Below the pieces are notes generated by a model. That model was not told where the DNA came from and did not search any database. It was given only the letters and a program-made list of their open reading frames with translations. A stretch of 64,000 bases of DNA, from NCBI RefSeq assembly GCF_000023105.1, contig NC_012669.1:1240001-1304000 (forward strand), in the 5' to 3' direction. Of this stretch, positions 1-64,000 are shown in pieces. Every line of letters begins with the position of its first letter. The first letter of the stretch is position 1. Source of the stretch: Beutenbergia cavernae DSM 12333 (lineage in GTDB: Bacteria > Actinomycetota > Actinomycetes > Actinomycetales > Beutenbergiaceae). The translations under genes were made by a program, and so were the position numbers.

Positions 1-581
1 GCGTTGACGACGACGTCGTGCTTCGCCTTCGCCTCCCGCCCGCACACCAGGCCGATCCGATGGGGCAGGAACGGGAGCGGGCGCTTCCGGTCGGCGTCGA
101 ACAGGCCCTCCGCCGCGAGGACCCGGCGCAGCTGCTCGATGCGGGCGAGGAGATCGCCGATGCCGACGGCACGGATGTCCCGTGCCTGCATCGTGAGCGT
201 GCCGCGCTTGGGCCAGAAGCTGGGCTTCGCGTGGACGACGACGTGGGCGCCGGTCTCGAGCGGCGTCGCGATGGCCGCCATCAGCCGGGGCATCGCGGTC
301 ACGCTGAGCGACATGTCGGCGTCGGTGTCCCGGAGCGTGAAGAACGACATCCCGGACCGCCGGTTCAGCTCGACGACCTGGCCCTCGATCCACACGGGCG
401 ACATGCGGTCGACGTACTCCGAGATCTTCGAGGCGAGCACGCGGACCGGCCACGGGTGCTCCGGCGAGGTGTCGAGCGCTCGGGCGGCGAGCGGGGGGCG
501 CTGGCCGGGCGCCGCGGCGCGGGGTGCCGCCGGGCCGGTACCGCCCTCGGCGCGCTCCGGGGTCACGGGGACGTCGGTCAT
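1..581 (-). CDS. xseA: Exodeoxyribonuclease VII large subunit (3' end cut by window edge)
   Basis: Large subunit of exonuclease VII, which with XseB degrades single-stranded DNA. The reverse strand is open from an ATG at 581 to the window edge (193 codons; the C-terminal part is missing). About 37 Ala/Pro/Arg-rich residues come first. The OB-fold nucleic-acid binding domain follows, recognisable from '[17 protein letters not shown]' and '[16 protein letters not shown]'. The fragment ends in the start of the catalytic domain, '[18 protein letters not shown]'. It diverges from ispH; only 65 bp separate the two start codons. CAGGCT lies 7 nt before the ATG, a weak form of the leaderless -10 seen at other genes here. 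No small-subunit gene (xseB) is in the window; it would be expected just beyond this edge. Confidence 0.95.
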
Positions 582-634
582 GGCCCCCAGCCTGCCGCAC
601 GACGGCGACAACCGGGCGGGCCAGTACCGCCACG

Positions 635-640
635 TACGAT
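635..640 (+). promoter_or_regulatory. -10 hexamer TACGAT, leaderless start of ispH
   Basis: TACGAT ends 6 nt before the GTG at 647, so transcription would begin at or next to the start codon. No Shine-Dalgarno sequence is present and no clear -35 box is seen. Confidence 0.5.
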
Positions 641-646
641 GAACGG

Positions 647-1699
647 GTGACCCAGACGGCCCCCCAGACCTCGGCCCCGCCGACCGTACCCGGCCCTCGC
701 CGCGTGCTGCTGGCGGCGCCGCGCGGCTACTGCGCCGGCGTGGACCGCGCCGTCGAGGCGGTGGAACGTGCGCTCGAGCACTACGGCGCCCCCGTCTACG
801 TGCGCAAGGAGATCGTGCACAACAAGTACGTCGTCGAGACGCTGACGGCGCGCGGCGCGGTGTTCGTCGAGGAGACGGACCAGGTGCCCGAGGGGGAGCG
901 CGTCATCTTCTCCGCGCACGGCGTCTCGCCGGCCGTGCACGCCCAGGCGGCGGCGCGGTCCCTGCAGACGATCGACGCCACGTGCCCGCTCGTGACGAAG
1001 GTGCACAAGGAGGCGGTCCGGTTCGCCCGGGAGGACTTCGACATCCTGCTCATCGGGCACGACGGGCACGAGGAGGTCGAAGGCACCGCGGGCGAGGCGC
1101 CGGACCACGTGCAGCTCGTCAACGGCCCCGACGCCGTGGATGCCGTCTCGGTGCGCGACCCGGAGCGGGTCGTGTGGCTGTCCCAGACGACGCTGTCGGT
1201 GGACGAGACGATGGACACGGTGCGGCGCCTGCGCGAGCGGTTCCCGGCCATGCAGGACCCGCCCAGCGACGACATCTGCTACGCCACCCAGAACCGTCAG
1301 GTCGCGGTGAAGAAGCTGGCGCCGGACTGCGACCTCGTCATCGTCGTGGGGTCCGCGAACTCGTCGAACTCCGTGCGCCTCGTGGAGGTCGCGCTCGACG
1401 CCGGGGCGCGCTCGTCCTACCGGATCGACCAGGCGTCCGAGCTGCGGGACGAGTGGTTCGACGGCGTCACGACCGTCGGTCTCACCTCCGGTGCCTCGGT
1501 GCCGGAGATCCTCGTGCGCGACGTGCTCGACGCGCTCGCCACCCGTGGGTACGGCGAGGTCGAGGAGGTCCGCACGGCGACCGAGGACCTCATGTTCTCG
1601 CTCCCGCGGGAGCTGCGCGCCGACCTCAAGACCGCGGGATCCGGGGACACGCGGCCGCGACGCGAGAACCGACGTTCGCTGAGCGTCGAGCCGGCCTGA
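647..1699 (+). CDS. ispH: 4-hydroxy-3-methylbut-2-enyl diphosphate reductase
   Basis: Last enzyme of the MEP pathway. It reduces HMBPP to isopentenyl and dimethylallyl diphosphate with a [4Fe-4S] cluster in the cytosol. The 350-residue protein has the three cluster cysteines in family context: Cys29 in '[10 protein letters not shown]', Cys113 in '[11 protein letters not shown]' and Cys211 in '[11 protein letters not shown]'. 'SAHGVSP' carries a substrate-binding His. The frame is open further upstream, but that part is low-complexity and overlaps xseA. GTG 647 is preferred because a TACGAT hexamer ends 6 nt before it. The last ~25 residues are basic and unlike the family core. It converges with rmuC, with 21 bp between the stop codons. 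Confidence 0.97.
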
Positions 1700-1720
1700 G
1701 ACCGGCCGGCCGGCACCGCG

Positions 1721-3292
1721 TCAGGACGCGGAGCTCGCCCGACCGGCGGGCCGCTCGTCGTCGCCCGGCGCGGCCCGCTCGATGAGGAACAGGGTGTCGT
1801 CGCGGTCGGCGTCGAGCACGGCGCGCCGTTCGGCGGCGGCGTTGCGGAGCTTGACCGGCTCGTCGGGATCGAGGTGCGCGGGGTACAGGTCGGGCTTCTG
1901 GCTCGGGACCGCGAGGACCTCGAGGGGCGGGGGCACGTCCAGGTCCGGCTCCAGGCCCTGCAGCGCACTGAACTTGCGGGCCTGTGTGACGACCCGGCTG
2001 TCGAGCGACGAGCTCATCTTGTTGAACGCGTCGACCGTCGAGTTGAGCCGCTTCGCGAGCGTCGAGAGGTGCCCGCCGAACACGCTGAGCCTCTTGTGCA
2101 GCTCGCGTCCGACCGAGAAGACCTGCTGCGCCTCCGCGGCGAGCATCTCCTGCCGCCACGTGTAGCCGACGGTCCGCAGGAGTGCCACGAGCGTCGACGG
2201 CGTCGCAATGACGACGTCCTGCGCAAAGGCGTGCTCGAGCAGAGTGGGGTCCTGTTCGAGCGCCGCGTTCAGGAACACCTCGGCGGGCACGAACATCACC
2301 GTGAACTCGGGAGAGCCCTCGACGTGGTGCCCGTAGTCCTTCGCGCCGAGGTCGTCGATGTGCCGGCGCAGGTGCCGAGCGTGCGCCGCCAGGCGCTTGG
2401 CCCGGGTCTCGTCGTCGCGCGCCTCCATGGCTTCGAGGTAGCCGCTGAAGGCGACCTTCGAGTCCACGACGATCTGCTTGCGCCCCGGGAGCTTGACGAC
2501 GAGGTCCGGCCGCAGCGTGCCGTCGGCCACCGTCTCCTGCTCCTCGAAGTCGACGTGCTCGACCATGCCGGCCGCCTCGACGATGCGACGCAGCTGCAGC
2601 TCGCCCCACCGGCCGCGGACCTGCGGTGCCCGGAGCGCGGTGACGAGCTGGCTCGTCTCCGTACGGAGCTGCTCGGAGGACTGCTGCATGGCGCGCACCT
2701 GCTCGGCGAGCGCCGTGTGCGCCGCGAGCCGCGCCTTCTCGGCCTCGGTCATCTCGGACTTCACGTCCCCCAGCGTGCGGGTCAGCGGCTCCACGAGCTG
2801 CTTGACCGCCTGCTCGCGCTTGGCGAGCTCGGCCGCGCTCTCGACCTGGGTCCGCTTGAGCCGTTCCTCGGCCTGGGCGAGGAACTGCTGGGTGTTGGCG
2901 GCAAGGGCCTTCCGCGAGAGTGTCTCGAACTCGTCGGCCAGCCGCTTGGAGTCGGCGCGCAGCTCCTCCACGCGCTCGCGAGCGGCGGTGCGTTCCCGCT
3001 CGAGCTGGACCTCCGCGCGGTGCTCGGCCTCCGCGACCCGACGGTCGGCGTCGTCCCGCTCCTCCTCCACCCGGCGGGCAGTGACGCGGCGCTCGTCCTC
3101 CAGCCGCCCCGCCCACGCCCGGTCGGCGGCCTCGGCGGAGCGCTCGGCGGCGGCGGCGCGCTCCTGCGCGGCTCGGCGGTCCGAGCCGAGCCGAGCACGT
3201 TCGCTACCGGCCCGCGCTGTGGCCGCGAACCAGCCGACGGCGCCGCCGATCACCAGGGCGGCGATCGCGATCAGCAGGTCGGTGGTGTCCAT
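1721..3292 (-). CDS. rmuC: RmuC-family DNA recombination protein
   Basis: RmuC proteins limit inversion at short inverted repeats in E. coli and are predicted to have a nuclease-like fold; the biochemical role is not settled. This 523-residue protein has an N-terminal membrane anchor (about residues 6-26, 'LLIAIAALVIGGAVGWFA'). A long charged coiled coil follows, rich in Arg/Glu/Ala (about 30-190). The conserved RmuC domain comes after it, with 'GRWGELQLRRIVEAAGM' and 'RPDLVVKLPGRKQIVVDSK'. The ATG at 3292 is chosen because it places the anchor at the very N-terminus; an in-frame ATG lies 30 bp upstream and the ribosome site is weak. It runs in the same direction as the phosphotransferase-like gene, but a strong hairpin lies between them. 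Confidence 0.9.
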   Translation of the reverse strand: MDTTDLLIAIAALVIGGAVGWFAATARAGSERARLGSDRRAAQERAAAAERSAEAADRAWAGRLEDERRVTARRVEEERDDADRRVAEAEHRAEVQLERERTAARERVEELRADSKRLADEFETLSRKALAANTQQFLAQAEERLKRTQVESAAELAKREQAVKQLVEPLTRTLGDVKSEMTEAEKARLAAHTALAEQVRAMQQSSEQLRTETSQLVTALRAPQVRGRWGELQLRRIVEAAGMVEHVDFEEQETVADGTLRPDLVVKLPGRKQIVVDSKVAFSGYLEAMEARDDETRAKRLAAHARHLRRHIDDLGAKDYGHHVEGSPEFTVMFVPAEVFLNAALEQDPTLLEHAFAQDVVIATPSTLVALLRTVGYTWRQEMLAAEAQQVFSVGRELHKRLSVFGGHLSTLAKRLNSTVDAFNKMSSSLDSRVVTQARKFSALQGLEPDLDVPPPLEVLAVPSQKPDLYPAHLDPDEPVKLRNAAAERRAVLDADRDDTLFLIERAAPGDDERPAGRASSAS

Positions 3293-3371
3293 GGAGCCGA
3301 GTCCATCACGAGGCGCCGACATCGGCGTCGTGCCGGGCCGAGTGCCACCGGATCCCACGCCGCTGCCTGCG

Positions 3372-3414
3372 GTGCTACGCCACCGCCCCGCCAGGCGGAG
3401 CAGTGACGTAGCAC
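3372..3414 (-). terminator. 21-bp hairpin stem with strand-specific G-U pairs
   Basis: Read on the reverse strand, the 43 bases fold back completely. There are 18 Watson-Crick pairs plus three pairs (positions 9, 13 and 16 of the stem) that are U-G wobbles in the reverse-strand RNA. They would be A-C mismatches in the forward-strand RNA. The element starts 55 nt after the stop of the reverse-strand gene ending at 3470 and ends 79 nt before the rmuC start. No U-tract follows, so a terminator or RNA-stability element is inferred. Confidence 0.55.
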
Positions 3415-3469
3415 CGTGCGGCAGCCCCGCAGTCCCAGCGCAGTCCCACGGACAGGGCGGACGCGGGGC

Positions 3470-4672
3470 TCAGTGCACCAGCGCCGCCACGTCGAGCAGC
3501 TGCGCGAACGCCGGCGTCCCCGAGAGGTGGGTGAGCAGATGCGTGACGTTCCGGTCGGCGAAGTCCCGTTCCGGAGCGTCGGCACCTGGCGCGCTGGCCG
3601 CGGCGTGGGCGTCCAGCGCCACCCCGACCTCTCCCATCACGTAGTTGCAGATGCTCATCGCGTGCCCGCGGAACGACCCGTCGTCGAGAGCCGGGACGCC
3701 GTCGGCCACGCTGGCGTAGCCCTCCACGAGCGCGCGTGCCCCGGCCACGTTGACGGCGCCGCCGGGGTCGATGCTCCAGGTCGCGAGCGCATCGGCGAGC
3801 TCCCACGCCGGGGGCTGCCCGCCGGCGTGCTCCCAGCCGGCGACGACGAGTGTCCCGTCGTGCTCGCGCCGGACCTTCGCGGGGCCGAGGGAGTTGTGCG
3901 TGAGCACGGCGCTGCCGGCGTCGACGGGCGCCTCACCGAGCGACGCCAGGCCGTCGAGCGTCGGCACGGCCGCGGCGAACGCGTCCGCCCAGCTCACCCC
4001 GGCAGCGCGGGCCCGCGCTGCGACGTCCGCCCAGGGCTCGTCCGCGAACCGTGCCTCGTGCCACGGCGAGACGCGGTCCACCTCGAGGCGCAGGCCGTGG
4101 ATCGTGGCGAGGACGGCGCCGACGCGGCGCGTGCTCAGTGCGCTCACCGGCGCGGCGAGCGGCGGTGCGGAGTGGCGCCAGGTGGTGACACGCCACGGGA
4201 CGCCGTCGATCTCCTCGACGACGGCGCCCGCACGGCTGCGCACCGGGGCGGGCAGCTGCACGCCGGCCGCGGCGGCCGCCTCCTGCAGCTCGACGTCGCG
4301 TTCCGCCGGGACGATGGGCCACCAGTTCTCGGCGCTGCGGACGGCCCAGCGTCCGCCGTCGGTCTCCAGGGACCACAGGCGGCCCAGGTCGTCGGCGCGC
4401 TGGACGGACGCCATGGGGCTCGTCATCGCGCCGAGGTCGAACCGTTCGGCGACGACGGCGGCGAGGCTCGGGTCGGCGACGTCGGCCGTCCCGCGCAGGC
4501 GGTCGACCTCCGTCTTGAGGTCCGGCCAGGTGCGGAACCCGTACTGCTGCGCGAGTGCCGCCTGGGCGGCGGCCAGCGTCGTTGTCGGGTCCTGGTCCCG
4601 CAGACCCGCGAGCAGGTCCTTGGCCTGCCGGCGCAGGTGGTCGAGGTTCGGGTTGTCGGGGAGCGTCTTCAT
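3470..4672 (-). CDS. Aminoglycoside phosphotransferase-like protein with ankyrin-associated N-terminus
   Basis: A 400-residue soluble protein. The first ~80 residues ('NLDHLRRQAKDLLAGLRD', 'QYGFRTWPDLKTEVDRL') match the short helical segment often found before ankyrin repeats in bacterial proteins. The rest looks like a kinase/aminoglycoside-phosphotransferase fold: a catalytic-loop-like 'VLTHNSLGPAKVRR' (about 268-281), where family members usually have H-x-D, and a metal-loop-like 'VVAGWEHAGGQPPAWELA' in place of the usual D-x-D-x-A. The expected catalytic Asp after His is Ser here, so catalysis is doubtful. The ATG at 4672 has a good Shine-Dalgarno (GAGGTG, about 9 nt upstream). It diverges from ychF. 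Substrate unknown. Confidence 0.7.
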   Translation of the reverse strand: MKTLPDNPNLDHLRRQAKDLLAGLRDQDPTTTLAAAQAALAQQYGFRTWPDLKTEVDRLRGTADVADPSLAAVVAERFDLGAMTSPMASVQRADDLGRLWSLETDGGRWAVRSAENWWPIVPAERDVELQEAAAAAGVQLPAPVRSRAGAVVEEIDGVPWRVTTWRHSAPPLAAPVSALSTRRVGAVLATIHGLRLEVDRVSPWHEARFADEPWADVAARARAAGVSWADAFAAAVPTLDGLASLGEAPVDAGSAVLTHNSLGPAKVRREHDGTLVVAGWEHAGGQPPAWELADALATWSIDPGGAVNVAGARALVEGYASVADGVPALDDGSFRGHAMSICNYVMGEVGVALDAHAAASAPGADAPERDFADRNVTHLLTHLSGTPAFAQLLDVAALVH

Positions 4673-4892
4673 GTCGGAACACCTCGCTCGTCGCCCGGAC
4701 TCGCACGGGCTGAGCATCGGTAGGTGTTCGGGTACGGCACACCCACTCAGATCGGGTGGCTTCCAGCCTTCCGGCGAGTCTCGACGCGATCCCGCTCGCG
4801 TTGGGACAGACGGTAGACCCGGCTCTCGGCGTGGTCAACGGGTGGGTCTCGACGTCGGGGGCCGCCCAGGCATCCACGTAGACTCACCGCAC
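4673..4892. other. Divergent intergenic region between phosphotransferase-like gene and ychF
   Basis: 220 bp with start codons at both ends. CACCC(N9)GGGTG forms a short dyad near 4739-4757. The ychF -10 element is at the right end. I see no further gene or RNA here. Confidence 0.4.
4879..4884 (+). promoter_or_regulatory. -10 hexamer TAGACT, leaderless start of ychF
   Basis: TAGACT ends 8 nt before the GTG at 4893. No ribosome binding site is visible between them. Confidence 0.45.
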
Positions 4893-5978
4893 GTGGCCCT
4901 CACCATCGGCATCGTCGGACTGCCCAACGTCGGCAAGTCCACCCTCTTCAATGCGCTGACCCGCGCCCAGGTCCTCGCCGCGAACTACCCGTTCGCGACG
5001 ATCGAGCCCAACGTCGGCGTCGTCCCGCTGCCCGACCCGCGCCTGGACACGCTGGCCGGCATCTTCGGGAGCGAGCGCATCGTTCCCGCGACGGTGTCGT
5101 TCGTCGACATCGCGGGCATCGTCAAGGGCGCGAGCGAGGGGGAGGGGCTCGGCAACCAGTTCCTCGCGAACATCCGCGAGGCTGACGCGATCTGCATGGT
5201 GACCCGGGCGTTCGCGGACCCCGACGTCGTGCACGTCGACGGCCGCGTCGACGCTCTCGCCGACGTCGAGATCCTCACCACCGAGCTCATCCTCGCCGAC
5301 CTCCAGACGCTCGAGAAGGCGATCCCGCGCCTCGAGAAGGAGGTCAAGGGTAAGAAGAGCGACGCCGCTGTCCTCGCCACGGCCGTCCGTGCCAAGCAGC
5401 TGCTGGAGACCGGGACGACGCTCGACGCCGCGGGCGGCGACGACGGGCTGGACCCGGCGATCCTGGACACGTTCCAGCTCATGACGGCGAAGCCCTTCAT
5501 CTACGTCGTCAACACGGACGACGCCGGGCTCGGGAACGAGGCGTTCCAGGCTGAGCTGCGCGCCGCGTGGGCGCCGGCCGACGTGATCTTCCTCGACGCC
5601 AAGTTCGAGTCCGAGCTCGTGGAGCTCGACCCCGAGGACGCGGCGGAGATGCTCGCCGAGTCCGGTCAGCCGGAGTCCGGGCTCGACCAGCTCGCGCGCG
5701 TCGGCTTCCACACGCTCGGCCTCCAGACCTACCTCACGGCGGGTCCGAAGGAGTCGCGCGCCTGGACGATCCACCAGGGCTGGACGGCGCCCCAGGCGGC
5801 GGGCGTCATTCATACGGACTTCCAGAAGGGCTTCATCAAGGCGGAGGTCGTGTCGTTCGCCGACCTCGTCGACGCCGGCAGCATGGCCGAGGCGAAGGCG
5901 CGCGGCCGGGTGCGCATGGAGGGCAAGGACTACGTGATGCGCGACGGCGACGTCGTGGAGTTCCGCTTCAGCGTCTGA
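4893..5978 (+). CDS. ychF: YchF family redox-responsive ATPase
   Basis: Universally conserved Obg-related P-loop protein that prefers ATP and associates with ribosomes; it represses oxidative-stress responses in E. coli. The 361-residue length equals the family norm. The P-loop is 'GLPNVGKSTLFNALT' at residues 8-22. Switch II is 'FVDIAGIVKGASEGEGLGN'. In place of the G4 NKxD there is 'YVVNTDDAG', close to the NxxE form that explains the ATP preference. The C-terminal TGS domain ends 'GKDYVMRDGDVVEFRFSV'. The GTG start is fixed by the family N-terminus and the preceding -10 box. It is monocistronic by spacing. Confidence 0.97.
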   Translation: MALTIGIVGLPNVGKSTLFNALTRAQVLAANYPFATIEPNVGVVPLPDPRLDTLAGIFGSERIVPATVSFVDIAGIVKGASEGEGLGNQFLANIREADAICMVTRAFADPDVVHVDGRVDALADVEILTTELILADLQTLEKAIPRLEKEVKGKKSDAAVLATAVRAKQLLETGTTLDAAGGDDGLDPAILDTFQLMTAKPFIYVVNTDDAGLGNEAFQAELRAAWAPADVIFLDAKFESELVELDPEDAAEMLAESGQPESGLDQLARVGFHTLGLQTYLTAGPKESRAWTIHQGWTAPQAAGVIHTDFQKGFIKAEVVSFADLVDAGSMAEAKARGRVRMEGKDYVMRDGDVVEFRFSV

Positions 5979-6014
5979 GCGTCAGGCAGTCCCGGGCGAG
6001 CACCAGCGGGCCAG

Positions 6015-6623
6015 TCATGGGCGCTGCCCCTCCTCGCGTGGCTCTGCCCGATCGAATCCGACGTGCAGCACGTCGTCCAGGTCGTCGGCGTCGAGCGTGT
6101 TGTGGCGGAACCGCACGGAGCCGCCCACCCGCCGGTCGAGACCTTCGCCTTCGAGGTGCAGCCGGCGGCGCAGCGTCGTGCCCCCGGGCAGCTCGGCGCT
6201 GATGCGCAGGTCGAACCAGGTCCGGTCGTCTCCGCTGCCGGTGTGCTCGATCGCCCGCTCCACGGTCCCGACGGCGACCCGGCCGTCGGCGAAGCACGCC
6301 TGCTCTCGTCGTCCGGAGGCGACCAGAGCCGCGACGACCCCGCCCATGGCGAGGACAGCCGGGATGCCCCAGATCCACCAGTACAGGACCGTGCGATCGG
6401 TGTCGGTGACGCTGGACCAGACGGCCAGCGCGATCGAGCCGAACGGCGCGATAAGGAGCAGCGCGATGCCTGCCAGCATCGTCGCCGTGCTGATGGTCTC
6501 GACCTTCGACCAGTACCGGATGCGCGCCCGGGTCTCGGGGGTGCGCGCCGCCGCCATCCACTCCCGGGTCTGCTCGTCGGTCGCGATCAGGCCCAGGAGG
6601 GAGAGGTGCTTCATGGGGTTCAC
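6015..6623 (-). CDS. Hypothetical two-helix membrane protein
   Basis: 202 residues with two hydrophobic segments: about 50-70 ('MLAGIALLLIAPFGSIAL') and 81-105 ('WIWGIPAVLAMGGVVAALVA'). A ~90-residue soluble C-terminal part follows, with a beta-rich look ('RTWFDLRISAELPGGTTL', 'GSVRFRHNTLDADDLDDVL'). That part resembles the extracytoplasmic domain of other small actinobacterial membrane proteins, but I recognise no family. The GTG at 6623 overlaps the TGA of the upstream gene (GTGA) and has GGGGAGAG just before it, so translational coupling is likely; an in-frame ATG lies three codons later. Presumably it works with the gene at 6620-7384. Confidence 0.7.
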   Translation of the reverse strand: MNPMKHLSLLGLIATDEQTREWMAAARTPETRARIRYWSKVETISTATMLAGIALLLIAPFGSIALAVWSSVTDTDRTVLYWWIWGIPAVLAMGGVVAALVASGRREQACFADGRVAVGTVERAIEHTGSGDDRTWFDLRISAELPGGTTLRRRLHLEGEGLDRRVGGSVRFRHNTLDADDLDDVLHVGFDRAEPREEGQRP

Positions 6624-7384
6624 TGTGCTCTCCCCTCGGCCTTCCGGCGCAGCTTCGCCCGGATCCTCGCCAGCTTCTTCGGCACCGGTACCGGCGTCAC
6701 GATCACCTCGTCTCCGGACTCGCGGGGCTCGGTGACGAGCATCCAGCGGTGCTCCGTGGCGACGCCGGCGGTCTGGGAGACCGGGAGGTGGAGGAAGAAG
6801 TAGCCGCCGGCCAGCTGCGGGCCGAACAGCGTCGTCGACGAGATGGGCCCCGAGCCCGAGGGTGGCAGCGTCGTGCGCAGCCACTGCTCGAACGCTTCGT
6901 GGATCTCCGCGGCGCGCCGGTGGTCGAGCCGGTGGTCGAGGGCAATGTACGTCGCCCAGCCGGTGGCCTCCCCGTCGTTGTAGTCGACCGACGCGCGGTG
7001 GATCGAGTGCGCGACGCCGTGCTCGAGGATCCACTCGTTCTCGGCCCGCAGGTCCTTGAGGATGCTCAGGCGCAGGGCGAGGACTCCGACGGTGATGAGC
7101 AGCCAGACCCCGACGGCGGCCCAGACGATCCAAGCGTTCCACGGCTGGCCGTCGAAGTCGTCGCTGAGCAGGTTGCCCGACCAGCCCTCGCCGGGATCCG
7201 TGACGATGCCCCAGATGAGGAAGCCGAGCGCGGCGAGGGGGAGGGCCACCCAGAAGACCGGAGCGTGGACGAGCTCGGTGCTGCGCAGGTCCTCGCTGCC
7301 GGCCCACTTCGCGACCTCGTCGACGGACTCTGGCCGCGGAACGTCGCTCGGGCGCGCGAGCCGTGCCGGCATCGAACCATGCAT
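6620..7384 (-). CDS. Hypothetical two-helix membrane protein
   Basis: 254 residues. A polar N-terminus ('RPESVDEVAKWAGSEDLRS') is followed by a helix at about 45-65 ('VFWVALPLAALGFLIWGI') and another at about 90-110 ('IVWAAVGVWLLITVGVLAL'). The remaining ~140 residues are soluble, with Trp/Tyr-rich stretches and a basic tail ('KKLARIRAKLRRKAEGRAQ'). No family recognised. The ATG at 7384 has GGAAGGAT as a ribosome site. Its stop overlaps the start of the downstream gene, so the two form an operon and probably a functional pair at the membrane. Confidence 0.7.
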   Translation of the reverse strand: MHGSMPARLARPSDVPRPESVDEVAKWAGSEDLRSTELVHAPVFWVALPLAALGFLIWGIVTDPGEGWSGNLLSDDFDGQPWNAWIVWAAVGVWLLITVGVLALRLSILKDLRAENEWILEHGVAHSIHRASVDYNDGEATGWATYIALDHRLDHRRAAEIHEAFEQWLRTTLPPSGSGPISSTTLFGPQLAGGYFFLHLPVSQTAGVATEHRWMLVTEPRESGDEVIVTPVPVPKKLARIRAKLRRKAEGRAQ

Positions 7385-7491
7385 GGGGGCATCCTTCCGT
7401 CGAGTCGAGCTGACGGCTCCTTCATCTCGTTCGGGTTGCGCATGTGCACCTGCTCGAGATGGCGCACAACCCGGATTCAGTGACGTGAGAG

Positions 7492-8184
7492 TCAGGCTGT
7501 GTGGAGTCCGAACTCGTTGCCGTCCGGGTCGGCCATGGCGAGGCGGCCGGCATGGTCGGAGAGAAGCGTGGCACCGAGCGCGACCAGCCGTTCCGCCTCG
7601 GTGGCGGGGTGCGCGGTGACCAGGTCGAAGCGCTGCCGACTCCCGGCGCCCCGCTCTCTGCCCCACGAGTCCCATGAGATCTTCGTGCCGCCGAGGGGCG
7701 ACTGGACAGCTGTCTGCTCGCCCTCGTCCAGCACGAGCGGCCAGGCCAAGGCGTCGCGCCAGAACAGGCCGACGTCTCGCGATCCGTCACAGGTCACCTC
7801 GCCGAGGTAGCCGGTGCCTGCCAGATAGGTGTTGCCCGGCTCGATGACGCACAGCTCGTTGCCGCCAGGGTCGGCCAGCACGACGAAGGTCGCGTCGGGT
7901 CCTTGGCCCACGTCAAGGTGGCGGCCGCCGAGGCGCAGCGCTGTCTCGACGGTTCGCTGCTGGTGCTCGAGGCTGCTGCTGGTCAGGTGCAGATGCAGCC
8001 GCCGCGGGCCGACCTGCACGGTGTCGGACGTGACGAAGCGGAGGCCGACCTGCTTCTGCTCACCCGGGACCAACGCTCCGCCGGGCTCCGCGAGGACCTC
8101 TCGGGCGAGCAGCCCGGCCCAGAAGGCAGCCACGGCGGTCGCGTCGGCGACGTCGAAGGCCACTGCTTCCAGCCGTAGAGCCAC
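7492..8184 (-). CDS. VOC family protein, two glyoxalase-like domains
   Basis: 230 residues made of two betaalphabetabetabeta VOC modules: about 1-115 ('VAFDVADATAVAAFWAGLL' ... 'VVLADPGGNELCVIEP') and 120-230 ('VGLFWRDALAWPLVLDEGE' ... 'LAMADPDGNEFGLHTA'). The two DPxGNE motifs carry the usual metal-binding Glu of each module. VOC proteins include glyoxalases, dioxygenases and drug-binding proteins, so the substrate cannot be given. GTG 8184 is the start because a TAGGGT hexamer ends 6 nt before it. It diverges from another VOC gene at 8372. Confidence 0.88.
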   Translation of the reverse strand: MALRLEAVAFDVADATAVAAFWAGLLAREVLAEPGGALVPGEQKQVGLRFVTSDTVQVGPRRLHLHLTSSSLEHQQRTVETALRLGGRHLDVGQGPDATFVVLADPGGNELCVIEPGNTYLAGTGYLGEVTCDGSRDVGLFWRDALAWPLVLDEGEQTAVQSPLGGTKISWDSWGRERGAGSRQRFDLVTAHPATEAERLVALGATLLSDHAGRLAMADPDGNEFGLHTA

Positions 8185-8190
8185 CGTTGC

Positions 8191-8196
8191 ACCCTA
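8191..8196 (-). promoter_or_regulatory. -10 hexamer TAGGGT, leaderless start of VOC gene
   Basis: On the reverse strand TAGGGT ends 6 nt before the GTG at 8184. No Shine-Dalgarno sequence is present. Confidence 0.45.
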
Positions 8197-8371
8197 CGGC
8201 GATGCTGACGGACCGAGGCCGCAGGCGCGTCACGGTCGGCGACCGCGTCGACGACGTCGACGTGCGCGCGGTGGTCGGCGCCGTTCCCGACCTCGTCGCG
8301 CAGGCGGAGGGGTCGATCGCCTCCCACCCACGCCTGTTGCGGGCGTGGACCGCGGGTGGAAGGTTGCGGCC

Positions 8372-8770
8372 ATGCCGACCGTCGCCCAGGTCAACCTGAT
8401 CGTCGCGGACCTCGAACGGAGTCGTGACTTCTACGAGGCGTTGGGGGTCGAGTTTCGAAGCCGCAATCGGCAGGGCGAGGGCCCTGCCGAGGCGTGGGTA
8501 TCGACGAACACGGGCGTGACGGTGGTGCTGCACTCGACCTCGTTCGCCTCGTGGTGGGACGAGACCGCGCCGCAGCCGTCCGCCGGCGGTCCGCAGGTGG
8601 ATCTCGAGCTCGAGTCCGTGGAGCGCCTCGAGGACGCCGTTGCACGCCTGCGTGCGCGCGGCGTGACCACCCTCAAGCCGCCCACCGACATGCCGTGGGG
8701 GCAGCGGTTCGCGATCGTCAGCGATCCCGACGGGCACCGCGTCGGGCTCAAGGCGGCGCTCGAGGGGTAG
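8372..8770 (+). CDS. VOC family protein, single domain
   Basis: 132 residues, one VOC module. It opens with 'MPTVAQVNLIVADLERSRDF', typical of fosfomycin/bleomycin-resistance-like proteins. 'VTVVLHSTSF' and the closing 'IVSDPDGHRVGLKA' follow; His stands where many family members have Glu in the last metal ligand. It probably acts as a homodimer (a family trait). The ATG at 8372 is supported by GGAAGG 9 nt upstream. The preceding ~190 bp carry no recognisable gene on either strand. Confidence 0.85.
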   Translation: MPTVAQVNLIVADLERSRDFYEALGVEFRSRNRQGEGPAEAWVSTNTGVTVVLHSTSFASWWDETAPQPSAGGPQVDLELESVERLEDAVARLRARGVTTLKPPTDMPWGQRFAIVSDPDGHRVGLKAALEG

Positions 8771-8775
8771 CCGGC

Positions 8776-8976
8776 GCGAGCGGCCGTGCTGCGCTTCTCG
8801 CCCCCTACGATGCGAACGATGACGCCGACCTCGTCACCTCCTGCGGGCAGCAGGTTGCTCTCGACGTCCCGTGCCCGCGGCCGATCATCAGCAGCCGCAG
8901 CCACCTCGACGTGTCCGCTCCCGAGATCGTGGCGATGATGGCCGAGGTCGCGCGAGACCGGGAGGCGCGAGCGTGA
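8776..8976 (+). pseudogene. Start-less coding-like ORF remnant coupled to next gene
   Basis: In one frame, about 60 codons after 8790 have strongly GC-rich third positions and read as plausible protein ('ANDDADLVTSCGQQVALDV', 'SAPEIVAMMAEVARDREA'). The frame has no ATG, GTG or TTG before the middle of the segment; it is open only through the preceding VOC gene in another frame. The stop TGA at 8974-8976 overlaps the GTG of the next gene, as in coupled operons. It could be a decayed or truncated gene, a sequence error, or a short protein starting at GTG about 8914. Low certainty. Confidence 0.3.
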
Positions 8977-9545
8977 AGGAGCCCGAGCCCGTCACCCAGA
9001 TCTCGGACGCGCGCTCGATCATGGCCGCGCTCGAGCGCGGCCCGAACCGATCGACTCCGCGCTGGCCGGATCTCGGCACCCCTGTGATCGACAGGGGCAG
9101 GTACGCGATCTTCCCGCTCGCCGTCGCCGTCGTTCCCGACGACGGCGACGCCGCCGACCCGCGCCTCTTGCTCACGCTGGAGCAGGGTCTGCGCATGGAC
9201 TGCATCCACCTCTACGGAGGCGACTTCTTCCATGCGGAGTCGTCCGTGGACCTCGACGAGGGGTACGGCCGCACGCTCGTCGACGCCGGCGCGGTCGTCC
9301 TTGGCCCGACGTGGATGCTGTGGTGGGGGATCGGGGAGGTCGCCGCGGTGCTCGTGCGCTCGGTCACCCGGGAGCGAACGCAGGAGACCCTCGCTCTCCA
9401 CCTCGTCCCCAGGCACTGGGTCTGGGACTCCGCGCCGAGCCCCGCCACGAAGCGCGAGGCCTCACGCCGTCGGCGGCTGCGGAAGGAACGGGACGCGGTC
9501 GCCGTCGCGGACCTCGTCTGGTCCTGGCCGCTCCCGGCCGAGTAG
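8973..9545 (+). CDS. Hypothetical protein
   Basis: 190 residues, soluble, no family recognised. It is Asp/Glu-rich in the middle ('PDDGDAADPRLLLTLEQGL', 'ESSVDLDEGYGRTLVDAGA') with aromatic patches ('GPTWMLWWGIGEVAAVL'). A very basic segment lies near the C-terminus ('KREASRRRRLRKERDA'). The GTG at 8973 overlaps the stop of the upstream ORF remnant (GTGA). No ribosome site better than GGAGGCGCGA is visible just upstream. It converges with the gene ending at 9557, 11 bp away. Confidence 0.6.
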   Translation: MKEPEPVTQISDARSIMAALERGPNRSTPRWPDLGTPVIDRGRYAIFPLAVAVVPDDGDAADPRLLLTLEQGLRMDCIHLYGGDFFHAESSVDLDEGYGRTLVDAGAVVLGPTWMLWWGIGEVAAVLVRSVTRERTQETLALHLVPRHWVWDSAPSPATKREASRRRRLRKERDAVAVADLVWSWPLPAE

Positions 9546-9556
9546 CCGGGCGGAGC

Positions 9557-10738
9557 TCATGCCTGGCGCCGGTGCTCCGCGAGCCAGGTGTGGTTGACGA
9601 TGGCGGCGCTGACCTCGTCGCGGAAGGCGCGGGAGGTCTCGGGATCGCGGTACAGGTTGCGCGGGTAGAACGTGGAGTCCTCCCGGTGGGGCGAGCCGTC
9701 GTGGATCTTCCGCGCGAGCTGCGAGAGGTAGTCGTGGCCGCCCACGCGATAGGCCTCGAGCTCGGACTCGCTCAGGCGGAGCAGCGCCGAGTCGTCGGCC
9801 ATCGAGCTCACCACGTACCGGGCGTCGAGGTAGAGGATGCCCTGCTTCTCCACCAGGAACCATGCTCCGGGCTCGTGGTCGACGTAGCGCATCGCGTCGC
9901 TGGCCGCGGCGATCCGGTCCGCATCGCCCCACGACTCGACGGGCGGGATCGCCTCGAGCGGGCGCTGCCGCGCCTCGTCCGTCGGGTAGTACCCGAACGT
10001 CGGGCAGGAGTCGCGGTGCAGTGTGAAGCAGGCGACCCGCTGGCACGTCCGGCAGGCGACCTGACTCTCCGCCCGCTCCATCAGCCCCGACGCCCCGAGC
10101 AGCGCCAGATCGGCGAGCCGGACGTGGGCGCTGCTCTCGCTGAGCACGCGCGCCTCGACCCCCGCTGCTAGCTCGGCGATGGTGCGGTCCACGTCGACGG
10201 CACCGTAGCCGTCGCGAACGAGCAGGCCGCTGCACGTGGGGCAGTCGTCGTCCTCGGGTCGGGTGGTCTGCCTCGGGTTATCCGCCGTGAACGCGACGCC
10301 GAGCAGGTCTCCGGGCGTGCTCCCGCCGAACGGCCTGAACTCGGCTCGCGCGTACCCGCCGTCCAGCGCGAAGCAGCGCGAGCTCCCGGGACCGAACGTC
10401 CACGAGGTGCCGAAGACCGCCTTCAGGTCGGCGAACGTCGCGCGGTTGCGGGCGCCCGCGACCCAGTCCGACAGATCGAGCCCGCGCCTGGCGAACGGCG
10501 TCGGGACGACGTGCAGCACCACGGCGACGACGGCGTCGTCGTGCATGAGGATCTCCCCGCCGGAGGGGTACGACAGCCGCCGCGACCGCACGGCGGGTTC
10601 GCCGACCAGCTGCTCGGAGACCTCGACCGGCACACCCCCGAACGCCTCGACCAGCCGGCGCACCGCCGGATCCTCCTCCGACAGGCAGAGCGCGTCGAGG
10701 ATCAGCGGCAGCCGAGCGCGCGTTCGCCATCGTTCCAC
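9557..10738 (-). CDS. Hypothetical protein with CxxC pairs
   Basis: 393 residues, no transmembrane segment. Two cysteine clusters stand out: 'DDDCPTCSGLLV' (about 167-178) and 'VACRTCQRVACFTLHRDSC' (about 232-250). They look like a split zinc ribbon. The N-terminal half contains 'YPSGGEILMHDDAVVAVVL'; the C-terminal half contains 'YYPTDEARQRPLEAIPP' and 'WFLVEKQGILYLDARYVV'. The segment 'FGTSWTFGPGSSRCFALDG' carries another Cys. I recognise no family or enzyme motif. The GTG at 10738 has GATACT ending 6 nt upstream, a poor match to the leaderless -10 pattern. Confidence 0.65.
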   Translation of the reverse strand: MERWRTRARLPLILDALCLSEEDPAVRRLVEAFGGVPVEVSEQLVGEPAVRSRRLSYPSGGEILMHDDAVVAVVLHVVPTPFARRGLDLSDWVAGARNRATFADLKAVFGTSWTFGPGSSRCFALDGGYARAEFRPFGGSTPGDLLGVAFTADNPRQTTRPEDDDCPTCSGLLVRDGYGAVDVDRTIAELAAGVEARVLSESSAHVRLADLALLGASGLMERAESQVACRTCQRVACFTLHRDSCPTFGYYPTDEARQRPLEAIPPVESWGDADRIAAASDAMRYVDHEPGAWFLVEKQGILYLDARYVVSSMADDSALLRLSESELEAYRVGGHDYLSQLARKIHDGSPHREDSTFYPRNLYRDPETSRAFRDEVSAAIVNHTWLAEHRRQA

Positions 10739-10848
10739 CTGGCCAGTATCGGGGCGGCGAGCCGACGTCGGGCGCCCATCCGCTGGGCGTGCGGCGACGA
10801 AGACCAGGTGAGCGGACCACGAGGGGCCGCGTGACCTGAGGAGCCACC

Positions 10849-11049
10849 GTGAACGTGATCAGACGCAGCGTCGTCGCCAGCACAGCAGTCGTGGCCGCCG
10901 GCGCCCTGGTGGTGGCAGGCGGCCTGGCGCTCGCTAGCGACCGACCCGGGACTGCCGAGAACCCGCCGACGACCTACGCGCAAGACACCCGAGAGGCTCC
11001 GGGGATCCTGGCCGATCCAACTGCCGACAACACCGACGTGTTCGGCTAG
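10849..11049 (+). CDS. Small secreted protein
   Basis: 66 residues. A basic start ('VNVIRRS') and a hydrophobic core ('VVASTAVVAAGALVVAGGL', residues 8-26) form a signal peptide, with likely cleavage after 'ALA' near residue 29. The mature part would be only ~37 polar residues ('PTTYAQDTREAPGILADPT') without Cys. GTG 10849 has a strong ribosome site, GAGGAG at 10838-10843. Function unknown. A long palindrome begins 18 nt after its stop. Confidence 0.6.
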   Translation: MNVIRRSVVASTAVVAAGALVVAGGLALASDRPGTAENPPTTYAQDTREAPGILADPTADNTDVFG

Positions 11050-11067
11050 TGATCAGCGGATCATGCT

Positions 11068-11143
11068 GGCTCGAGCTCGTACCCACGCGACGAGCTCGTA
11101 CTCCCGGGAGTACGAGCTCGTCGCGCGGGTACGAGCTCGAGCC
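11068..11143. repeat. 76-bp near-perfect palindrome, copy 1 of GAGCTCGTAC element
   Basis: Symmetric about CCC|GGG at 11105/11106, with 37 of 38 bases paired between arms. Each arm reads GGCTCGAGCTCGTACCC, then ACGCGACGAGCTCGTACT, so GAGCTCGTAC occurs twice per arm. A related element lies at 61606-61672. Both sit just behind a forward-strand stop codon. As RNA it would be a very stable hairpin without a U-tract; as DNA it could extrude a cruciform. Confidence 0.85.
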
Positions 11144-11274
11144 GACGCCGGCCCCAGCCGTCGGCGACGAGGAGGTTCACCTCCGGGTCACGGACCTCCG
11201 TCCCGGCACGTGCCAGGACCGCGCCGGGCGCGGCAGGCCTTGTGCGCACCGCCCTGGCCGCAGAGCATGGACGC

Positions 11275-11685
11275 ATGAAGGTCACGCGCACGATCACGGT
11301 GTTCGACGCCCCCGACCTGGCCACGGAGAGCGCGTTCTGGGCCGACCTCCTGGGTGGCACGGTCGACGCGGAGGACGACTGGCACAGCGTCAGCGTCGAC
11401 GGCGAGTGGCGGATGGGCTTCCAGCTCGCTCCCAACCACGTCCCTCCGGACTGGCCGGACGGCACGCCGCAGCAGCAGATCCACCTCGACGTGTGGGTCG
11501 ACGACCTCGCCGAGGGCCACGAACGGGTCCTCGCCCTCGGTGGGCGTCTCCTGCAGTCCTCCCAGGAGCCGGACGCGGACGAGCAGTTCGTCGTCTACGC
11601 GGATCCCGCCGGGCACCCGTTCTGCCTGTGCTGGGCGGCGGCGGATCCTGCGGTCGCCGTCGAGCCACCCGACGAGCAGGCGTAG
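11275..11685 (+). CDS. VOC family protein
   Basis: 136 residues, single VOC module of the PhnB/'glyoxalase-like' group: 'TVFDAPDLATESAFWADLL' at the start and 'FVVYADPAGHPFCLCWAAA' near the end, a pattern common in actinobacterial VOC proteins. The ATG at 11275 starts directly at the first strand ('MKVTRTITVFD'); an upstream in-frame ATG at 11242 would add 11 residues without family support. The stop lies 7 bp before the globin start, and the globin overlaps the next gene, so the three genes form one operon. Substrate unknown. Confidence 0.85.
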   Translation: MKVTRTITVFDAPDLATESAFWADLLGGTVDAEDDWHSVSVDGEWRMGFQLAPNHVPPDWPDGTPQQQIHLDVWVDDLAEGHERVLALGGRLLQSSQEPDADEQFVVYADPAGHPFCLCWAAADPAVAVEPPDEQA

Positions 11686-11692
11686 GCCGACG

Positions 11693-12148
11693 ATGCCGGC
11701 CACCGTCTACGACGCGCTCGGCGGGGACGACGCCGTGCTCGCCCTGGCCCGCGCGTGGCACACCCGCTGCCTCGCGGACCCGGTGATGGCCCACCCGTTC
11801 TCCCACCCCGGTCACCCGCAGCACGTCGAACGGCTCGCTGCCTACTGGGCGGAGGCGCTCGGTGGACCCGACGCCTACAGCGCGTCGATGGGCGACCACA
11901 GCCACGTCCTGCGGATGCACGCGGGCAACGGCGAGCACGAGGAGATGGACGCGCGCGCCGTCGCCTGCTTCGAGGCGGCGCTCGACGACGTCGGCGTCCA
12001 GGACGAACCGCTGCGATCCACGCTCGAGGCGTGGTGGCGTTGGTCGGTCGACGCGATGGCGGCGTACCCGGCGTCCGCGGCCGACGTACCCGGAGGCCTG
12101 CCGTTCCCGCGCTGGTCGTGGGACGGGCCGGTGGCCCCGGCACGATGA
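11693..12148 (+). CDS. Truncated hemoglobin (group II-like globin)
   Basis: 151-residue 2-on-2 globin. It opens 'TVYDALGGDDAVLALARAW', typical of group II truncated globins. 'HPGHPQHVERLAAYWAEAL' and 'GDHSHVLRMHAGNGEHEEM' follow; a His in the latter segment is the likely proximal haem ligand, though I cannot assign it with certainty. The Trp-rich C-terminal helix ('AWWRWSVDAMAAYP') is also typical. Such globins bind O2 or NO and take part in redox or nitrosative-stress chemistry. It sits between a VOC gene and a deazaflavin-type reductase, and the reductase start overlaps its stop (ATGA). The context suggests an oxidative or nitrosative detoxification operon (inference). Confidence 0.87.
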   Translation: MPATVYDALGGDDAVLALARAWHTRCLADPVMAHPFSHPGHPQHVERLAAYWAEALGGPDAYSASMGDHSHVLRMHAGNGEHEEMDARAVACFEAALDDVGVQDEPLRSTLEAWWRWSVDAMAAYPASAADVPGGLPFPRWSWDGPVAPAR

Positions 12149-12645
12149 CGCTGCTCGAGCGGATCGGGGCGTGGTCGGCTCACGTCTTCCGCGTGCGTGC
12201 GCTCGTGCGAGCTCCGATCCCGCTGTTCCGCTGGGGGCTCGGCGTGCTCGTCGGCGGCAGGTACTGCTGGCTCGAGCACCGCGGCCGGCGTAGCGGGCTC
12301 GTCCGGTCGGTCGTCCTGGAGGTCGTGGACCGCCCGGCGGACGACGTCGTCGTGGTCGCCTCCGGGTTCGGCACCTCGTCCCAGTGGTACCGGAACCTCC
12401 AGGCGGACCCGCGGGCGCGCCTCAGCGTCGGATCGAGGTACCGGGTCCCCGCTCGCGCCCGCCTCCTCGACGCCGACGACTCCGCGGCCGCCCTGCGGAC
12501 CTACGCGGCGCGGCACCCACGGGACTGGCAGCTGCTGCTCGCCCTGTGCCGCGAGGCGACGGGCGTCGCCGACCCGGACATCCCGTGCGTGGAGCTCCGC
12601 CTGCGCACCGGGCGACCCGGGTCTCGGGCCGGTCACGCGTCGTGA
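12145..12645 (+). CDS. Deazaflavin (F420)-dependent nitroreductase family protein
   Basis: 166 residues of the Ddn split-barrel family: 'RYCWLEHRGRRSGLVRSVV', where T/S-x-G-R-x-S/T-G contacts the cofactor, 'VVVASGFGTSSQWYRNLQA' and 'DPRARLSVGSRYRVPARA'. Members use F420H2 or act as quinone reductases. The ATG overlaps the globin stop by 4 bp, implying coupled translation. The N-terminal ~30 residues ('AWSAHVFRVRALVRAPIPLF') form an amphipathic membrane-associating helix, as in other family members. About 280 bp without a gene follow before the oligopeptide transporter operon. Confidence 0.87.
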   Translation: MTLLERIGAWSAHVFRVRALVRAPIPLFRWGLGVLVGGRYCWLEHRGRRSGLVRSVVLEVVDRPADDVVVVASGFGTSSQWYRNLQADPRARLSVGSRYRVPARARLLDADDSAAALRTYAARHPRDWQLLLALCREATGVADPDIPCVELRLRTGRPGSRAGHAS

Positions 12646-12925
12646 CCCGGCTCACACACCGACGGGTTGCCCGCTGCCGCCGGCGAGCCGCGCCGGGTCA
12701 ACGATTCCCGTGCATCACGCAAGTGTTACGCGCCGATGACGGACGTCTCGAACCGGTATCACTTCGATAACGATGGTTGCCGCTGGGGCACCGAGGGCTG
12801 CTGGGGCCGTGTCGGCTGTGGGTACGCTCGCCCCGTCCCAGGCGGATAACCACCCACGGGCGCCCACAAGGCGCCGTCCGGCATGCCGGCGTGGCAGGGC
12901 ATCCGGCCATCCCAGAGGAGGAACA
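12646..12925 (+). promoter_or_regulatory. Upstream region of the oligopeptide transporter operon
   Basis: 280 bp without a convincing gene. Less GC-rich DNA lies around 12720-12780, including the imperfect dyad GTATC-N5-GATAAC (12756-12771), a possible operator. TACGCT at 12823-12828 could be a -10 box, giving a ~90-nt leader; no clear -35 is seen. A strong ribosome site AGAGGAGG (12914-12921) precedes the GTG at 12926. Confidence 0.4.
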
Positions 12926-14833
12926 GTGAAGATCAGGCGATTTGCCGCCTTCGGTGCAGCAGTGGCTGCCACCGCGCTCGCACTGTCCGCTTGCCAGTCG
13001 CCCGGCAGTGGCAGCGACGACAACGGCGGCGACGATGAGGGCCTTTCCCAAGACACAGCGGTCACGTTCGGATGGAACCAGTCGTTCTACGAGTACAACG
13101 GCGACTCGTCGACGGGCAACGCGACCGCCAACGCGATCGTGCTCTACCTGATGAACAGCGCCTTCCGGTACTTCGACGAGGACCTGAACATCGCTCAGGA
13201 CACCTCGTTCGGCACGTACGAGAAGACGAGCGACGACCCGCTGACCGTCGAGTACACGGTGAACGACGACGTGGCCTGGTCCGACGGGACGCCCGTCGAC
13301 GCTGCGGACATGCTCCTCTCGTGGGCAGCGACCAGCGGTCACTTCAACACCCTCGCGGACGAAGAGGTCGAGACGGACGAAGAGGGCAACGTCACCAACC
13401 AGGGTGACAACGTCTACTTCAGCGGCACCTCGGTCGCCTCGAGCTACATCATCCCGACGCCGGAGATCAGCGAGGATGGCAAGACGATCACCCTCGTCTA
13501 CGACCGCCCCTTCGCCGACTGGGAGCAGGGCTTCGGCATCGGCGTCCCCGCCCACGTCGTCGCGATGCACGCGCTGGGGATCGACGACGCGACGGAGGCC
13601 AAGGAGGCCCTCATCGACGCGATCAACAACGACGACACCGAGGCGCTGGCGGCCATCTCGCAGTTCTGGAACGAGGGCTTCCAGTTCGGTGACTCGCTGC
13701 CGGACGACGAGTCGCTCTACCTCTCGAACGGTGCGTACCTCCTCACGGACTTCGTTCGCGACCAGTACGTGACGCTCGAGCGCAACCCGGACTACAACGG
13801 TGACCGTCCGGCGAACGTCGAGCGCGTCACGATCCGCTACAACGGCGACCCGATGGCGTCCCTCCAGGCGCTGCAGAACGGTGAGGTCGACGTCATCGAG
13901 CCGCAGGCGACGACGGACATCCTCCAGGCCGCCGAGGCGCTGGGTGAGGACTTCACGGTGCTGACCGGCGACGCCGCGACGTACGAGCACATCGACCTCG
14001 CGCAGAACAACGGCGGTCCGTTCGACCCGGCTGCCTACGGCGGCGACGCGGCCATCGCGCGCGACGTCCGTGAGGCGTTCCTGCTCCTCATCCCGCGTGA
14101 GGACATCGTCGACACGCTGATCCGTCCGCTCAACCCGGAGGCGAACGTTCGCCAGACGAACCTCGCCGTGCCGAGCGCGCCGAACTACGACGCGATCGTG
14201 GCGGCGAACGGGTACGAGGAGGCGTTCCCGGCGGTCGTCGACCAGTCGTCGATCGACCGGGCGACCCAGCTCCTGACCGACGCCGGCGTCACGACGCCGA
14301 TCGACGTCCGGATCATGACGGACTCGCTGAACACCCGCCGCCAGAACCAGCTGCAGATCATCTCTGACACGGTCAACGCGTCGGGTCTGTTCAGCATCGT
14401 CGACGCGTCCAACGCCGACTGGGGCGCGCTGCTGTCCGACACCTCGCAGTACGACGCTGCGATCTTCGGGTGGCAGTCGACCGGCACGGGTGCGACGAAC
14501 TCGGACGCCAACTACCGTCCGGGCGCGATCAACAACTTCTACGGGTACGACAACCCTGAGGTGACCGCGCTGCTCGACGAGATCGCCGTGACGACCGACC
14601 AGGACACCGTGACGGAGCTGCAGGGCGAGATGGAGGCGTTCCTGGTTCAGGACGCGTTCGGCCTGCCGATCTACCAGCACCCGGGTGTCGACGTCTACCG
14701 GAACTCGATCGAGGGCATCAACCCGATCGCCCTGAGCCCGACCGTGTTCTGGAACTACTGGGAGTGGGACGTCACCGGTGACACCGCCGGCGAGCCCACG
14801 TCCGAGGAGGCGACGGAGGAAGCGACCGAGTAG
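12926..14833 (+). CDS. Oligopeptide ABC transporter substrate-binding lipoprotein
   Basis: 635-residue family-5 extracellular solute-binding protein. The signal peptide carries a lipobox, 'ALSAC', with Cys23 as the lipidation site, so the protein is anchored to the outer face of the membrane. A Ser/Gly/Asp linker follows. Family motifs include 'YEKTSDDPLTVEYTVNDDV' with 'AWSDGTPVDAADML', 'NPDYNGDRPANVERVTIRY' and a Trp-rich C-terminal lobe. The C-terminus ends in acidic repeats ('TSEEATEEATE'). A large hairpin downstream probably lets this gene be transcribed more than the permeases. Peptide transport is inferred from the family and from the DppB/DppC/DppDF neighbours. Confidence 0.92.
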   Translation: MKIRRFAAFGAAVAATALALSACQSPGSGSDDNGGDDEGLSQDTAVTFGWNQSFYEYNGDSSTGNATANAIVLYLMNSAFRYFDEDLNIAQDTSFGTYEKTSDDPLTVEYTVNDDVAWSDGTPVDAADMLLSWAATSGHFNTLADEEVETDEEGNVTNQGDNVYFSGTSVASSYIIPTPEISEDGKTITLVYDRPFADWEQGFGIGVPAHVVAMHALGIDDATEAKEALIDAINNDDTEALAAISQFWNEGFQFGDSLPDDESLYLSNGAYLLTDFVRDQYVTLERNPDYNGDRPANVERVTIRYNGDPMASLQALQNGEVDVIEPQATTDILQAAEALGEDFTVLTGDAATYEHIDLAQNNGGPFDPAAYGGDAAIARDVREAFLLLIPREDIVDTLIRPLNPEANVRQTNLAVPSAPNYDAIVAANGYEEAFPAVVDQSSIDRATQLLTDAGVTTPIDVRIMTDSLNTRRQNQLQIISDTVNASGLFSIVDASNADWGALLSDTSQYDAAIFGWQSTGTGATNSDANYRPGAINNFYGYDNPEVTALLDEIAVTTDQDTVTELQGEMEAFLVQDAFGLPIYQHPGVDVYRNSIEGINPIALSPTVFWNYWEWDVTGDTAGEPTSEEATEEATE

Positions 14834-14856
14834 GTCGGTCCTCTACCACCGCTGAC

Positions 14857-14909
14857 GCAGTGGGCGAGGGGCACCGGTGCCCGACCGGCGCCGGTGCCCC
14901 TCGCACTGC
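14857..14909 (+). terminator. Large hairpin between binding-protein and permease genes
   Basis: GCAGTG..CGAGGGGCACCGG pairs with CCGGTGCCCCTCG..CACTGC around a ~13-nt loop. This gives roughly 19 pairs with a two-base bulge. It starts 23 nt after the binding-protein stop, with no T-run behind it. It is likely a partial terminator or 3'-protective element. Confidence 0.6.
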
Positions 14910-15049
14910 TTCCAGGTGGCGTTGTCCGCCCGGATTTCCCGACGGCTGCGAGCACGCACCATCCCGCCCAGGCGGGGAGTATGGTCGCCCGCGTGCGGTC
15001 GTCATCTGATGCAGCGCACACCCCGCGCTCCCAGTGAGGTCTCAACCAG

Positions 15050-16582
15050 ATGCTCAGATTCCTGACACGCCGCGTTCTCGCGGGGCTGGCGATCCTGTTG
15101 GTCGCGAGCTTCCTCTACTACTTGATGATCAACGCCGTCATCGACCCGCTAGAGGACCTGCGCTTCAACACCGATCCCGACACCCCGCAGAAGATCGCGC
15201 AACGCATCAGCGACCTCCGGCTCGACGAGTCGGTGTTCGTCCGTTACCTGTCCTGGCTCGGTAACTTCGTCACCGGCGACATGGGGATCTCCTGGCCGAC
15301 GGGGCAGACGGTCACGAGCATGCTCCAGGGCGCGATCATCGCCACGATCCAGCTGCTGACGATGTCGACGATCCTCGCGATCTTCCTCGGCGTGGCAGTC
15401 GGCGTCGTGAGCGCCCTGCGGCAGTACTCGTCGTTCGACTACCTCATCACGTTCGTCTCGTTCCTGCTGTTCTCGCTCCCGTCGTTCTGGGTGGCGGTGC
15501 TGCTCAAGCAGTGGGGCGCCATCGGCTACAACGACTTCCTGCGTGACCCCGTGATCTCGACGGCGGTCCTGATCGGCATCGGCATCGTCGCCGGCCTGGT
15601 CTGGACGCTCGCGATCGGCGGGGACGTCCGCAGGCGCGTGATCGTCTTCGCCTCAGGCTTCGCCGCGACCTTCGGCGTGTTCCTCTACCTCCAGCTCAGC
15701 GGCTGGTGGCTGACGCCGAGGATCGACCTCGGCATGCTCGTCCTGATCGGCGCGGCGACGGCGCTCGCGGTCACGGCGATCTCCACGGGTCTGCGCAACC
15801 GCCGGTCCCTCGGAGCGGCGTTCACGTCCGTGGGGGTCGGGCTCCTCTTCTTCGTGCTGCTCAACTACGGCGGAGGGTGGGGCGCGCTGACGCCGTCGAT
15901 GACCTGGGGGATGCTCATCCTCCTCGGCGTCGTCTCCGCGGCGATCGGCGTCGGGGTCGGTTATGCCTGGGGCGGGCCGGACCGCGGTCAGTCCGCACGA
16001 ACCGCGGCGATCGTGTCGGTCCTCATGGCGGTCTACATCGCCGTCGACCGCATGATGCAGGCCTGGCCGGCCTACTCCGACGCGCTCAGCGGGCGCCCGA
16101 TCGCCACGACCGGCAACCGGACGCCGAACCTCGGCGGCAACTTCTGGATCACCGCGCTCGACACGTACACGCACCTGATCCTGCCGACGCTCGTGCTGCT
16201 GCTCGTCTCGTTCGCGTCGTACACGCGCTACTCGCGGGCCAGCATGCTCGAGACGATGAACCAGGACTACATCCGCACGGCACGCGCGAAGGGCCTCAAC
16301 GAACGCACCGTGATCATGCGGCACGCGTTCCGGAACACGCTCATTCCGCTGGCGACGATCGTTCCCGTCGACATCATCACGCTGCTCGGCGGCGCGCTGA
16401 TCACGGAACGCATCTTCGGCCGACCAGGAATGGGCTCGATGTTCCTCACCGGGTTGGACATGAACGACATCAACCCCGTGATGGCCTACCTGATGATCGT
16501 GGCGGCGCTCGCGATCGTCGCGAACATCGTCGCCGACCTCGTCTACACAGTCCTCGACCCCCGGATCCGGGTGAACGCATGA
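15050..16582 (+). CDS. Oligopeptide ABC transporter permease (DppB type) with extra membrane segment
   Basis: 510 residues against ~310-340 for typical DppB/OppB. The N-terminal helix and periplasmic region look normal ('FLTRRVLAGLAILLVASFL', 'GNFVTGDMGISWPTGQTV'). The C-terminal part has the EAA loop that docks the ATPase ('YIRTARAKGLNERTVIMRHA') and 'GRPGMGSMFLTGLDMNDIN'. Between about residues 165 and 350 lie some five extra hydrophobic helices ('AVLIGIGIVAGLVWTLAI', 'LGMLVLIGAATALAVTAIS', 'WGMLILLGVVSAAIGVGV' and others) that interrupt the usual fold. Its TGA overlaps the ATG of the next permease. The ATG at 15050 has only a modest ribosome site (GAGG, 11 nt away). Confidence 0.9.
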   Translation: MLRFLTRRVLAGLAILLVASFLYYLMINAVIDPLEDLRFNTDPDTPQKIAQRISDLRLDESVFVRYLSWLGNFVTGDMGISWPTGQTVTSMLQGAIIATIQLLTMSTILAIFLGVAVGVVSALRQYSSFDYLITFVSFLLFSLPSFWVAVLLKQWGAIGYNDFLRDPVISTAVLIGIGIVAGLVWTLAIGGDVRRRVIVFASGFAATFGVFLYLQLSGWWLTPRIDLGMLVLIGAATALAVTAISTGLRNRRSLGAAFTSVGVGLLFFVLLNYGGGWGALTPSMTWGMLILLGVVSAAIGVGVGYAWGGPDRGQSARTAAIVSVLMAVYIAVDRMMQAWPAYSDALSGRPIATTGNRTPNLGGNFWITALDTYTHLILPTLVLLLVSFASYTRYSRASMLETMNQDYIRTARAKGLNERTVIMRHAFRNTLIPLATIVPVDIITLLGGALITERIFGRPGMGSMFLTGLDMNDINPVMAYLMIVAALAIVANIVADLVYTVLDPRIRVNA

Positions 16583-17643
16583 GCAACGAGACCCCCGAGC
16601 CCACGGCGTCGGGTTCCCAGGACCAGCTCGAGAACGCCCTCGAGCTCCGAGAGACCGAAGGCCTCTCGCAGGGCCAGATCGTCCGGCGTCGGTTCCTCCG
16701 GCACCGAGGCGCGGTGATCGGCCTCGTCGTCTTCCTCCTCATCGTGCTCCTCGCGTTCACCTCGATCGGCGTCGGCGGGTGGACGGGCTGGTGGCCCAAG
16801 AACGCGGTGGACAGGTACCCGGTGCTGGCCGGCGGGTCACCGACGCTCGAGATGCCGGCCTGGCTCGGCGGCCCCGGCTTCGCGATCGGCGAGCACCCGT
16901 TCGGTCAGGACGAGATCGGCCGTGACGTCTTCGCCCGCACGATGCGCGGCACGCAGACCTCGATCATCGTCATGGTCGTGCTCGGGTTCGTCGCCACGAC
17001 CGTCGGCATCGTCGTAGGCGCCCTGTCCGGGTACTTCCGCGGCAAGGCCGACCAGACGCTCATGCGCCTCACCGACCTCATCATCATCCTGCCGGCGATC
17101 GTCATCGGCGCCGTGCTCGGGAAGCAGTTCGGAGGCGCCGACCCGGTGCCGCTCGCGCTCATCCTCGGCCTCGTCATCTGGCCGGGGCTCGCCCGGCTCG
17201 TGCGTGGTGAGTTCCTCTCCCTCCGGGAGCGGGAGTTCGTCGACGCGGCCCGTGTGGCGGGCGCCAGCAGCGGGCGCATCATCTTCAAGCACATGCTCCC
17301 GAACGCGATGGGCGTCATCATCGTCAACACGACGCTCATGCTGTCCACGGCGATCCTGCTCGAGACGTCGCTCAGCTACCTCGGGTTCGGGATCACGCAG
17401 CCGAACGTGTCGCTGGGGTACCTGATCAGCGAGTACCAGTCGGCGTTCTCGACGCGGCCCTGGTTGTTCTGGTGGCCCGGTCTGTTCATCGTCTCGATCG
17501 CGCTGTGCGTGAACTTCGTCGGTGACGGCCTGCGGGACGCCTTCGATCCTCGCCAGAAGCGGATCCCGTCCGAGCGGAAGATGGCGCGGGCGGCGCGCCG
17601 TCAGGCAGCGCGCGCGGGCGCCGGAGCGCCGGGGCAGGCGTGA
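16579..17643 (+). CDS. Oligopeptide ABC transporter permease (DppC type)
   Basis: 354 residues, partner of the DppB-type protein in the membrane channel. A ~40-residue polar N-terminus is followed by the first helix ('AVIGLVVFLLIVLLAFTSI'), then the periplasmic stretch with 'EHPFGQDEIGRDVFARTM', a hallmark of DppC/OppC. The EAA loop is 'EFVDAARVAGASSGRIIFKH'. The C-terminus is highly basic and Ala-rich ('KMARAARRQAARAGAGAP'). Start and upstream stop overlap (ATGA), so translation is coupled. The fused ATPase gene lies 690 bp downstream, beyond a gene on the opposite strand. Confidence 0.93.
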   Translation: MSNETPEPTASGSQDQLENALELRETEGLSQGQIVRRRFLRHRGAVIGLVVFLLIVLLAFTSIGVGGWTGWWPKNAVDRYPVLAGGSPTLEMPAWLGGPGFAIGEHPFGQDEIGRDVFARTMRGTQTSIIVMVVLGFVATTVGIVVGALSGYFRGKADQTLMRLTDLIIILPAIVIGAVLGKQFGGADPVPLALILGLVIWPGLARLVRGEFLSLREREFVDAARVAGASSGRIIFKHMLPNAMGVIIVNTTLMLSTAILLETSLSYLGFGITQPNVSLGYLISEYQSAFSTRPWLFWWPGLFIVSIALCVNFVGDGLRDAFDPRQKRIPSERKMARAARRQAARAGAGAPGQA

Positions 17644-17671
17644 TCCGCGTCGCCGCCCTGCGGTCGCCGGC

Positions 17672-18286
17672 TCAGAACAGGAAGCCGGCGACCAGCCACG
17701 CGACGGCCACGCCGAGGGCCACGAGCACGGGCGTGTTCCAGCTCGCCCGGGCGGCTGACTCGTCGGCGGTTCGCGCGGCTGGCTTCGCCTGGTGCGCGGC
17801 GAGCCGCTGCGCGGCCGCGAGGGCGACGGCGTCCGCGTCGTTGCCCTCGGCGAGCCGCCGCTGCCCGGGTGTCTCGGTGCCGGTCGGCTCGTCGGCCGGC
17901 TTCGCGCCGCGACGCGACGGGCGTGCCCGGGCGGCCATGCCGCTCGAACCGGGAGCCGCCCACGCGCTGTGCTTGCGCTGGGCAATCTCGACGGTGAACG
18001 ACCACCGCGAGTCCAGCGCGGTGACAGCCGGCCAGGGGATCCGCGTGGTGCGCAGGACGTTCGACAGAACGATCTCACGGTCGTTCAGCTCGACGAACGG
18101 CCGCCAGAAGAGCGCCCAGGCGCCGACCCCGACCACGGCGAAGAACCCGCCTGACTGCAGCAGCGCGTCGGTCCCCGCGATCGCGAGGAGCACGATCGCG
18201 ACGGCGCTGACGACGCCCACGAGTCCGGCGATGACACGGGAGAACGTGGTGCGAAACACATCAACCGTGCCGAGCGACGAGGTCAT
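17672..18286 (-). CDS. PH-domain membrane protein
   Basis: 204 residues. Two N-terminal helices (about 18-38 'IAGLVGVVSAVAIVLLAI' and 48-62 'FFAVVGVGAWALFW') lead into a bacterial PH-like domain: 'RPFVELNDREIVLSNVLRT' with 'TRIPWPAVTALDSRWSFTV'. A charged linker and a C-terminal helix ('VLVALGVAVAWLVAGFLF') follow. The architecture is common and uncharacterised in actinobacteria. It sits antisense inside the oligopeptide transporter operon, convergent with the dppC-type gene (28 bp) and divergent from the ATPase gene (42 bp). CACGAT ends 6 nt before its ATG, a weak leaderless signal. Confidence 0.8.
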   Translation of the reverse strand: MTSSLGTVDVFRTTFSRVIAGLVGVVSAVAIVLLAIAGTDALLQSGGFFAVVGVGAWALFWRPFVELNDREIVLSNVLRTTRIPWPAVTALDSRWSFTVEIAQRKHSAWAAPGSSGMAARARPSRRGAKPADEPTGTETPGQRRLAEGNDADAVALAAAQRLAAHQAKPAARTADESAARASWNTPVLVALGVAVAWLVAGFLF

Positions 18287-18328
18287 GCGACCATCGTGTC
18301 AGAACCCGAGAGAAGGGGACCTGCTTCC

Positions 18329-20140
18329 ATGACCGAGACCGTGGAGACGACCGCTGCGGCGACGACAGGCGAGCCGATCCTGTCGGTCCGGGGTCTCGAC
18401 GTCGACTTCTTCGTCGACGGGGAGTGGCTCCCGGCGGCCATCGACGTGACGTACGACCTGCACCCCGGCGAGGTCCTCGCCATCGTCGGCGAGTCCGGCT
18501 CGGGCAAGACGCAGTCGTCGATGTCCCTGCTCGGGCTCCTCCCGCCGAACGGTCGCGCCCGGGGCAGCGCCACGCTCGGCGGTCGCGAGCTGATCGGGAT
18601 GAGCACGCGCAACCTGCGCCGGGTGCGGGGCAAGGACATCTCCGTCATCTTCCAGGAGCCGATGACGGCGCTGAACCCCGTCTACACGGTGGGCTTCCAG
18701 ATCGTCGAGGCCCTGCGCGTCCACCAGAACCTCGGCCCCGCGCGCGCCAAGGAGCGAGCGCTGGAGCTGCTGCGCCTGGTCGAGATCCCGGAGCCCGAGC
18801 GTCGCTTCGACTCGTACCCGCACCAGCTCTCCGGCGGGCAGCGGCAGCGCGCGATGATCGCGCAGTCGCTCGCCAACGACCCGACGCTGCTCGTCGCTGA
18901 CGAGCCGACGACGGCGCTCGACGTCACCGTGCAGGCCGAGATCCTCAAGCTGATGCGCGACCTGCGCGGGCGGATCAACTCCGGCATCATCCTCATCACC
19001 CACGACATGGGCGTCGTCGCCGACATGGCGGACCGCATCGTCGTCATGAAGAACGGCCGCATCGTCGAGACGGGAACGGCTGCCGCGATCTTCGGCGCGC
19101 CGCAGCACCCGTACACGAAGCAGCTGCTCGACGCCGTGCCGCACCTCGGCACCCACTCGACGGAGCCGGCGCGGCGCGAGGAGCGTCGGGCAGAGCTCGA
19201 GGCGTTCAGCGCCGCCGAGCCCGTCATGGCGGCGACCGGGCTCGAGATCACGTACCCGAAGCGTGGGCGGAGCCCTGCGTTCCGGGCGGTCGACGGCGTC
19301 GACCTCACGATCGCACCCGGCGAGGTCGTCGGGCTCGTCGGCGAGTCGGGTTCGGGCAAGACCACGATCGGCCGGGCGGTCGTCGGCCTCCTGCCCGTCA
19401 GCGGGGGCTCGCTGCGCATCGGCGGCGTCGACATGGTGGGGGCGACGGCGAAAGACCTGCGCCCGCTGCGGAGCCAGGTCGGCATCGTCTTTCAGGACCC
19501 GGGCAGCTCGCTCAACCCGCGGCTGCCGATCGGGGAGTCCATCGGGGAACCGCTCATGCTGCACCGTGGCGTCAAGGGCGCGGAGCTGGCGCGGCACGTC
19601 GAGCGGCTCCTCGACCAGGTGGAGCTCCCGCGCTCGATGCGCAACCGCTACCCGCACGAGCTGTCCGGCGGGCAGCGGCAGCGCGTCGGCATCGCGCGTG
19701 CGCTGAGCCTCGAGCCGAAGCTGCTCGTCGCCGACGAGCCCACCTCGGCCCTGGACGTGTCGGTCCAGGCCCGCGTGCTCGAGCTGTTCCAGGACCTGCA
19801 GCGGGAGCACGGGTTCGCGTGCCTGTTCATCAGCCACGACCTCGCGGTGGTGGAGATGCTGGCGAGCCGGATCGCCGTCATGCACCACGGAAAGCTCGTC
19901 GAGATCGGCGCGACCGAACAGGTCGTGTCCAACCCGCAGGACCCGTACACGCAGCGCCTCATCGCCGCCGTCCCCGTTCCCGACCCGGACGAGCAGCGCA
20001 AGCGCCGCGAGATGCGGGACGCGCTGCTCGAGGCCGCGGCCGGCGACGAGGACGAGCACGCCTTGCAGTTCGAGCAGGAGCTGGTGCTCGAGCAGGTCGA
20101 CGACCCGGGTGCGTCAGCCAAGACCGGTCCCGGACTCTGA
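18329..20140 (+). CDS. Oligopeptide ABC transporter, fused double ATP-binding protein (DppD-DppF)
   Basis: 603 residues with two complete ABC ATPase domains in one chain. The first has Walker A 'GESGSGKTQSS', signature 'LSGGQRQRAM' and Walker B 'LLVADEPTTALD'. The second has 'GESGSGKTTIGRAVVG', 'LSGGQRQRVGIARAL' and 'LLVADEPTSALD'. Both keep the oligopeptide C-terminal extension ('APQHPYTKQLLDAVPHL', 'NPQDPYTQRLIAAVPVP'). The domains are DppD- and DppF-like, so this gene energises the transporter encoded at 12926-17643. The ATG at 18329 has AGAAGGGGA about 9 nt upstream; an in-frame GTG at 18296 lacks a site. The acidic C-terminal tail is unusual. Confidence 0.94.
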   Translation: MTETVETTAAATTGEPILSVRGLDVDFFVDGEWLPAAIDVTYDLHPGEVLAIVGESGSGKTQSSMSLLGLLPPNGRARGSATLGGRELIGMSTRNLRRVRGKDISVIFQEPMTALNPVYTVGFQIVEALRVHQNLGPARAKERALELLRLVEIPEPERRFDSYPHQLSGGQRQRAMIAQSLANDPTLLVADEPTTALDVTVQAEILKLMRDLRGRINSGIILITHDMGVVADMADRIVVMKNGRIVETGTAAAIFGAPQHPYTKQLLDAVPHLGTHSTEPARREERRAELEAFSAAEPVMAATGLEITYPKRGRSPAFRAVDGVDLTIAPGEVVGLVGESGSGKTTIGRAVVGLLPVSGGSLRIGGVDMVGATAKDLRPLRSQVGIVFQDPGSSLNPRLPIGESIGEPLMLHRGVKGAELARHVERLLDQVELPRSMRNRYPHELSGGQRQRVGIARALSLEPKLLVADEPTSALDVSVQARVLELFQDLQREHGFACLFISHDLAVVEMLASRIAVMHHGKLVEIGATEQVVSNPQDPYTQRLIAAVPVPDPDEQRKRREMRDALLEAAAGDEDEHALQFEQELVLEQVDDPGASAKTGPGL

Positions 20141-20252
20141 GCTGCTGACCGCTCCGTCGTCCCGACGGCGGGGCGGTCGGTTCGCGGCGGTGCGTTGACC
20201 GCAGCGACGCCGCCACATGGCGGAGCCGCGTGCATGGTGCTGGGATGTGCGC

Positions 20253-22088
20253 ATGCCGCGAGCCGCAGTGCCCGCACGCCGCCTGAGCGCGGTGTTCCGC
20301 TGGTCCGCCGCGCTGGTCCTGCTCTTCGTCGGGCTGACGCTGCTGTTCCCGACGGAGGCCGAGGCGGTCCTGGGGTACCTGCAACGGACGATCATCCAGG
20401 GCTTCGGCTGGTACTACGTGCTGCTGGTCGCGGGGCTCGTCGTCGTCTGCGTCGTGGTGGCCGTGAGCAAGGCGGGCGACCTCACGCTGGGCCGGGACGG
20501 GGAGCCGCCGGAGTTCTCCCTCGGGGCCTGGTTCGCGATGGTCTTCGCCTGCGGGATGGGCATCGGCCTCGTGTTCTGGGGGCCGGCGGAACCGCTGACG
20601 CACTTCGTCTCGCCGCCACCGGGCGTGACCGGGAGTCAGGAGGAGATCGCGCAGCAGGCCATGGGGCGCACGTTCCTGCACTGGGGACCTCAGGCGTGGG
20701 CGATCTACGCGTCCGTCGGGCTGTGCCTGGCGTACTCGATCCACCGCCGGCGCCGTCCGATCTCGATCCGGTGGGCGCTGCAGCCGTTGCTCGGCGACCG
20801 CGTGAAGGGCCGATGGGGGAGCGTGATCGACGTCGTCGCGGTGCTCGGGACGATCTTCGGCGTCGCCACAACGCTGGGGTTCGGGGCGCTGCAGATCACC
20901 GCCGGCCTCGACCACAGCGGGATCGTGAGTGCGTCGACGGCCGTGGAGCTGACGGTGGTCGTGATCGTCACGGCGATGGCGACGATGTCCGTCGTGTCCG
21001 GGCTCGACCGCGGCATCAAGATCCTGTCGAACCTCAACATGTACGTCGCAGCCGGGCTCCTCGTGCTGGTGCTCGTCCTCGGCCCGACGCTCTTCCTGCT
21101 GCGGGACCTCGTGCAGTCGGTGGGGTTCTTCCTGCAGAACTACGTCGGGCTGTCGACGGACCTGCTCGCGTTCGAGGGGGAGGCCGGCGCCGAGTGGCAG
21201 CAGCAGTGGACGGTCTTCTACTGGGGCTGGTGGGTGTCCTGGGCGCCGTTCGTCGGCATGTTCATCGCGCGGATCTCCCGGGGGCGCACGATCCGGCAGT
21301 TCGTGCTCGGCACGATCCTGGCGCCGACGCTCGTCACGTTCACGTGGTTCCAGGTGTTCGGCGGGTCCGCCATCTACCGGCAGATGTTCGGGGCCGGCGA
21401 CCTCGCCGGGGACGACGGCACGAGCGTCGACCCGGACTACGTGATGTTCGACCTCCTGCAGGGCTTCCCGGGCGGCTCCGCACTGGTGGGCATCGTGCTC
21501 GTGCTCATCGCCATCTTCTTCGTCACGTCCGCCGACTCGGGATCGCTGGTCGTGGACATGCTCGCGACCGGCCGGGAGAAGACGCCGGTGTGGAGCCGGG
21601 TGTTCTGGTGCGTGGTCATCGGGGCCGTGGCGGTGGCGCTCCTCGCGCGCGGTGGACTGAGCGCGATGCAGACGGCGACGACGCTCATCGCCCTGCCGTT
21701 CACGCTCGTCATCATCGGGATGGTTCTCGCTCTCGGTCGCGCCCTGCGCGCCGAGCTCCTGGCGCGTCGCGCGGTCGACCTGGAGCGCGCACGGCACGAG
21801 CTCACCGAGCACGTCGTGGGCGCCGTCTCCACCGACGCCCGGCTGCAGGCGACGATCGCTGCGGGCTGGGGGGCCGAGTCGTCCGACCGCCTCCGTGGCG
21901 GGACTCGACGCTGGCAGCAGCGACTCCTGTCCGCGCTCGACCGCCCGTCCGCGCTCGGCCTGGGCGCCGCCGAGGCCGGCGAGCGGACTCGGTCGGGCGG
22001 GCTCGAGAACGGCGGCCCGGAGGCGGAGCAGCGCATCGACGCCTCGGGTGACGAAGCTCGCGACGAGTCGGGCCCAGGTGTCACCTAG
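20253..22088 (+). CDS. BCCT family betaine/choline/carnitine transporter
   Basis: About 611 residues, ~12 transmembrane helices. Family signatures are 'ACGMGIGLVFWGPAEPLTHF' (the Gly-rich stretch of helix 3) and 'WGWWVSWAPFVGMFIARIS' (the Trp-rich helix-8 box of the substrate site), then 'FFVTSADSGSLVVDML'. MGIG rather than the G-V-G type suggests Na+-coupled uptake of a trimethylammonium solute such as glycine betaine (family knowledge). The C-terminal ~130 residues are a long cytosolic, charged tail, as in osmo-sensing members. The start is uncertain: ATG 20253 has GGGA about 7 nt upstream; ATG 20217 would add 12 atypical residues. It lies between the transporter operon and typA, with no sign of co-transcription. 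Confidence 0.93.
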   Translation: MPRAAVPARRLSAVFRWSAALVLLFVGLTLLFPTEAEAVLGYLQRTIIQGFGWYYVLLVAGLVVVCVVVAVSKAGDLTLGRDGEPPEFSLGAWFAMVFACGMGIGLVFWGPAEPLTHFVSPPPGVTGSQEEIAQQAMGRTFLHWGPQAWAIYASVGLCLAYSIHRRRRPISIRWALQPLLGDRVKGRWGSVIDVVAVLGTIFGVATTLGFGALQITAGLDHSGIVSASTAVELTVVVIVTAMATMSVVSGLDRGIKILSNLNMYVAAGLLVLVLVLGPTLFLLRDLVQSVGFFLQNYVGLSTDLLAFEGEAGAEWQQQWTVFYWGWWVSWAPFVGMFIARISRGRTIRQFVLGTILAPTLVTFTWFQVFGGSAIYRQMFGAGDLAGDDGTSVDPDYVMFDLLQGFPGGSALVGIVLVLIAIFFVTSADSGSLVVDMLATGREKTPVWSRVFWCVVIGAVAVALLARGGLSAMQTATTLIALPFTLVIIGMVLALGRALRAELLARRAVDLERARHELTEHVVGAVSTDARLQATIAAGWGAESSDRLRGGTRRWQQRLLSALDRPSALGLGAAEAGERTRSGGLENGGPEAEQRIDASGDEARDESGPGVT

Positions 22089-22091
22089 AAT
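22086..22091 (+). promoter_or_regulatory. Possible -10 box (TAGAAT) for typA
   Basis: TAGAAT lies across the BCCT stop codon, with no recognisable -35. It would give a ~105-nt GC-rich leader in front of typA. Confidence 0.3.
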
Positions 22092-22204
22092 GGGCCCTCG
22101 GCTCGTGCCTCCCCTTCTCAAGGGTGCGGGGCGCTGCCCGTCCAGGCGGGGTGACCCGTACGAGACTCGACCTTCGAGGATCGTCCCGCCAACCGCCGTC
22201 GGAA

Positions 22205-24118
22205 ATGAGTACCGCCATGCCCGTGCGCTCTGACCTGCGCAATGTCGCGATCGTCGCACACGTCGATCACGGCAAGACCACGCTCGTCGACTCGATGCTG
22301 TGGCAGACGGGCGCGTTCGGCGCTCACGACCACGTCGGCGAACGCGCGATGGACTCTGGCGACCTCGAGCGCGAGAAGGGCATCACGATCCTCGCGAAGA
22401 ACACCGCCATCGCCTACTCAGGGCCGAGCGCCGCCGCTGCCGGGCACCCCGAGGGCGTCACCATCAACGTCATCGACACGCCTGGTCACGCGGACTTCGG
22501 CGGCGAGGTGGAACGCGGGCTCTCGATGGTCGACGGCGTGGTGCTCCTCGTCGACGCGTCGGAAGGCCCGCTGCCGCAGACCCGCTTCGTGCTCCGCAAG
22601 GCGATCGCCGCCCGCCTGCCCGTGATCCTCGTGGTCAACAAGGTGGACCGACCGGACAGCCGGATCGAGGAGGTCGTCGGTGAGACCACCGACCTGCTCC
22701 TGGCGCTCGCCAGCGACCTCGAGGACGAGGACATCGACCTCGACGCCGTCCTCGACGTCCCGGTCGTGTACGCCGCGGCGAAGGTCGGGAGGGCGTCCAC
22801 GACGCCGCCCGCCGACGGCGGCATGCCTGACGGGACGGACCTCGAGCCGCTCTTCGCGACGATCCTCGAGCGGATCCCGGCGCCGTCGTACGACGACGGC
22901 GCTCCCCTCCAGGCGCACGTGACGAACCTCGATGCGTCGCCGTTCCTGGGCCGCCTCGCGCTGCTGCGGGTGTTCAACGGCACGCTGCGCAAGGGTCAGA
23001 CGGTCTCCTGGGCGCGTCGCGACGGCTCGCTCACCCAGGTGCGGGTGAGCGAGCTCCTCGCCACCAAGGCGCTCGACCGCGTGCCCGCCGAGAGCGCCGG
23101 CCCGGGGGACATCGTCGCCGTCGCCGGCATCGAGGACATCACCATCGGCGAGTCGCTCGTCGACCCGGACGACCCTCGTCCGCTGCCGCTCATCACCGTC
23201 GACGACCCGGCGATCTCCATGACGATCGGGATCAACACGTCCCCGCTGGCCGGCCGCGTGAAGGGGGCCAAGGTGACCGCGCGGCAGGTCAAGGACCGCC
23301 TCGACCGCGAGCTCGTCGGCAACGTCTCGCTGCGGGTGCTCCCCACCGGTCGCCCGGACTCGTGGGAGGTCCAGGGCCGCGGCGAGCTCGCGCTCGCGAT
23401 CCTCGTCGAGCAGATGCGCCGCGAGGGCTTCGAGCTCACGGTCGGCAAGCCCCAGGTCGTGACACGCGAGATCGACGGCCGCACCCACGAGCCGGTCGAG
23501 CGGATGACGATCGACGTCCCCGAGGAGTACCTCGGTTCCGTCACCCAGCTGCTCGCCCAGCGCAAGGGCCGCATGGAGACGATGACGAACCACGGCACCG
23601 GCTGGGTGCGGATGGAGTTCCTCGTGCCGGCCCGTGGGCTCATCGGGTTCCGGACGCAGTTCCTCACCGACACGCGCGGCACGGGCATCGCGTCGTCGAT
23701 CGCGGAGGGGTACGAGCCGTGGGCCGGGCCGATCGAGTTCCGCACGGCCGGGTCGCTCGTGGCCGACCGCGCGGGCGCCGTGACGGCTTTCGCTCTCATC
23801 AACCTGGGTGACCGCGGGACGTTCTTCGTCTCGCCGGGCCAGGAGGTCTACGAGGGCATGGTCGTCGGCGAGAACAACCGCGCCGACGACATGGACGTCA
23901 ACATCACGCGCGAGAAGAAGCTGAACAACATCCGGTCCTCGACCGGGGACGAGCTCGAGCGGCTCACGCCTCCGCGCCGGCTCACCCTGGAGGAGTCCCT
24001 GGAGTTCGCCCGCGACGACGAGTGCGTCGAGGTCACGCCGGAGGCGATCCGCATCCGCAAGGTCGTGCTCGACCAGACGGAACGCGGCCGGGCTGCGTCG
24101 CGGGCGAAGCGCGCCTGA
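22205..24118 (+). CDS. typA: Ribosome-associated GTPase TypA/BipA
   Basis: Translational GTPase related to EF-G that helps 50S assembly and stress adaptation. 637 residues, close to the actinobacterial norm. G1 is '[16 protein letters not shown]', then '[16 protein letters not shown]' (effector region), '[18 protein letters not shown]' (G3) and '[18 protein letters not shown]' (G4). The C-terminal BipA-specific region includes '[20 protein letters not shown]', '[18 protein letters not shown]' and '[20 protein letters not shown]'. The start is either ATG 22205 or ATG 22217 ('MPVRSDLRN'); the second has GGAAATGAG 8-12 nt upstream and matches related N-termini well. It converges with the effector-binding gene, 12 bp away. 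Confidence 0.96.
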
Positions 24119-24134
24119 GCACGCCGCGGCTCAG
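24115..24134. terminator. Short bidirectional hairpin between convergent genes
   Basis: CTGAGC-N8-GCTCAG spans both stop codons of the convergent typA and effector-binding genes. Six pairs and no T-run, so this is weak. Confidence 0.3.
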
Positions 24135-24664
24135 TCCGCGAGCCTGAACGCGAGCTCCGTCTCCCAGTCGGCCATGTCGGGGACCTCGGCCGGGTCGCTC
24201 AGGTACGTCTCGATCCGGCTCGCCCAGTGGTCGCCGTCGTCCTCCTCGTGGTGGTCGAAGCGCAGGCCCTGCTCCGCGCCCCAGGCGAGCAGCGCCGCCG
24301 TCGCTGCGACGAGCGAGTCGGGATGTCCGCGGTGGAGGACGACGGTGTAGCGACCGGCGGGCAGGAGACCGGCGGCGATCGCGCCGTCGTCAGCGGCGCT
24401 CGCGGGCAGGACGGCGACGGCGGCGCGCGTGGCGTCGTCGTCGGCCACCGGGATCCCCGCCTCGACGAGCATCTCGCGAGCCATGTCGATGACGTGGTAC
24501 CGGAAGAACGGGGCGCCGGTCACGTCGAGGCCGTGCTCGCCGGCCCACGTGAAGAGCTCGGCGATGCGACCACCGATCCGTCCGACCTCCGTCATGCCCA
24601 CGTGCTCGGCGATGCCCACGTACGGGCGTGAGGGCCGCTCGACGACGGCGGGCTCGGCAGTCAT
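24131..24664 (-). CDS. GyrI-like/effector-binding domain protein
   Basis: 177 residues that resemble a stand-alone AraC/GyrI-type effector-binding domain: 'RPYVGIAEHVGMTEVGRIG' at the start, 'GAPFFRYHVID' in the middle, and a C-terminal 'RIETYLSDPAEVPDMADWE', typical of this fold. Such proteins bind small amphipathic ligands or inhibit partner proteins; none can be named here. The ATG at 24664 has a good ribosome site (AAGGAGG). It diverges from mshB with 98 bp between the starts and ends tail-to-tail with typA. Confidence 0.8.
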   Translation of the reverse strand: MTAEPAVVERPSRPYVGIAEHVGMTEVGRIGGRIAELFTWAGEHGLDVTGAPFFRYHVIDMAREMLVEAGIPVADDDATRAAVAVLPASAADDGAIAAGLLPAGRYTVVLHRGHPDSLVAATAALLAWGAEQGLRFDHHEEDDGDHWASRIETYLSDPAEVPDMADWETELAFRLAD

Positions 24665-24762
24665 GGCGGCCTCCTTGCGCCTCGGTGTCTCCGACGTCCC
24701 AGCCAAGCACGACGTGGCGGCCCCGGCACCCGCGCGAGCGTCGGGGTGGCAGGATCGTGCGC

Positions 24763-26154
24763 GTGATCGCACCGGACGGACCGCTGCTCGCCGTCTTCGC
24801 CCATCCCGACGACGAGACGCTGACCGGGGGCGGCGTGCTCGCGCTCGCCGTCGCCCGCGGTCGACGCACCGTCGTCGTCACGGCGAACCGCGGCGAGCGC
24901 GGGGAGATCATCCCCCTGGAGCTCGCCCACCTCGAGGGCCGGCCCGACGACGTCGCCGCGCTGCGCACGCAGGAGCTGCGTGGCGCGCTCGCGGAGCTCG
25001 GCGTGGCGGAGCACCGCTTCCTCGACGAGCTCGCCGTGGGTCCCCGGCCCGTGCGCTACACGGACTCCGGCATGGCGTGGCTCGCGCCCGGCCGGGCGGG
25101 GCCGGCGCCGGACGCGGCCGGCGACGCGCTCACCAGCGCTGACATCGGACCGGCTGCGGCGGCGCTCGCCGAGCTGGTCCGCCAGCTCCGGCCGAGCCTG
25201 GTCGTCACCGACGAGCCGGGCGGCGGGTACGGGCACCCGGACCACGTCCGCACCCACGCCATCGTGGTGCGGGCGCTCGAGGTCGCCGCGCTGCGGCCCG
25301 GCTCGGACGGCGCCCCGCCGTGGGACGTGCCGGTGCTCGCCTGGGTGGTGCGCGACGCCGAGCGGCTCCGTGCCGCGCGTGCCGCCGTCACGGAGGCGAC
25401 CGAGCCGCTGGCTCTGCGAGGGGCGGACGGGGCGCCGCTCGTCGCGCCGGGTGCCGCGGAGGAGCTGCCGTCGATCGCGCGCGCGCCCGAGCAGGTCGAC
25501 GTCGAGCTCGACCTCGTGCCCGTGCTGCCGCGCCTCGTGGCGGCGATGCGGGCGTACCGCAGCCAGGCGCAGGCGGTCACCGTGCCGGTGCTCGACGCCG
25601 CAGCTCCCGACCCGGGCGCGCTCTCGCCGGACCAGGCGGCGGTCGGCTGGTTCGCGCTCTCCAACGGCGTCCTCGCGCCGATCCTGCCGGTCGTGTCCCT
25701 GCAGCTGGCGAAGGGCGACGTCGACGACGTCGGGCTCGGCCGCCCGCTGTCGCGCAACGGGGAGCCGTCCGCGCCCGCCCGTTCCGGCGGCGTCTACGCG
25801 GCAGCCGCCGTCGCCGTCTGCGTGGTGCTGGGCGTGCTGGTCGGCGCGGGTGGGACGGCCGTCCACCGCTGGGTGGTGACGCCGTGGCAGCTGCCGCTCG
25901 GCGCAGTGCTCGCGCTGGGGGCCGTCGCCGCGGGGGCGTTCCTCGCGCGCGGCCTCGGCCACGGTGCGGCACTGTTCGGCTACGCGGTCGGACTCGTCGC
26001 CACGGTCCAGGCGATGGCGTTCCTGCAACCCGGGGGAGACGTGCTCATCGCCTCCGACGGGCGCAGCCTCGTGTGGCTGTACGGATCCGTGCTCGTGTGC
26101 GGCCTCGCCGCCTTCGCGCCTCGGCGGTGGTTCGCGGATGCGCCCCGCACCTGA
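24763..26154 (+). CDS. mshB: MshB-like GlcNAc-inositol deacetylase fused to a membrane domain
   Basis: 463 residues. The N-terminal ~300 form a PIG-L-type zinc deacetylase: 'FAHPDDETLTGGGVLALA' (His-Pro-Asp-Asp metal site), 'VVTANRGERGEI' and 'GGGYGHPDHVRTHAIVVRA' with the second metal-binding His. In actinobacteria this family includes MshB, which makes GlcN-inositol for mycothiol. The last ~130 residues contain four hydrophobic segments ('AAVAVCVVLGVLVGAGGT', 'LPLGAVLALGAVAAGAFLA', 'ALFGYAVGLVATVQAMAFL', 'LVWLYGSVLVCGLAAF'). This resembles the small membrane protein usually encoded next to mshB and suggests a gene fusion. GTG 24763 is preferred (AGGA 8 nt upstream); GTG 24757 is possible. 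The flavin reductase gene overlaps its end. Confidence 0.88.
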   Translation: MIAPDGPLLAVFAHPDDETLTGGGVLALAVARGRRTVVVTANRGERGEIIPLELAHLEGRPDDVAALRTQELRGALAELGVAEHRFLDELAVGPRPVRYTDSGMAWLAPGRAGPAPDAAGDALTSADIGPAAAALAELVRQLRPSLVVTDEPGGGYGHPDHVRTHAIVVRALEVAALRPGSDGAPPWDVPVLAWVVRDAERLRAARAAVTEATEPLALRGADGAPLVAPGAAEELPSIARAPEQVDVELDLVPVLPRLVAAMRAYRSQAQAVTVPVLDAAAPDPGALSPDQAAVGWFALSNGVLAPILPVVSLQLAKGDVDDVGLGRPLSRNGEPSAPARSGGVYAAAAVAVCVVLGVLVGAGGTAVHRWVVTPWQLPLGAVLALGAVAAGAFLARGLGHGAALFGYAVGLVATVQAMAFLQPGGDVLIASDGRSLVWLYGSVLVCGLAAFAPRRWFADAPRT

Positions 26155-26665
26155 GGACGGCGACGCCGTGCCCGGGTCGGTCGATGCCGACGCGTATCGC
26201 GACGCCGTCGCGCGCCTGGCGGGCGGCGTCGCGGTGGTGACGGCGCGCTCCGGGACGGGGGTGGACCACGCCGTCGTGACGACGTCGGTCGTCTCGGCCT
26301 CGCTCGACCCGCCGCTCGTGCTCTTCGTGCTGCACGCCGACTCGAGGGTGAACGACCTCGTGGGGGTCGGCCGGACGTGGGCCGTGAGCGTCGTGACGGC
26401 CCGCGCGGCGCCCGCCGTCGCCTGGCTCTCGGAGCCGGGCCGCCCGGGCCTCGGGCAGCTCACGGGCATCGCGCACCATGCGGGTGCGGCGTCCGGTGCC
26501 GCGCTGCTCGACGCCGCGGCCGCGTGGGTCGAGTGCCGCACGCGCTGGGTGCGCGGGGCGGGCGACCACGACGTGGTGGTCGGGGACGTGCTCGCGGTGC
26601 ACCTCGGTGACGGGTCGGACGGTGCGCTCGTGCACCGACTGGGCCGTGTGCTCCCCGCACCGTGA
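26138..26665 (+). CDS. Flavin reductase domain protein
   Basis: 175 residues of the FMN-binding split-barrel flavin reductase family: 'AYRDAVARLAGGVAVVTAR', 'VTTSVVSASLDPPLVLFVL' and 'DVLAVHLGDGSDGALVHRLG'. Members reduce FMN for two-component monooxygenases or bind flavin themselves; no partner oxygenase is nearby. The region 'GLGQLTGIAHHAGAASG' is shorter than usual. The ATG at 26138 overlaps mshB by 17 bp; GTG 26168 is a possible later start. The overlap implies co-transcription with mshB, but I see no metabolic reason for the pairing. Confidence 0.85.
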   Translation: MRPAPEDGDAVPGSVDADAYRDAVARLAGGVAVVTARSGTGVDHAVVTTSVVSASLDPPLVLFVLHADSRVNDLVGVGRTWAVSVVTARAAPAVAWLSEPGRPGLGQLTGIAHHAGAASGAALLDAAAAWVECRTRWVRGAGDHDVVVGDVLAVHLGDGSDGALVHRLGRVLPAP

Positions 26666-26710
26666 CCGACCCGTGATCCGCACCGGCCCTGGGAGTGTGG
26701 TATCCGCCCG

Positions 26711-26716
26711 TACAAT
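26711..26716 (+). promoter_or_regulatory. -10 box TACAAT upstream of the VanW gene
   Basis: TACAAT stands out in GC-rich surroundings, 56 nt before the GTG at 26773. No good -35 is visible. Confidence 0.4.
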
Positions 26717-26772
26717 CGCGTGATGGCGGGGCCCGCTCTGGGCCAGGGGCGCACAGACAAGGAACGCCGTAC

Positions 26773-29091
26773 GTGACCGAATCCGAGACCGGCGCACGCG
26801 CGACCGACGCTCCCGACGAGGAGTCGACGGGCGCTGCTCCGGAGACGGAGCCGGAGCAGGGCGTCGACGACGCAGCCGGTGCCGCGCAGCATGGTCCGTC
26901 GGCGGAGCCTGCTGCGGCCGAGGCCGCCGCTGAGACGCAGGTGCGCGGGATCCCCGTCGTGCCGGCGCAGGAGCCTGCCGAGCCGGCGGAGGCGAACGCT
27001 GCCGAGCCGCCTGAGGCGGGCGCGACCGAGGTCGCCGAGCCCGCGGACGACCAGGCCACGGAGGCCGAGCCAGAGCCTGCCGAGCCGGTGGAGGCGGACG
27101 CTGCCGAGCCGCCTGAGGCGGACGTGACCGAGGTCGCCGAGCCCGCGGCCGACGAGGCCACGAAGGTCGAGCCAGAGCCTGCCGAGCCGATGGACGAGGT
27201 CGTGGCGGAGCCTGCCGACCCGACCGAGGCGGACGCGACCGAGGTCGCGGAGCCCGCGGCCGACGGCGAGGCGACCGAGGTGATGGCGGAGCCCGCCGCA
27301 CTCGCGGCCGGCGCGACAGGCGGCGGCGATTCACCCCTCGACGAGCTCGAGGGCGAGCCGCCCAGCCACCGCGGACGCAAGATCGCCCTCGGAGTGGGGA
27401 TCGGCGTCGTCGTCCTCGCAGCCGCCTACGCGGGTGCGGCATGGTTCGTCGCCGACCGTGTGCCGCGCGGGGCGACAGTGGCCGGCGTCGAGATCGGCGG
27501 GCTCACCACCGACGACGCCGTCGCTCGCCTCACCGACGACCTCGCCGATCTCGCGACCGAGCCGATCGACGTCCGTGCGGGCGACGCCCAGACGACCATC
27601 GACCCCGCGGCCGCGGGTCTCGCGCTCGACGCCCAGGCCACCGTGGAGGCACTGTCCGGGTTCTCCTGGGACCCGCGCGACGTGTTCCGGCACGTGCTGG
27701 GCACCGGTGAGGAGCCGGCGATCAGCACGGTGGACGCCGCCGCCTTGGACGCCGCACTCGTCGCCGCGAACGACGACGTCGCGATCGCGCCGACGGAGGG
27801 GTCGGTGGTGTTCGCCAACGCCGAGCCGGTCGTGACCGACCCGGTGGACGGCGTCGGGCTCGACCTCCCCGCGACGGAGGAGCTGCTCGTGAGCAGCTGG
27901 CTCACCGCGGAGCGTCCGCTCGCGCTGCCCACGGAGTCCGTGACGCCGAACATCGACGACGCGGCGATCGAGGAGGCACTGAGCACGATCGCTGAGCCCC
28001 TGGTCAGCGCGCCGGTGTCGGTCGTGGCCGGCGAGGCGACGGTGCCGCTGAGCGTCGAGCAGCTGACGTCCGTGGCGACCCTCGTCCCCGAGGGGTCGCG
28101 CCTCGTGCTCGAGCTGGACGGCGACGCCCTCGCCCAGCTGCTCGGCGAGGCGGCGCCCGACGTCGGCACGGCTCCCCAGGACGCCCGCATCGAGCTGCAG
28201 GACGGCGCGCCCGTCGTCGTCCCGTCCGTGAACGGCACCGGAATCGACCCCGCGGCGCTCGCCGACGCCGTGGCGGCGGCGGCCACCTCGACCACGGAGC
28301 GCACCGCCACCGTGGAGCTCAGCGAGACCGAGGCGGAGTTCACGACGGCCGACGCCGAGGCGCTCGGCGTCGTCGAACGCATCTCGGAGTTCTCGACGCC
28401 CCTGCCCCCGTACCCCGACCCGCCGCGCACCGAGAACATCCAGATCGGCGCGAGCCGCGTGACGGGCATCCTCCTCATGCCGGGCGACACGTTCAGCCTG
28501 CTCGACACGCTGAGTCCCTTCAACGCCGCGAACGGGTACCACCAGTCCGGCGTCGTCGAGAACGGGTTCGAGGCGCGGGCGTACGGCGGCGGGCTGTCGC
28601 AGCTGTCGACGACGCTCTTCAACGCCGCGTTCGAGGCCGGGCTCGAGGACGTCACGCACAAGCCGCACTCCCGATGGTTCTCCCGGTACCCGGAGGGACG
28701 GGAGGCGACCCTGTTCGAGGGCAGCGTCGACATGCAGTTCCGCAACACCACCGACCACGGCATCCTGCTGCAGGCGTGGGTCGCGGGCGGCCGCACGCAC
28801 GCGGCGATCTGGGGCACGCCGACGTTCGACGTCGACATCACGACGGGTGAGCGGTACGCGTTCACCTCGCCCCGCACCGTGTACAACACGTCACCGGAGT
28901 GCATCGCGGAGTCCGGCGGGTCGAACGGGTTCTCGGTGCAGGTGCGCCGCGTCGTGTCCCTCGACGGCGCGGTCGCGCGCGACGACACGTACACGTGGTC
29001 CTACCAGCCGTGGAACACGGTCGTGTGCGGGCCGGACCCGGCGACCCAGCCCGATCCCCCGACCCCGACCCCGGACCCGGGCGGCGGCTGA
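26773..29091 (+). CDS. VanW family surface protein with acidic repeat N-terminus
   Basis: 772 residues. The first ~195 are cytosolic, Glu/Ala/Pro-rich and repetitive. One membrane helix follows (about 203-222, 'KIALGVGIGVVVLAAAYAGA'). The external part has two YoaR-like/peptidoglycan-binding-like segments ('GATVAGVEIGGLTTDDAV', 'VPLSVEQLTSVATLVPEG') and a C-terminal VanW domain ('GASRVTGILLMPGDTFSL', 'NGYHQSGVVENGFEARAYG', 'GGLSQLSTTLFNAAFEAGL', 'HSRWFSRYPEGREATLFEG'). The tail is Pro/Thr/Asp-rich. VanW proteins are linked to cell-wall or glycopeptide contexts without a proven activity. GTG 26773 has AAGGAA about 10 nt upstream. A 22-bp repeat array starts 15 nt after the stop. Confidence 0.9.
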   Translation: MTESETGARATDAPDEESTGAAPETEPEQGVDDAAGAAQHGPSAEPAAAEAAAETQVRGIPVVPAQEPAEPAEANAAEPPEAGATEVAEPADDQATEAEPEPAEPVEADAAEPPEADVTEVAEPAADEATKVEPEPAEPMDEVVAEPADPTEADATEVAEPAADGEATEVMAEPAALAAGATGGGDSPLDELEGEPPSHRGRKIALGVGIGVVVLAAAYAGAAWFVADRVPRGATVAGVEIGGLTTDDAVARLTDDLADLATEPIDVRAGDAQTTIDPAAAGLALDAQATVEALSGFSWDPRDVFRHVLGTGEEPAISTVDAAALDAALVAANDDVAIAPTEGSVVFANAEPVVTDPVDGVGLDLPATEELLVSSWLTAERPLALPTESVTPNIDDAAIEEALSTIAEPLVSAPVSVVAGEATVPLSVEQLTSVATLVPEGSRLVLELDGDALAQLLGEAAPDVGTAPQDARIELQDGAPVVVPSVNGTGIDPAALADAVAAAATSTTERTATVELSETEAEFTTADAEALGVVERISEFSTPLPPYPDPPRTENIQIGASRVTGILLMPGDTFSLLDTLSPFNAANGYHQSGVVENGFEARAYGGGLSQLSTTLFNAAFEAGLEDVTHKPHSRWFSRYPEGREATLFEGSVDMQFRNTTDHGILLQAWVAGGRTHAAIWGTPTFDVDITTGERYAFTSPRTVYNTSPECIAESGGSNGFSVQVRRVVSLDGAVARDDTYTWSYQPWNTVVCGPDPATQPDPPTPTPDPGGG
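26971..27280 (+). repeat. 102-bp in-frame tandem repeat in VanW gene
   Basis: Two units of exactly 102 bp (26971-27072, 27073-27174) encode 34 residues each ('EPAEPAEANAAEPPEAGATE...', 'EPAEPVEADAAEPPEADVTE...'). A diverged third unit follows from 27175. They form an acidic, Pro-rich, probably disordered cytosolic segment. Confidence 0.85.
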
Positions 29092-29106
29092 CGCTCCCCC
29101 CCCGTT

Positions 29107-29172
29107 CGCGAGAGGATTCGTGCGCCACCGCGAGAGGTTCTGTGCGCCACCGCGAGAGGTTCTGTGCGGTGG
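29107..29172 (+). repeat. 22-bp tandem repeat array 1 (3 units)
   Basis: Units at 29107, 29129 and 29151, read CGCGAGAGGWTYYGTGCGCCAC. The last unit is diverged at its 3' end. The array begins 15 nt after the VanW stop codon, behind a pyrimidine-rich leader. Related arrays are at 37561, 49097 and 53101. Confidence 0.9.
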
Positions 29173-29183
29173 CTGCCGTGCGC

Positions 29184-29468
29184 TCAGCCGGGCTCCGGCC
29201 TGGGTCGTCGGGCCGGAGGCGGCGGCACCCGCTTGAGGGCGACGACGGCGGCCGTCGGCACGCGCACGTCACCGCGCCGCGTCGCGACGACGACGGCGTC
29301 CCGCGTGATCGACGTGATCTCGCCCAGGGCGTCGGTGAGCGTGCGTCCGGCGCCGTCCGGCTCGGGGAGCCGGTACCGCACGACGACCCGCTCGCCCACG
29401 GCGTGCCCTCGGAACGCGACGTCCGCACGCGAGCGGCCGTCGTCGTCGGGATTCCGCGGACTCTCCAC
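29184..29468 (-). CDS. Small SH3-like domain protein
   Basis: 94 residues. 'GHAVGERVVVRYRLPEPDG', 'TLTDALGEITSITRDAVVV' and 'TRRGDVRVPTAAVVALKRV' match the small beta-barrel (SH3-like) domain found at the N-terminus of actinobacterial GNAT acetyltransferases encoded beside fdxA. Here only that domain is present and no acetyltransferase part is nearby, so it may be a reduced remnant or a stand-alone form (inference). GTG 29468 has GGAGG about 9 nt upstream. It diverges from fdxA. Its stop lies 11 bp from repeat array 1. Confidence 0.7.
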   Translation of the reverse strand: MESPRNPDDDGRSRADVAFRGHAVGERVVVRYRLPEPDGAGRTLTDALGEITSITRDAVVVATRRGDVRVPTAAVVALKRVPPPPARRPRPEPG

Positions 29469-29615
29469 CCCCTGATCCTCCCGTGCCGGGGCGCGTGAGC
29501 GTACCCAGGCGACCGGCGGGGCGGCGCGCGGGAGGCATGCCCCGGAGTGCGGGATACTGGGCACAGCCGAGCGGCGCGTGCCACAGCCGCGCCCGGCGTG
29601 AGCGGAAGGAGCCTC

Positions 29616-29933
29616 GTGACCTACGTGATCGCGCAACCGTGCGTGGACATCAAGGACAAGGCGTGCATCGACGAGTGCCCCGTGGACTGCATCTACGAGG
29701 GTGAACGCTCGCTCTACATCCACCCCGACGAGTGCGTCGACTGCGGGGCGTGCGAACCCGTGTGCCCGGTCGAGGCCATCTACTACGAAGACGACGTGCC
29801 CGAGCAGTGGGCCGAGTACTACAAGGCGAACGTCGAGTTCTTCGACGAGCTCGGGTCGCCGGGCGGCGCCGCCAAGATGGGCATGATCCCGCTCGACCAC
29901 CCGATCATCGCCGCGCTGCCCCCGCAGGCCTGA
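29616..29933 (+). CDS. fdxA: 7Fe ferredoxin
   Basis: 105-residue ferredoxin carrying a [3Fe-4S] and a [4Fe-4S] cluster. 'QPCVDIKDKACIDECPVDC' supplies the first cluster with an extended Cys-x7-Cys spacing; 'CVDCGACEPVCPVEAI' supplies the second. The C-terminal extension ('YYKANVEFFDELGSPGGAA') is the usual actinobacterial FdxA tail. It transfers electrons in the cytosol; the partner is not evident. The GTG at 29616 has a strong site (GGAAGGAG). The stop overlaps the start of dapC (TGATG), so the two are translationally coupled, an arrangement common in actinobacteria. Confidence 0.96.
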   Translation: MTYVIAQPCVDIKDKACIDECPVDCIYEGERSLYIHPDECVDCGACEPVCPVEAIYYEDDVPEQWAEYYKANVEFFDELGSPGGAAKMGMIPLDHPIIAALPPQA

Positions 29934-31081
29934 TGGGCTTCACCGCGCCCGGCGCCGCCTACCCGTGGGACGCGCTGGCCTCGCATCGTGAGCGCGCGGC
30001 CCAGCACCCGGGCGGGGTGTGCGACCTGTCGATCGGGACACCTGTCGACCGGACGCCGGACGTGGTGCAGGACGCGCTGCGCGCCGCCGCCGACGCTCCC
30101 GGCTACCCGACGGCGCACGGCACCCCCGCGCTGCGGGCGGCCGTCGCGGAGTGGTACGCCCGCCGGCGTGGTGTGCCCGACGTCGACCCGGACGCCGTGC
30201 TGCCGACCGTGGGCTCGAAGGAGCTGGTCGCGCTGCTGCCGAGCATGCTCGGGCTGGGCGCGGGAGACGTCGTCGTCGTCCCGTCCGCCGCGTACCCGAC
30301 GTACGAGGTCGGGGCGACGCTCGCCGGCGCGCAGGTGCTCGTCTCCGACGATCCGGCGGAGTGGGCCGGGCGCGAGGAGGTGGCGCTGGTGTGGCTCAAC
30401 TCGCCGTCGAACCCGACCGGCGAGGTGCTCGGTGCGGAGCGCATGGCCGCCGTCGTCGCCGCCGCGCGTGAGGTGGGCGCCGTCGTTGCGAGCGACGAGT
30501 GCTACGCCGAGCTGCCGTGGACGGCGCCGTGGGTCGACGACGGCGTCCCGTGCGTCCTCGCCCCCCGCGTCTCCGGCGGTTCGCACGCCGGGCTGCTCTC
30601 GGTGTACTCGCTGTCGAAGCAGTCCAACCTCGCGGGCTATCGCGCGGGGTTCGTGGCGGGCGACCCGGCGATCGTGGACTCGCTGCTCCAGCTGCGGCGG
30701 CACATGGGGATGATGGTGCCCGCGCCGGTGCAGGCCGCCATGGTGGCCGCGCTGACCGACGACGCGCACGTCGCGGCGCAGCGAGCCCGATACGTCGCCC
30801 GCCGCGACGTCCTGCTGCCGGCCCTGCGGGAGGCGGGGTTCGCCGTCGAGCACTCCGAGGCAGGCCTGTACCTGTGGGCCCGCCGCGACGGCGCCGACCT
30901 GCCCGCGGGAGGCTCCGCCGACGCGCCCTGCTGGACGACGATCGCCTGGCTGGCCGATCGCGGGATCGTCGCCGGCCCGGGCGTCTTCTACGGACCCGCG
31001 GCGGGCGCGCACGTGCGGATCGCGCTGACGGCGACCGACGAACGCGTCGCCGAGGCGGCTCGCCGGCTCACCTCCGCCTGA
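29933..31081 (+). CDS. dapC: Succinyldiaminopimelate transaminase
   Basis: 382-residue class I/II PLP aminotransferase. It converts N-succinyl-2-amino-6-ketopimelate to N-succinyl-diaminopimelate in the lysine/peptidoglycan precursor pathway. The PLP lysine lies in 'SVYSLSKQSNLAGYRAGF'. 'WLNSPSNPTGEVLGAERM' and 'VVASDECYAELPW' (PLP-contacting Asp and Tyr) are in place. The location directly after fdxA and near dapD supports this role over other class I aminotransferases. The ATG shares bases with the fdxA stop. A short hairpin follows the stop, before the citrate synthase promoter. Confidence 0.93.
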   Translation: MGFTAPGAAYPWDALASHRERAAQHPGGVCDLSIGTPVDRTPDVVQDALRAAADAPGYPTAHGTPALRAAVAEWYARRRGVPDVDPDAVLPTVGSKELVALLPSMLGLGAGDVVVVPSAAYPTYEVGATLAGAQVLVSDDPAEWAGREEVALVWLNSPSNPTGEVLGAERMAAVVAAAREVGAVVASDECYAELPWTAPWVDDGVPCVLAPRVSGGSHAGLLSVYSLSKQSNLAGYRAGFVAGDPAIVDSLLQLRRHMGMMVPAPVQAAMVAALTDDAHVAAQRARYVARRDVLLPALREAGFAVEHSEAGLYLWARRDGADLPAGGSADAPCWTTIAWLADRGIVAGPGVFYGPAAGAHVRIALTATDERVAEAARRLTSA

Positions 31082-31084
31082 GAT

Positions 31085-31100
31085 GTGAGCCAGGGCTCAC
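31085..31100 (+). terminator. Short hairpin after dapC
   Basis: GTGAGC-CAGG-GCTCAC, six pairs, starts 3 nt after the dapC stop. There is no T-run, so the termination role is inferred. Confidence 0.35.
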
Positions 31101-31103
31101 GGA

Positions 31104-31133
31104 TTGGGAATCCGCTGGGGCGGGGGGTACCGT
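31104..31133 (+). promoter_or_regulatory. Promoter of gltA (TTGGGA-18-TACCGT)
   Basis: TTGGGA at 31104-31109 and TACCGT at 31128-31133 with an 18-bp spacer. This would start transcription near 31140 and give a ~58-nt leader ending in the strong site AAGGAGGGG. Confidence 0.45.
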
Positions 31134-31197
31134 CTTGTGGAGATTCCGTGAGGAACCGGCGACTCCCGCCGGACGCCGGACCCAAGGAGGGGACCCG

Positions 31198-32493
<1,296 letters not shown>

Positions 32494-32517
32494 GCCCGGC
32501 TGGGGCTAGCACCGGGC
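32494..32517. terminator. Hairpin after gltA
   Basis: GCCCGG-N12-CCGGGC begins immediately after the gltA stop and lies 4 bp from the end of the convergent gene. It may serve both directions; no T-run is present. Confidence 0.35.
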
Positions 32518-32521
32518 CGCG

Positions 32522-33427
32522 TCAGGGCGCGATCCAGACCTCGCCGTCGGGGGGACCCGCCTCGCCGTCGGCGAGCGGCTCCCAGCCGGCATCCGCACCG
32601 CGCGAGCGGTCCCACTCCCGGCCGTCGACGGCGACGCGCCCGGCGCCCGTCTCCGCGGCCGTCGCCACCGCCCAGTGAGCCACACCCCACGCGTGCCGGG
32701 CCGGTTCCGCGCCGAGCGAGGCGGCGTCGACGACGACGACGGCGTCAGCCCCGCTCCCCTCCGCGTTCGCCTCGACCGCGACGAAGTCGCGGACTAGCCG
32801 GTCCGACACGGCGCCCGCGACGGCGTCCGGCGTGCCGTCGTGGTCGCCGAGCACGCAGGTGAGCGCGGCGGGGGAGTAGCCCGTCAGCGCCGAGGCGAAC
32901 GACCGTCCGACCTGCTCGTGCTGGGCGTACGCCTCCGGGAACGCCGAGCGTTGCACGCGTTGGGCGGCGTCGGTCACCGGCAGACCCTCCCAGCCCTCCA
33001 CCGTCACGAGCACGTCGAAGAACGCGTTCGTCGCGTACACCGGGTCCATGACCTGCTCCGGCGTCCCCCAGCCCTGCGACGGCCGCTGCTGGAAGAGGCC
33101 CAGCGAGTCGCGGTCGCCGTAGTCGATGTTGCGCAGCCGGGACTCCTGGATCGCCGTGGCGACGGCGATCGTCGTCGCGCGGGCGGGCAGACCGCGGTGC
33201 GTGCCGATCGCGGCGAACAACGCGGCGTTCGCCGCCTGGTCGGGGTCGAGCGGATGCCGTTCGCCCTCGACGTCGGCGACGCACCGGGCCACGAGCGGCG
33301 GCGCGTCCTCGAGCGCACGCAGCAGCGCGACCACCCCGACGACCGCCGCGACGCCGATCGCGAGCAGCACACCGGTGACGATCAGCGCCCGAGGCACGGA
33401 CCGCCGTCGTCGGGAGCGCGCAGCCAT
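32522..33427 (-). CDS. Membrane-anchored lysozyme-like/transglycosylase-like protein
   Basis: 301 residues. A basic N-terminus and one helix (about 12-34, 'ALIVTGVLLAIGVAAVVGVV') anchor the protein, with the rest outside. The external domain has a lysozyme-like core: 'ATAIQESRLRNIDYGDRDS' with the likely catalytic Glu, then 'LGLFQQRPSQGWGTPEQV' and 'YATNAFFDVLVTVEGW', as in actinobacterial transglycosylase-like proteins. The C-terminal ~110 residues ('AEPARHAWGVAHWAVATAA') resemble a D-Ala-D-Ala carboxypeptidase-like or hydrolase add-on but carry no motif I can assign. Role in wall turnover is inferred. It ends near gltA and is transcribed with dapD upstream (11 bp gap). Confidence 0.75.
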   Translation of the reverse strand: MAARSRRRRSVPRALIVTGVLLAIGVAAVVGVVALLRALEDAPPLVARCVADVEGERHPLDPDQAANAALFAAIGTHRGLPARATTIAVATAIQESRLRNIDYGDRDSLGLFQQRPSQGWGTPEQVMDPVYATNAFFDVLVTVEGWEGLPVTDAAQRVQRSAFPEAYAQHEQVGRSFASALTGYSPAALTCVLGDHDGTPDAVAGAVSDRLVRDFVAVEANAEGSGADAVVVVDAASLGAEPARHAWGVAHWAVATAAETGAGRVAVDGREWDRSRGADAGWEPLADGEAGPPDGEVWIAP

Positions 33428-33438
33428 GGGTGGACCGG

Positions 33439-34413
33439 CTACTGGGCGTGGAGGGCGTCGTTGAGCTCGACCGAGCCGGTCGCGCGGGCGAGCGCCTCCA
33501 CGGCGCCGGTGCGGGAGTTGCGGCGGAAGAGCAGACCTGACGCCCCCGAGAGCTCGCGAGCGGCGACGACGCGAGGGCCGTCGTCGTCCCCGCTCGCAGC
33601 GGTGGCCGCGCCGCCCGCGAGCGTGACCTTCGTGCCGGCGGTGAGGTAGAGGCCGGCCTCGACGACGCAGTCGTCGCCCAGGCTGATGCCCGTGCCGGCG
33701 TTCGCGCCGAGCAGCGTGCGGCGACCGATCGTGACGACCTCCGTGCCGCCGCCGGACAGGGTGCCCATGATCGATGCGCCGCCACCGATGTCCGTGCCGT
33801 CCCCGATGACGACGCCCTGCGAGACCCGTCCCTCGATCATCGCGGTCCCGAGGCTGCCCGCGTTGTAGTTGACGAACCCCTCGTGCATGACCGTCGTGCC
33901 GGAGGCGAGGTGCGCGCCGAGCCGCACCCGCGACGCATCGGCGATCCGGACGCCGGCCGGCAGCACGTAGTCGGTCATGCGCGGGAACTTGTCGACGCCG
34001 TGCACGGTGAGGGAGCCGTCGCGGGCGAGCAGACGGGCGCGCGTCTCCTCGAAGCGGGTCGGGGAGCACGGCCCTGCCGAGGTCCAGACCACGTTCGCCA
34101 ACGCCCCGAAGACGCCGTCGAGAGAGACGGAGTTCGGCGTGACGAGGCGGTGCGAGAGGAGGTGCAGGCGGAGGTACGTGTCGGCGGCGTCCGACGGCGC
34201 GGCGTCCAGGTCGACGGTCGTCGTTACCACGGTGCGCCGCACGGCCCGAGCGACGTCTTCGGTCGCGAGCGGCTCCAGGAGCGCACGCGTCGCCTGCTCG
34301 GCCTCCTCGTCCGGCGTGCCGAGCACGGGAGAGGGGAACCAGACATCCAGGACGGCGCCGTCGTCGAGGTCGGAGGTCGTGGCGAGGCCGATTCCGGAGG
34401 CGGTACGCGTCAT
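33439..34413 (-). CDS. dapD: Tetrahydrodipicolinate N-succinyltransferase
   Basis: 324 residues of the actinobacterial DapD type. It transfers succinate from succinyl-CoA in the step directly before DapC. The C-terminal half is a left-handed beta-helix of hexapeptide repeats ('RVRLGAHLASGTTVMHEGF', 'GASIMGTLSGGGTEVVTIG', 'GANAGTGISLGDDCVVEAG'). 'MHEGFVNYNAGSLG' is diagnostic of this group. The ATG at 34413 is fixed by a TAGGCT hexamer ending 7 nt upstream. The lysozyme-like gene follows after 11 bp. dapC lies 2.3 kb away on the other strand, so the pathway is clustered but not in one operon. Confidence 0.95.
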   Translation of the reverse strand: MTRTASGIGLATTSDLDDGAVLDVWFPSPVLGTPDEEAEQATRALLEPLATEDVARAVRRTVVTTTVDLDAAPSDAADTYLRLHLLSHRLVTPNSVSLDGVFGALANVVWTSAGPCSPTRFEETRARLLARDGSLTVHGVDKFPRMTDYVLPAGVRIADASRVRLGAHLASGTTVMHEGFVNYNAGSLGTAMIEGRVSQGVVIGDGTDIGGGASIMGTLSGGGTEVVTIGRRTLLGANAGTGISLGDDCVVEAGLYLTAGTKVTLAGGAATAASGDDDGPRVVAARELSGASGLLFRRNSRTGAVEALARATGSVELNDALHAQ

Positions 34414-34420
34414 GGCGCCC

Positions 34421-34426
34421 AGCCTA
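34421..34426 (-). promoter_or_regulatory. -10 hexamer TAGGCT, leaderless start of dapD
   Basis: On the reverse strand TAGGCT ends 7 nt before the ATG at 34413. No ribosome site lies between. Confidence 0.5.
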
Positions 34427-34550
34427 GATGCGGTCCCGGACCGCCACGGCATCGCGCCAGCTCCGGACGAACGGTCGCTCCCCGGCGAGGATCGGTCGGG
34501 CTCCGCGGCGGCCACGACGCCAGGCTGGGAGTCCGCCACGAAGGAGACAG

Positions 34551-35744
34551 ATGTCCACGCAGGTCACCACCGCCCCCGATCCCACCGCCGCCCCAGCCGG
34601 CGTCGCCCGACGTCCCTGGTGGGCGGTCGTCACGCTGGGCCTCGGGATCCTCACGCTCGTCACGAGCGAGTTCCTGCCGTCGAGCCTGCTCTCGCCGATC
34701 GCGGCGGACCTCGGCATCAGCGACGGCACCGCCGGCCAGCTCGTCACGGCCACGGCCGTCGCGGGGATCCTCGCGGGCCCGGTGATCGTCGCGTCCCTCC
34801 CTCCGGTCGACCGGCGCCTGGTCATGGTGGCGCTCACCGCGCTCTCGGTCGGCTCCAACGTGGTTGTGGCCCTCGCCCCGAGCCTCCCGCTCATGCTGGC
34901 CGGGCGTGCGCTGCTCGGCGTCGCGCTCTCCGGCTTCTGGGCCCTGTCGCTGTCGGTGGTGTCCCGGCTCGTCCCCGCGCAGCGCCTCGGACGCGCCATG
35001 ACGATCGTCAACACGGGTGTCTCCCTCGCCACGGTCGCGGCCATCCCCGTCGGGGCGTTCCTCGGGGAGCGGGCGGGCTGGCGAGCGGTGTTCCTCGGCG
35101 CGGCCGCCGTCGGCGTCCTGACGCTCGTGCTGCAGCTCACGGCACTGCCCCGGATCCTCGTCGACGAGCGCTCCGGGCTGCGGCCGCTGCTCGACACCCT
35201 GCGCACGCCGGCGCTCGCGCTCGGGTTCGTGGGTCTCGCGCTGCTCGTCACGGGGAACTTCGCGGCCTTCACCTATCTGCGGCCGATGCTCGACGGGGTC
35301 GGGGGCATGAATGCGGGGCTGCTCGCCGTCGTGCTCGCCGCCTACGGCGTCGCGAGCTTCGCCGGGAACGTGGTCGCCGGCGTCGTCGGGGACCGCCGGC
35401 TGCGCGCGCTGCTCGTGGCGGTCCCCCTCGCCGTCGCCGCGTCGACGGCGGCCCTCGGCATCGCCGGCGACAGCCTCCTCGTCGTCGTCGGGACCGTCGT
35501 GCTGTGGGGCCTCGGCGCGGGGGCGATCCCGACGATGATCCAGACCTGGCTCGCGCGCGTCGCGCCGGACCGCCTCGAGAGCGGTGGTGGGCTCATCGTC
35601 GCGACGTTCCAGACCTCTATCGCACTCGGTGCGGCGCTCGGGGGCCTCCTCGTGGACGCGTTCGACGTCGACCTCGCGTTCTTGGTCGCCGGGCTCGCGG
35701 CGGGACTCGGCGCGCTCGTCTTCTCGCGCGTCCGGACGGGCTGA
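34551..35744 (+). CDS. MFS transporter (DHA1/AraJ-like exporter)
   Basis: 397 residues with 12 predicted helices. 'VTSEFLPSSLLSPIAADLG' in helix 1, 'GRALLGVALSGFWALSLS' (motif C region) and 'TLGLGILTLVT'-like N-terminal hydrophobicity place it with DHA1 drug or sugar exporters of the AraJ/SotB group. The substrate is unknown; export is inferred from the family. The ATG at 34551 has AAGGAGAC as ribosome site. It converges with an AraC-type regulator, with a strong shared hairpin in the 22-bp gap. Genes of this transporter group are often regulated by a neighbouring regulator, but the convergent layout gives no proof. Confidence 0.9.
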   Translation: MSTQVTTAPDPTAAPAGVARRPWWAVVTLGLGILTLVTSEFLPSSLLSPIAADLGISDGTAGQLVTATAVAGILAGPVIVASLPPVDRRLVMVALTALSVGSNVVVALAPSLPLMLAGRALLGVALSGFWALSLSVVSRLVPAQRLGRAMTIVNTGVSLATVAAIPVGAFLGERAGWRAVFLGAAAVGVLTLVLQLTALPRILVDERSGLRPLLDTLRTPALALGFVGLALLVTGNFAAFTYLRPMLDGVGGMNAGLLAVVLAAYGVASFAGNVVAGVVGDRRLRALLVAVPLAVAASTAALGIAGDSLLVVVGTVVLWGLGAGAIPTMIQTWLARVAPDRLESGGGLIVATFQTSIALGAALGGLLVDAFDVDLAFLVAGLAAGLGALVFSRVRTG

Positions 35745-35752
35745 GCGTCGGG

Positions 35753-35788
35753 GGCGACGGCGCCGGTCACCCGACGGGCGCCGTCGCC
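35753..35788. terminator. Bidirectional hairpin between MFS and AraC genes
   Basis: GGCGACGGCGCC pairs perfectly (12 bp) with GGCGCCGTCGCC around a 12-nt loop that contains the AraC stop codon. It lies 9 nt after the MFS stop, so it may terminate forward transcription. On the reverse strand the first arm is still inside the AraC coding sequence. Confidence 0.5.
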
Positions 35789-36756
35789 TCCGCGCCGCGG
35801 CGGCGCCACTCGCTCGGGGCGAGGCCGCTGTGCCGGCGGAACGCGCGGCTGAACCCCTCGTCGGAGTCGTAGCCGAGCGCGAACGCGACCTCGCTGACGC
35901 CGCGGCCGGTCCGCAGGAGCTCCTCGGCGCGGCGCATGCGCACGCCGGTGACGTAGCGGGCGGGCGACTCGCCCACGCTGCTGCGGAACCGCTCCGCGAA
36001 CTGGGACCGGGAGGAGTGCGCCAGCCGGGCGAGGTCCTCGACGCGCCAGCTCGACCCAGGTTCGGCGTGGATGGCCTCGAGCGCGCGGCCCAGGTGCGGG
36101 TCGTGCGCCTGCGCGAGCCAGGCGCGGGCGTTGCCGCAGCCTCGCTCGAGCCATGCCCGCAGGGCGGCGGAGACGACGACGTCGATGAGGCGGTCCACGA
36201 GGATCGAGGACGTGGGGGACTCGGCCGACACCTCGCGGTCGATGAGCGCGACGAGTCCCGCGTAGGCCGGGTCGTCGAGGCGGAAGCCGCAGGTGAAGAG
36301 CACCGTGGGCATGAGCGCGCTCACGCGGTCGAACGGCGACGCCTCCAGGGTGAGCCCGGCGGTGAGGACGCACGCCCCGCCGTCCCGCGCAGCGTGCAGC
36401 TCGTGCCGCCCCGCGTGCGGGAGGAGCGCCACGTCACCTGCCTGGAGCGTGACCTCATGCGGGTCGGAGAGCGGTCCCACCGCGCCGTCGTCCTCCCGTC
36501 GGGAGCGCAGCACCGCCGACCCGCCCGTCACGTGGAGGAGCCGAAGGCCGGCGCCGTCGACGACCGTCGCGGCGTGCGGGTCGAGGCTCAGGCGTCGCAG
36601 GGCGCCCGCCGACCAGCGCATCCGGCGCAGCAGCTCCTCCGCGGCCTTGGCGTCCGGGCCGCCGGGACGTGGCGGCGCCGGCGTCAGGACGGGCGACGGC
36701 GCCAGCACCGACGCCGCGCGGGCGGGTTCGATCGCGGGCGTCACGGTGGCGCTCAT
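35767..36756 (-). CDS. AraC family transcriptional regulator with cupin domain
   Basis: 329 residues. The N-terminal half is a cupin-type sensor of the AraC_binding_6 kind: 'AGLRLLHVTGGSAVLRSRR', 'LQAGDVALLPHAGRHELHA' and 'LMPTVLFTCGFRLDDPAYA'. The C-terminal ~100 residues are the double HTH: 'WRVEDLARLAHSSRSQFAER' and 'GRGVSEVAFALGYDSDEGFS' followed by 'RAFRRHSGLAPSEWRRR', the AraC signature. It is likely to respond to a small ligand and may control the adjacent MFS exporter (inference). The ATG at 36756 follows a purine-poor region; no clear ribosome site is seen. Confidence 0.9.
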   Translation of the reverse strand: MSATVTPAIEPARAASVLAPSPVLTPAPPRPGGPDAKAAEELLRRMRWSAGALRRLSLDPHAATVVDGAGLRLLHVTGGSAVLRSRREDDGAVGPLSDPHEVTLQAGDVALLPHAGRHELHAARDGGACVLTAGLTLEASPFDRVSALMPTVLFTCGFRLDDPAYAGLVALIDREVSAESPTSSILVDRLIDVVVSAALRAWLERGCGNARAWLAQAHDPHLGRALEAIHAEPGSSWRVEDLARLAHSSRSQFAERFRSSVGESPARYVTGVRMRRAEELLRTGRGVSEVAFALGYDSDEGFSRAFRRHSGLAPSEWRRRGAEATAPVG

Positions 36757-36854
36757 GCAGGGGACAAGCCTCGGACGTGGTCCCGCATTCCCCGGCAGCG
36801 CGCCTGGCGTGCCGTCCAGGTGCCCTCGTGCAGTCGCGGTGGGACGATCGCGCC

Positions 36855-37559
36855 ATGGTCACGATCATCGGAACCTGGCGGTTCGAGGACGTCGGCGGCG
36901 TCGGGGTGGACCAGGGGCGACCGCCGGTCGTCGTGTTCGGCGCCGACGGCACCATCAGCGGCAGTACCGGCGTGAACCGGCTGACCGGGACGTTCACGCT
37001 CGACGGCGACCGGCTCACCCTCAGCCCGCTCGCGACGACCCGCATGATGGGCCCGGACCACCTCATGGACCTCGAGCGCGCGGTGCTCGACTTCCTGGCC
37101 GGGCCGCTCTCGGTCGAGGTGTCCGACGACGGCGCGATCCTCGCCCTGCAGGGTCCCGACGCCACGTCGCGGCTGGTCGCTGAGCCGGTTGACGAGGTCG
37201 CCGTCGACGCCGGGGCGAGCGCCTCGGCACCGGCGCCGCTGGCCGTCCACGGCCAGGTGTTCGCGGCGTCGCCCACCCCGTTGCCGCCCGGCGCCTCGCT
37301 CGAGGTCCAGCTGCTCGACACGGCGAAGGCCGACGCGCCTGCCGAGGTGCTGGCGAGCGCCGTCGAGCCGGTGGCCGCGCTGCCGGCCGCCTACCAGGTC
37401 GTGGTGGACCGGGACGTCGTGCTCGAGGCCGGAGCGCCCGCGCTGCGGGCTCGTGTGGTCGACGGCGACCGCCTGCTGTGGACGACGGACACGCACGTCG
37501 CCGTCGACGTCTACGTGGCCGCCGAACCGATCGCGCTGCAGGTCGTGCCGGTGGGCTGA
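36855..37559 (+). CDS. META domain protein fused to YbaY-like domain
   Basis: 234 residues in two domains. The META/HslJ-like domain (1-115) has 'VVFGADGTISGSTGVNRLTG' and 'PLATTRMMGPDHLMDLERA', typical of heat-shock-lipoprotein-like META domains. The YbaY/YscW-like domain (about 130-230) has 'LAVHGQVFAASPTPLPPGA' with 'SLEVQLLDTAKADAPAEVL' and 'ADRDVVLEAG'-type strands. Both are usually found in exported lipoproteins, but this protein has no signal peptide. The ATG start is direct ('MVTIIGTWRFED'); GACGAT ends 6 nt upstream, a weak leaderless signal. Repeat array 2 begins 2 nt after its stop on the forward strand. Confidence 0.75.
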   Translation: MVTIIGTWRFEDVGGVGVDQGRPPVVVFGADGTISGSTGVNRLTGTFTLDGDRLTLSPLATTRMMGPDHLMDLERAVLDFLAGPLSVEVSDDGAILALQGPDATSRLVAEPVDEVAVDAGASASAPAPLAVHGQVFAASPTPLPPGASLEVQLLDTAKADAPAEVLASAVEPVAALPAAYQVVVDRDVVLEAGAPALRARVVDGDRLLWTTDTHVAVDVYVAAEPIALQVVPVG

Positions 37560-37560
37560 G

Positions 37561-37668
37561 GCGCACGGATCCTCTCGCGGTGGCGCACGGATCCTCTCGC
37601 GGTGGCGCACGGATCCTCTCGCGGTGGCGCACGGATCCTCTCGCGGTGGCGCACGGATCCTCTCGCGG
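37561..37668 (-). repeat. 22-bp tandem repeat array 2 (5 units)
   Basis: Forward-strand units GCGCACGGATCCTCTCGCGGTG at 37561, 37583, 37605 and 37627 are identical; a partial fifth starts at 37649. Read on the reverse strand they are CGCGAGAGGATCCGTGCGCCAC, the orientation of array 1, and begin 11 nt after the stop of the reverse-strand Nudix gene. They fill the space between two convergent genes. Confidence 0.92.
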
Positions 37669-37678
37669 ACGGGACGGG

Positions 37679-38686
37679 TCAGGCGGGTCGGCCGAGCCCG
37701 CGGACGGCGCGGGGGCTCGCGGTGCCGACGCCGGGCGGGAGCCGGGCGAGGAGGCCGCGGTCCGCCGTCGCGACGGTCACGTCCGCGGGCCGCCGTGCCG
37801 CGCCCACCGGCGCGGCGTCGTCGGCGTCGCCAGAGCGCGCTGCGGACGCGCTGAGCGCCTCCTCGACGGCGTCGCCAGAGCCCGCCACGGACACGCTGAG
37901 CGCCTCCTCGACGACGCGCACGACGGCGTCGTCACCGGAGCCTGCCGCGCTCACCACGGTCAGGCTCCCGGCCCGCCACGGGCGCGTGCGCTCGTCGGGT
38001 GCGGGCACGCCGCGAGCGGCGCCCTCGACGACGAGGACGACGTCGGGCCACCAGCGCTGCCCCGGCAGGCCGAGGAGATCGGCGTCGAGGCCGTCGGCGA
38101 GCGCGTCGGCAAGGCCGTCCCGCAGGCGGGCGGTGGCCGCGCGTCGGTCGCGCCACCAGCCGTCGGGGACCGAGCCGACGACGTTCGCGGCGTCGACCAC
38201 GAGCAGGGGCCGCCGAACGAGCATGTCCCGCAGCTGGGGCCACGCCAGGCCGAAGCCGGGATGCAGCGGCAGGCCGGCGACGTCGTCGCACGCCACCCAC
38301 GCGACCTCCACCGACTCCGGATCGGTCGCGCGCGGCCGGACCGGCGCGCCGGCCGTGGCGAGGAGGGTGGTGTAGCTCCAGTCGGGGTGCTGCAGCACGG
38401 AGGTGGCGAGCAGGCGGACCGCACCCGCGTCGATGCCGGCCTCCTCGCGCGCCTCGCGCAACGCGCCGGCCGGCGCCCCTTCGCCGGGCAGCAGGGCACC
38501 GCCGGGCACGCCCCACGTGTCTCCGTGGTGGCTCCACGCGGCGCGGTGCTGGAGCACGACGCGGCCGCCGTCCGTGAGCAGCAGCCCCGCGGCACCGTGG
38601 GTTCCCCAGTGCCGCTCGCCGCACGCGCAGTGCACCCAGGCGTCGCTCGGGTGGCCTGGGGTGGGGAGGTCCGACGACGACGTCAC
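37679..38686 (-). CDS. Nudix hydrolase fused to a PIN/NYN-like nuclease domain
   Basis: 335 residues. The Nudix domain (about 20-160) has the full box 'GGALLPGEGAPAGALREAREEAGI' in the form G-x5-E-x7-REAREEAG, so Mg2+-dependent hydrolysis of a nucleoside-diphosphate derivative is expected. The C-terminal half starts 'LLVVDAANVVGSVPDGWW' and closes with 'VTVATADRGLLARL'; these acidic clusters are typical of PIN/NYN-like RNases. Between them lies a variable Ser/Gly/Ala segment with a duplicated 15-residue unit. The architecture is known in actinobacteria but uncharacterised. The ATG at 38686 lies 105 bp downstream of the accA stop on the same strand. Repeat array 2 follows its stop. Confidence 0.85.
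   Translation of the reverse strand: MTSSSDLPTPGHPSDAWVHCACGERHWGTHGAAGLLLTDGGRVVLQHRAAWSHHGDTWGVPGGALLPGEGAPAGALREAREEAGIDAGAVRLLATSVLQHPDWSYTTLLATAGAPVRPRATDPESVEVAWVACDDVAGLPLHPGFGLAWPQLRDMLVRRPLLVVDAANVVGSVPDGWWRDRRAATARLRDGLADALADGLDADLLGLPGQRWWPDVVLVVEGAARGVPAPDERTRPWRAGSLTVVSAAGSGDDAVVRVVEEALSVSVAGSGDAVEEALSASAARSGDADDAAPVGAARRPADVTVATADRGLLARLPPGVGTASPRAVRGLGRPA
37823..37912 (-). repeat. 45-bp in-frame duplication inside Nudix fusion gene
   Basis: Two 45-bp units (starts 37823 and 37868 on the forward strand) encode 15-residue repeats of the form V-E-E-A-L-S-x-S-x-A-x-S-G-D-A. A more diverged copy precedes them in the protein. They lie in the linker of the PIN-like half. Confidence 0.75.
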
Positions 38687-38791
38687 GCGGGTCAGCCTGC
38701 CATCGTCCGGGTGGCGGGCGCGGGGAGGACCCGCCGCGGCCCAGCGGCTGGACCGGCGGCCGCCGCCCGCCTCTCGGGAGACCCGCGGGGG

Positions 38792-40609
38792 TCAGGGCGT
38801 GGGGTCGATCTCGCAGATCACGGTGCCGGCGCTGACGCCGTCGCCGACCGCCGCCGTCAGCGCGCGGATCGTTCCCGCCCGGTGCGCGACGAGCGGCTGC
38901 TCCATCTTCATGGCCTCGAGCACGACGACGAGATCCCCCTCGGCGACGACGTCGCCGTCGGCAGCGGCGACCTTCACGATCGTGCCCTGCATCGGCGAGC
39001 TGAGCGCCTTCCCGTTCGCCGACGCCGTGGGTCGCGCCGCGCTCCGCCGCGCGGGGCGACGCCGCTGCGCGCCGCCGGCAGCGATCCCGAGTCCCGCCGG
39101 GAGGACGACCTCGAGCCGCTTCCCGCCGACCTCGACGACGACCCGTTCCATCTTCTCGTCGGCGTCGCTCGAGGGTGCGGGCGTCGCGGGAGGGGCGGCG
39201 GGGGACCGGACGAGGCGGCCGACCATCTCCGACTCGATCCACGTCGTCCAGATCCCGAACTGTCCGTCGCTCGCGACGAACGCGGGCTCGGTGAGCACGG
39301 CGCGGTGGAACGGCAGCACCGTCGGGATTCCGGCGATCTCGGTCTCGGCGAGCGCGCGGCGGGCGCGCTCGATCGCCTGCGTGCGCGTGGCACCGGTGAC
39401 CACGATCTTCGCGAGCATCGAGTCGAAGTTGCCGGTCACGGGCTGCCCGGCGGCGATGCCGGCGTCGACGCGGACGCCCGGCCCGCCCGGCCAGTGCACG
39501 GTGCTGGGGGTCCCCGGAGTCGGGAGGAAGTTGGCGGCCGGGTCCTCGCCGTTGATGCGGAACTCGATCGAGTGCCCGCGGGTGGTGACCTCGCTGTACC
39601 CGAGCGGCTCGCCAGCGGCGATGCGGAGCTGCTCGCGCACCAGGTCGATCCCGGCGATCTCCTCGGTCACGCAGTGCTCCACCTGGAGCCGCGTGTTCAC
39701 CTCGAGGAAGGAGATCGTGCCGTCGGAGGCGACGAGGAACTCGCACGTCCCCGCGCCCTCGTAGCGGGCCTCCTGCAGGATCGCGATCGAGGCGCGGCGC
39801 AGCTCGGCGTCCTGCTCGGGCGTGAGGAACGGCGCGGGCGCCTCCTCGACGAGCTTCTGATGGCGCCGCTGCAGCGAGCAGTCGCGGGTCGAGACGACCA
39901 CCACGGTGCCGTACGCATCGGCGAGGCACTGGGTCTCGACGTGCCGTGGCCGGTCGAGGAACCGCTCGACGAAGCACTCGCCGCGGCCGAACGACGCCGT
40001 CGCCTCGCGGACGGCGGAGTCGAACAGCTCGGGGATCTCCTCGAGCGTGCGGGCCACCTTGAGGCCGCGCCCCCCGCCGCCGAAGGCCGCCTTGATCGCC
40101 ACCGGGAGCCCGTGCTGCGTGGCGAAGGCGACGACCTCGTCCGCGCTCGCGACCGGGTCCGGCGTGCCGGCGACGAGCGGTGCACCGGCTCGCTGGGCGA
40201 TGTGCCGGGCGCTCACCTTGTCGCCGAGCGCCTCGATCGCCGCGGGCGACGGCCCGATCCACGTGAGGCCGGCGTCGATCACCGCCTGGGCGAACTCGGC
40301 CTGCTCCGACAGGAAGCCGTACCCGGGATGGACGGCGTCGGCTCCGCTGCGCCGGGCGACGTCGAGCACCTTCCCGGCGTCGAGGTACGTCTCGGCCGCG
40401 CGGGTCCCGCCGAGGGCGAACGCCTCGTCGGCGAGGCGGACGAACGGCGCATCACGGTCGGTGTCGGAGTAGACGGCGACGGACGCCAGCGACGCGTCCC
40501 GCAGAGCCCGGACGACGCGGACGGCGATCTCTCCCCGGTTGGCCACGAGGACCTTCGTCACGGGTCGGCTGATCACCGCACTGCGGTCGGTCTCGACGGC
40601 GGTCGCCAT
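38792..40609 (-). CDS. accA: Acyl-CoA carboxylase alpha subunit (biotin carboxylase + BCCP)
   Basis: 605-residue AccA3-type subunit that carboxylates its own biotin for acetyl-/propionyl-CoA carboxylases. Biotin carboxylase part (about 17-465): '[20 protein letters not shown]', the ATP-grasp glycine loop '[19 protein letters not shown]' and '[18 protein letters not shown]'. A basic Ala-rich linker follows (about 510-530). The biotinyl domain is '[19 protein letters not shown]' with Lys568 as biotinylation site. The ATG at 40609 has AGGAG 8 nt upstream. The beta and epsilon subunits and biotin ligase are 13-15 kb away in the window, so the full enzyme is encoded here. Confidence 0.96.
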
Positions 40610-40953
40610 GCACGCTCCTGTGTCGCCGGGGTCCTCGGGGTGAATTGCCTGCTCACGGTAGTCCTCGATCGGGCAGGGTCCCAACGCGCGCCGGAGCGCC
40701 GCGCCAAGTCTGTGCTTCCGCCCAAGCACCGGGGACGTCGTCTGTCGAGATCCTACAGATCGAGGTGCCGATCCTGCGTTCGGGACGCCCCGTCGTCGTG
40801 GGGATTGTACAAGTGGTGCCGGACGGCGCTGTACAGCGCGACCATCCACCCGGACTCGCGGAACGCCCCGAGCCAGACGTGTCGAGCAGCGCCGACGCCG
40901 TGCGTCACTCACGTACAGGCTCCATCGTGGAGGTCTGCACCGAAGGAGGAGTG
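40610..40953. promoter_or_regulatory. Divergent regulatory region between accA and VOC gene
   Basis: 344 bp without a convincing gene and less GC-rich than its surroundings. Two GTAC-centred palindromes stand out: TTGTACAA (40805-40812) and GCGCTGTACAGCGC (40826-40839, perfect over 14 bp). Their centres are 24 bp apart. They are candidate operators for either flanking gene. AAGGAGG at 40943-40949 is the ribosome site of the VOC gene. Confidence 0.45.
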
Positions 40954-41697
40954 ATGAGTTCCCACATCCTGAACAGCATCCTGCTGGCGTCCGCCGACGC
41001 GGAACGACTGCGGGACTGGTACGCCCGGGCGTTCGACGTCGCGCCGAACGACGACGGGTTCCTGGAGCTCGGGCCGGTGGCGGTCCTGGTCGACGGGCGC
41101 GACGACGTCCCGGCCGCGGCCGCCGACCCGTACCGCGTGATCCTCAATCTCGACGTCCCCGACGCGCAGGCCGCAGCGCGCCGCCTCGACGAGGCCGGCG
41201 TCGAGTGGGTCGCCCCGCTGGAGAAGCGGGCCGACGGCTGGTTCGGCACGTTCCGCGACCCGGACGGCAACGTCCTGCAGATCATCCAGATGGACGCGGA
41301 GTACTACTCCTCCCGCGGCGCCGACGACCCGCACCGACCCCGCCCGTTCAGCGGCTTCTCCGCCGACGACATCCCCGCGGCGCGCGCCTTCTACGCCGAC
41401 GTCATGGGGCTGCGGGTCACGGAGGAGCACGGCATGCTCACGCTGCACCTGGGCGGCGGCGCCGGCGTGCTCGTGTACCCGAAGCCGAACCACGAACCGG
41501 CGACGTTCACCGTGCTCAACTTCCCGGTACCGGACATCGACGCGGCAGTCGCCGAGCTCGCGTCGAAGGGTGTCGAGCTCCTGCGCTACGACGGCATGCC
41601 GCAGGACGACGCCGGCGTCATGCGAGGACAGGGGCCGCCGATCGCCTGGTTCACGGACCCCGCGGGCAACGTGCTGTCGGTCCTGCAGGAGGACTGA
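40954..41697 (+). CDS. VOC family protein, two domains
   Basis: 247 residues, two VOC modules. The first (about 1-118) opens '[19 protein letters not shown]' and closes '[17 protein letters not shown]'. The second (about 128-247) opens '[19 protein letters not shown]' and closes '[16 protein letters not shown]'. The DPxGN(V) endings lack the metal-binding Glu at the usual position, so a metal-independent binding role is possible. '[10 protein letters not shown]' begins directly after the ATG, which has a textbook ribosome site (AAGGAGG, 5-6 nt upstream). It ends 1 bp from the convergent GNAT gene. Substrate unknown. Confidence 0.87.
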
Positions 41698-41698
41698 G

Positions 41699-42166
41699 TC
41701 AGCGCCCGGTGAGGTCGTAGCGGAAGCGCGGCAGGACACGACCCGGGATCGATCCGGATGGCGTCTCGCCGTCCGGCTGCGCGCCTCTGGACGCGTAGAA
41801 GCCCGCGGCGAACGGGTCGGACTCGATGACGAGGGTGTCGAATCCGAGCGCGGCGGCGGCGTCGACGGCGTGGTCCCACAAGGCCCGGCCGACGCCTGTC
41901 CCGATCGCGGCGGGCTCCACGAAGAGGTTCCCGATCTCGCCGACCGGCGGTGCGCCGTCGAGCGTCACGAACCCGACGACGTCGCCGTCCCGCTCCGCGA
42001 CGACCGTGCGGCGTGCCTCGATGCTCGCCGGGTCGTACGTGAGCTCGCCGGCGACGATGGCGAGGAAGTCGTCGTCGTACCCCCAGTGCGCCTTCGAGTG
42101 CAGCGCGAGGTCGCCGAGCAGCGCGGCTTCGTCGGGTCGGGCAGGTCGCAGGGTCAGGCCCGTCAT
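41699..42166 (-). CDS. GNAT family N-acetyltransferase
   Basis: 155 residues. 'LTLRPARPDEAALLGDLAL' is the first strand and helix. 'VVAERDGDVVGFVTLDGAP' and 'GEIGNLFVEPAAIGTGVGRAL' form the acetyl-CoA-binding core (Q/R-x-x-G-x-G/A, here IGTGVG). 'LVIESDPFAAGFYASRGAQ' is the typical C-terminal element with the Tyr general acid. The acceptor is unknown. The ATG at 42166 overlaps the Maf stop (ATGA), so the two are translated as a unit. An ATG 12 bp upstream would lie inside maf and is less likely. Confidence 0.88.
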   Translation of the reverse strand: MTGLTLRPARPDEAALLGDLALHSKAHWGYDDDFLAIVAGELTYDPASIEARRTVVAERDGDVVGFVTLDGAPPVGEIGNLFVEPAAIGTGVGRALWDHAVDAAAALGFDTLVIESDPFAAGFYASRGAQPDGETPSGSIPGRVLPRFRYDLTGR

Positions 42167-42852
42167 CGGTGCTCCCACAGGTCGGGGTACGCGAGTCCGA
42201 GCTCGCGGACGAGGCCGCGCAGGAGCGGGAGGCTGAGGCCGACAACGCCGTGGTGGTCGCCCTCGATGCGGGTCACGAACGCGCCGCCGAGCCCGTCGAT
42301 CGTGAACGCGCCGGCGACGGCGAGCGGCTCACCCGTCGCGAGGTAGGCCTCGAGCTCGTCGTCGTCGACGTCAGCGAACTCGACGAGAGTCGCGGACGTG
42401 CCGCCCACCGCGCGGCCGGGGCCGGACGCGCGCGCCTCCTCGGACGCGGCGATGAGCCAGTGCCCGGTGTGCAGCACGCCCGTCCGCCCGCGCATCGCCT
42501 GCCAGCGCTCCCGCGCTACGTCGACGGTCCCCGGCTTGCCGTACGAGGCGCCGGCGAGCTCGAGGATCGAGTCGCATCCGAGGACGAGGGACGACGACGG
42601 CGTCGCCTCCGCGGGGGACGCGTCGCCGTCCGCAGCGGGGGAGATGCGGGCTGCGACCGCCTCGGCCTTGGCGCGTGCGAGGAGCAGCGCCTGGTCGCCG
42701 ACCGGGAGCGGCGCGCCGGCCGCGCGCTCGGCGTCCGCGAGGGCGGCGTCCTCGTCGACGTCGCTCACGACGACGCGTGGCTCGATGCCGGCGGCGCGGA
42801 GCGTGGTGAGGCGGGCGGGTGACCCTGAGGCGAGGACGAAGGGTGTGCTCAC
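42163..42852 (-). CDS. maf: Maf-like nucleoside triphosphate pyrophosphatase
   Basis: 229 residues. Maf proteins hydrolyse non-canonical or canonical NTPs (dTTP, UTP and modified nucleotides) to monophosphates. 'FVLASGSPARLTTLRAAGI' is the N-terminal motif (usually S-x-S-P-R). 'LVLGCDSILELAGASYGKP' holds the catalytic Asp. 'MRGRTGVLHTGHWLIAA' and 'AGAFTIDGLGGAFVTRIEG' complete the site. An Ala/Ser/Pro-rich insert near residues 75-90 is lineage-specific. GTG 42852 is fixed by TACGGT ending 7 nt upstream. In mycobacteria maf sits between accD5-accE5 and accA3; here it keeps that order but with large insertions on both sides. Confidence 0.94.
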   Translation of the reverse strand: MSTPFVLASGSPARLTTLRAAGIEPRVVVSDVDEDAALADAERAAGAPLPVGDQALLLARAKAEAVAARISPAADGDASPAEATPSSSLVLGCDSILELAGASYGKPGTVDVARERWQAMRGRTGVLHTGHWLIAASEEARASGPGRAVGGTSATLVEFADVDDDELEAYLATGEPLAVAGAFTIDGLGGAFVTRIEGDHHGVVGLSLPLLRGLVRELGLAYPDLWEHR

Positions 42853-42859
42853 CCGCGCG

Positions 42860-42865
42860 ACCGTA
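42860..42865 (-). promoter_or_regulatory. -10 hexamer TACGGT, leaderless start of maf
   Basis: On the reverse strand TACGGT ends 7 nt before the GTG at 42852. No ribosome site is present. Confidence 0.5.
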
Positions 42866-42966
42866 CCCGGTGTCGCGTCGGCGGGGGTCGCCGGGGCGCC
42901 GGAGCGGTCGGCGGCGGCCGGGCGGTTGAGGGCGGGCGGCCGGGACTCTGCTGGGAGGATGGCGCC

Positions 42967-43464
42967 ATGGCGCAGTCCGAGGGGAGCGGCCGCGCCCGCG
43001 TCGCGACCGCCGCGCAGCGGGACTGGTACGCCAGTGCTCGGCTCCAGGCCGGGCGAAGCCCGGTGCCCGTCGCGCAGGCGCTCGTTCGGGACGTCGCGGG
43101 CGCCGTCCTGCTCGTCCGGCCGGCGTACAAGGACGGCTGGATCCTGCCCGGCGGCATGGCCGAGCGCGGCGAGGGCCTCGTGGCGGCAGCACGCCGCGAG
43201 CTGCTCGAGGAGACGGGGCTGAGTCGCGAGCCCGGGCGCGAGCTGGTGCACGAGGTGGTGGACGCGTTCTCCGACCCGGCGCTCCCGCTCGAGGTAGCGG
43301 TGTTCGACTGTGGACTCGTGCTGCCGGGCGAGCGGATCGTCATCCCGACGGACGAGCTGCTCGACTGGGCTCTGCTCCCACCCGCCGAGGCTGTTGCCCG
43401 TATTGCCGACTACGAAGGCGGCAGGCTCGCGCGCGCCCTGGCCGGGGCTCCGCCGATCCCGTGA
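42967..43464 (+). CDS. Nudix hydrolase
   Basis: 165 residues, one Nudix domain. The box 'GGMAERGEGLVAAARRELLEETGL' fits G-x5-E-x7-R-E-L-x-E-E-x-G. 'VAQALVRDVAGAVLLVRPA' is the first strand pair. The N-terminal ~25 residues are polar. Substrate unknown. The ATG at 42967 has GGGAGG 8 nt upstream; GAGGAT at the leaderless distance is an alternative reading. It diverges from maf with 114 bp between starts and converges with a TetR gene 52 bp away. Confidence 0.88.
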   Translation: MAQSEGSGRARVATAAQRDWYASARLQAGRSPVPVAQALVRDVAGAVLLVRPAYKDGWILPGGMAERGEGLVAAARRELLEETGLSREPGRELVHEVVDAFSDPALPLEVAVFDCGLVLPGERIVIPTDELLDWALLPPAEAVARIADYEGGRLARALAGAPPIP

Positions 43465-43516
43465 ACCGCCGCCCACCGATCCGGTAGCCGACGCACCGAG
43501 GCGGACGGCGCCGGAC

Positions 43517-44299
43517 TCAGCCGTCCCCGGGCGGCAGCCCGATGCGCTGCGCGGCGTCGAGCGCGAGCGCGTTGAGGTAGTCCGCGTGGTGCGTGACGCT
43601 GCCGTCGTGGTGCCCGAACAGCTCGAACGAGATCGCTCCGAACAGCAGCGTCCAGGCGGAGACGACACGCATCGTGTCGAGCGGGTCGATGTTCTCCGCG
43701 GTGAGACCGAGATCCGGGAGGCGCCTGTGCAGGTCGTCGGCGTCGGCCCGCACGCCGGGCGGCACGGGCGCCGCGAGCTCGGACGGCGCGCGGCGCACGC
43801 CGATGCGAGCGGCGTCCACGAGGATCGCCGCGAGCCGCAGGACGACCCGCGTCGCCGGCGGCACCGTCGTCGCCGGGGCGCCGTAACCGGGGACCGGGGT
43901 GCCGTAGAGCAGGGCGTACTCGTGCGGGTGCGCCAGGCTCCACTCGCGCGTCGTGCGCCACACCGTGACCCAGCGCGCGGTGACGTCGTCGGCGGGCAGG
44001 GCGGCGTCGGTCTCGGCGACCGCATCGCCGAGACGTGTGTAGCCGGACGTGATGAGCGCCGTGAGGATCTCGTCGCGGCCGGCGAAGTAGCGGTAGACGG
44101 CCGACGGCACGATGCCCAGCTCGCGGGCGATCGCCCTGAGGGACAGCGCGGCCGGCCCCACCTCGCCGAGCTGCCGTCGGGCGACGCCGACGATGTCGTC
44201 GACCATCGCCTCGCGGGCCGCAGCGCGCGGGGTCCGACGGCGGCCCGCGCCACCCGCGTCCGGCTCCTCGGGCGGTCTCCGGTCCTCCCGCGTCGTCAT
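43517..44299 (-). CDS. TetR family transcriptional regulator
   Basis: 260 residues. The N-terminal HTH is 'SLRAIARELGIVPSAVYRYF' with the usual 'AGRDEILTALI' after it. The C-terminal domain contains the TetR_C_33-type stretch with 'AHPHEYALLYGTPVPGYGA', known from actinobacterial regulators. A ~30-residue Arg/Ala-rich extension precedes the HTH. The ATG at 44299 has GGAGGAG close upstream. It faces an NAD-dependent epimerase-like gene across a 108-bp region with two matching dyads, so it very probably represses that gene and itself (inference). Inducer unknown. Confidence 0.9.
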   Translation of the reverse strand: MTTREDRRPPEEPDAGGAGRRRTPRAAAREAMVDDIVGVARRQLGEVGPAALSLRAIARELGIVPSAVYRYFAGRDEILTALITSGYTRLGDAVAETDAALPADDVTARWVTVWRTTREWSLAHPHEYALLYGTPVPGYGAPATTVPPATRVVLRLAAILVDAARIGVRRAPSELAAPVPPGVRADADDLHRRLPDLGLTAENIDPLDTMRVVSAWTLLFGAISFELFGHHDGSVTHHADYLNALALDAAQRIGLPPGDG

Positions 44300-44325
44300 C
44301 CGCCGCTCCTCCCGGTCGAAAGTGT

Positions 44326-44389
44326 GAACAGTGTTCTTGACATCTCGCCACCCGCTGGTGAACGATGTTCTCACAAGAGAACACTGTTC
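44326..44389. promoter_or_regulatory. Two TetR operator candidates (GAACASTGTTC)
   Basis: GAACAGTGTTC at 44326-44336 and GAACACTGTTC at 44379-44389 are reverse complements of each other and each nearly self-symmetric. The flanks extend the match (GTGAACAGTGTTCTT against GAGAACACTGTTCAC). Centres are 53 bp apart, about five helical turns, between the divergent TetR and oxidoreductase genes. Confidence 0.65.
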
Positions 44390-44407
44390 ACGAAACGGAG
44401 AAGTCCC

Positions 44408-45385
44408 ATGGCACGCTTTCTCATCCTCGGCGCCGGCCCGATCGGCGCGACCACCGCCCGCACCGTCGTCGACGACGGTCACGACGTCACGGTCGTGACC
44501 CGATCCGGCTCCGGGCCAGACCACCCGCGGATCACCCGCGTCGCGATGGACGTCGCCACCGGGCCGCTGCGCGACGTCGCGACCGGGCACGACGTCGTCG
44601 TCAACGCGCTGAACCTCCCGTACGCCGACTGGGCCGAGGGGTGGCCGCCGCTCCACGCGGCGATCATCGACGCCGCCGCGGCCGCCGGCGCGGACCTCGT
44701 GACCGTCGGGAACCTCTACCTGTACCCGGCGGGGACGAACCCGATGACCGAGCGGTCGCCGATCGACCCACCGACCCGCAAGGGGCGGATCCGCGGGCGG
44801 ATGTGGCACGAGATGCTCGCCGCCCAGTCCTCCGGGCGCGTGCGGGTGACGGAGGTCCGCGCGTCCGACTACGTGGGCGGCCAGGTCACCGGCCACCTGA
44901 CGGCCCACGCCGGGCCGCGGCTCGTCGACCCCGTGCTGCAGGGCCGCGTCGCGCGCGTGATCGGCGATCCCGACGCCGTGCACACCTGGACGGCGATCGG
45001 CGACATCGCCCGCGCCGTCGCGACGATCGCCCTCGACGACCGCGCCTGGGGTCGCGCGTGGCACGTGCCGAGCGCGCCCGCTCGCTCCATCCGCGAGGTC
45101 GCGCAGGACGTGGCGGCCGCCGGCGGCGCCCTGCCCGCACGAGTGCGGCGCCTCCCACGGCTCGCGATGCGCGCCGCCGGCGTCGTCCAGCCGCAGCTGC
45201 GCGAGGTCCTCGAGATGACGTACCAGTTCGACGCGCCGTTCGTCGCCGACCACGCGGAGACCGCCGCGACGTTCGGGCTGACGCCGACGCCGTGGGAGAC
45301 GACGATCGACGACGTCGCCCGGGCCGGGCTCGGGCGGCTCGGGCAGGGTACGGCCGCCAAGCCGGCCGTCGCGAAGCCCGTCTGA
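44408..45385 (+). CDS. NAD(P)-dependent epimerase/dehydratase-like protein (extended SDR)
   Basis: 325 residues. The Rossmann start 'FLILGAGPIGATTARTVVDD' has GxGxxG. 'DVVVNALNLPYADWAEGWP' and 'VTVGNLYLYPAGTNPMTER' follow; the catalytic Tyr-x3-Lys is not obvious ('LYLYPAGTNP' region), so it may be an atypical SDR such as an NmrA-like binder. 'WTAIGDIARAVATIALDD' is typical of the extended family. The ATG at 44408 is preceded by the weak site GGAGA. It is under a divergent TetR regulator with two matching operators, which suggests an inducible detoxification or biosynthetic step (inference). Confidence 0.82.
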   Translation: MARFLILGAGPIGATTARTVVDDGHDVTVVTRSGSGPDHPRITRVAMDVATGPLRDVATGHDVVVNALNLPYADWAEGWPPLHAAIIDAAAAAGADLVTVGNLYLYPAGTNPMTERSPIDPPTRKGRIRGRMWHEMLAAQSSGRVRVTEVRASDYVGGQVTGHLTAHAGPRLVDPVLQGRVARVIGDPDAVHTWTAIGDIARAVATIALDDRAWGRAWHVPSAPARSIREVAQDVAAAGGALPARVRRLPRLAMRAAGVVQPQLREVLEMTYQFDAPFVADHAETAATFGLTPTPWETTIDDVARAGLGRLGQGTAAKPAVAKPV

Positions 45386-45392
45386 GCGCTGC

Positions 45393-47078
45393 CTACGCGG
45401 GGGAGGCCGCCGTCGGCTGCGAGAGCGCCTCACGGAGCACGTCGAGGCCGACGGAGCCGACGTCGAGCGCGCGGCGGTGGAACGCCCGCAGGTCGAACGC
45501 GTCCCCGGCGACGGCTCGGGCGTCGTCGCGGATCTGCTCCCAGAGGCGCTGGCCGACCTTGTACGCGGGCGCCTGCCCGGGCCACCCGAGGTAGCGGTCG
45601 AGCTCGAACCGCAGGAAGCCCTCGGCCATGTTCGCGTTGGCGTCGAGGAACGTCCAGGCCTTCTCCGCGTCCCACGTGCCGCCGCCCCACGCCGACGGGC
45701 ACGGCTTGCCCAGGTGCACGCCGATGTCGAGCACCACGCGCGCCGCGCGGAGGCGCTGGCCGTCGAGCATGCCCATCCGGTCGGCCGGGTCGTCGAGGAA
45801 GCCGAGGTCGGCCATCAGCCGCTCCGCGTACAGCGCCCAGCCCTCGCCGTGCCCGCTGACCCAGCACAGCTGGCGGCGCCAGGTGTTGAGCAGCGCCGAG
45901 CGGTACACCGTCTGGCCGATCTGCAGGTGGTGGCCGGGAACGCCCTCGTGGTACACGGTCGTGCGCTCGCGCCACGTGCCGAACTCGGTGACGCCCTCGG
46001 GCACCGCCCACCACATGCGCCCGGGCCGCGAGAAGTCGTTCGTCGGCCCGGTGTAGTAGATCCCGCCGGACTGGGTCGGCGCGATCATGCACTCCAGACG
46101 CCGCACGGGTTCGGGGATGTCGAACTGCGTGTCCGCGAGCGCGGCGACGGCGGCGTCGGACGTGGTCTGCATCCACTCCCGCAGCGCGTCGGTGCCGTGC
46201 AGCTGCCGAGCGGGGTCGGCGTCGAGCCTGGCCATCGCCTCCTCGGGTGAGGTGCCGGATCCGTACAGCTCGGCGGCGACTGCGTCCTGCTCGGCGACGA
46301 TGCGGGCGAGCTCCTCGAGGCCCCACTCGTACGTCTCGTCGAGGTCGACCTGCGCGCCGAGGAACGTCCGGGAGAACCGCTCGTACCGCTCGCGGCCGAC
46401 GGCGTCCGCCTCGGGCGCGCGGGGCGCGAGCTCGTCGCGCAGGAACGTCGCGAGCTCGCCGTACGCGCCGCGCGCTGCGTCCGCCCCGGCCACCAGGGCT
46501 GCGGCGTCGCCGGCCTGGGCGCCGCGCTCGGCGAGCTGCGCCCAGAAGCTGTCGTCGCCCGCGAGCTCCTCGGCCTGCGCGATGCACGCGGCGACCTGCC
46601 GGGTCGCCGCGACGAGCCCGGTGGCCGCTCCTTCGCGCAGCGACTCCGTGAAGCCGTCGATCGCCGCCGGCACGTTCGCCATGCGGGCGGCGATCGTGGC
46701 CCAGTCCTCGGCCGTGTCCGTGGGCATGAGGTCGAAGATCTCGCGGATCCCCTGCAGCGGCGACGAGATGACGTTGAGGTTCGACAGGTCCTCGCCGGCG
46801 TCGTACAGCTCACCCTCGAGCCCCAGACGTTCGCGCATGGCCGCCTGCGTGACGGTGTCGACCTCGTCGATCGCGGCGATGCCGGCGAGCCTCCCGAGGA
46901 CGGCGGTGCGCTCCGCGTCCTGCGTGGCGAGCCCGGCCGGTGAGAAGTCGTCGAGCTCCGACTGGTCGCCCGGCAGGCCGACGTACGTCCGCAGCATCGG
47001 GCTCAGGCGCCCGAGCGTGGTGACGTAGTCCTCGGCGACGGCGTCGGTGGGGGTGCTGGCGCGTTCTGCTGTGGTCAC
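45393..47078 (-). CDS. DUF885 family metallopeptidase-like protein
   Basis: 561 residues of the DUF885 family, related to zinc carboxypeptidases. The zinc motif is 'VYHEGVPGHHLQIGQ' (HExxxHH form). 'SGHGEGWALYAERLMADLG' carries the third ligand region and 'RMGMLDGQRLRAARVVLDIG' is strongly conserved in the family. No signal peptide, so it acts in the cytosol, unlike some secreted relatives. GTG 47078 is chosen because TAGGCT ends 7 nt upstream; the longer frame adds a basic stretch without support. It is tail-to-tail with the oxidoreductase gene (7 bp) and divergent from the ThuA gene. Confidence 0.88.
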   Translation of the reverse strand: MTTAERASTPTDAVAEDYVTTLGRLSPMLRTYVGLPGDQSELDDFSPAGLATQDAERTAVLGRLAGIAAIDEVDTVTQAAMRERLGLEGELYDAGEDLSNLNVISSPLQGIREIFDLMPTDTAEDWATIAARMANVPAAIDGFTESLREGAATGLVAATRQVAACIAQAEELAGDDSFWAQLAERGAQAGDAAALVAGADAARGAYGELATFLRDELAPRAPEADAVGRERYERFSRTFLGAQVDLDETYEWGLEELARIVAEQDAVAAELYGSGTSPEEAMARLDADPARQLHGTDALREWMQTTSDAAVAALADTQFDIPEPVRRLECMIAPTQSGGIYYTGPTNDFSRPGRMWWAVPEGVTEFGTWRERTTVYHEGVPGHHLQIGQTVYRSALLNTWRRQLCWVSGHGEGWALYAERLMADLGFLDDPADRMGMLDGQRLRAARVVLDIGVHLGKPCPSAWGGGTWDAEKAWTFLDANANMAEGFLRFELDRYLGWPGQAPAYKVGQRLWEQIRDDARAVAGDAFDLRAFHRRALDVGSVGLDVLREALSQPTAASPA

Positions 47079-47085
47079 GACCGCG

Positions 47086-47091
47086 AGCCTA
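47086..47091 (-). promoter_or_regulatory. -10 hexamer TAGGCT, leaderless start of DUF885 gene
   Basis: On the reverse strand TAGGCT ends 7 nt before the GTG at 47078. Confidence 0.5.
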
Positions 47092-47130
47092 CGACGCCGG
47101 CGCGGGCTACCGGGTGCCAATCCGCTGGGG

Positions 47131-47156
47131 TAGCGTCGTCACTCGAACCGATTCGA
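47131..47156 (+). promoter_or_regulatory. -10 box and LacI-type operator before ThuA gene
   Basis: TAGCGT (47131-47136) is a possible -10. TCGAACCGATTCGA (47143-47156) is a perfect 5-bp inverted repeat around CCGA, close to the LacI-family AACCGGTT core. It would cover the predicted transcription start. No LacI gene lies in the window. Confidence 0.45.
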
Positions 47157-47199
47157 CGCCGTCGCGCGTCAGCCTCCCTTCCCGAACGGAGCCCCATCG

Positions 47200-47997
47200 A
47201 TGACGCTGCCCGAGCCCTCACCCCTTCGCGTGACCGTGTGGGGCGAGAACGTCCACGAACGGCGTGACGAGCAGGTCCGGGCGATCTATCCCGACGGGAT
47301 GCACACCGTGGTCGCCGACGCGATCCGTGAGCACCTCGGCGACGCCGTCGTCGTCCGGACAGCGACTCTCGAGGAGCCCGAGAACGGGCTCACCGAGGAG
47401 GTCCTCGCCTCCACCGACGTGCTCACCTGGTGGGGTCATGCCGCGCACGACGACGTGAGCGACGCCGTCGCCCAGCGCGTGCAGGAGCACGTGCTGTCGG
47501 GGATGGGCCTCATCGCCCTGCACTCCGCCCACTTCGCGAAGCCGTTCAAGCTCCTCATGGGGACCAGCTGCCGCCTGCGCTGGCGCAACGACCACGACCG
47601 CGAGCTGATCTGGACCGTGGACCCGACGCACCCGATCGCGGCGGGCGTCCCGCAGCCGCTCGTCAACGCCGAGGACGAGATGTACGGCGAGCACTTCGAC
47701 GTCCCGGCGCCGGACGAGCTCGTGTTCGTCTCCTCGTTCACGGGCGGCGAGGTCTTCCGCTCCGGTGGCGCCTGGAAGCGCGGCCACGGCAAGGTCTTCT
47801 ACTTCCGCCCGGGCGACCAGGACTACCCGGTGTACTACCAGCCGGGGATCCGGCGCGTGATCGCGAACGCCGTGGCGTGGGCGCGCCCCTCCCGCGCCGA
47901 GCGCGAGCTGCCGGGGATCTTCCGCGCCGACGTGCCGGCGATCGAGGCCGCCGCGCTCGAGCTCGCCGCGACCGACGGCGTCGCCTCGCCCGCGTGA
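47200..47997 (+). CDS. ThuA domain protein
   Basis: 265 residues, a ThuA-like (glutamine-amidotransferase-fold) protein associated with sugar utilisation. 'LRVTVWGENVHERRDEQVRA' at the start, 'DVLTWWGHAAHDDVSDAVA' and 'GLIALHSAHFAKPFKLLMG' form the pocket; 'VFYFRPGDQDYPVYYQPGI' ends the fold. Biochemical function is not established; in Sinorhizobium ThuA converts ketotrehalose-type sugars together with the ThuB oxidoreductase. The ATG at 47200 follows GAACGGAG. The downstream Gfo/Idh/MocA dehydrogenase overlaps its stop, an arrangement equal to thuA-thuB pairs. A LacI-type operator upstream fits sugar control. Confidence 0.88.
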   Translation: MTLPEPSPLRVTVWGENVHERRDEQVRAIYPDGMHTVVADAIREHLGDAVVVRTATLEEPENGLTEEVLASTDVLTWWGHAAHDDVSDAVAQRVQEHVLSGMGLIALHSAHFAKPFKLLMGTSCRLRWRNDHDRELIWTVDPTHPIAAGVPQPLVNAEDEMYGEHFDVPAPDELVFVSSFTGGEVFRSGGAWKRGHGKVFYFRPGDQDYPVYYQPGIRRVIANAVAWARPSRAERELPGIFRADVPAIEAAALELAATDGVASPA

Positions 47998-49091
47998 CGA
48001 CCTCACCGCGCCTCGTCGTCGTCGGCGCGGGCGGCATGGGCCGCGCCTGGATGCGGACGATCCTCGACGCCGACGGCGCCACGCTCGCGGGCGTCGTCGA
48101 TCTGCGGCCGGACGTGGCTCTCGCTGCGCTCGAGGACCTCGGCGCGTCCGACGTGCCCGCCGGCGACGACGTGGTGACGCTGGCGCGCGAGGTGGGCGCG
48201 GACGCCGTCGTCGACGTCGCGATCCCCGAGGCGCACCACGCCGTGACCACCGCCGCGCTCTTCGCGGGGTATCCCGTGCTCGGCGAGAAGCCGGCAGCCG
48301 TGGACGTGGCGCAGGCGCTCTCGCTCGCCGCTGCGTCGGAGGTCACCGGCCGGCTGTTCATGGTGAGCCAGTCGCGCCGCTGGAACCCGCACGTGGAGTC
48401 GCTGCGCGCTGCGGTCGGGACGCTGGGGGCCGTGGGCTCGGCGACCGCCGAGTTCTTCCGTGCCCCGCGGTTCGGCGGGTTCCGCGAGGCGATGGCGCAG
48501 CCGCTGCTCGTCGACATGGCGATCCACCACCTCGACGCGGCGCGGTACGTGCTGGGCGCCGAGGCGGAGTCCGTCTGGTGCGACACGTACAACCCGTCGT
48601 GGAGCTGGTACGACGGCGACGCCGCCGCGGTGGCCGTGTTCGAGATGGCCGGCGGCGCGCGGTTCTCGTACCACGGGTCGTGGTGCGCGCCGGGTGCGGA
48701 GACCTCGTGGAACGCGTCGTGGCGCATCGGCGGAGCGCTCGGCACGGTGACGTGGGACGGCGAGACCGCGCCGGTGGTGGATGACGGGGACGACGGCGGC
48801 CCGCACGCCGTCACGTCCGCTGCGCCCTCGGAGGGGATCGCCGCTGCGCTCGCGGCGTTCCTCGCCGCCCTGGCGGGCGGGACGACGCCGTCGGGCGAGA
48901 TCCACGAGAACGTGCGCAGCCTCGCGATGGTGGAGGCTGCGGTGGAGTCCGCGCGGACGGGGGAGCGGGTGCGGCTCGACGACCTGCTCGAGCGCGCTCG
49001 CGTCGACGCCGTCGCAGCCGAGGCGAACCCCGAGGTCCGTGCGGTGCTCGCCGGGTGGTCGTCGGTGCGCGAGGCGCTCGTCGCCCGCTGA
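47994..49091 (+). CDS. Gfo/Idh/MocA family oxidoreductase
   Basis: 365 residues. The N-terminal NAD(P) domain has 'RLVVVGAGGMGRAWMRTIL', then 'VVDVAIPEAHHAVTTAALF' and 'YPVLGEKPAAVDVAQALSL' (the EKP motif with the catalytic Lys). The C-terminal domain has 'QPLLVDMAIHHLDAARYVL', where D and H shape the sugar site. Substrate probably a sugar or inositol-like compound, possibly the partner step of the ThuA protein. The GTG overlaps the ThuA stop (GTGA), so the two are coupled. Repeat array 3 begins 5 nt after the stop. Confidence 0.92.
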   Translation: MTTSPRLVVVGAGGMGRAWMRTILDADGATLAGVVDLRPDVALAALEDLGASDVPAGDDVVTLAREVGADAVVDVAIPEAHHAVTTAALFAGYPVLGEKPAAVDVAQALSLAAASEVTGRLFMVSQSRRWNPHVESLRAAVGTLGAVGSATAEFFRAPRFGGFREAMAQPLLVDMAIHHLDAARYVLGAEAESVWCDTYNPSWSWYDGDAAAVAVFEMAGGARFSYHGSWCAPGAETSWNASWRIGGALGTVTWDGETAPVVDDGDDGGPHAVTSAAPSEGIAAALAAFLAALAGGTTPSGEIHENVRSLAMVEAAVESARTGERVRLDDLLERARVDAVAAEANPEVRAVLAGWSSVREALVAR

Positions 49092-49096
49092 CCCTC

Positions 49097-49205
49097 CGCG
49101 AGAGGATCTGTGCGCGACCGCGAGAGGGTCTGTGCGCGACCGCGAGAGGGTCTGTGCGCGACCGCGAGAGGATCCGTGCGCGACCGCGAGAGGATCGTGG
49201 CGCCA
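49097..49205 (+). repeat. 22-bp tandem repeat array 3 (5 units)
   Basis: Units at 49097, 49119, 49141 and 49163, read CGCGAGAGGRTCYGTGCGCGAC, plus a diverged fifth at 49185. CGAC replaces the CCAC unit ending of the other arrays. The array begins 5 nt (CCCTC) after the stop of the oxidoreductase gene. Confidence 0.92.
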
Positions 49206-49226
49206 CGGCACCATGGGGTGTGCGCG

Positions 49227-50114
49227 CTACGCGTCGGCCGGAGCGCTGCGACCCTGTCGTCGCGCGGCGAGGTAGCGGCGCGTGAGGCGCACCGTGTCGC
49301 GCCACGTCGGGCGCACCGGCCCGTCCTGCCGGAGCACGGCGTCGGCGCCGCCGTCCACGAACGCCACCTGACCCGTCATGAACGTGTTGTCGCGCCCGAG
49401 CTGCCACGCGAGAGCCGAGGCCACGCCGTCTACGGGCCCGGGGAAGCCGAGCGGCTGCGGCATGATCGCCACCGTCGCGCGCCGCTCGTCGGGATCGCCG
49501 AGCACCATCTCGTGCGCCGCGGCGGTGTCGACGACCCCCGGGGCGACGGCGTTCAGCGGGATCCCCGCGCCGGCCCAGTCCCGTCCGACAGCGTGCCGCC
49601 GCAGCCACCGGTTGAGCGCGAGCTTGGTCGAGCCGTACACGATCCGGCCGCGGCCCTTCGCGATGACGCGCTCCGCGGCGGCAACGGCCCGCGTCTCGTT
49701 CCCGGCGAGGCATGCCGCGACGACCCGGCGGTCCGTCGGCACGATCGAGGCGAGCGACGAGACGACGGTGACGCGCGGGGCGTCGCTCGCCGTCAGCAGC
49801 GGGCCGAGCCCGTCGAGGGTCGCCAGCGTCCCGAAGTAGTTGAGCCGCACGGTGACGGGGTCGAGCGCGCCGACGCCGGCCACCGCCGCCACGCCGTCGA
49901 TCCGACCGCCGGAGAGTCGGCGGACGTCGGCGACGAGCGACCGCCGCCCGTCGGGCGTCGCGAGATCCGCCGTGACCTCCGCGTCGAGCAGGTCGACCCC
50001 GATGACCTCGGCGCCGGAGGCCGTGAGGAGGTCGCGGAGCGCACCACCGATCCCGCCGGTGGAGCCGGTGACGACGTAGCGGCGATCGGTGTGGGGAGAA
50101 GTCAGTGCATTCAT
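49227..50114 (-). CDS. Short-chain dehydrogenase/reductase
   Basis: 295 residues. The cofactor motif 'YVVTGSTGGIGGALRDLLT' is TGxxGGIG. 'VTVVSSLASIV' carries the catalytic Ser and 'VYGSTKLALNRWLRRHAV' the Tyr-x3-Lys pair. 'AVAPGVVDTAAAHEMVLGD' and 'FMTGQVAFVDGGADAVL' complete the classical SDR fold. A C-terminal ~30-residue basic tail ('DTVRLTRRYLAARRQGRS') is extra. The ATG at 50114 lies inside the TGCA-repeat operator region; TACTGT ends 8 nt upstream. It diverges from a TetR regulator that probably controls it. Substrate unknown. Confidence 0.9.
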   Translation of the reverse strand: MNALTSPHTDRRYVVTGSTGGIGGALRDLLTASGAEVIGVDLLDAEVTADLATPDGRRSLVADVRRLSGGRIDGVAAVAGVGALDPVTVRLNYFGTLATLDGLGPLLTASDAPRVTVVSSLASIVPTDRRVVAACLAGNETRAVAAAERVIAKGRGRIVYGSTKLALNRWLRRHAVGRDWAGAGIPLNAVAPGVVDTAAAHEMVLGDPDERRATVAIMPQPLGFPGPVDGVASALAWQLGRDNTFMTGQVAFVDGGADAVLRQDGPVRPTWRDTVRLTRRYLAARRQGRSAPADA

Positions 50115-50153
50115 GCATCGATACAGTAGTGCATCGCTGCAGAAGTGCACCGA
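50106..50153. promoter_or_regulatory. Operator of TGCA words at 8-bp period between SDR and TetR genes
   Basis: TGCA occurs at 50106, 50114, 50130, 50138 and 50146, and TACA at the missing 50122 position. This gives six consecutive 8-bp units. Pairs form TGCA-N4-TGCA palindromes. The region covers the SDR start codon and its -10 box and ends 8 bp before the TetR -10 box, so a bound TetR protein could block both. Confidence 0.6.
50123..50128 (-). promoter_or_regulatory. -10 hexamer TACTGT, leaderless start of SDR gene
   Basis: On the reverse strand TACTGT ends 8 nt before the ATG at 50114 and lies within the TGCA operator. Confidence 0.4.
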
Positions 50154-50160
50154 CAGGCGG

Positions 50161-50166
50161 TAGAGT
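50161..50166 (+). promoter_or_regulatory. -10 hexamer TAGAGT, leaderless start of TetR gene
   Basis: TAGAGT ends 7 nt before the GTG at 50174 and overlaps an alternative GTG at 50165, which argues against that earlier start. Confidence 0.45.
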
Positions 50167-50173
50167 GCGGCCC

Positions 50174-50761
50174 GTGGAGGGCACCGGCAGGCGGGAACGC
50201 AAGAAGCAGCAGACGCGGGACGCCGTCGTCGCCGCCGCCACCGACCTCTTCGCCACCCGCGGCTTCCGGCAGACAACGGTCGCGGACATCGCGGCCGCCG
50301 CCGACATCGCTCCCCGCACCTTCTTCCTCCACTTCGCGTCGAAGGAGGACGTGCTGTTCGCTCACGTCGAGGACTTCGTGGCCGAGGCGGCGAACGCGAT
50401 CCGGGCGGCGCCCCAGGGGGCGGACCCGGTCGACGCCGTGGTGGGCGCCGTCGAGCTGCTCGTCGCCCACTTTCCCGAGATCGCGGCGCTCGCCGTCGAC
50501 CGCTCACGGGTGCTGGGCGCCGTCGCCGGTGTGCCGGTCTCGTTGCTGCGTCGACTCGTGCGCGCCCACGCCGCGCTCGTCGCGGCGGCCGAGGACCGCT
50601 TCGGCGACGCCGTCGACGCGGTCGAGCTCGGGGCGCTCGTCGGGGCGGTGCTGGGCGCGGCCTCGTCCGCCGCCCGCGCACGCCCCGGTGCCGATGCCGG
50701 GGCGGCGCAGGCGGCGATGCGCACGGCGGTGCGGCGCGCCGCGCAGGGCTTCCGCGATTGA
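50174..50761 (+). CDS. TetR family transcriptional regulator
   Basis: 195 residues. The N-terminus 'RRERKKQQTRDAVVAAATD' leads into the HTH 'TTVADIAAAADIAPRTFFLH' with 'FASKEDVLFAHVEDFV', which is characteristic of TetR proteins. The C-terminal ligand domain is Ala-rich and typical in length. It is encoded divergently from an SDR gene, with 59 bp between starts that contain the TGCA operator. Repression of the SDR and of itself is inferred. GTG 50174 is set by the TAGAGT hexamer. Confidence 0.9.
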   Translation: MEGTGRRERKKQQTRDAVVAAATDLFATRGFRQTTVADIAAAADIAPRTFFLHFASKEDVLFAHVEDFVAEAANAIRAAPQGADPVDAVVGAVELLVAHFPEIAALAVDRSRVLGAVAGVPVSLLRRLVRAHAALVAAAEDRFGDAVDAVELGALVGAVLGAASSAARARPGADAGAAQAAMRTAVRRAAQGFRD

Positions 50762-50822
50762 GTGGAGCGGGCGGGCGGGAGGATGCTCGTGACGAGGTCG
50801 AGCACGTGAGGAGGGCCGACGA

Positions 50823-52172
50823 GTGTCCGAGCCGGGTGCGACGACGGCGGAGCGACGGCGTGATCCCGGCGACTGGAGCCTGCTGAGCGAGGGGGTCTGC
50901 GCGCATTTCCGGACCGGCTCGTTCGCCGTCGGCGCCGAGCTCGCCAAGGCGGTCGTGACCCTGGTGCCGGCAGATGCCGTGCGGGTGGCGATCGACGTGC
51001 GCCGCCGCGGGGTCACCGTGCGGCTGCCGGCCGACGGTGCCGGTGAGGGCGACGGCCGCCTGGAGGCGGGCACCGCGGCCCGGATCTCCGCCGTCGCCCG
51101 ACGGCTGCACGCACCCTCGGACTCGTCAGCGCTCCAGTCCGTGGAGGTGGCGATCGACGCGTCGGACGTCCCGGCCGTGCTGCCGATGTGGCAGGCGGCG
51201 CTCGGCTACGAGGCGAACGGCGACTCGCTCGTCGACCCGCGCGGGCGGAACGCCACGTTCGTGTTCCGGCCGGGTCATGAGCCAGACGGACGCCGCCATC
51301 GTGTCCACATCGACCTCGCCACGCCGTACGACCTCGCGGACGCTCGCCGTGCTGCGGCGCTGGCGGCGGGAGGCCGCGTCGTCACGGCCGCCCGGCCGTG
51401 GGTGATCGCTGACGCGGAGGGGAACGAGACCTGCGCCGGCGGCGCGAACCCGGATCTCGTGCCCCGTGCCCCGGGCGAGCGCGAGGGCTGGGACGGCGAT
51501 CTGGCCGAGGCTGCCGACGAGCCGGCCGAGGTCGGCTGGCGCGAGTTCCACGAGACCGCCGGCGTCGCCGACTGGCGGATGCTCGACATGGGCGCCACTG
51601 CGTTCTTCCGAGCCGGGAGCCTGGCTGCGGGCGCCCGGCTCGTGCGCGAGGTCAGCGTCCTGCCCGGCCTCGGCGACCGCCGGCCGGAGCTCGATCTCCG
51701 GCCGGACGGCGTCACGGTCCGCCTCATCACGCTGACGCCGACGTTCGGCGGGCCGGCAAGCAGGCAGGACGTCGTGCTGGCGCGGGAGATCTCGACCATC
51801 GCCCGCGCTCTCGGCCTCGTCGCGGACCCGACCGGTGTGCAGAGCCTGCTCGTCGCGATCGACGCTCTCGACATCCCCGCGGTGAAGGGGTTCTGGGGCG
51901 CCGCCCTCGGCTACGAGCCTCGACCTGACACCGACCAGGACCTCCTCGACCCGCTCGGCCACTGCCCGGTCGTCTGGTTCCAGCAGATGGACGAGCCGCG
52001 GGGGCAGCGCAACCGGATCCGGCTCGAGGTCACGGTCCCGGCCCAGCACGCGGCTGCCCGCGTGCTGGGCGCCGTCGCCGCCGGTGGGCACGTCGTCGGG
52101 GACGAGGGGCCGGACAGGACGCTGATCGCCGACGTCGAGGGAAACGAGCTGTGCCTGGCCGCGGCGCGATGA
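50823..52172 (+). CDS. Duplicated pterin-dehydratase-like/VOC fusion protein
   Basis: 449 residues built as PCD-VOC-PCD-VOC. Each half has a domain related to 4a-hydroxytetrahydrobiopterin dehydratase (about 15-100 'GVCAHFRTGSFAVGAELA'; 235-330 'GATAFFRAGSLAAGARLV', 'GVTVRLITLTPTFGG') and a glyoxalase-like domain (about 105-210 'VAIDASDVPAVLPMWQAAL'; 340-449 'VAIDALDIPAVKGFWGAAL'). The HHP signature expected in pterin dehydratases is absent: 'LVPADAVRVAID' in the first half and 'LGDRRPELDL' in the second. Single PCD-VOC proteins are common in actinobacteria; this is a tandem duplication. GTG 50823. It lies 61 bp after the TetR gene and may be co-transcribed. Confidence 0.8.
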   Translation: MSEPGATTAERRRDPGDWSLLSEGVCAHFRTGSFAVGAELAKAVVTLVPADAVRVAIDVRRRGVTVRLPADGAGEGDGRLEAGTAARISAVARRLHAPSDSSALQSVEVAIDASDVPAVLPMWQAALGYEANGDSLVDPRGRNATFVFRPGHEPDGRRHRVHIDLATPYDLADARRAAALAAGGRVVTAARPWVIADAEGNETCAGGANPDLVPRAPGEREGWDGDLAEAADEPAEVGWREFHETAGVADWRMLDMGATAFFRAGSLAAGARLVREVSVLPGLGDRRPELDLRPDGVTVRLITLTPTFGGPASRQDVVLAREISTIARALGLVADPTGVQSLLVAIDALDIPAVKGFWGAALGYEPRPDTDQDLLDPLGHCPVVWFQQMDEPRGQRNRIRLEVTVPAQHAAARVLGAVAAGGHVVGDEGPDRTLIADVEGNELCLAAAR

Positions 52173-52181
52173 GGCGATCGC

Positions 52182-53006
52182 CTACACCGTCTCCACGGCC
52201 GCTGCGCGTAGCAGCACGGCGTCGAACGGGGCGTGCGACGCCAACCGATCGGTGATCCCCTGCGTCACGACGCGCTTCGCGACGGCGACGGCGTCCGTCA
52301 CGTCGGCGCCCTTCGCGAGCTCGGCGGTGATCGCCGCAGCGAACGTGCACCCCGCCCCGCTGACCCGCTCCTCGCCGATCTTCGGCGTCCGGAACTCGGT
52401 GACCCCGTCGCCGTCGAACAGGACGTCGACGGCGTCGGGACCGGGGAGCTCGACGCCACCCTTCGCGACGACGTAGCGCGGACCCCCGCTCGTGTCGAGA
52501 CGTGCGTGGATGCGACGGGCGGCCTCGGCGAGGTCCCGGGCGGTCGAGATCGCGTCCATCCCGGAGAGCGTGAGAGCCTCGAAGTGGTTCGGCGTGACGA
52601 CCGTGGCGAGCGGCAGGATTTGCGCCGTGAGCGCGGTGTCCGTGTCGAGCGCGGCGCCGGGCTCCTGGCCCTTGCAGATCAGCACGGGGTCGAGCACCAC
52701 GTGGCGCCAGGGCTGCGCCGACAGCGAGCGGGCGACGACGTCGATCGTCGCCGGCGTGCCCAGCATGCCGATCTTCACGACGTCGAGGTCGTGGCACGAG
52801 GTCGCGGCCTCGATCTGGTCGGCGATGACCTGGGGGTCGACCGGCACGAACCTGTGACCCCACGCGTTCGTCGGATCGAACGACACGATGCAGGTGATGG
52901 TGCCGACGCCGTACGTGCCGAGCGCCTGGAACGTCTTGAGGTCTGCCTGGATCCCCGCGCCACCGGTGGCCTCCGACCCGGCGACGACGTACGCGAGTTC
53001 AGTCAC
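52182..53006 (-). CDS. pdxK: Pyridoxine/pyridoxal kinase (ThiD-like PdxK)
   Basis: 274 residues of the ribokinase-like ThiD fold. 'VVAGSEATGGAGIQADLKTF' is the start motif; 'VVLDPVLICKGQEPGA', 'LPLATVVTPNHFEALTLSG' and 'VSGAGCTFAAAITAELAKG' (anion hole and catalytic Asp replaced by Cys, GAGCT) match Gram-positive pyridoxal kinases more closely than HMP-phosphate kinases. The Cys in GAGCT is a known feature of the ThiD-like PdxK group. It makes pyridoxal 5'-phosphate or a related product from vitamin B6. GTG 53006 is fixed by TACGGT 7 nt upstream; GTG 53015 is excluded on that basis. Repeat array 4 lies upstream. Confidence 0.88.
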   Translation of the reverse strand: MTELAYVVAGSEATGGAGIQADLKTFQALGTYGVGTITCIVSFDPTNAWGHRFVPVDPQVIADQIEAATSCHDLDVVKIGMLGTPATIDVVARSLSAQPWRHVVLDPVLICKGQEPGAALDTDTALTAQILPLATVVTPNHFEALTLSGMDAISTARDLAEAARRIHARLDTSGGPRYVVAKGGVELPGPDAVDVLFDGDGVTEFRTPKIGEERVSGAGCTFAAAITAELAKGADVTDAVAVAKRVVTQGITDRLASHAPFDAVLLRAAAVETV

Positions 53007-53013
53007 GGGGGTC

Positions 53014-53019
53014 ACCGTA
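53014..53019 (-). promoter_or_regulatory. -10 hexamer TACGGT, leaderless start of pdxK
   Basis: On the reverse strand TACGGT ends 7 nt before the GTG at 53006, a spacing and sequence identical to maf. Confidence 0.5.
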
Positions 53020-53100
53020 CGCACATCTCGCCCAGTGCGTGATCCCTCCTCGCGACACGCCGAGCGACGGCGGACGGAGCATGCTCTCGACGTCGGGACG

Positions 53101-53240
53101 GCTCGCGGTGGCGCAGGGAACCTCTCGCGGTCGCGCAAGGAACCTCTCGCGGTGGCGCACAGAACCTCTCGCGGTGGCGCACAGAACCTCTCGCGGTGGC
53201 GCACAGAACCTCTCGCGGTGGCGCACAGAACCTCTCGCGA
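53101..53240 (-). repeat. 22-bp tandem repeat array 4 (6 units plus partial)
   Basis: Forward-strand units at 53111, 53133, 53155, 53177, 53199 and 53221, mostly GCGCACAGAACCTCTCGCGGTG, with a partial one at 53101. The three central units (53155, 53177, 53199) are identical and the outer ones have changes. On the reverse strand the array starts 10 nt after the accE stop, in the same orientation rule as the others. Confidence 0.92.
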
Positions 53241-53250
53241 AGGGGGAGGG

Positions 53251-53574
53251 TCAGGCGCGGAGGGACCGGCGCCACGCGTCCAGGCCCCGGCCGGCGCTCC
53301 CGAACGCCGGAGCCGCGCCGGCTCCCGTACCCGGCAGCCGGCGCACGCGGGACGCGGCGACCCAGGCCGACGACGGCGCGGCGTCGTCGTCCGCCTCCGC
53401 GGCGAGAGCCGCGCGCGCGGCGGCGAGCCCGGCGACCAGGGCGGCGAGCTCGACGTCGTCCGGCGCCCCGCGCACGACGTGGACCACCGGCTGCCCGGCC
53501 GCGTCGAGCGTGACCGCGACCTCCGCGTCGGCCGGTGCCTCGTCCGGCGCCGGGCGCCGCCCGAACAGCCTCAC
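53251..53574 (-). CDS. accE: Acyl-CoA carboxylase epsilon subunit
   Basis: 107 residues, AccE5/PccE-like epsilon subunit, known only from actinobacteria, which tightens the alpha-beta carboxylase complex. '[19 protein letters not shown]' is the family core (usually R-G-x-P-x-x-E-E-L-A-A). The C-terminal '[14 protein letters not shown]' with Trp and basic residues is also typical. The GTG at 53574 overlaps the accB stop (GTGA), so it is translated with accB. Repeat array 4 follows 10 nt after the stop. Confidence 0.9.
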
Positions 53575-55160
53575 AGCGGGATGTTCCCGTGCTTCTTGGG
53601 GGGCAGCGTCGCCCGCTTGCTGCGCAGGGCACGCAGGGCCCGCACGATCTGCACCCGGGTCTCGGACGGGGCGATGACGGCGTCCACGTAGCCCCGCTCC
53701 GCCGCGTCCCACGGGTTGACGATCGCGTCCTCGTACTCGCCGATGAGGCGGGCGCGTTCGGTCTCGACGTCCCCGCCGGACTCCGCGACGGCTCGCAGAG
53801 CCCCGCGCTGCAGGATGTTGACTGCGCCGGAGGCCCCCATGACGGCGATCTGCGCCGTCGGCCACGCGAGGTTGACGTCGGCGCCGAGCTGCTTCGAGCC
53901 CATGACGATGTACGCACCGCCGTAGGCCTTGCGGGTGATGACCGTGACGAGCGGCACGGTCGCCTCGGCGTACGCGTAGATGAGCTTCGCGCCCCGCCGG
54001 ATGATCCCGTTCCACTCCTGGTCGGTGCCGGGCAGGAAGCCCGGGACGTCGACGAACGTCAGCACCGGGAGGTTGAACGCGTCGCACGTGCGCACGAACC
54101 GGGCGGCCTTCTCGGCGGCGTTGATGTCGAGCGTCCCGGCCATCGCGAGCGGTTGGTTGGCAACGATCCCGACGGCGTGGCCGTCCACGTGCCCGAAGCC
54201 CACCACCACGTTCTTCGCGAACAGCGGCTGCACCTCGAGCAGGGCGCCGTCGTCGAGGACGTGCTCGATCACCGTGTGCATGTCGTACGGCTGCGAGTCC
54301 GAGTCGGGCACGAGCGTGTCGAGCTCGGAGTCCTCGGCGGTGACCTCGAGGGAGGTCTCGGCCGGGAACGTCTGAGCGTCCGTGAGGTTGTTGGACGGCA
54401 GGAAGGTGAGCAGCGCGCGGACGTACTCGAACGCGTCGTCCTCGTCGGCGGCGAGGTAGTGCGCGACGCCGGAGCGCTCGTTGTGAGTCTGCGCGCCACC
54501 GAGCTCCTCGAACCCGACGTCCTCGCCGGTCACCGCCCGGATCACGTCGGGTCCGGTGATGAACATGTTCGACGTCTTGTCGGCCATCACGATGAAGTCC
54601 GTCAGGGCGGGAGAGTAGACGGCGCCGCCGGCGCTCGGCCCGAGGATCAGGGAGATCTGCGGGATGACGCCGGAGGCGGCGACGTTGCGCCGGAAGATCT
54701 CCGCGAACTGGGTGAGCGCGGCCACGCCCTCCTGGATGCGTGCCCCGCCGCCGTCGCTGATCCCGATGAGGGGCACGCCCGTGCGCAGCGCGAGGTCCTG
54801 GATCTTCGCGATCTTCTGCCCGTGCACCTCGCCGAGGCTGCCGCCGAACACGGTGAAGTCCTGCGAGTAGATGCACACGTTGCGGCCGTCGATCGTGCCG
54901 TGGCCGATGACGACGCCGTCCCCGAGCGGGCGTCGCCGCTCCAGCCCGAAGTTGGTGGATCGGTGCCGGGCGAACGCGTCGATCTCGGTGAACGAGCCGT
55001 CGTCGAGCAGCGCGTCGATGCGCTCCCGGGCGGACTTCTTGCCGCGGGCGTGCTGGCGTTCGACGGCGGCCGCCGCGGGGGCGTCGAGGTCGTCGGCGAG
55101 GCGCCGGCGCAGGTCGTCGAGCTTGGCGGCGGTGGTCGAGGCCGCGGTGGGGTCGGTCAC
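53571..55160 (-). CDS. accB: Acyl-CoA carboxylase beta subunit (carboxyltransferase)
   Basis: 529-residue AccD5/PccB-type carboxyltransferase that moves CO2 from biotin to propionyl- or acetyl-CoA. '[20 protein letters not shown]' at the start, '[20 protein letters not shown]' (first oxyanion hole), '[20 protein letters not shown]' and '[20 protein letters not shown]' (second domain) are all present. Which acyl-CoA it prefers cannot be read from sequence here. GTG 55160 has GGAGGATC directly upstream. It is in one operon with accE and faces the biotin ligase gene across 121 bp, which fits its need for biotinylated AccA. Confidence 0.96.
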
Positions 55161-55281
55161 GATCCTCCACCCTAGTTGTGTGGTTCGGCACTTCTCCTGC
55201 CGGGATGCGGGGTGTCGGGCGAGGTTTCGTTGTCGGGTCGGCACAACGGGCCCCGCGCGGCGTGCGTGGGACCCTGGTGGG

Positions 55282-56094
55282 ATGGCGGAGCCAGGTCCGA
55301 GCGTCTTCCCGCGTCTCGACGTCGTGCCGCGCACCGGCTCCACGAACGACGACGTCGTGGCGGGCCTGCGCGCCGACCCGGCCGCGTGGCCGCATCTCGC
55401 CGCGTTGCGCGCCGAGCACCAGGACGCCGGCCGCGGCCGCACCGGACGCGGGTGGGAGACCCCGCCCGGCACGGCGCTCACCGTCTCGATCGTCCTGCGC
55501 CCGCGCGTGGCGCCGGAACGCTGGCCGGTTCTCACACTGCTCGGCGGGTTCGCCGTCGTCACCGGGCTGCGCCAGCTCGGCGCCCCGGCGGCGCTCAAGT
55601 GGCCCAACGACGTCGTGCTGCCCGCCCAGCCGGCGATCGAGGGCTGGGGACCGCTGCGCAAGGTGGGCGGGGTGCTGGCCGACGCGGTGCCGGGCGCGAC
55701 GACGGAGCGGTCGCCGGGCGCCGTGGTCCTCGGCGTCGGGGTTAACGTGGCGCAGGCGGCGGACGAGCTTCCCGTGCCCTGGGCGACCTCGCTCGCGCTG
55801 GCGGGCATCGTCACCGACGCGGAGCACGTGCTCGACGCCGTCGGAACGGCCCTGGCCCGGGCGTTCACCGTGTGGGAGGACGCCGACGGCGACCCGCAGA
55901 CGTCCGGCCTGCTCGACGCCCTGCGAGCGGTGACGACGACGCTCGACGAGGCCGTCGCCGTCCAGCTGCCCGGCGGGCACGTGCTCGAAGGGCGCGCCGT
56001 CGACCTGGACACGGCCGGTCGCCTGCTCGTCGACGTGGGCGGCCACCTCCAGGCGGTCGACGCCGGCGACGTGCGGCACCTGCGGCTCGCCTGA
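55282..56094 (+). CDS. birA: Biotin--[acetyl-CoA-carboxylase] ligase
   Basis: 270 residues. It attaches biotin to the carrier domain of AccA. '[19 protein letters not shown]' begins the ligase domain, followed by '[19 protein letters not shown]' (GRGRxGRxW biotinyl-AMP loop) and '[10 protein letters not shown]' (KWPND). The C-terminal SH3-like domain ends '[18 protein letters not shown]'. There is no N-terminal HTH, so it is a monofunctional class I ligase and not a repressor. The ATG at 55282 follows GGTGGG. It is divergent from accB and followed after 32 bp by the adenylate cyclase gene. Confidence 0.95.
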
Positions 56095-56112
56095 GCGCTC
56101 GCTGAGCGGAGG

Positions 56113-56118
56113 TACGCT
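56113..56118 (+). promoter_or_regulatory. -10 hexamer TACGCT, possible leaderless start of adenylate cyclase
   Basis: TACGCT ends 8 nt before the GTG at 56127. GGAGG lies just before it, so a leadered start cannot be excluded. Confidence 0.35.
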
Positions 56119-56126
56119 CTCGTGAC

Positions 56127-57221
56127 GTGAGTCACAGCGCCTCGGAGCGGCCGGAGTCCTCGCCCGCCCAGCCCTCGACGTACGAGCGCCACGAGCGGGC
56201 GCTCCTCGGGGGCGCGCCGACGCTGACCGTCGACGACGTGGCGGTGGCGGCGCGGACGACGCCGGCGTTCGTCCGCATGTTCTGGCGCGCGATGGGGTTC
56301 GCGAACGTGCGCGACGACGAGGTGGCCTTCACCGCGACCGACGCCGACGCCGTCCGCGACGCCGCGGCGCTCATGGCGAGCGGGCGGATCGACGAGCGCA
56401 CGTTCGTGACGGTGCTGCGCGCGCAGTCGCACTCCGCGGACCGGCTGGCACTGTGGCAGGTCGAGGCCCTGGTGGACGACGGCGTGCGCCGGCTCGGCCT
56501 CGACGACACGAGCGCGCGGCTCCTCGTGCTCGACCGGATCGGCATCGCGACGGACCTGCTCGAGCGCGGGATGGTCTACGCGTGGCGCCGCCACCTGGCC
56601 GCGCTGCTGCGGCGGATGGACGCCGCCGTCGGCCGGTCGGGGGCGCAGGCCCAGGGCGGCGACGAGCTCCCCCTCGAACGGGCCATCGGCTTCGTCGACG
56701 TCGTCTCCTACACCTCGCGCACGGCCCACCTGGGCGCCCACGACCTCGCGGAGCTCGTGCAGTCCTTCGAGCTGTTGGCGCGGGACGCGATCACGACGGC
56801 GGGCGCCCGCGTGGTGAAGACGCTCGGCGACGGCGTCCTGTTCGTCGCCGACGACCTCGTGACCGGCGCCGAGGTGGCTCTCGACGTCGTCCGGGTGCTC
56901 GAGGTGGCCGAGCAGCCGGTGCCCGTGCGGGGAGCGATCACCTGGGGGCGGGTGCTGTCCCGCTCCGGCGACGTGTTCGGGCCGACGGTCAACCTCGCGT
57001 CCCGGCTCGCCGACATCGCCGGTCCCGGTCAGATCCTCACCGACGCGGTGACCTGGGCGGTGCTCGCCGATCTCGACGCCGGCAGCGGTCTGTTCGCCCA
57101 CCGCGACCTGGACGCGCAGCAGGTCGCAGGGATCGGCGTCGTCGAACCCGTGCTGCTCGAACGGCAGCCGGACGGGGACGTCGGGCCGAGGACACGGGAC
57201 GCGGGCGAAGGATCCCGATAA
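56127..57221 (+). CDS. Adenylate/guanylate cyclase (class III) with N-terminal regulatory domain
   Basis: 364 residues. The first ~175 form a helical sensor domain with '[20 protein letters not shown]', as in actinobacterial pH-sensing-like cyclases. The catalytic domain (about 180-345) has '[19 protein letters not shown]' (first metal Asp), '[19 protein letters not shown]' (second metal Asp) and '[18 protein letters not shown]' (transition-state Asn/Arg). Soluble, so cytosolic cAMP synthesis is expected. It is followed by a two-component system, but spacing and a separate -10 box suggest independent transcription. Confidence 0.9.
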
Positions 57222-57245
57222 GCGCGCTTGGGGAGCGTATGAGAT

Positions 57246-57251
57246 TACGAT
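57246..57251 (+). promoter_or_regulatory. -10 hexamer TACGAT, leaderless start of response regulator
   Basis: TACGAT ends 7 nt before the GTG at 57259. It overlaps the ATG at 57250, making that earlier start unlikely. Confidence 0.5.
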
Positions 57252-57258
57252 GGGGCCC

Positions 57259-57942
57259 GTGACCAGAGTGCTGCTCGCTGAGGACGATCCCGCCATCGCT
57301 GAGCCCCTCGCCCGGGCGCTGACCCGTGAGGGGTACGACGTGTCCGTCCACGGCACCGGCCGGGGCGCGATCGAGGGTGCCGCGAGCACCGACCTGTTCG
57401 TGCTCGACCTCGGCCTCCCGGACATGGACGGGCTCGACGTCGCGCGCTGGATCCGCAACCAGGGCCTGACCACGCCGGTGCTCGTGCTGACGGCGCGGGC
57501 CGACGAGGTGGATCTCGTGGTCGGCCTGGACGCCGGCGCCGACGACTACGTGACCAAGCCGTTCCGGCTCGCGGAGCTCCTGGCCCGCGTCCGTGCGCTG
57601 CTGCGGCGGGCCGGGGCCGACGGCGGCGACGACGACGAGCTGAGCGCCCAGAACGTGCGGGTCGACGTCGCCGCGCACCGGGCGTTCCAGGGCGAGCGGG
57701 AGCTGCAGCTCACGGCGAAGGAGTTCGAGCTGCTGCGCGTGCTCGTGCGCGAGGCCGGTTCCGTGGTGTCGCGCGAGTCGCTCATGCGCGAGGTCTGGGC
57801 GTCCGACCCGACGGGCTCCACGAAGACGCTCGACATGCACATCTCCTGGCTCCGCCGGAAGCTCGGCGACGACGCGAACGCGCCGCGCTACATCTCGACC
57901 GTCCGGGGCATGGGCTTCCGGTTCGAGGACGGAGACGGCTAG
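57259..57942 (+). CDS. OmpR/PhoB family response regulator
   Basis: 227 residues. Receiver domain (1-115): '[19 protein letters not shown]' with the acidic pair Glu8/Asp9/Asp10, phosphoacceptor Asp50 in '[16 protein letters not shown]', '[10 protein letters not shown]' and '[20 protein letters not shown]' with the conserved Lys. The C-terminal winged-helix domain has '[20 protein letters not shown]' and '[19 protein letters not shown]' with '[14 protein letters not shown]'. It is the DNA-binding partner of the kinase encoded 3 bp downstream. Target genes unknown. Confidence 0.95.
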
Positions 57943-57945
57943 TCC

Positions 57946-59271
57946 GTGCGTAGGCGCGTCCTGCTGGCGACCATCTCCGCCGTCGTGGTGGCGGTCATCC
58001 TGATCGGGGTCCCGACGGCGGTCCTGGGCGCGCTCATGGTGCGGGACGCGGCCGTGCAGAACCTCGAGGTCCGCACGGCGGCAGTGGCGCGGCAGGTCGA
58101 GCGCTACTTCGCGATCAACGCTCCCCTCAGCCCGGACGCCCTCGAGCTGTGGGTCGAGGAGGACTCGGCCCTCGCCGCCTCGATCACGGTGACGACGCCG
58201 GACGGCGAGGTCATCCACGTCGGGCCGGATTACTCGGACCAGCCGACGTGGTTGGTCAAGCAGGCGACGCCGTCGGGCGGGCTCGTGGTGCTCGACATCT
58301 CCGGTTATGCGCTCGCGTGGCGGATGGGCCAGGTCGTCGTCTACGTGGTGATCGCGTCGGCGGTCGCGTTCGTCATCGCGACGCTTCTCGCGCGCTACCA
58401 GGCGCGCCGGCTCGCCGCGCCGCTCGTCTACCTCGCGGCCAGCGCCGAGCAGATCGGCTCGGGGCAGGTGCGGCCGCGGCTGGAACCGTCCGGTGTCGAG
58501 GAGATCGACCTCGTGGCGGCCGAGCTGGCGCGGACGTCGGACCGGATGGCGGCTCGGCTCGCCGCCGAGCGGCAGTTCGCGGCCGACGCGTCGCACCAGC
58601 TCCGCACCCCGCTCACGGCGCTGTCGATGCGGCTCGAGGAGATCCAGGCGCTCACCACCGACGACGACGTGCGCGAGGAGGCGCGGGTCTCCCTCGAGCA
58701 GATCGAGCGACTCGTTGCCGTCGTCGACGACCTGCTCACGAACTCGCGACGCGCGGGCGGCGGCACGACCGAGGTCGTGCACCTCGCCGACGTCTTCCAC
58801 CAGCAGGAGGACGAGTGGGCGCCGACTTACGCGCGCAGCGGGCGGAAGCTCGTGTTCGACGACGCCGGGCCGGCCTCCGTACTGGCGTCGCCGGGCGCCT
58901 TGGCGCAGGTGCTCGCGACGATCCTGGAGAACTCCCTCAAGTACGGCGCCGGGACGACGCGGGTGGCGTGCCGGACGTCGTCGTCGGGCCACGGCGTGGT
59001 GATCGAGGTGAGCGACGAGGGGCCGGGCGTGGACGCCAAGCTGGCGCCGCGGATCTTCGAACGCTCGGTGACGTCCGGGAAGGGCAGCGGGCTCGGGCTC
59101 GCCCTGGCGCGGGATCTCGTGGCGGCCGACGGCGGCCGCCTCGAGCTGCGCCAGGCGTCCCCACCGGTGTTCGCGATCTTCCTCAGCGCGGTGCCCACGC
59201 GCCTCGACCCGGACCGCGTGCTTCCCCCGGGGTCGCTCGTGGCGGTGGGCCGCCGGCGACGCCGACCCTGA
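57946..59271 (+). CDS. Sensor histidine kinase
   Basis: 441 residues. Two membrane helices (about 6-32 and 126-148) enclose an extracytoplasmic sensor of ~95 residues. A HAMP linker follows ('RRLAAPLVYLAASAEQIG'). The phosphorylated His217 lies in 'FAADASHQLRTPLTALSMR'. The ATPase domain has 'TILENSLKYGAGTT' (N box), 'VSDEGPGVD' (G1) and 'SGKGSGLGLALARDLVAAD' (G2). Stimulus unknown. GTG 57946 lies 3 bp after the response regulator stop, so the two form an operon. Confidence 0.95.
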   Translation: MRRRVLLATISAVVVAVILIGVPTAVLGALMVRDAAVQNLEVRTAAVARQVERYFAINAPLSPDALELWVEEDSALAASITVTTPDGEVIHVGPDYSDQPTWLVKQATPSGGLVVLDISGYALAWRMGQVVVYVVIASAVAFVIATLLARYQARRLAAPLVYLAASAEQIGSGQVRPRLEPSGVEEIDLVAAELARTSDRMAARLAAERQFAADASHQLRTPLTALSMRLEEIQALTTDDDVREEARVSLEQIERLVAVVDDLLTNSRRAGGGTTEVVHLADVFHQQEDEWAPTYARSGRKLVFDDAGPASVLASPGALAQVLATILENSLKYGAGTTRVACRTSSSGHGVVIEVSDEGPGVDAKLAPRIFERSVTSGKGSGLGLALARDLVAADGGRLELRQASPPVFAIFLSAVPTRLDPDRVLPPGSLVAVGRRRRRP

Positions 59272-59282
59272 CGACGCCGCGC

Positions 59283-59783
59283 TCAGCCCACCTGGTCGGG
59301 TTCGAGCACCGGCCCGACGCCCGCGACCGGCTTCTCCTCGTCGCCGGTGAAGACCCACGAGCGGTAGCCGAGGTAGCGGAACGCGGTGCCGAGGCCGAGG
59401 CCGACGACGTTCGCGGCGATGTTGTCCGCCAGGGCGGTCTGCAGGCCGAGCACGTAGTGGGAGAACCACAGGCAGCCGACGGCGATGACCATGCCGCCCA
59501 CGTTGACGAGGCTGTAGCCGATGAACTCCCGGGTGCGTGACGCCGTCCGCCGGTCCGAGAACGTCCAGTGGCGGTTGCCGAGCCACGCCACGAGCGTCGC
59601 GACAGCGACGGAGACGACCTTCGCCGTCAGCGGCTTCGCCTCCAGCAGGTGCCCGGGGCCAAATCGCAGGAGGTTGAACAGCCCGACGTCGACGACGAAC
59701 GCGACGGCGCCCACCGAGCCGAACCGCAGGAGCTCCGGGAGGAGGCCGCGGAGGCGGGTTGACGAGAGGGCGCGGGTCGGCAC
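59283..59783 (-). CDS. GtrA family membrane protein
   Basis: 166 residues with four helices (about 20-40, 50-70, 88-108, 120-140): 'LLRFGSVGAVAFVVDVGLF', 'KVVSVAVATLVAWLGNRHW' and 'FRYLGYRSWVF', matching the GtrA pattern. GtrA-like proteins are proposed flippases or carriers for polyprenyl-linked sugars in wall or O-antigen glycosylation. The GTG at 59783 is fixed by TACGCT ending 6 nt upstream. It lies between the histidine kinase (convergent) and purK (divergent); the acyltransferase and glycosyltransferase 2-4 kb away could belong to the same surface-polymer theme. Confidence 0.88.
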   Translation of the reverse strand: MPTRALSSTRLRGLLPELLRFGSVGAVAFVVDVGLFNLLRFGPGHLLEAKPLTAKVVSVAVATLVAWLGNRHWTFSDRRTASRTREFIGYSLVNVGGMVIAVGCLWFSHYVLGLQTALADNIAANVVGLGLGTAFRYLGYRSWVFTGDEEKPVAGVGPVLEPDQVG

Positions 59784-59789
59784 CGTCCG

Positions 59790-59795
59790 AGCGTA
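59790..59795 (-). promoter_or_regulatory. -10 hexamer TACGCT, leaderless start of gtrA-like gene
   Basis: On the reverse strand TACGCT ends 6 nt before the GTG at 59783. Confidence 0.45.
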
Positions 59796-59891
59796 GCCCG
59801 CGTTGCTGTGGCCGGGTAGCGCTCGATCCCTCAGGTGCTCCCGCCCGCGGCGCAGCCCGTCTGCGGCGTCGGCCCCGGCGGCTGACGCCGA

Positions 59892-59897
59892 TACGAT
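59892..59897 (+). promoter_or_regulatory. -10 hexamer TACGAT, leaderless start of purK
   Basis: TACGAT ends 6 nt before the ATG at 59904, with the same hexamer and spacing as ispH. Confidence 0.5.
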
Positions 59898-59903
59898 CGA
59901 CCC

Positions 59904-61040
59904 ATGACGTCACCCGTGGTCGCTGTCGTCGGAGGCGGCCAGCTGGCACGGATGATGGCGCAGGCCGCGGTCGGCCTGCAGGTCGAGCTCCGTGCCCTCG
60001 TCGAGTCACCCACCTCGAGCGCCGCGCAGGTGATCCCCACCTCGAGCGTCGGCGCCGCCGCCGATGCCGACGCGCTGCGCCGGCTCGCCGCGGACGCCGA
60101 CGTGCTGACGTTCGAGCACGAGCACGTCCCCGGCGAGGCGCTGCAGGCGATCCGGGCCGACGGCCACCGGGTCGAGCCCGGCCCGGAGGCGCTGCTCTAC
60201 GCGCAGGACAAGATCGCGATGCGCACGCGCCTGACCGAGCTCGGCGTGCCCTGCCCCCGCTGGGCGGCGGTCACCAGTCGGGCCGAGATCGAGGCGTTCG
60301 GCGACGACGTCGGGTGGCCCGTCGTCGTCAAGACGCCCCGCGGCGGCTACGACGGCAAGGGGGTCCGGCTGCTCGGCCGGGACGACGCGATCGACTGGCC
60401 GTTCCCGCTGCTGCTCGAGGAGTGCGTCCCGTTCGAGCGCGAGCTCGCGGCGCTCGTCGCCCGGCGTCCCTCGGGCGAGATGCGCGCCTGGTCCCTCGTG
60501 CAGACGATCCAGCGGGACGGCGTGTGCGCGGAGGTGCTCTCACCGGCTCCCGGTCTCTCGCCCGCCGCGGCGGCGGAGGCGACGCAGGTCGCCGCCACCA
60601 TCGCTGACGGTCTCGGCGTCACGGGTGTGCTCGCCGTCGAGCTGTTCGACGTCGGCGGCCGCGTGCTCGTCAACGAGCTGGCGATGCGGCCGCACAACAG
60701 CGGGCACGTGACGATCGACGCCGCCACGACCTCGCAGTTCGAGCAGCACCTGCGGGCGGTGCTCGACCTCCCGCTCGGCGACCCGACGCAGCGCGCGCCC
60801 CACGCCGTCATGGCGAACGTCCTGGGCAGCGAGCTCGCCGACCCCACGACCGCCTACCCGGCCCTCATGGCCGAGCTGCCGCACGTCAAGGTCCACCTGT
60901 ACGGCAAGGAGGTCCGGCCGGGGCGCAAGCTCGGCCACGTCACGGTCGTGGGCGACGACCTGGACGCGCTCCGCCGTGACGCCGCCCGCGCCGTCGCGCA
61001 CCTCACCGGCCGCACCGCCACCGAAGGGACATCCACATGA
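59904..61040 (+). CDS. purK: 5-(carboxyamino)imidazole ribonucleotide synthase
   Basis: 378-residue ATP-grasp enzyme of purine synthesis; it converts AIR, ATP and bicarbonate to N5-CAIR. '[19 protein letters not shown]' is the N-terminal motif, '[19 protein letters not shown]' the nucleotide loop, and '[19 protein letters not shown]' the metal/substrate site. The C-terminal barrel contains '[20 protein letters not shown]'. It overlaps purE (ATG within its last codons), the next pathway step. Leaderless start predicted from the -10 box. Confidence 0.97.
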
Positions 61041-61588
61041 GCGAGGCCACCGGAAGCTCCGCACGCCCCGTCGTCGGCATCGTCATGGGATCCGACTCCG
61101 ACTGGCCGACGATGGAGGCAGCCGCAGACGCCCTCGCCGAGCACGACGTCCCGCACGAGGTCGACGTGGTCTCCGCGCACCGCACGCCCGCCGAGATGCT
61201 CGAGTACGGCCGCACGGCCGCCGACCGCGGCCTCCGCGTCCTCATCGCGGGGGCCGGGGGAGCCGCGCACCTCCCCGGCATGCTGGCGTCGGTGACGCCG
61301 CTGCCGGTGGTCGGCGTGCCCGTCCCGCTCGCGCACCTCGACGGCATGGACTCGCTGCTCTCGATCGTGCAGATGCCCTCCGGGGTCCCGGTCGCGACGG
61401 TGTCGATCGGCGGTGCGCGGAACGCCGGACTGCTCGCGGTGCGCATCCTCGCGGCGGGGGCCGACGACGACGCCGCCCGCCTCCGGGAGCGGATCGTCGC
61501 CTTCCAGGAGGGTCTCGCCGAGACGGCCCGGGCGAAGGGCGCGCGCCTGCGCGCCGCGCGAGGGCACACCACCGGATTCACGGCCTGA
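61037..61588 (+). CDS. purE: N5-carboxyaminoimidazole ribonucleotide mutase
   Basis: 183 residues, class I PurE, which moves the carboxyl group of N5-CAIR to give CAIR. '[19 protein letters not shown]' is the substrate loop, with '[19 protein letters not shown]' (catalytic His) and '[19 protein letters not shown]' following. The ATG overlaps the purK stop by 4 bp (ATGA), the usual coupled arrangement. The second long palindrome begins 17 nt after its stop. Confidence 0.97.
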
Positions 61589-61605
61589 CGAGCGGCGTCC
61601 GACGT

Positions 61606-61672
61606 CGAGCTCGTACCTTCGCGGCGAGCTCGACCATCCGGGAGTGCGAGCTCGCCGCCAGGTACGAGCTCG
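61606..61672. repeat. Inverted repeat element, copy 2 of GAGCTCGTAC element
   Basis: Left arm CGAGCTCGTACCT then GCGGCGAGCTCG. Right arm CGAGCTCGCCGC then AGGTACGAGCTCG. The arms face each other around a short spacer that retains GGGAGTG. It shares the double GAGCTCG(TAC) layout of the 11068-11143 palindrome but with several mismatches. It sits 17 nt behind purE. Confidence 0.8.
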
Positions 61673-61775
61673 CGCCGAGTCGCGCTCGACACGTGAGCGG
61701 AGTCACCGCCGCCCTCACACGATCTCCATGAAATCACCGGGCGTTATCGGTTCGTGACCTTTAACGTGGACGGCG

Positions 61776-63023
61776 ATGCCTGCGACGCCAACGACAGTTC
61801 CGGACGCCGCACCCGACGCACCGACCACACCCGCGAGCGTCGTCCGGCTCCCTCGACCCCTCCCCGTTCCCGCCGCACCGAGCAGCCGGCCACGGCTCCG
61901 TGGCCTCGACGGTCTGCGCTTCGTCGCCGCCGTCACGGTCGTGCTCTACCACTTCGCCGCGTACGCCCGGTACGAGGACCAGACCTGGGGCGAGCAGGTG
62001 ACGGACGCCGTCGGCCCGATCGGCGTCGTCGCCTCCTACGGCGCGCTCGGGCCGTACCTCTTCTTCGTGATCTCGGGCTTCGTGATCCTCATGACGGCGT
62101 GGGGGCGCGACGTGCCGCACTTCCTCGCCTCCCGGGCGGGGCGACTCTTCCCGGCGTACTGGGTGGCGGTCCTCGCCACCGCGACGCTGCTCATCGCCAT
62201 CTGGAACCCCGGGCGGTCGGTGAGCTGGGAGACGGCGGGTGTCAACCTCACGATGTTCCAGCGGGCGTTCGGTATCTCGCACGTCGACGGCGTGTACTGG
62301 ACGCTCTGGGTGGAGATGCGGTTCTACCTCCTGGTCCTCGTGTTCCTGCTGGTGGGGATCACACGACGGCGGATCGAGCTCGTCGCCGGGCTGTGGCCGC
62401 TCGTGGCGCTCATCGCCCTGCAGCTCGACCTCGGGGTGCTCCCGTACTGGCTGATCGCGAACGAGGCGCCCTTCTTCGCCGCCGGCATGGCGATCTTCCT
62501 CATCCACCGGCACGGGCACACGGTGCTCCGTTGGATGATCCTGCTCGTGAACACCGGGCTCGGCGTGGCCTACCTCGACTCCTCGCTCGTGCCGACGATC
62601 AGCGAGAACACCGAGAACGCGCCGTCGCGTCCGCTGATGGCGGTGCTCGTGGTGGCCTGCGTGGCAGCCGTCGCCGCGGTCAGCTGGGGTCGCGCCGCGC
62701 ACCTCGGTTCGCGCTCCCGGCGGCTCGGAGCCGTGCTCACGCTCGGCGGTGCGCTGACGTATCCGCTGTACCTCATCCACCAGTACTGGGGCTGGTGGGT
62801 GACGTCGATGCTCGCGTCCCGGCTGCCGTCGTGGGTGGTGCTCCTGGCGGCGCTGGGCTTCTCGCTCATGGCGGCCGCGCTCGTCCACTACGCCGTCGAG
62901 CGTCGGTTCGGACCCGCGGTCCGCGACGCCGTCCTGCGGTTCTGCGAACGCGTCCGGCTCGCCGGGCGGAGCGCGCGACCTCACCCCGTGGCCTCGCACG
63001 GTGCCGTCGAGCTCGGATCGTGA
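61776..63023 (+). CDS. Acyltransferase 3 family membrane protein
   Basis: 415 residues with about ten membrane helices. After a Pro/Ala-rich N-terminus comes 'RLRGLDGLRFVAAVTVVLYH', the signature of acyltransferase 3 proteins with the conserved His. 'FFVISGFVILMTAWGRDVPH', 'RAGRLFPAYWVAVLATATL' and 'YWTLWVEMRFYLLVLVFLL' follow in order. Such enzymes acylate surface polysaccharides or exported metabolites. The ATG at 61776 has no strong ribosome site. A good hairpin terminator lies 66 nt after the stop. Confidence 0.9.
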   Translation: MPATPTTVPDAAPDAPTTPASVVRLPRPLPVPAAPSSRPRLRGLDGLRFVAAVTVVLYHFAAYARYEDQTWGEQVTDAVGPIGVVASYGALGPYLFFVISGFVILMTAWGRDVPHFLASRAGRLFPAYWVAVLATATLLIAIWNPGRSVSWETAGVNLTMFQRAFGISHVDGVYWTLWVEMRFYLLVLVFLLVGITRRRIELVAGLWPLVALIALQLDLGVLPYWLIANEAPFFAAGMAIFLIHRHGHTVLRWMILLVNTGLGVAYLDSSLVPTISENTENAPSRPLMAVLVVACVAAVAAVSWGRAAHLGSRSRRLGAVLTLGGALTYPLYLIHQYWGWWVTSMLASRLPSWVVLLAALGFSLMAAALVHYAVERRFGPAVRDAVLRFCERVRLAGRSARPHPVASHGAVELGS

Positions 63024-63415
63024 GACGACGCTCGTCGTCGTGACCCGTTCGTGAATGACGGATCCCTGACCTGACGACGGCGGTAGGCAGGAGAACCTGA
63101 TCTCGGTGTCAGCGATCAGGTCTCCTCAGGTCAACATTGCACCAGCTGATGGGCGTAGACGCACCAAGCGAGACCCCCAGTTAACTCAGTGAACGCGGCG
63201 TGGTGTGCGTCACACTCGGGCCCGGCCCCTGGCCCCGGTGACGGGTCGTCCCCACGATGGAGGCACCGGCGGAGGCCGGAGTGGGGTAGCGACAGACCGG
63301 GCTCGCGGGGGCAGGTGCGGTTCGGTCGATCGGGGCGGCACGGACCGTTCACGCTGGCTCGACAACGGCGACGAGGACAGTCGTCAGTTGTCATCGCCAT
63401 GAGGCGTGGGGGCCC
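63024..63415 (+). promoter_or_regulatory. Intergenic region before glycosyltransferase
   Basis: 392 bp with no convincing gene. It contains the terminator at 63090-63125 and AT-richer DNA around 63125-63200 ('AACATTGCACCAG', 'GTTAACTCAG') that would suit a promoter for the glycosyltransferase. I cannot assign boxes with confidence. Confidence 0.4.
63090..63125 (+). terminator. Hairpin terminator after acyltransferase
   Basis: GGAGAACCTGATC pairs with GATCAGGTCTCC (12 pairs, one bulged base) around an 11-nt loop. It is the best terminator-like structure after a forward gene here, though no T-run follows. Confidence 0.55.
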
Positions 63416-64000
63416 ATGTTCATCTTCCTGCTCCAGCTGCGGCATACCTTCGAACAACAGTCCGAAATCCATCTGTTCGCCGTCTTCTCGCTGATCGTCT
63501 GGGCGCTGTGGCTCGTCAAGGTCGTGCTCTCGCGACGCTACCGCGGGTGGACGGAGCCGCACGAGGCGACGAGCAGCGTCGTCGTCCCTGTGGTCGACGA
63601 GCCCGAGGACCTCTTCCGCGACGTGCTCACCCGCATCGTCGAGCAGGGCCCGGACGAGGTCATCGTCGTCATCAACGGCGCCCGCAACTCGACGCTCGAG
63701 GCGATCTGCGACGAGTTCGGCCCCGCCGTGCGCTGGGTGCACACACCCATCCCGGGCAAGCGCAACGCCGTGAAGATCGGCACGGCGCTGTCACGCGGTG
63801 AGATCACCGTCCTCGTGGACTCGGACACGGTCTGGACCCCGGGCACGCTGCCGGAGCTCCTCAAGCCGTTCGCGGACGCGCGGGTCGGCGGGGTCACGAC
63901 CCGCCAGCGCATCCTCGAGCCGGAGCGGTCGTGGATCACGCGGTGGGCCGACTGGCTCGAGAACACCCGAGCCCTGTACTCGATGCCGGCGCAGAGCGCA
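63416..64000 (+). CDS. Family 2 glycosyltransferase (3' end cut by window edge)
   Basis: 195 codons to the window edge. An N-terminal membrane helix (about 17-35, 'IHLFAVFSLIVWALWLV') is followed by a GT2 catalytic start: 'SSVVVPVVDEPEDLFRDVL', 'PDEVIVVINGARNSTLEAI' and the metal-binding 'TVLVDSDTVWTPGTLPEL' (D-x-D). 'GKRNAVKIGTALSRGEI' matches the nucleotide-sugar site of processive polysaccharide synthases such as hyaluronan- or cellulose-synthase-like enzymes. The C-terminal membrane part is not in the window. The start has only GTGGGGG upstream. With the acyltransferase it suggests a surface-polysaccharide locus continuing to the right. Confidence 0.9.
   Translation, partial: MFIFLLQLRHTFEQQSEIHLFAVFSLIVWALWLVKVVLSRRYRGWTEPHEATSSVVVPVVDEPEDLFRDVLTRIVEQGPDEVIVVINGARNSTLEAICDEFGPAVRWVHTPIPGKRNAVKIGTALSRGEITVLVDSDTVWTPGTLPELLKPFADARVGGVTTRQRILEPERSWITRWADWLENTRALYSMPAQSA

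Follow-up and report, generated by a model that had tools for sequence, protein, structure and literature searches.

The DNA analysed here (the window) is a stretch of 64,000 nucleotides of Beutenbergia cavernae DSM 12333 (NC_012669.1, positions 1,240,001 to 1,304,000). Between a small open reading frame and a predicted gene downstream of it (Table 1) lies a 76-bp palindrome, whose two 38-nt arms follow each other with 0 nt of spacer and pair at 37 of 38 positions (97%), as the sequence-only reading of this DNA had described. Among the near-perfect inverted repeats of the window it is the longest, and its strand folding energy is -98.4 kcal/mol, against -55.7 +- 4.0 for dinucleotide shuffles (z = -10.6). 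The sequence reported to occur twice in each arm is indeed there: it is GAGCTCGTAC, at 11073 and 11092 and, on the reverse strand, at 11110 and 11129. The window also has two shorter inverted repeats, 3370-3416 (23 nt, 87%) and 14864-14904 (18 nt, 94%), which are possibly ordinary hairpins.

Table 1. The palindrome, its parts and its neighbours, in window coordinates
Feature	Position	Strand	Remark
Whole palindrome	11068..11143		two 38-nt arms, one mismatch
Conserved 68-bp element	11072..11139		four boxes, 11-8-11-8-11-8-11 layout; from alignments of 15 and 105 copies
Box A, CGAGCTCGTAC	11072..11082	+	11 nt
Box B, CGAGCTCGTAC	11091..11101	+	direct repeat of A, 19 bp on
Box B'	11110..11120	-	inverted copy
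Box A'	11129..11139	-	inverted copy
Another copy of this subfamily, more decayed	61606..61672		67 bp; 18 bp past the end of the preceding predicted gene
Upstream small ORF (read earlier as a small secreted-protein gene)	10850..11049	+	ends 22 bp before the element; neighbour, outside the element
Downstream predicted gene (read earlier as a VOC gene)	11275..11685	+	gene call; neighbour, outside the element

Aligned copies end sharply, and define the inner 68 bp as the conserved unit, the outer 4 bp on each side varying across copies. This unit consists of four 11-nt boxes, CGAGCTCGTAC, two direct and two inverted, set at a pitch of 19 bp with 8-nt spacers, and its ends are symmetrical (CGAG...CTCG). 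When the 64 kb were scanned generically for four matching boxes in the same geometry, the palindrome was the sole place found, and block-shuffled sequence gave 0.

In the own genome, BLAST with the consensus detects 15 strong copies; a covariance model detects about 25 places, including the second copy within the window. An assembly artefact at a contig join, which the sequence-only reading had named as refuting evidence, is excluded: related elements occur over and over, at these 25 or so places and at more in other genomes, and the genome consists of one contig of 4,669,183 bp, the length published for B. cavernae HKI 0122T (PMC3035217). Copy numbers per subfamily are to be read as lower bounds. 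The covariance model (R1) misses subfamilies with distant boxes, and the family of the gene at 1527071, described below, is absent from its own-genome list.

Across 105 copies from six genomes, the 68-bp geometry is kept in nearly all, and the box differs between subfamilies. Within one element the four boxes largely match; its arms pair, and its boxes agree, better than those taken from different elements of the same genome: the pairing of A with A' in the own genome is 0.967 within an element versus 0.674 +- 0.059 across elements, and the identity of A and B in another element-rich genome (G011) is 0.911 versus 0.770 +- 0.016. Spacers pair less. In a second subfamily (CGAACCTCGYAC), boxes of 12 nt alternate with shorter spacers, the 19-bp pitch and 68-bp length being unchanged. 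This agreement within elements, combined with the constant layout, points to an element that is probably constrained by sequence recognition with a fixed geometry.

Some places hold several elements. At 59201-59363 of the own genome (G000:C1, L072), two copies 95 bp apart have similar flanks, a tandem duplication of the element together with its flank. In G011, four intergenic regions (L097, L099, L100 and L085) contain 3 to 4 elements each, some 100 to 200 bp apart, and in L099 the boxes differ.

Of the 24 genomes of the taxonomic family that were searched with the same model, the own genome and three from a single further genus are rich in the element (about 20 to 46 places each); it is sparse in 2 and, by this model, absent in 18. 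The element-rich genomes are B. cavernae (G000) and G011, G012 and G013, these three being taken as Pseudactinotalea suaedae, P. terrae and Actinotalea caeni. A scan of named genomes also found the element in Cellulomonas sp. APG4 and Microbacterium sorbitolivorans. Placement is overwhelmingly intergenic, as judged from predicted genes: this is true of 103 of the 105 copies from six genomes, and of 18 of 19 copies in other sampled subfamilies.

Positions are not shared between related species. When ten solo copies were compared with congeneric species, the element occupied the orthologous site in 0 of 17 syntenic intervals, and two further sites were reciprocally empty between species; copies therefore turn over fast. 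For one solo element of G013, the orthologous site in G011 carries an unrelated 55-nt hairpin (L357:221-275). Between congeners, intergenic DNA has diverged too far for insertion junctions to be placed at base level. We found no target-site duplications, exact flank repeats of at least 3 bp being no commoner than in swapped flanks; extension of the palindrome by 1 to 3 bp is somewhat commoner than chance. The sequence-only reading had proposed that the palindrome persists through a function or has spread recently. Recent spread is the part that finds support, in a dispersed family, near-perfect copies and empty sites in congeners.

Two part-arm matches 1.17 kb apart, found by BLAST in the own genome, led to a gene for a 336-aa protein at 2254995-2256002 (locus L159), about 1.0 Mb from the window copy. 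It belongs to the same subfamily, two partial, decayed arms with the same box forming its flanks, and full palindromes enclose its homologues in G013 and G011. L159, the locus that we examined closely, has a single gene between the repeats. A search of the taxonomic family with these proteins brought the total to about 40 genes, the majority of which lie between palindromes whose box is specific to the gene, and order-wide, a family of AbiEi-like plus PD-(D/E)XK genes is found in 164 of 198 sampled genomes. Left and right flanks that match in inverted orientation above the null accompany 72 of 99 unique genes, versus 1 of 57 control genes from the window (Fisher p 2e-20), about a quarter of the 99 being without matching flanks under this test; an above-threshold palindrome on both sides is seen for 40 of 99, versus 1 of 57 controls. 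Outside the order the link is patchier, and in classes of the phylum that are more distant it holds at some loci only. Two loci are organised differently. A distant paralogue of the own genome (G000:C1:1939385, L299) has arrays in place of palindromes, with direct CGCGAGAGGTTTTCTGCGCCAC repeats (22-nt period) upstream and an inverted, related unit downstream, and in L201 (G021) an AbiEi-type gene lies between inverted repeats of about 213 bp that are alike to each other.

Many unrelated box sequences all accompany this one protein family, and the own genome itself has several paralogues with different boxes. One of its genes, at 817305, carries CGAACCTCGCAC, as does the second solo subfamily. 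Should dispersed copies be seeded by palindromes that flank a gene, solo copies are to be expected also for the palindrome next to the gene at 1527071. Its box, CGAGTCAGACCC, is unlike that of the window element, and it repeats at about 21 places in the own genome, two of them beside the gene. Likewise, the palindrome of a gene in another family is found at 12 places in its genome, at about 10 and 1 in two congeners, and at 0 in two others. Both predictions held, and a gene's box would thus appear to predict dispersed copies. For CGAGATCGCAC (G012), TGAGATCGCAC (G013) and two solo families of L062, a resident gene with the matching box was not among the genes found. The L062 palindromes (L062:3838 and L062:4509, near 4437837 and 4438508 of G000) are solo and have boxes CGAGCACGTAC and CGAGGTAGCAC; the CGAGGTAGCAC box, that of L062:4509, is identical to the one carried by a gene of another species (L166). 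We also considered whether the winged helix reads a box code. A first correlation did not prove robust when one short repeat was left out and scores were taken raw; protein and repeat divergence correlate weakly, in a manner that is not domain-specific and that changed with the scoring. Because the correlation is not robust, we make no claim on such a code.

The N-terminal half of the 336-aa protein matches AbiEi antitoxin models, and the C-terminal part of some of its relatives matches REase MTES_1575 (PF18741), below the curated cut-off. Residues E212, D243, E261, D263 and K267 of the L159 protein are invariant or conserved in at least 90% of 22 sequences, in the pattern E..D..ExDG..K or ES..D..ExDG..K. 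The C-terminal part is thus predicted to be a PD-(D/E)XK (Vsr-like) nuclease domain, with its catalytic acidic residues and ExK-like motif conserved. An AlphaFold2 model (pLDDT 92.7) has as top structural matches the AbiEi antitoxin 6y8q and Rv2827c; TnsA of Tn7 ranks lower (prob 0.60, a weak similarity). The family members tested matched only antitoxin-like or weak nuclease models, or none.

Several known systems resemble parts of this arrangement. As in REP/RAYT systems (REPtrons), a gene is bracketed by palindromes, solo palindromes of the same sequence are dispersed intergenically, several independent families share a genome, and gene and repeat go together. However, REP/RAYT systems employ an HUH Y1 transposase, whereas the protein here is AbiEi-like with a PD-(D/E)XK nuclease, and REPs are described as 20 to 40 bp long with a GTAG/CGTC tag at one end (PMC3733652), whereas the palindrome here has 68 bp, four boxes and no GTAG tag. 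The REP-associated transposase suggested by the sequence-only reading did not turn up: RAYT (Y1_Tnp, PF01797) is absent from all four element-rich genomes, and the one genome of the 24 in the family with PF01797 has no element. Membership in REP/RAYT fails because the HUH transposase is absent and the size and layout of the palindrome differ. With AbiE type IV toxin-antitoxin systems, the protein shares its N-terminal DNA-binding and middle domains, which match AbiEi models and structure, and solved AbiEi antitoxins bind inverted repeats (PMC7319586). It differs in its extra C-terminal nuclease domain, in the lack of a toxin gene between the repeats of L159, and in having repeats genome-wide and on both sides of the gene. 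The Vsr-like/MTES_1575 likeness consists of the below-cut-off PF18741 match of some members and the ES..D..ExDG..K pattern; MTES_1575 is described in giant HEPN-helicase proteins (PMC3710099), whereas here AbiEi and the domain form one protein, encoded between palindromes. The solo copies also recall MITEs, being short, non-coding, palindromic, dispersed, intergenic and related to a longer, gene-bearing form, except that no target-site duplication was found and that the gene-bearing form lacks a recognisable classical transposase.

We consider it probable, at about two chances in three, that the palindrome of the window is one solo representative of a short, dispersed element, the full form of which is an AbiEi-like/PD-(D/E)XK gene between two palindromes, and that solo copies are spread in trans. 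Association and specificity can be read from the sequence; that the protein recognises the box, cleaves DNA and drives the spread is what we infer. The AbiEi-type DNA-binding part would read the box, the four boxes in two inverted pairs seating several protomers. The nuclease domain may then nick or cut at or near the palindrome, either as a duplex or as a hairpin extruded during replication, after which the 68-bp unit would be duplicated or transferred to a different site, mostly between genes. Solo palindromes with a gene's box would be non-autonomous copies spread in trans.

Alternatively, the palindromes may be operators of a regulon, in which an AbiEi-like repressor binds the box at its own promoter and also at scattered sites that control other genes, the nuclease domain being secondary. 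AbiEi antitoxins do repress their own promoter via inverted repeats (PMC7319586), and the palindromes closely flank the AbiEi-like genes. We nevertheless find this unlikely, given that palindromes stand on both sides of the gene (above threshold on both in 40 of 99), that convergent gene pairs enclose 26 of 104 solo copies, with no preference for divergent (promoter) gaps, that sites are not conserved between congeneric species, and that the nuclease residues are kept. Quite unlikely, too, is a MITE-like family moved by some other transposase, with the nuclease genes as cargo or preferentially inserted beside palindromes: both sides of a gene carry a box particular to that gene, and this box predicts dispersed copies; at L159, the locus studied in detail, the repeats enclose a single gene; and many unrelated boxes go with one protein family. 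The unequal inventories of repeats and genes in some genomes speak for such a transposase nonetheless, as does the lack of a target-site duplication pattern that would name the enzyme.

Functional RNA hairpins at gene ends, serving as terminators or mRNA stabilisers, would agree with the very stable fold and with copies that often lie within tens of bases of a stop codon. Yet the T-run of an intrinsic terminator was not found after the G+C-rich hairpin, no Rfam family was matched at its cut-off, the boxes are invariant and variable pairs of the own-genome family show no covariation beyond shuffles, copies also occur in divergent gaps, and positions are not conserved. This makes the scenario very improbable, and the absence of both T-run and covariation leaves without support the RNA hairpin that the sequence-only reading had listed among possible functions. 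No better odds can be given to self-marking or decoy sites, where the enzyme would be a restriction-like defence and the palindromes its protected or sequestering sites. AbiEi and Vsr-like domains recur in defence systems (PMC3710099), and the own genome has several paralogues with different boxes, but bracketing on both sides and the mobile-like distribution are left unexplained, and no partner gene lies between the repeats in L159.

Returning to a palindrome-bracketed nuclease gene with solo copies spread in trans, we infer an element family that is REP/RAYT-like and built on an unrelated nuclease. The data suggest a kind of spreading DNA element that has not been described before and is common in one actinobacterial order; we call it new because protein and palindrome layout are unrelated to RAYT/REP, while the apparent working mode is REPtron-like. 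In the literature covered (bioRxiv and most subscription papers lay outside its scope), a pairing of AbiEi, DUF559 or MTES_1575 with palindromes or repeats was not found. A wider proposal, to which we give even odds, is that AbiEi-nuclease proteins form a large actinobacterial class of repeat-spreading enzymes, present in most genomes of the order, which would combine a winged helix with PD-(D/E)XK in place of HUH, DDE or recombinase chemistry, and multiply gene-specific palindromes with a rapidly diversifying box code. If the spread in trans is true, these elements would represent a second, independently evolved answer to the question that REP/RAYT poses, namely by what means palindromic repeats are spread and maintained; the nuclease would have another fold, and the box code would change from gene to gene. 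Many intergenic palindromes of actinobacteria would then be explained, and pairs of enzyme and target would be ready for testing.
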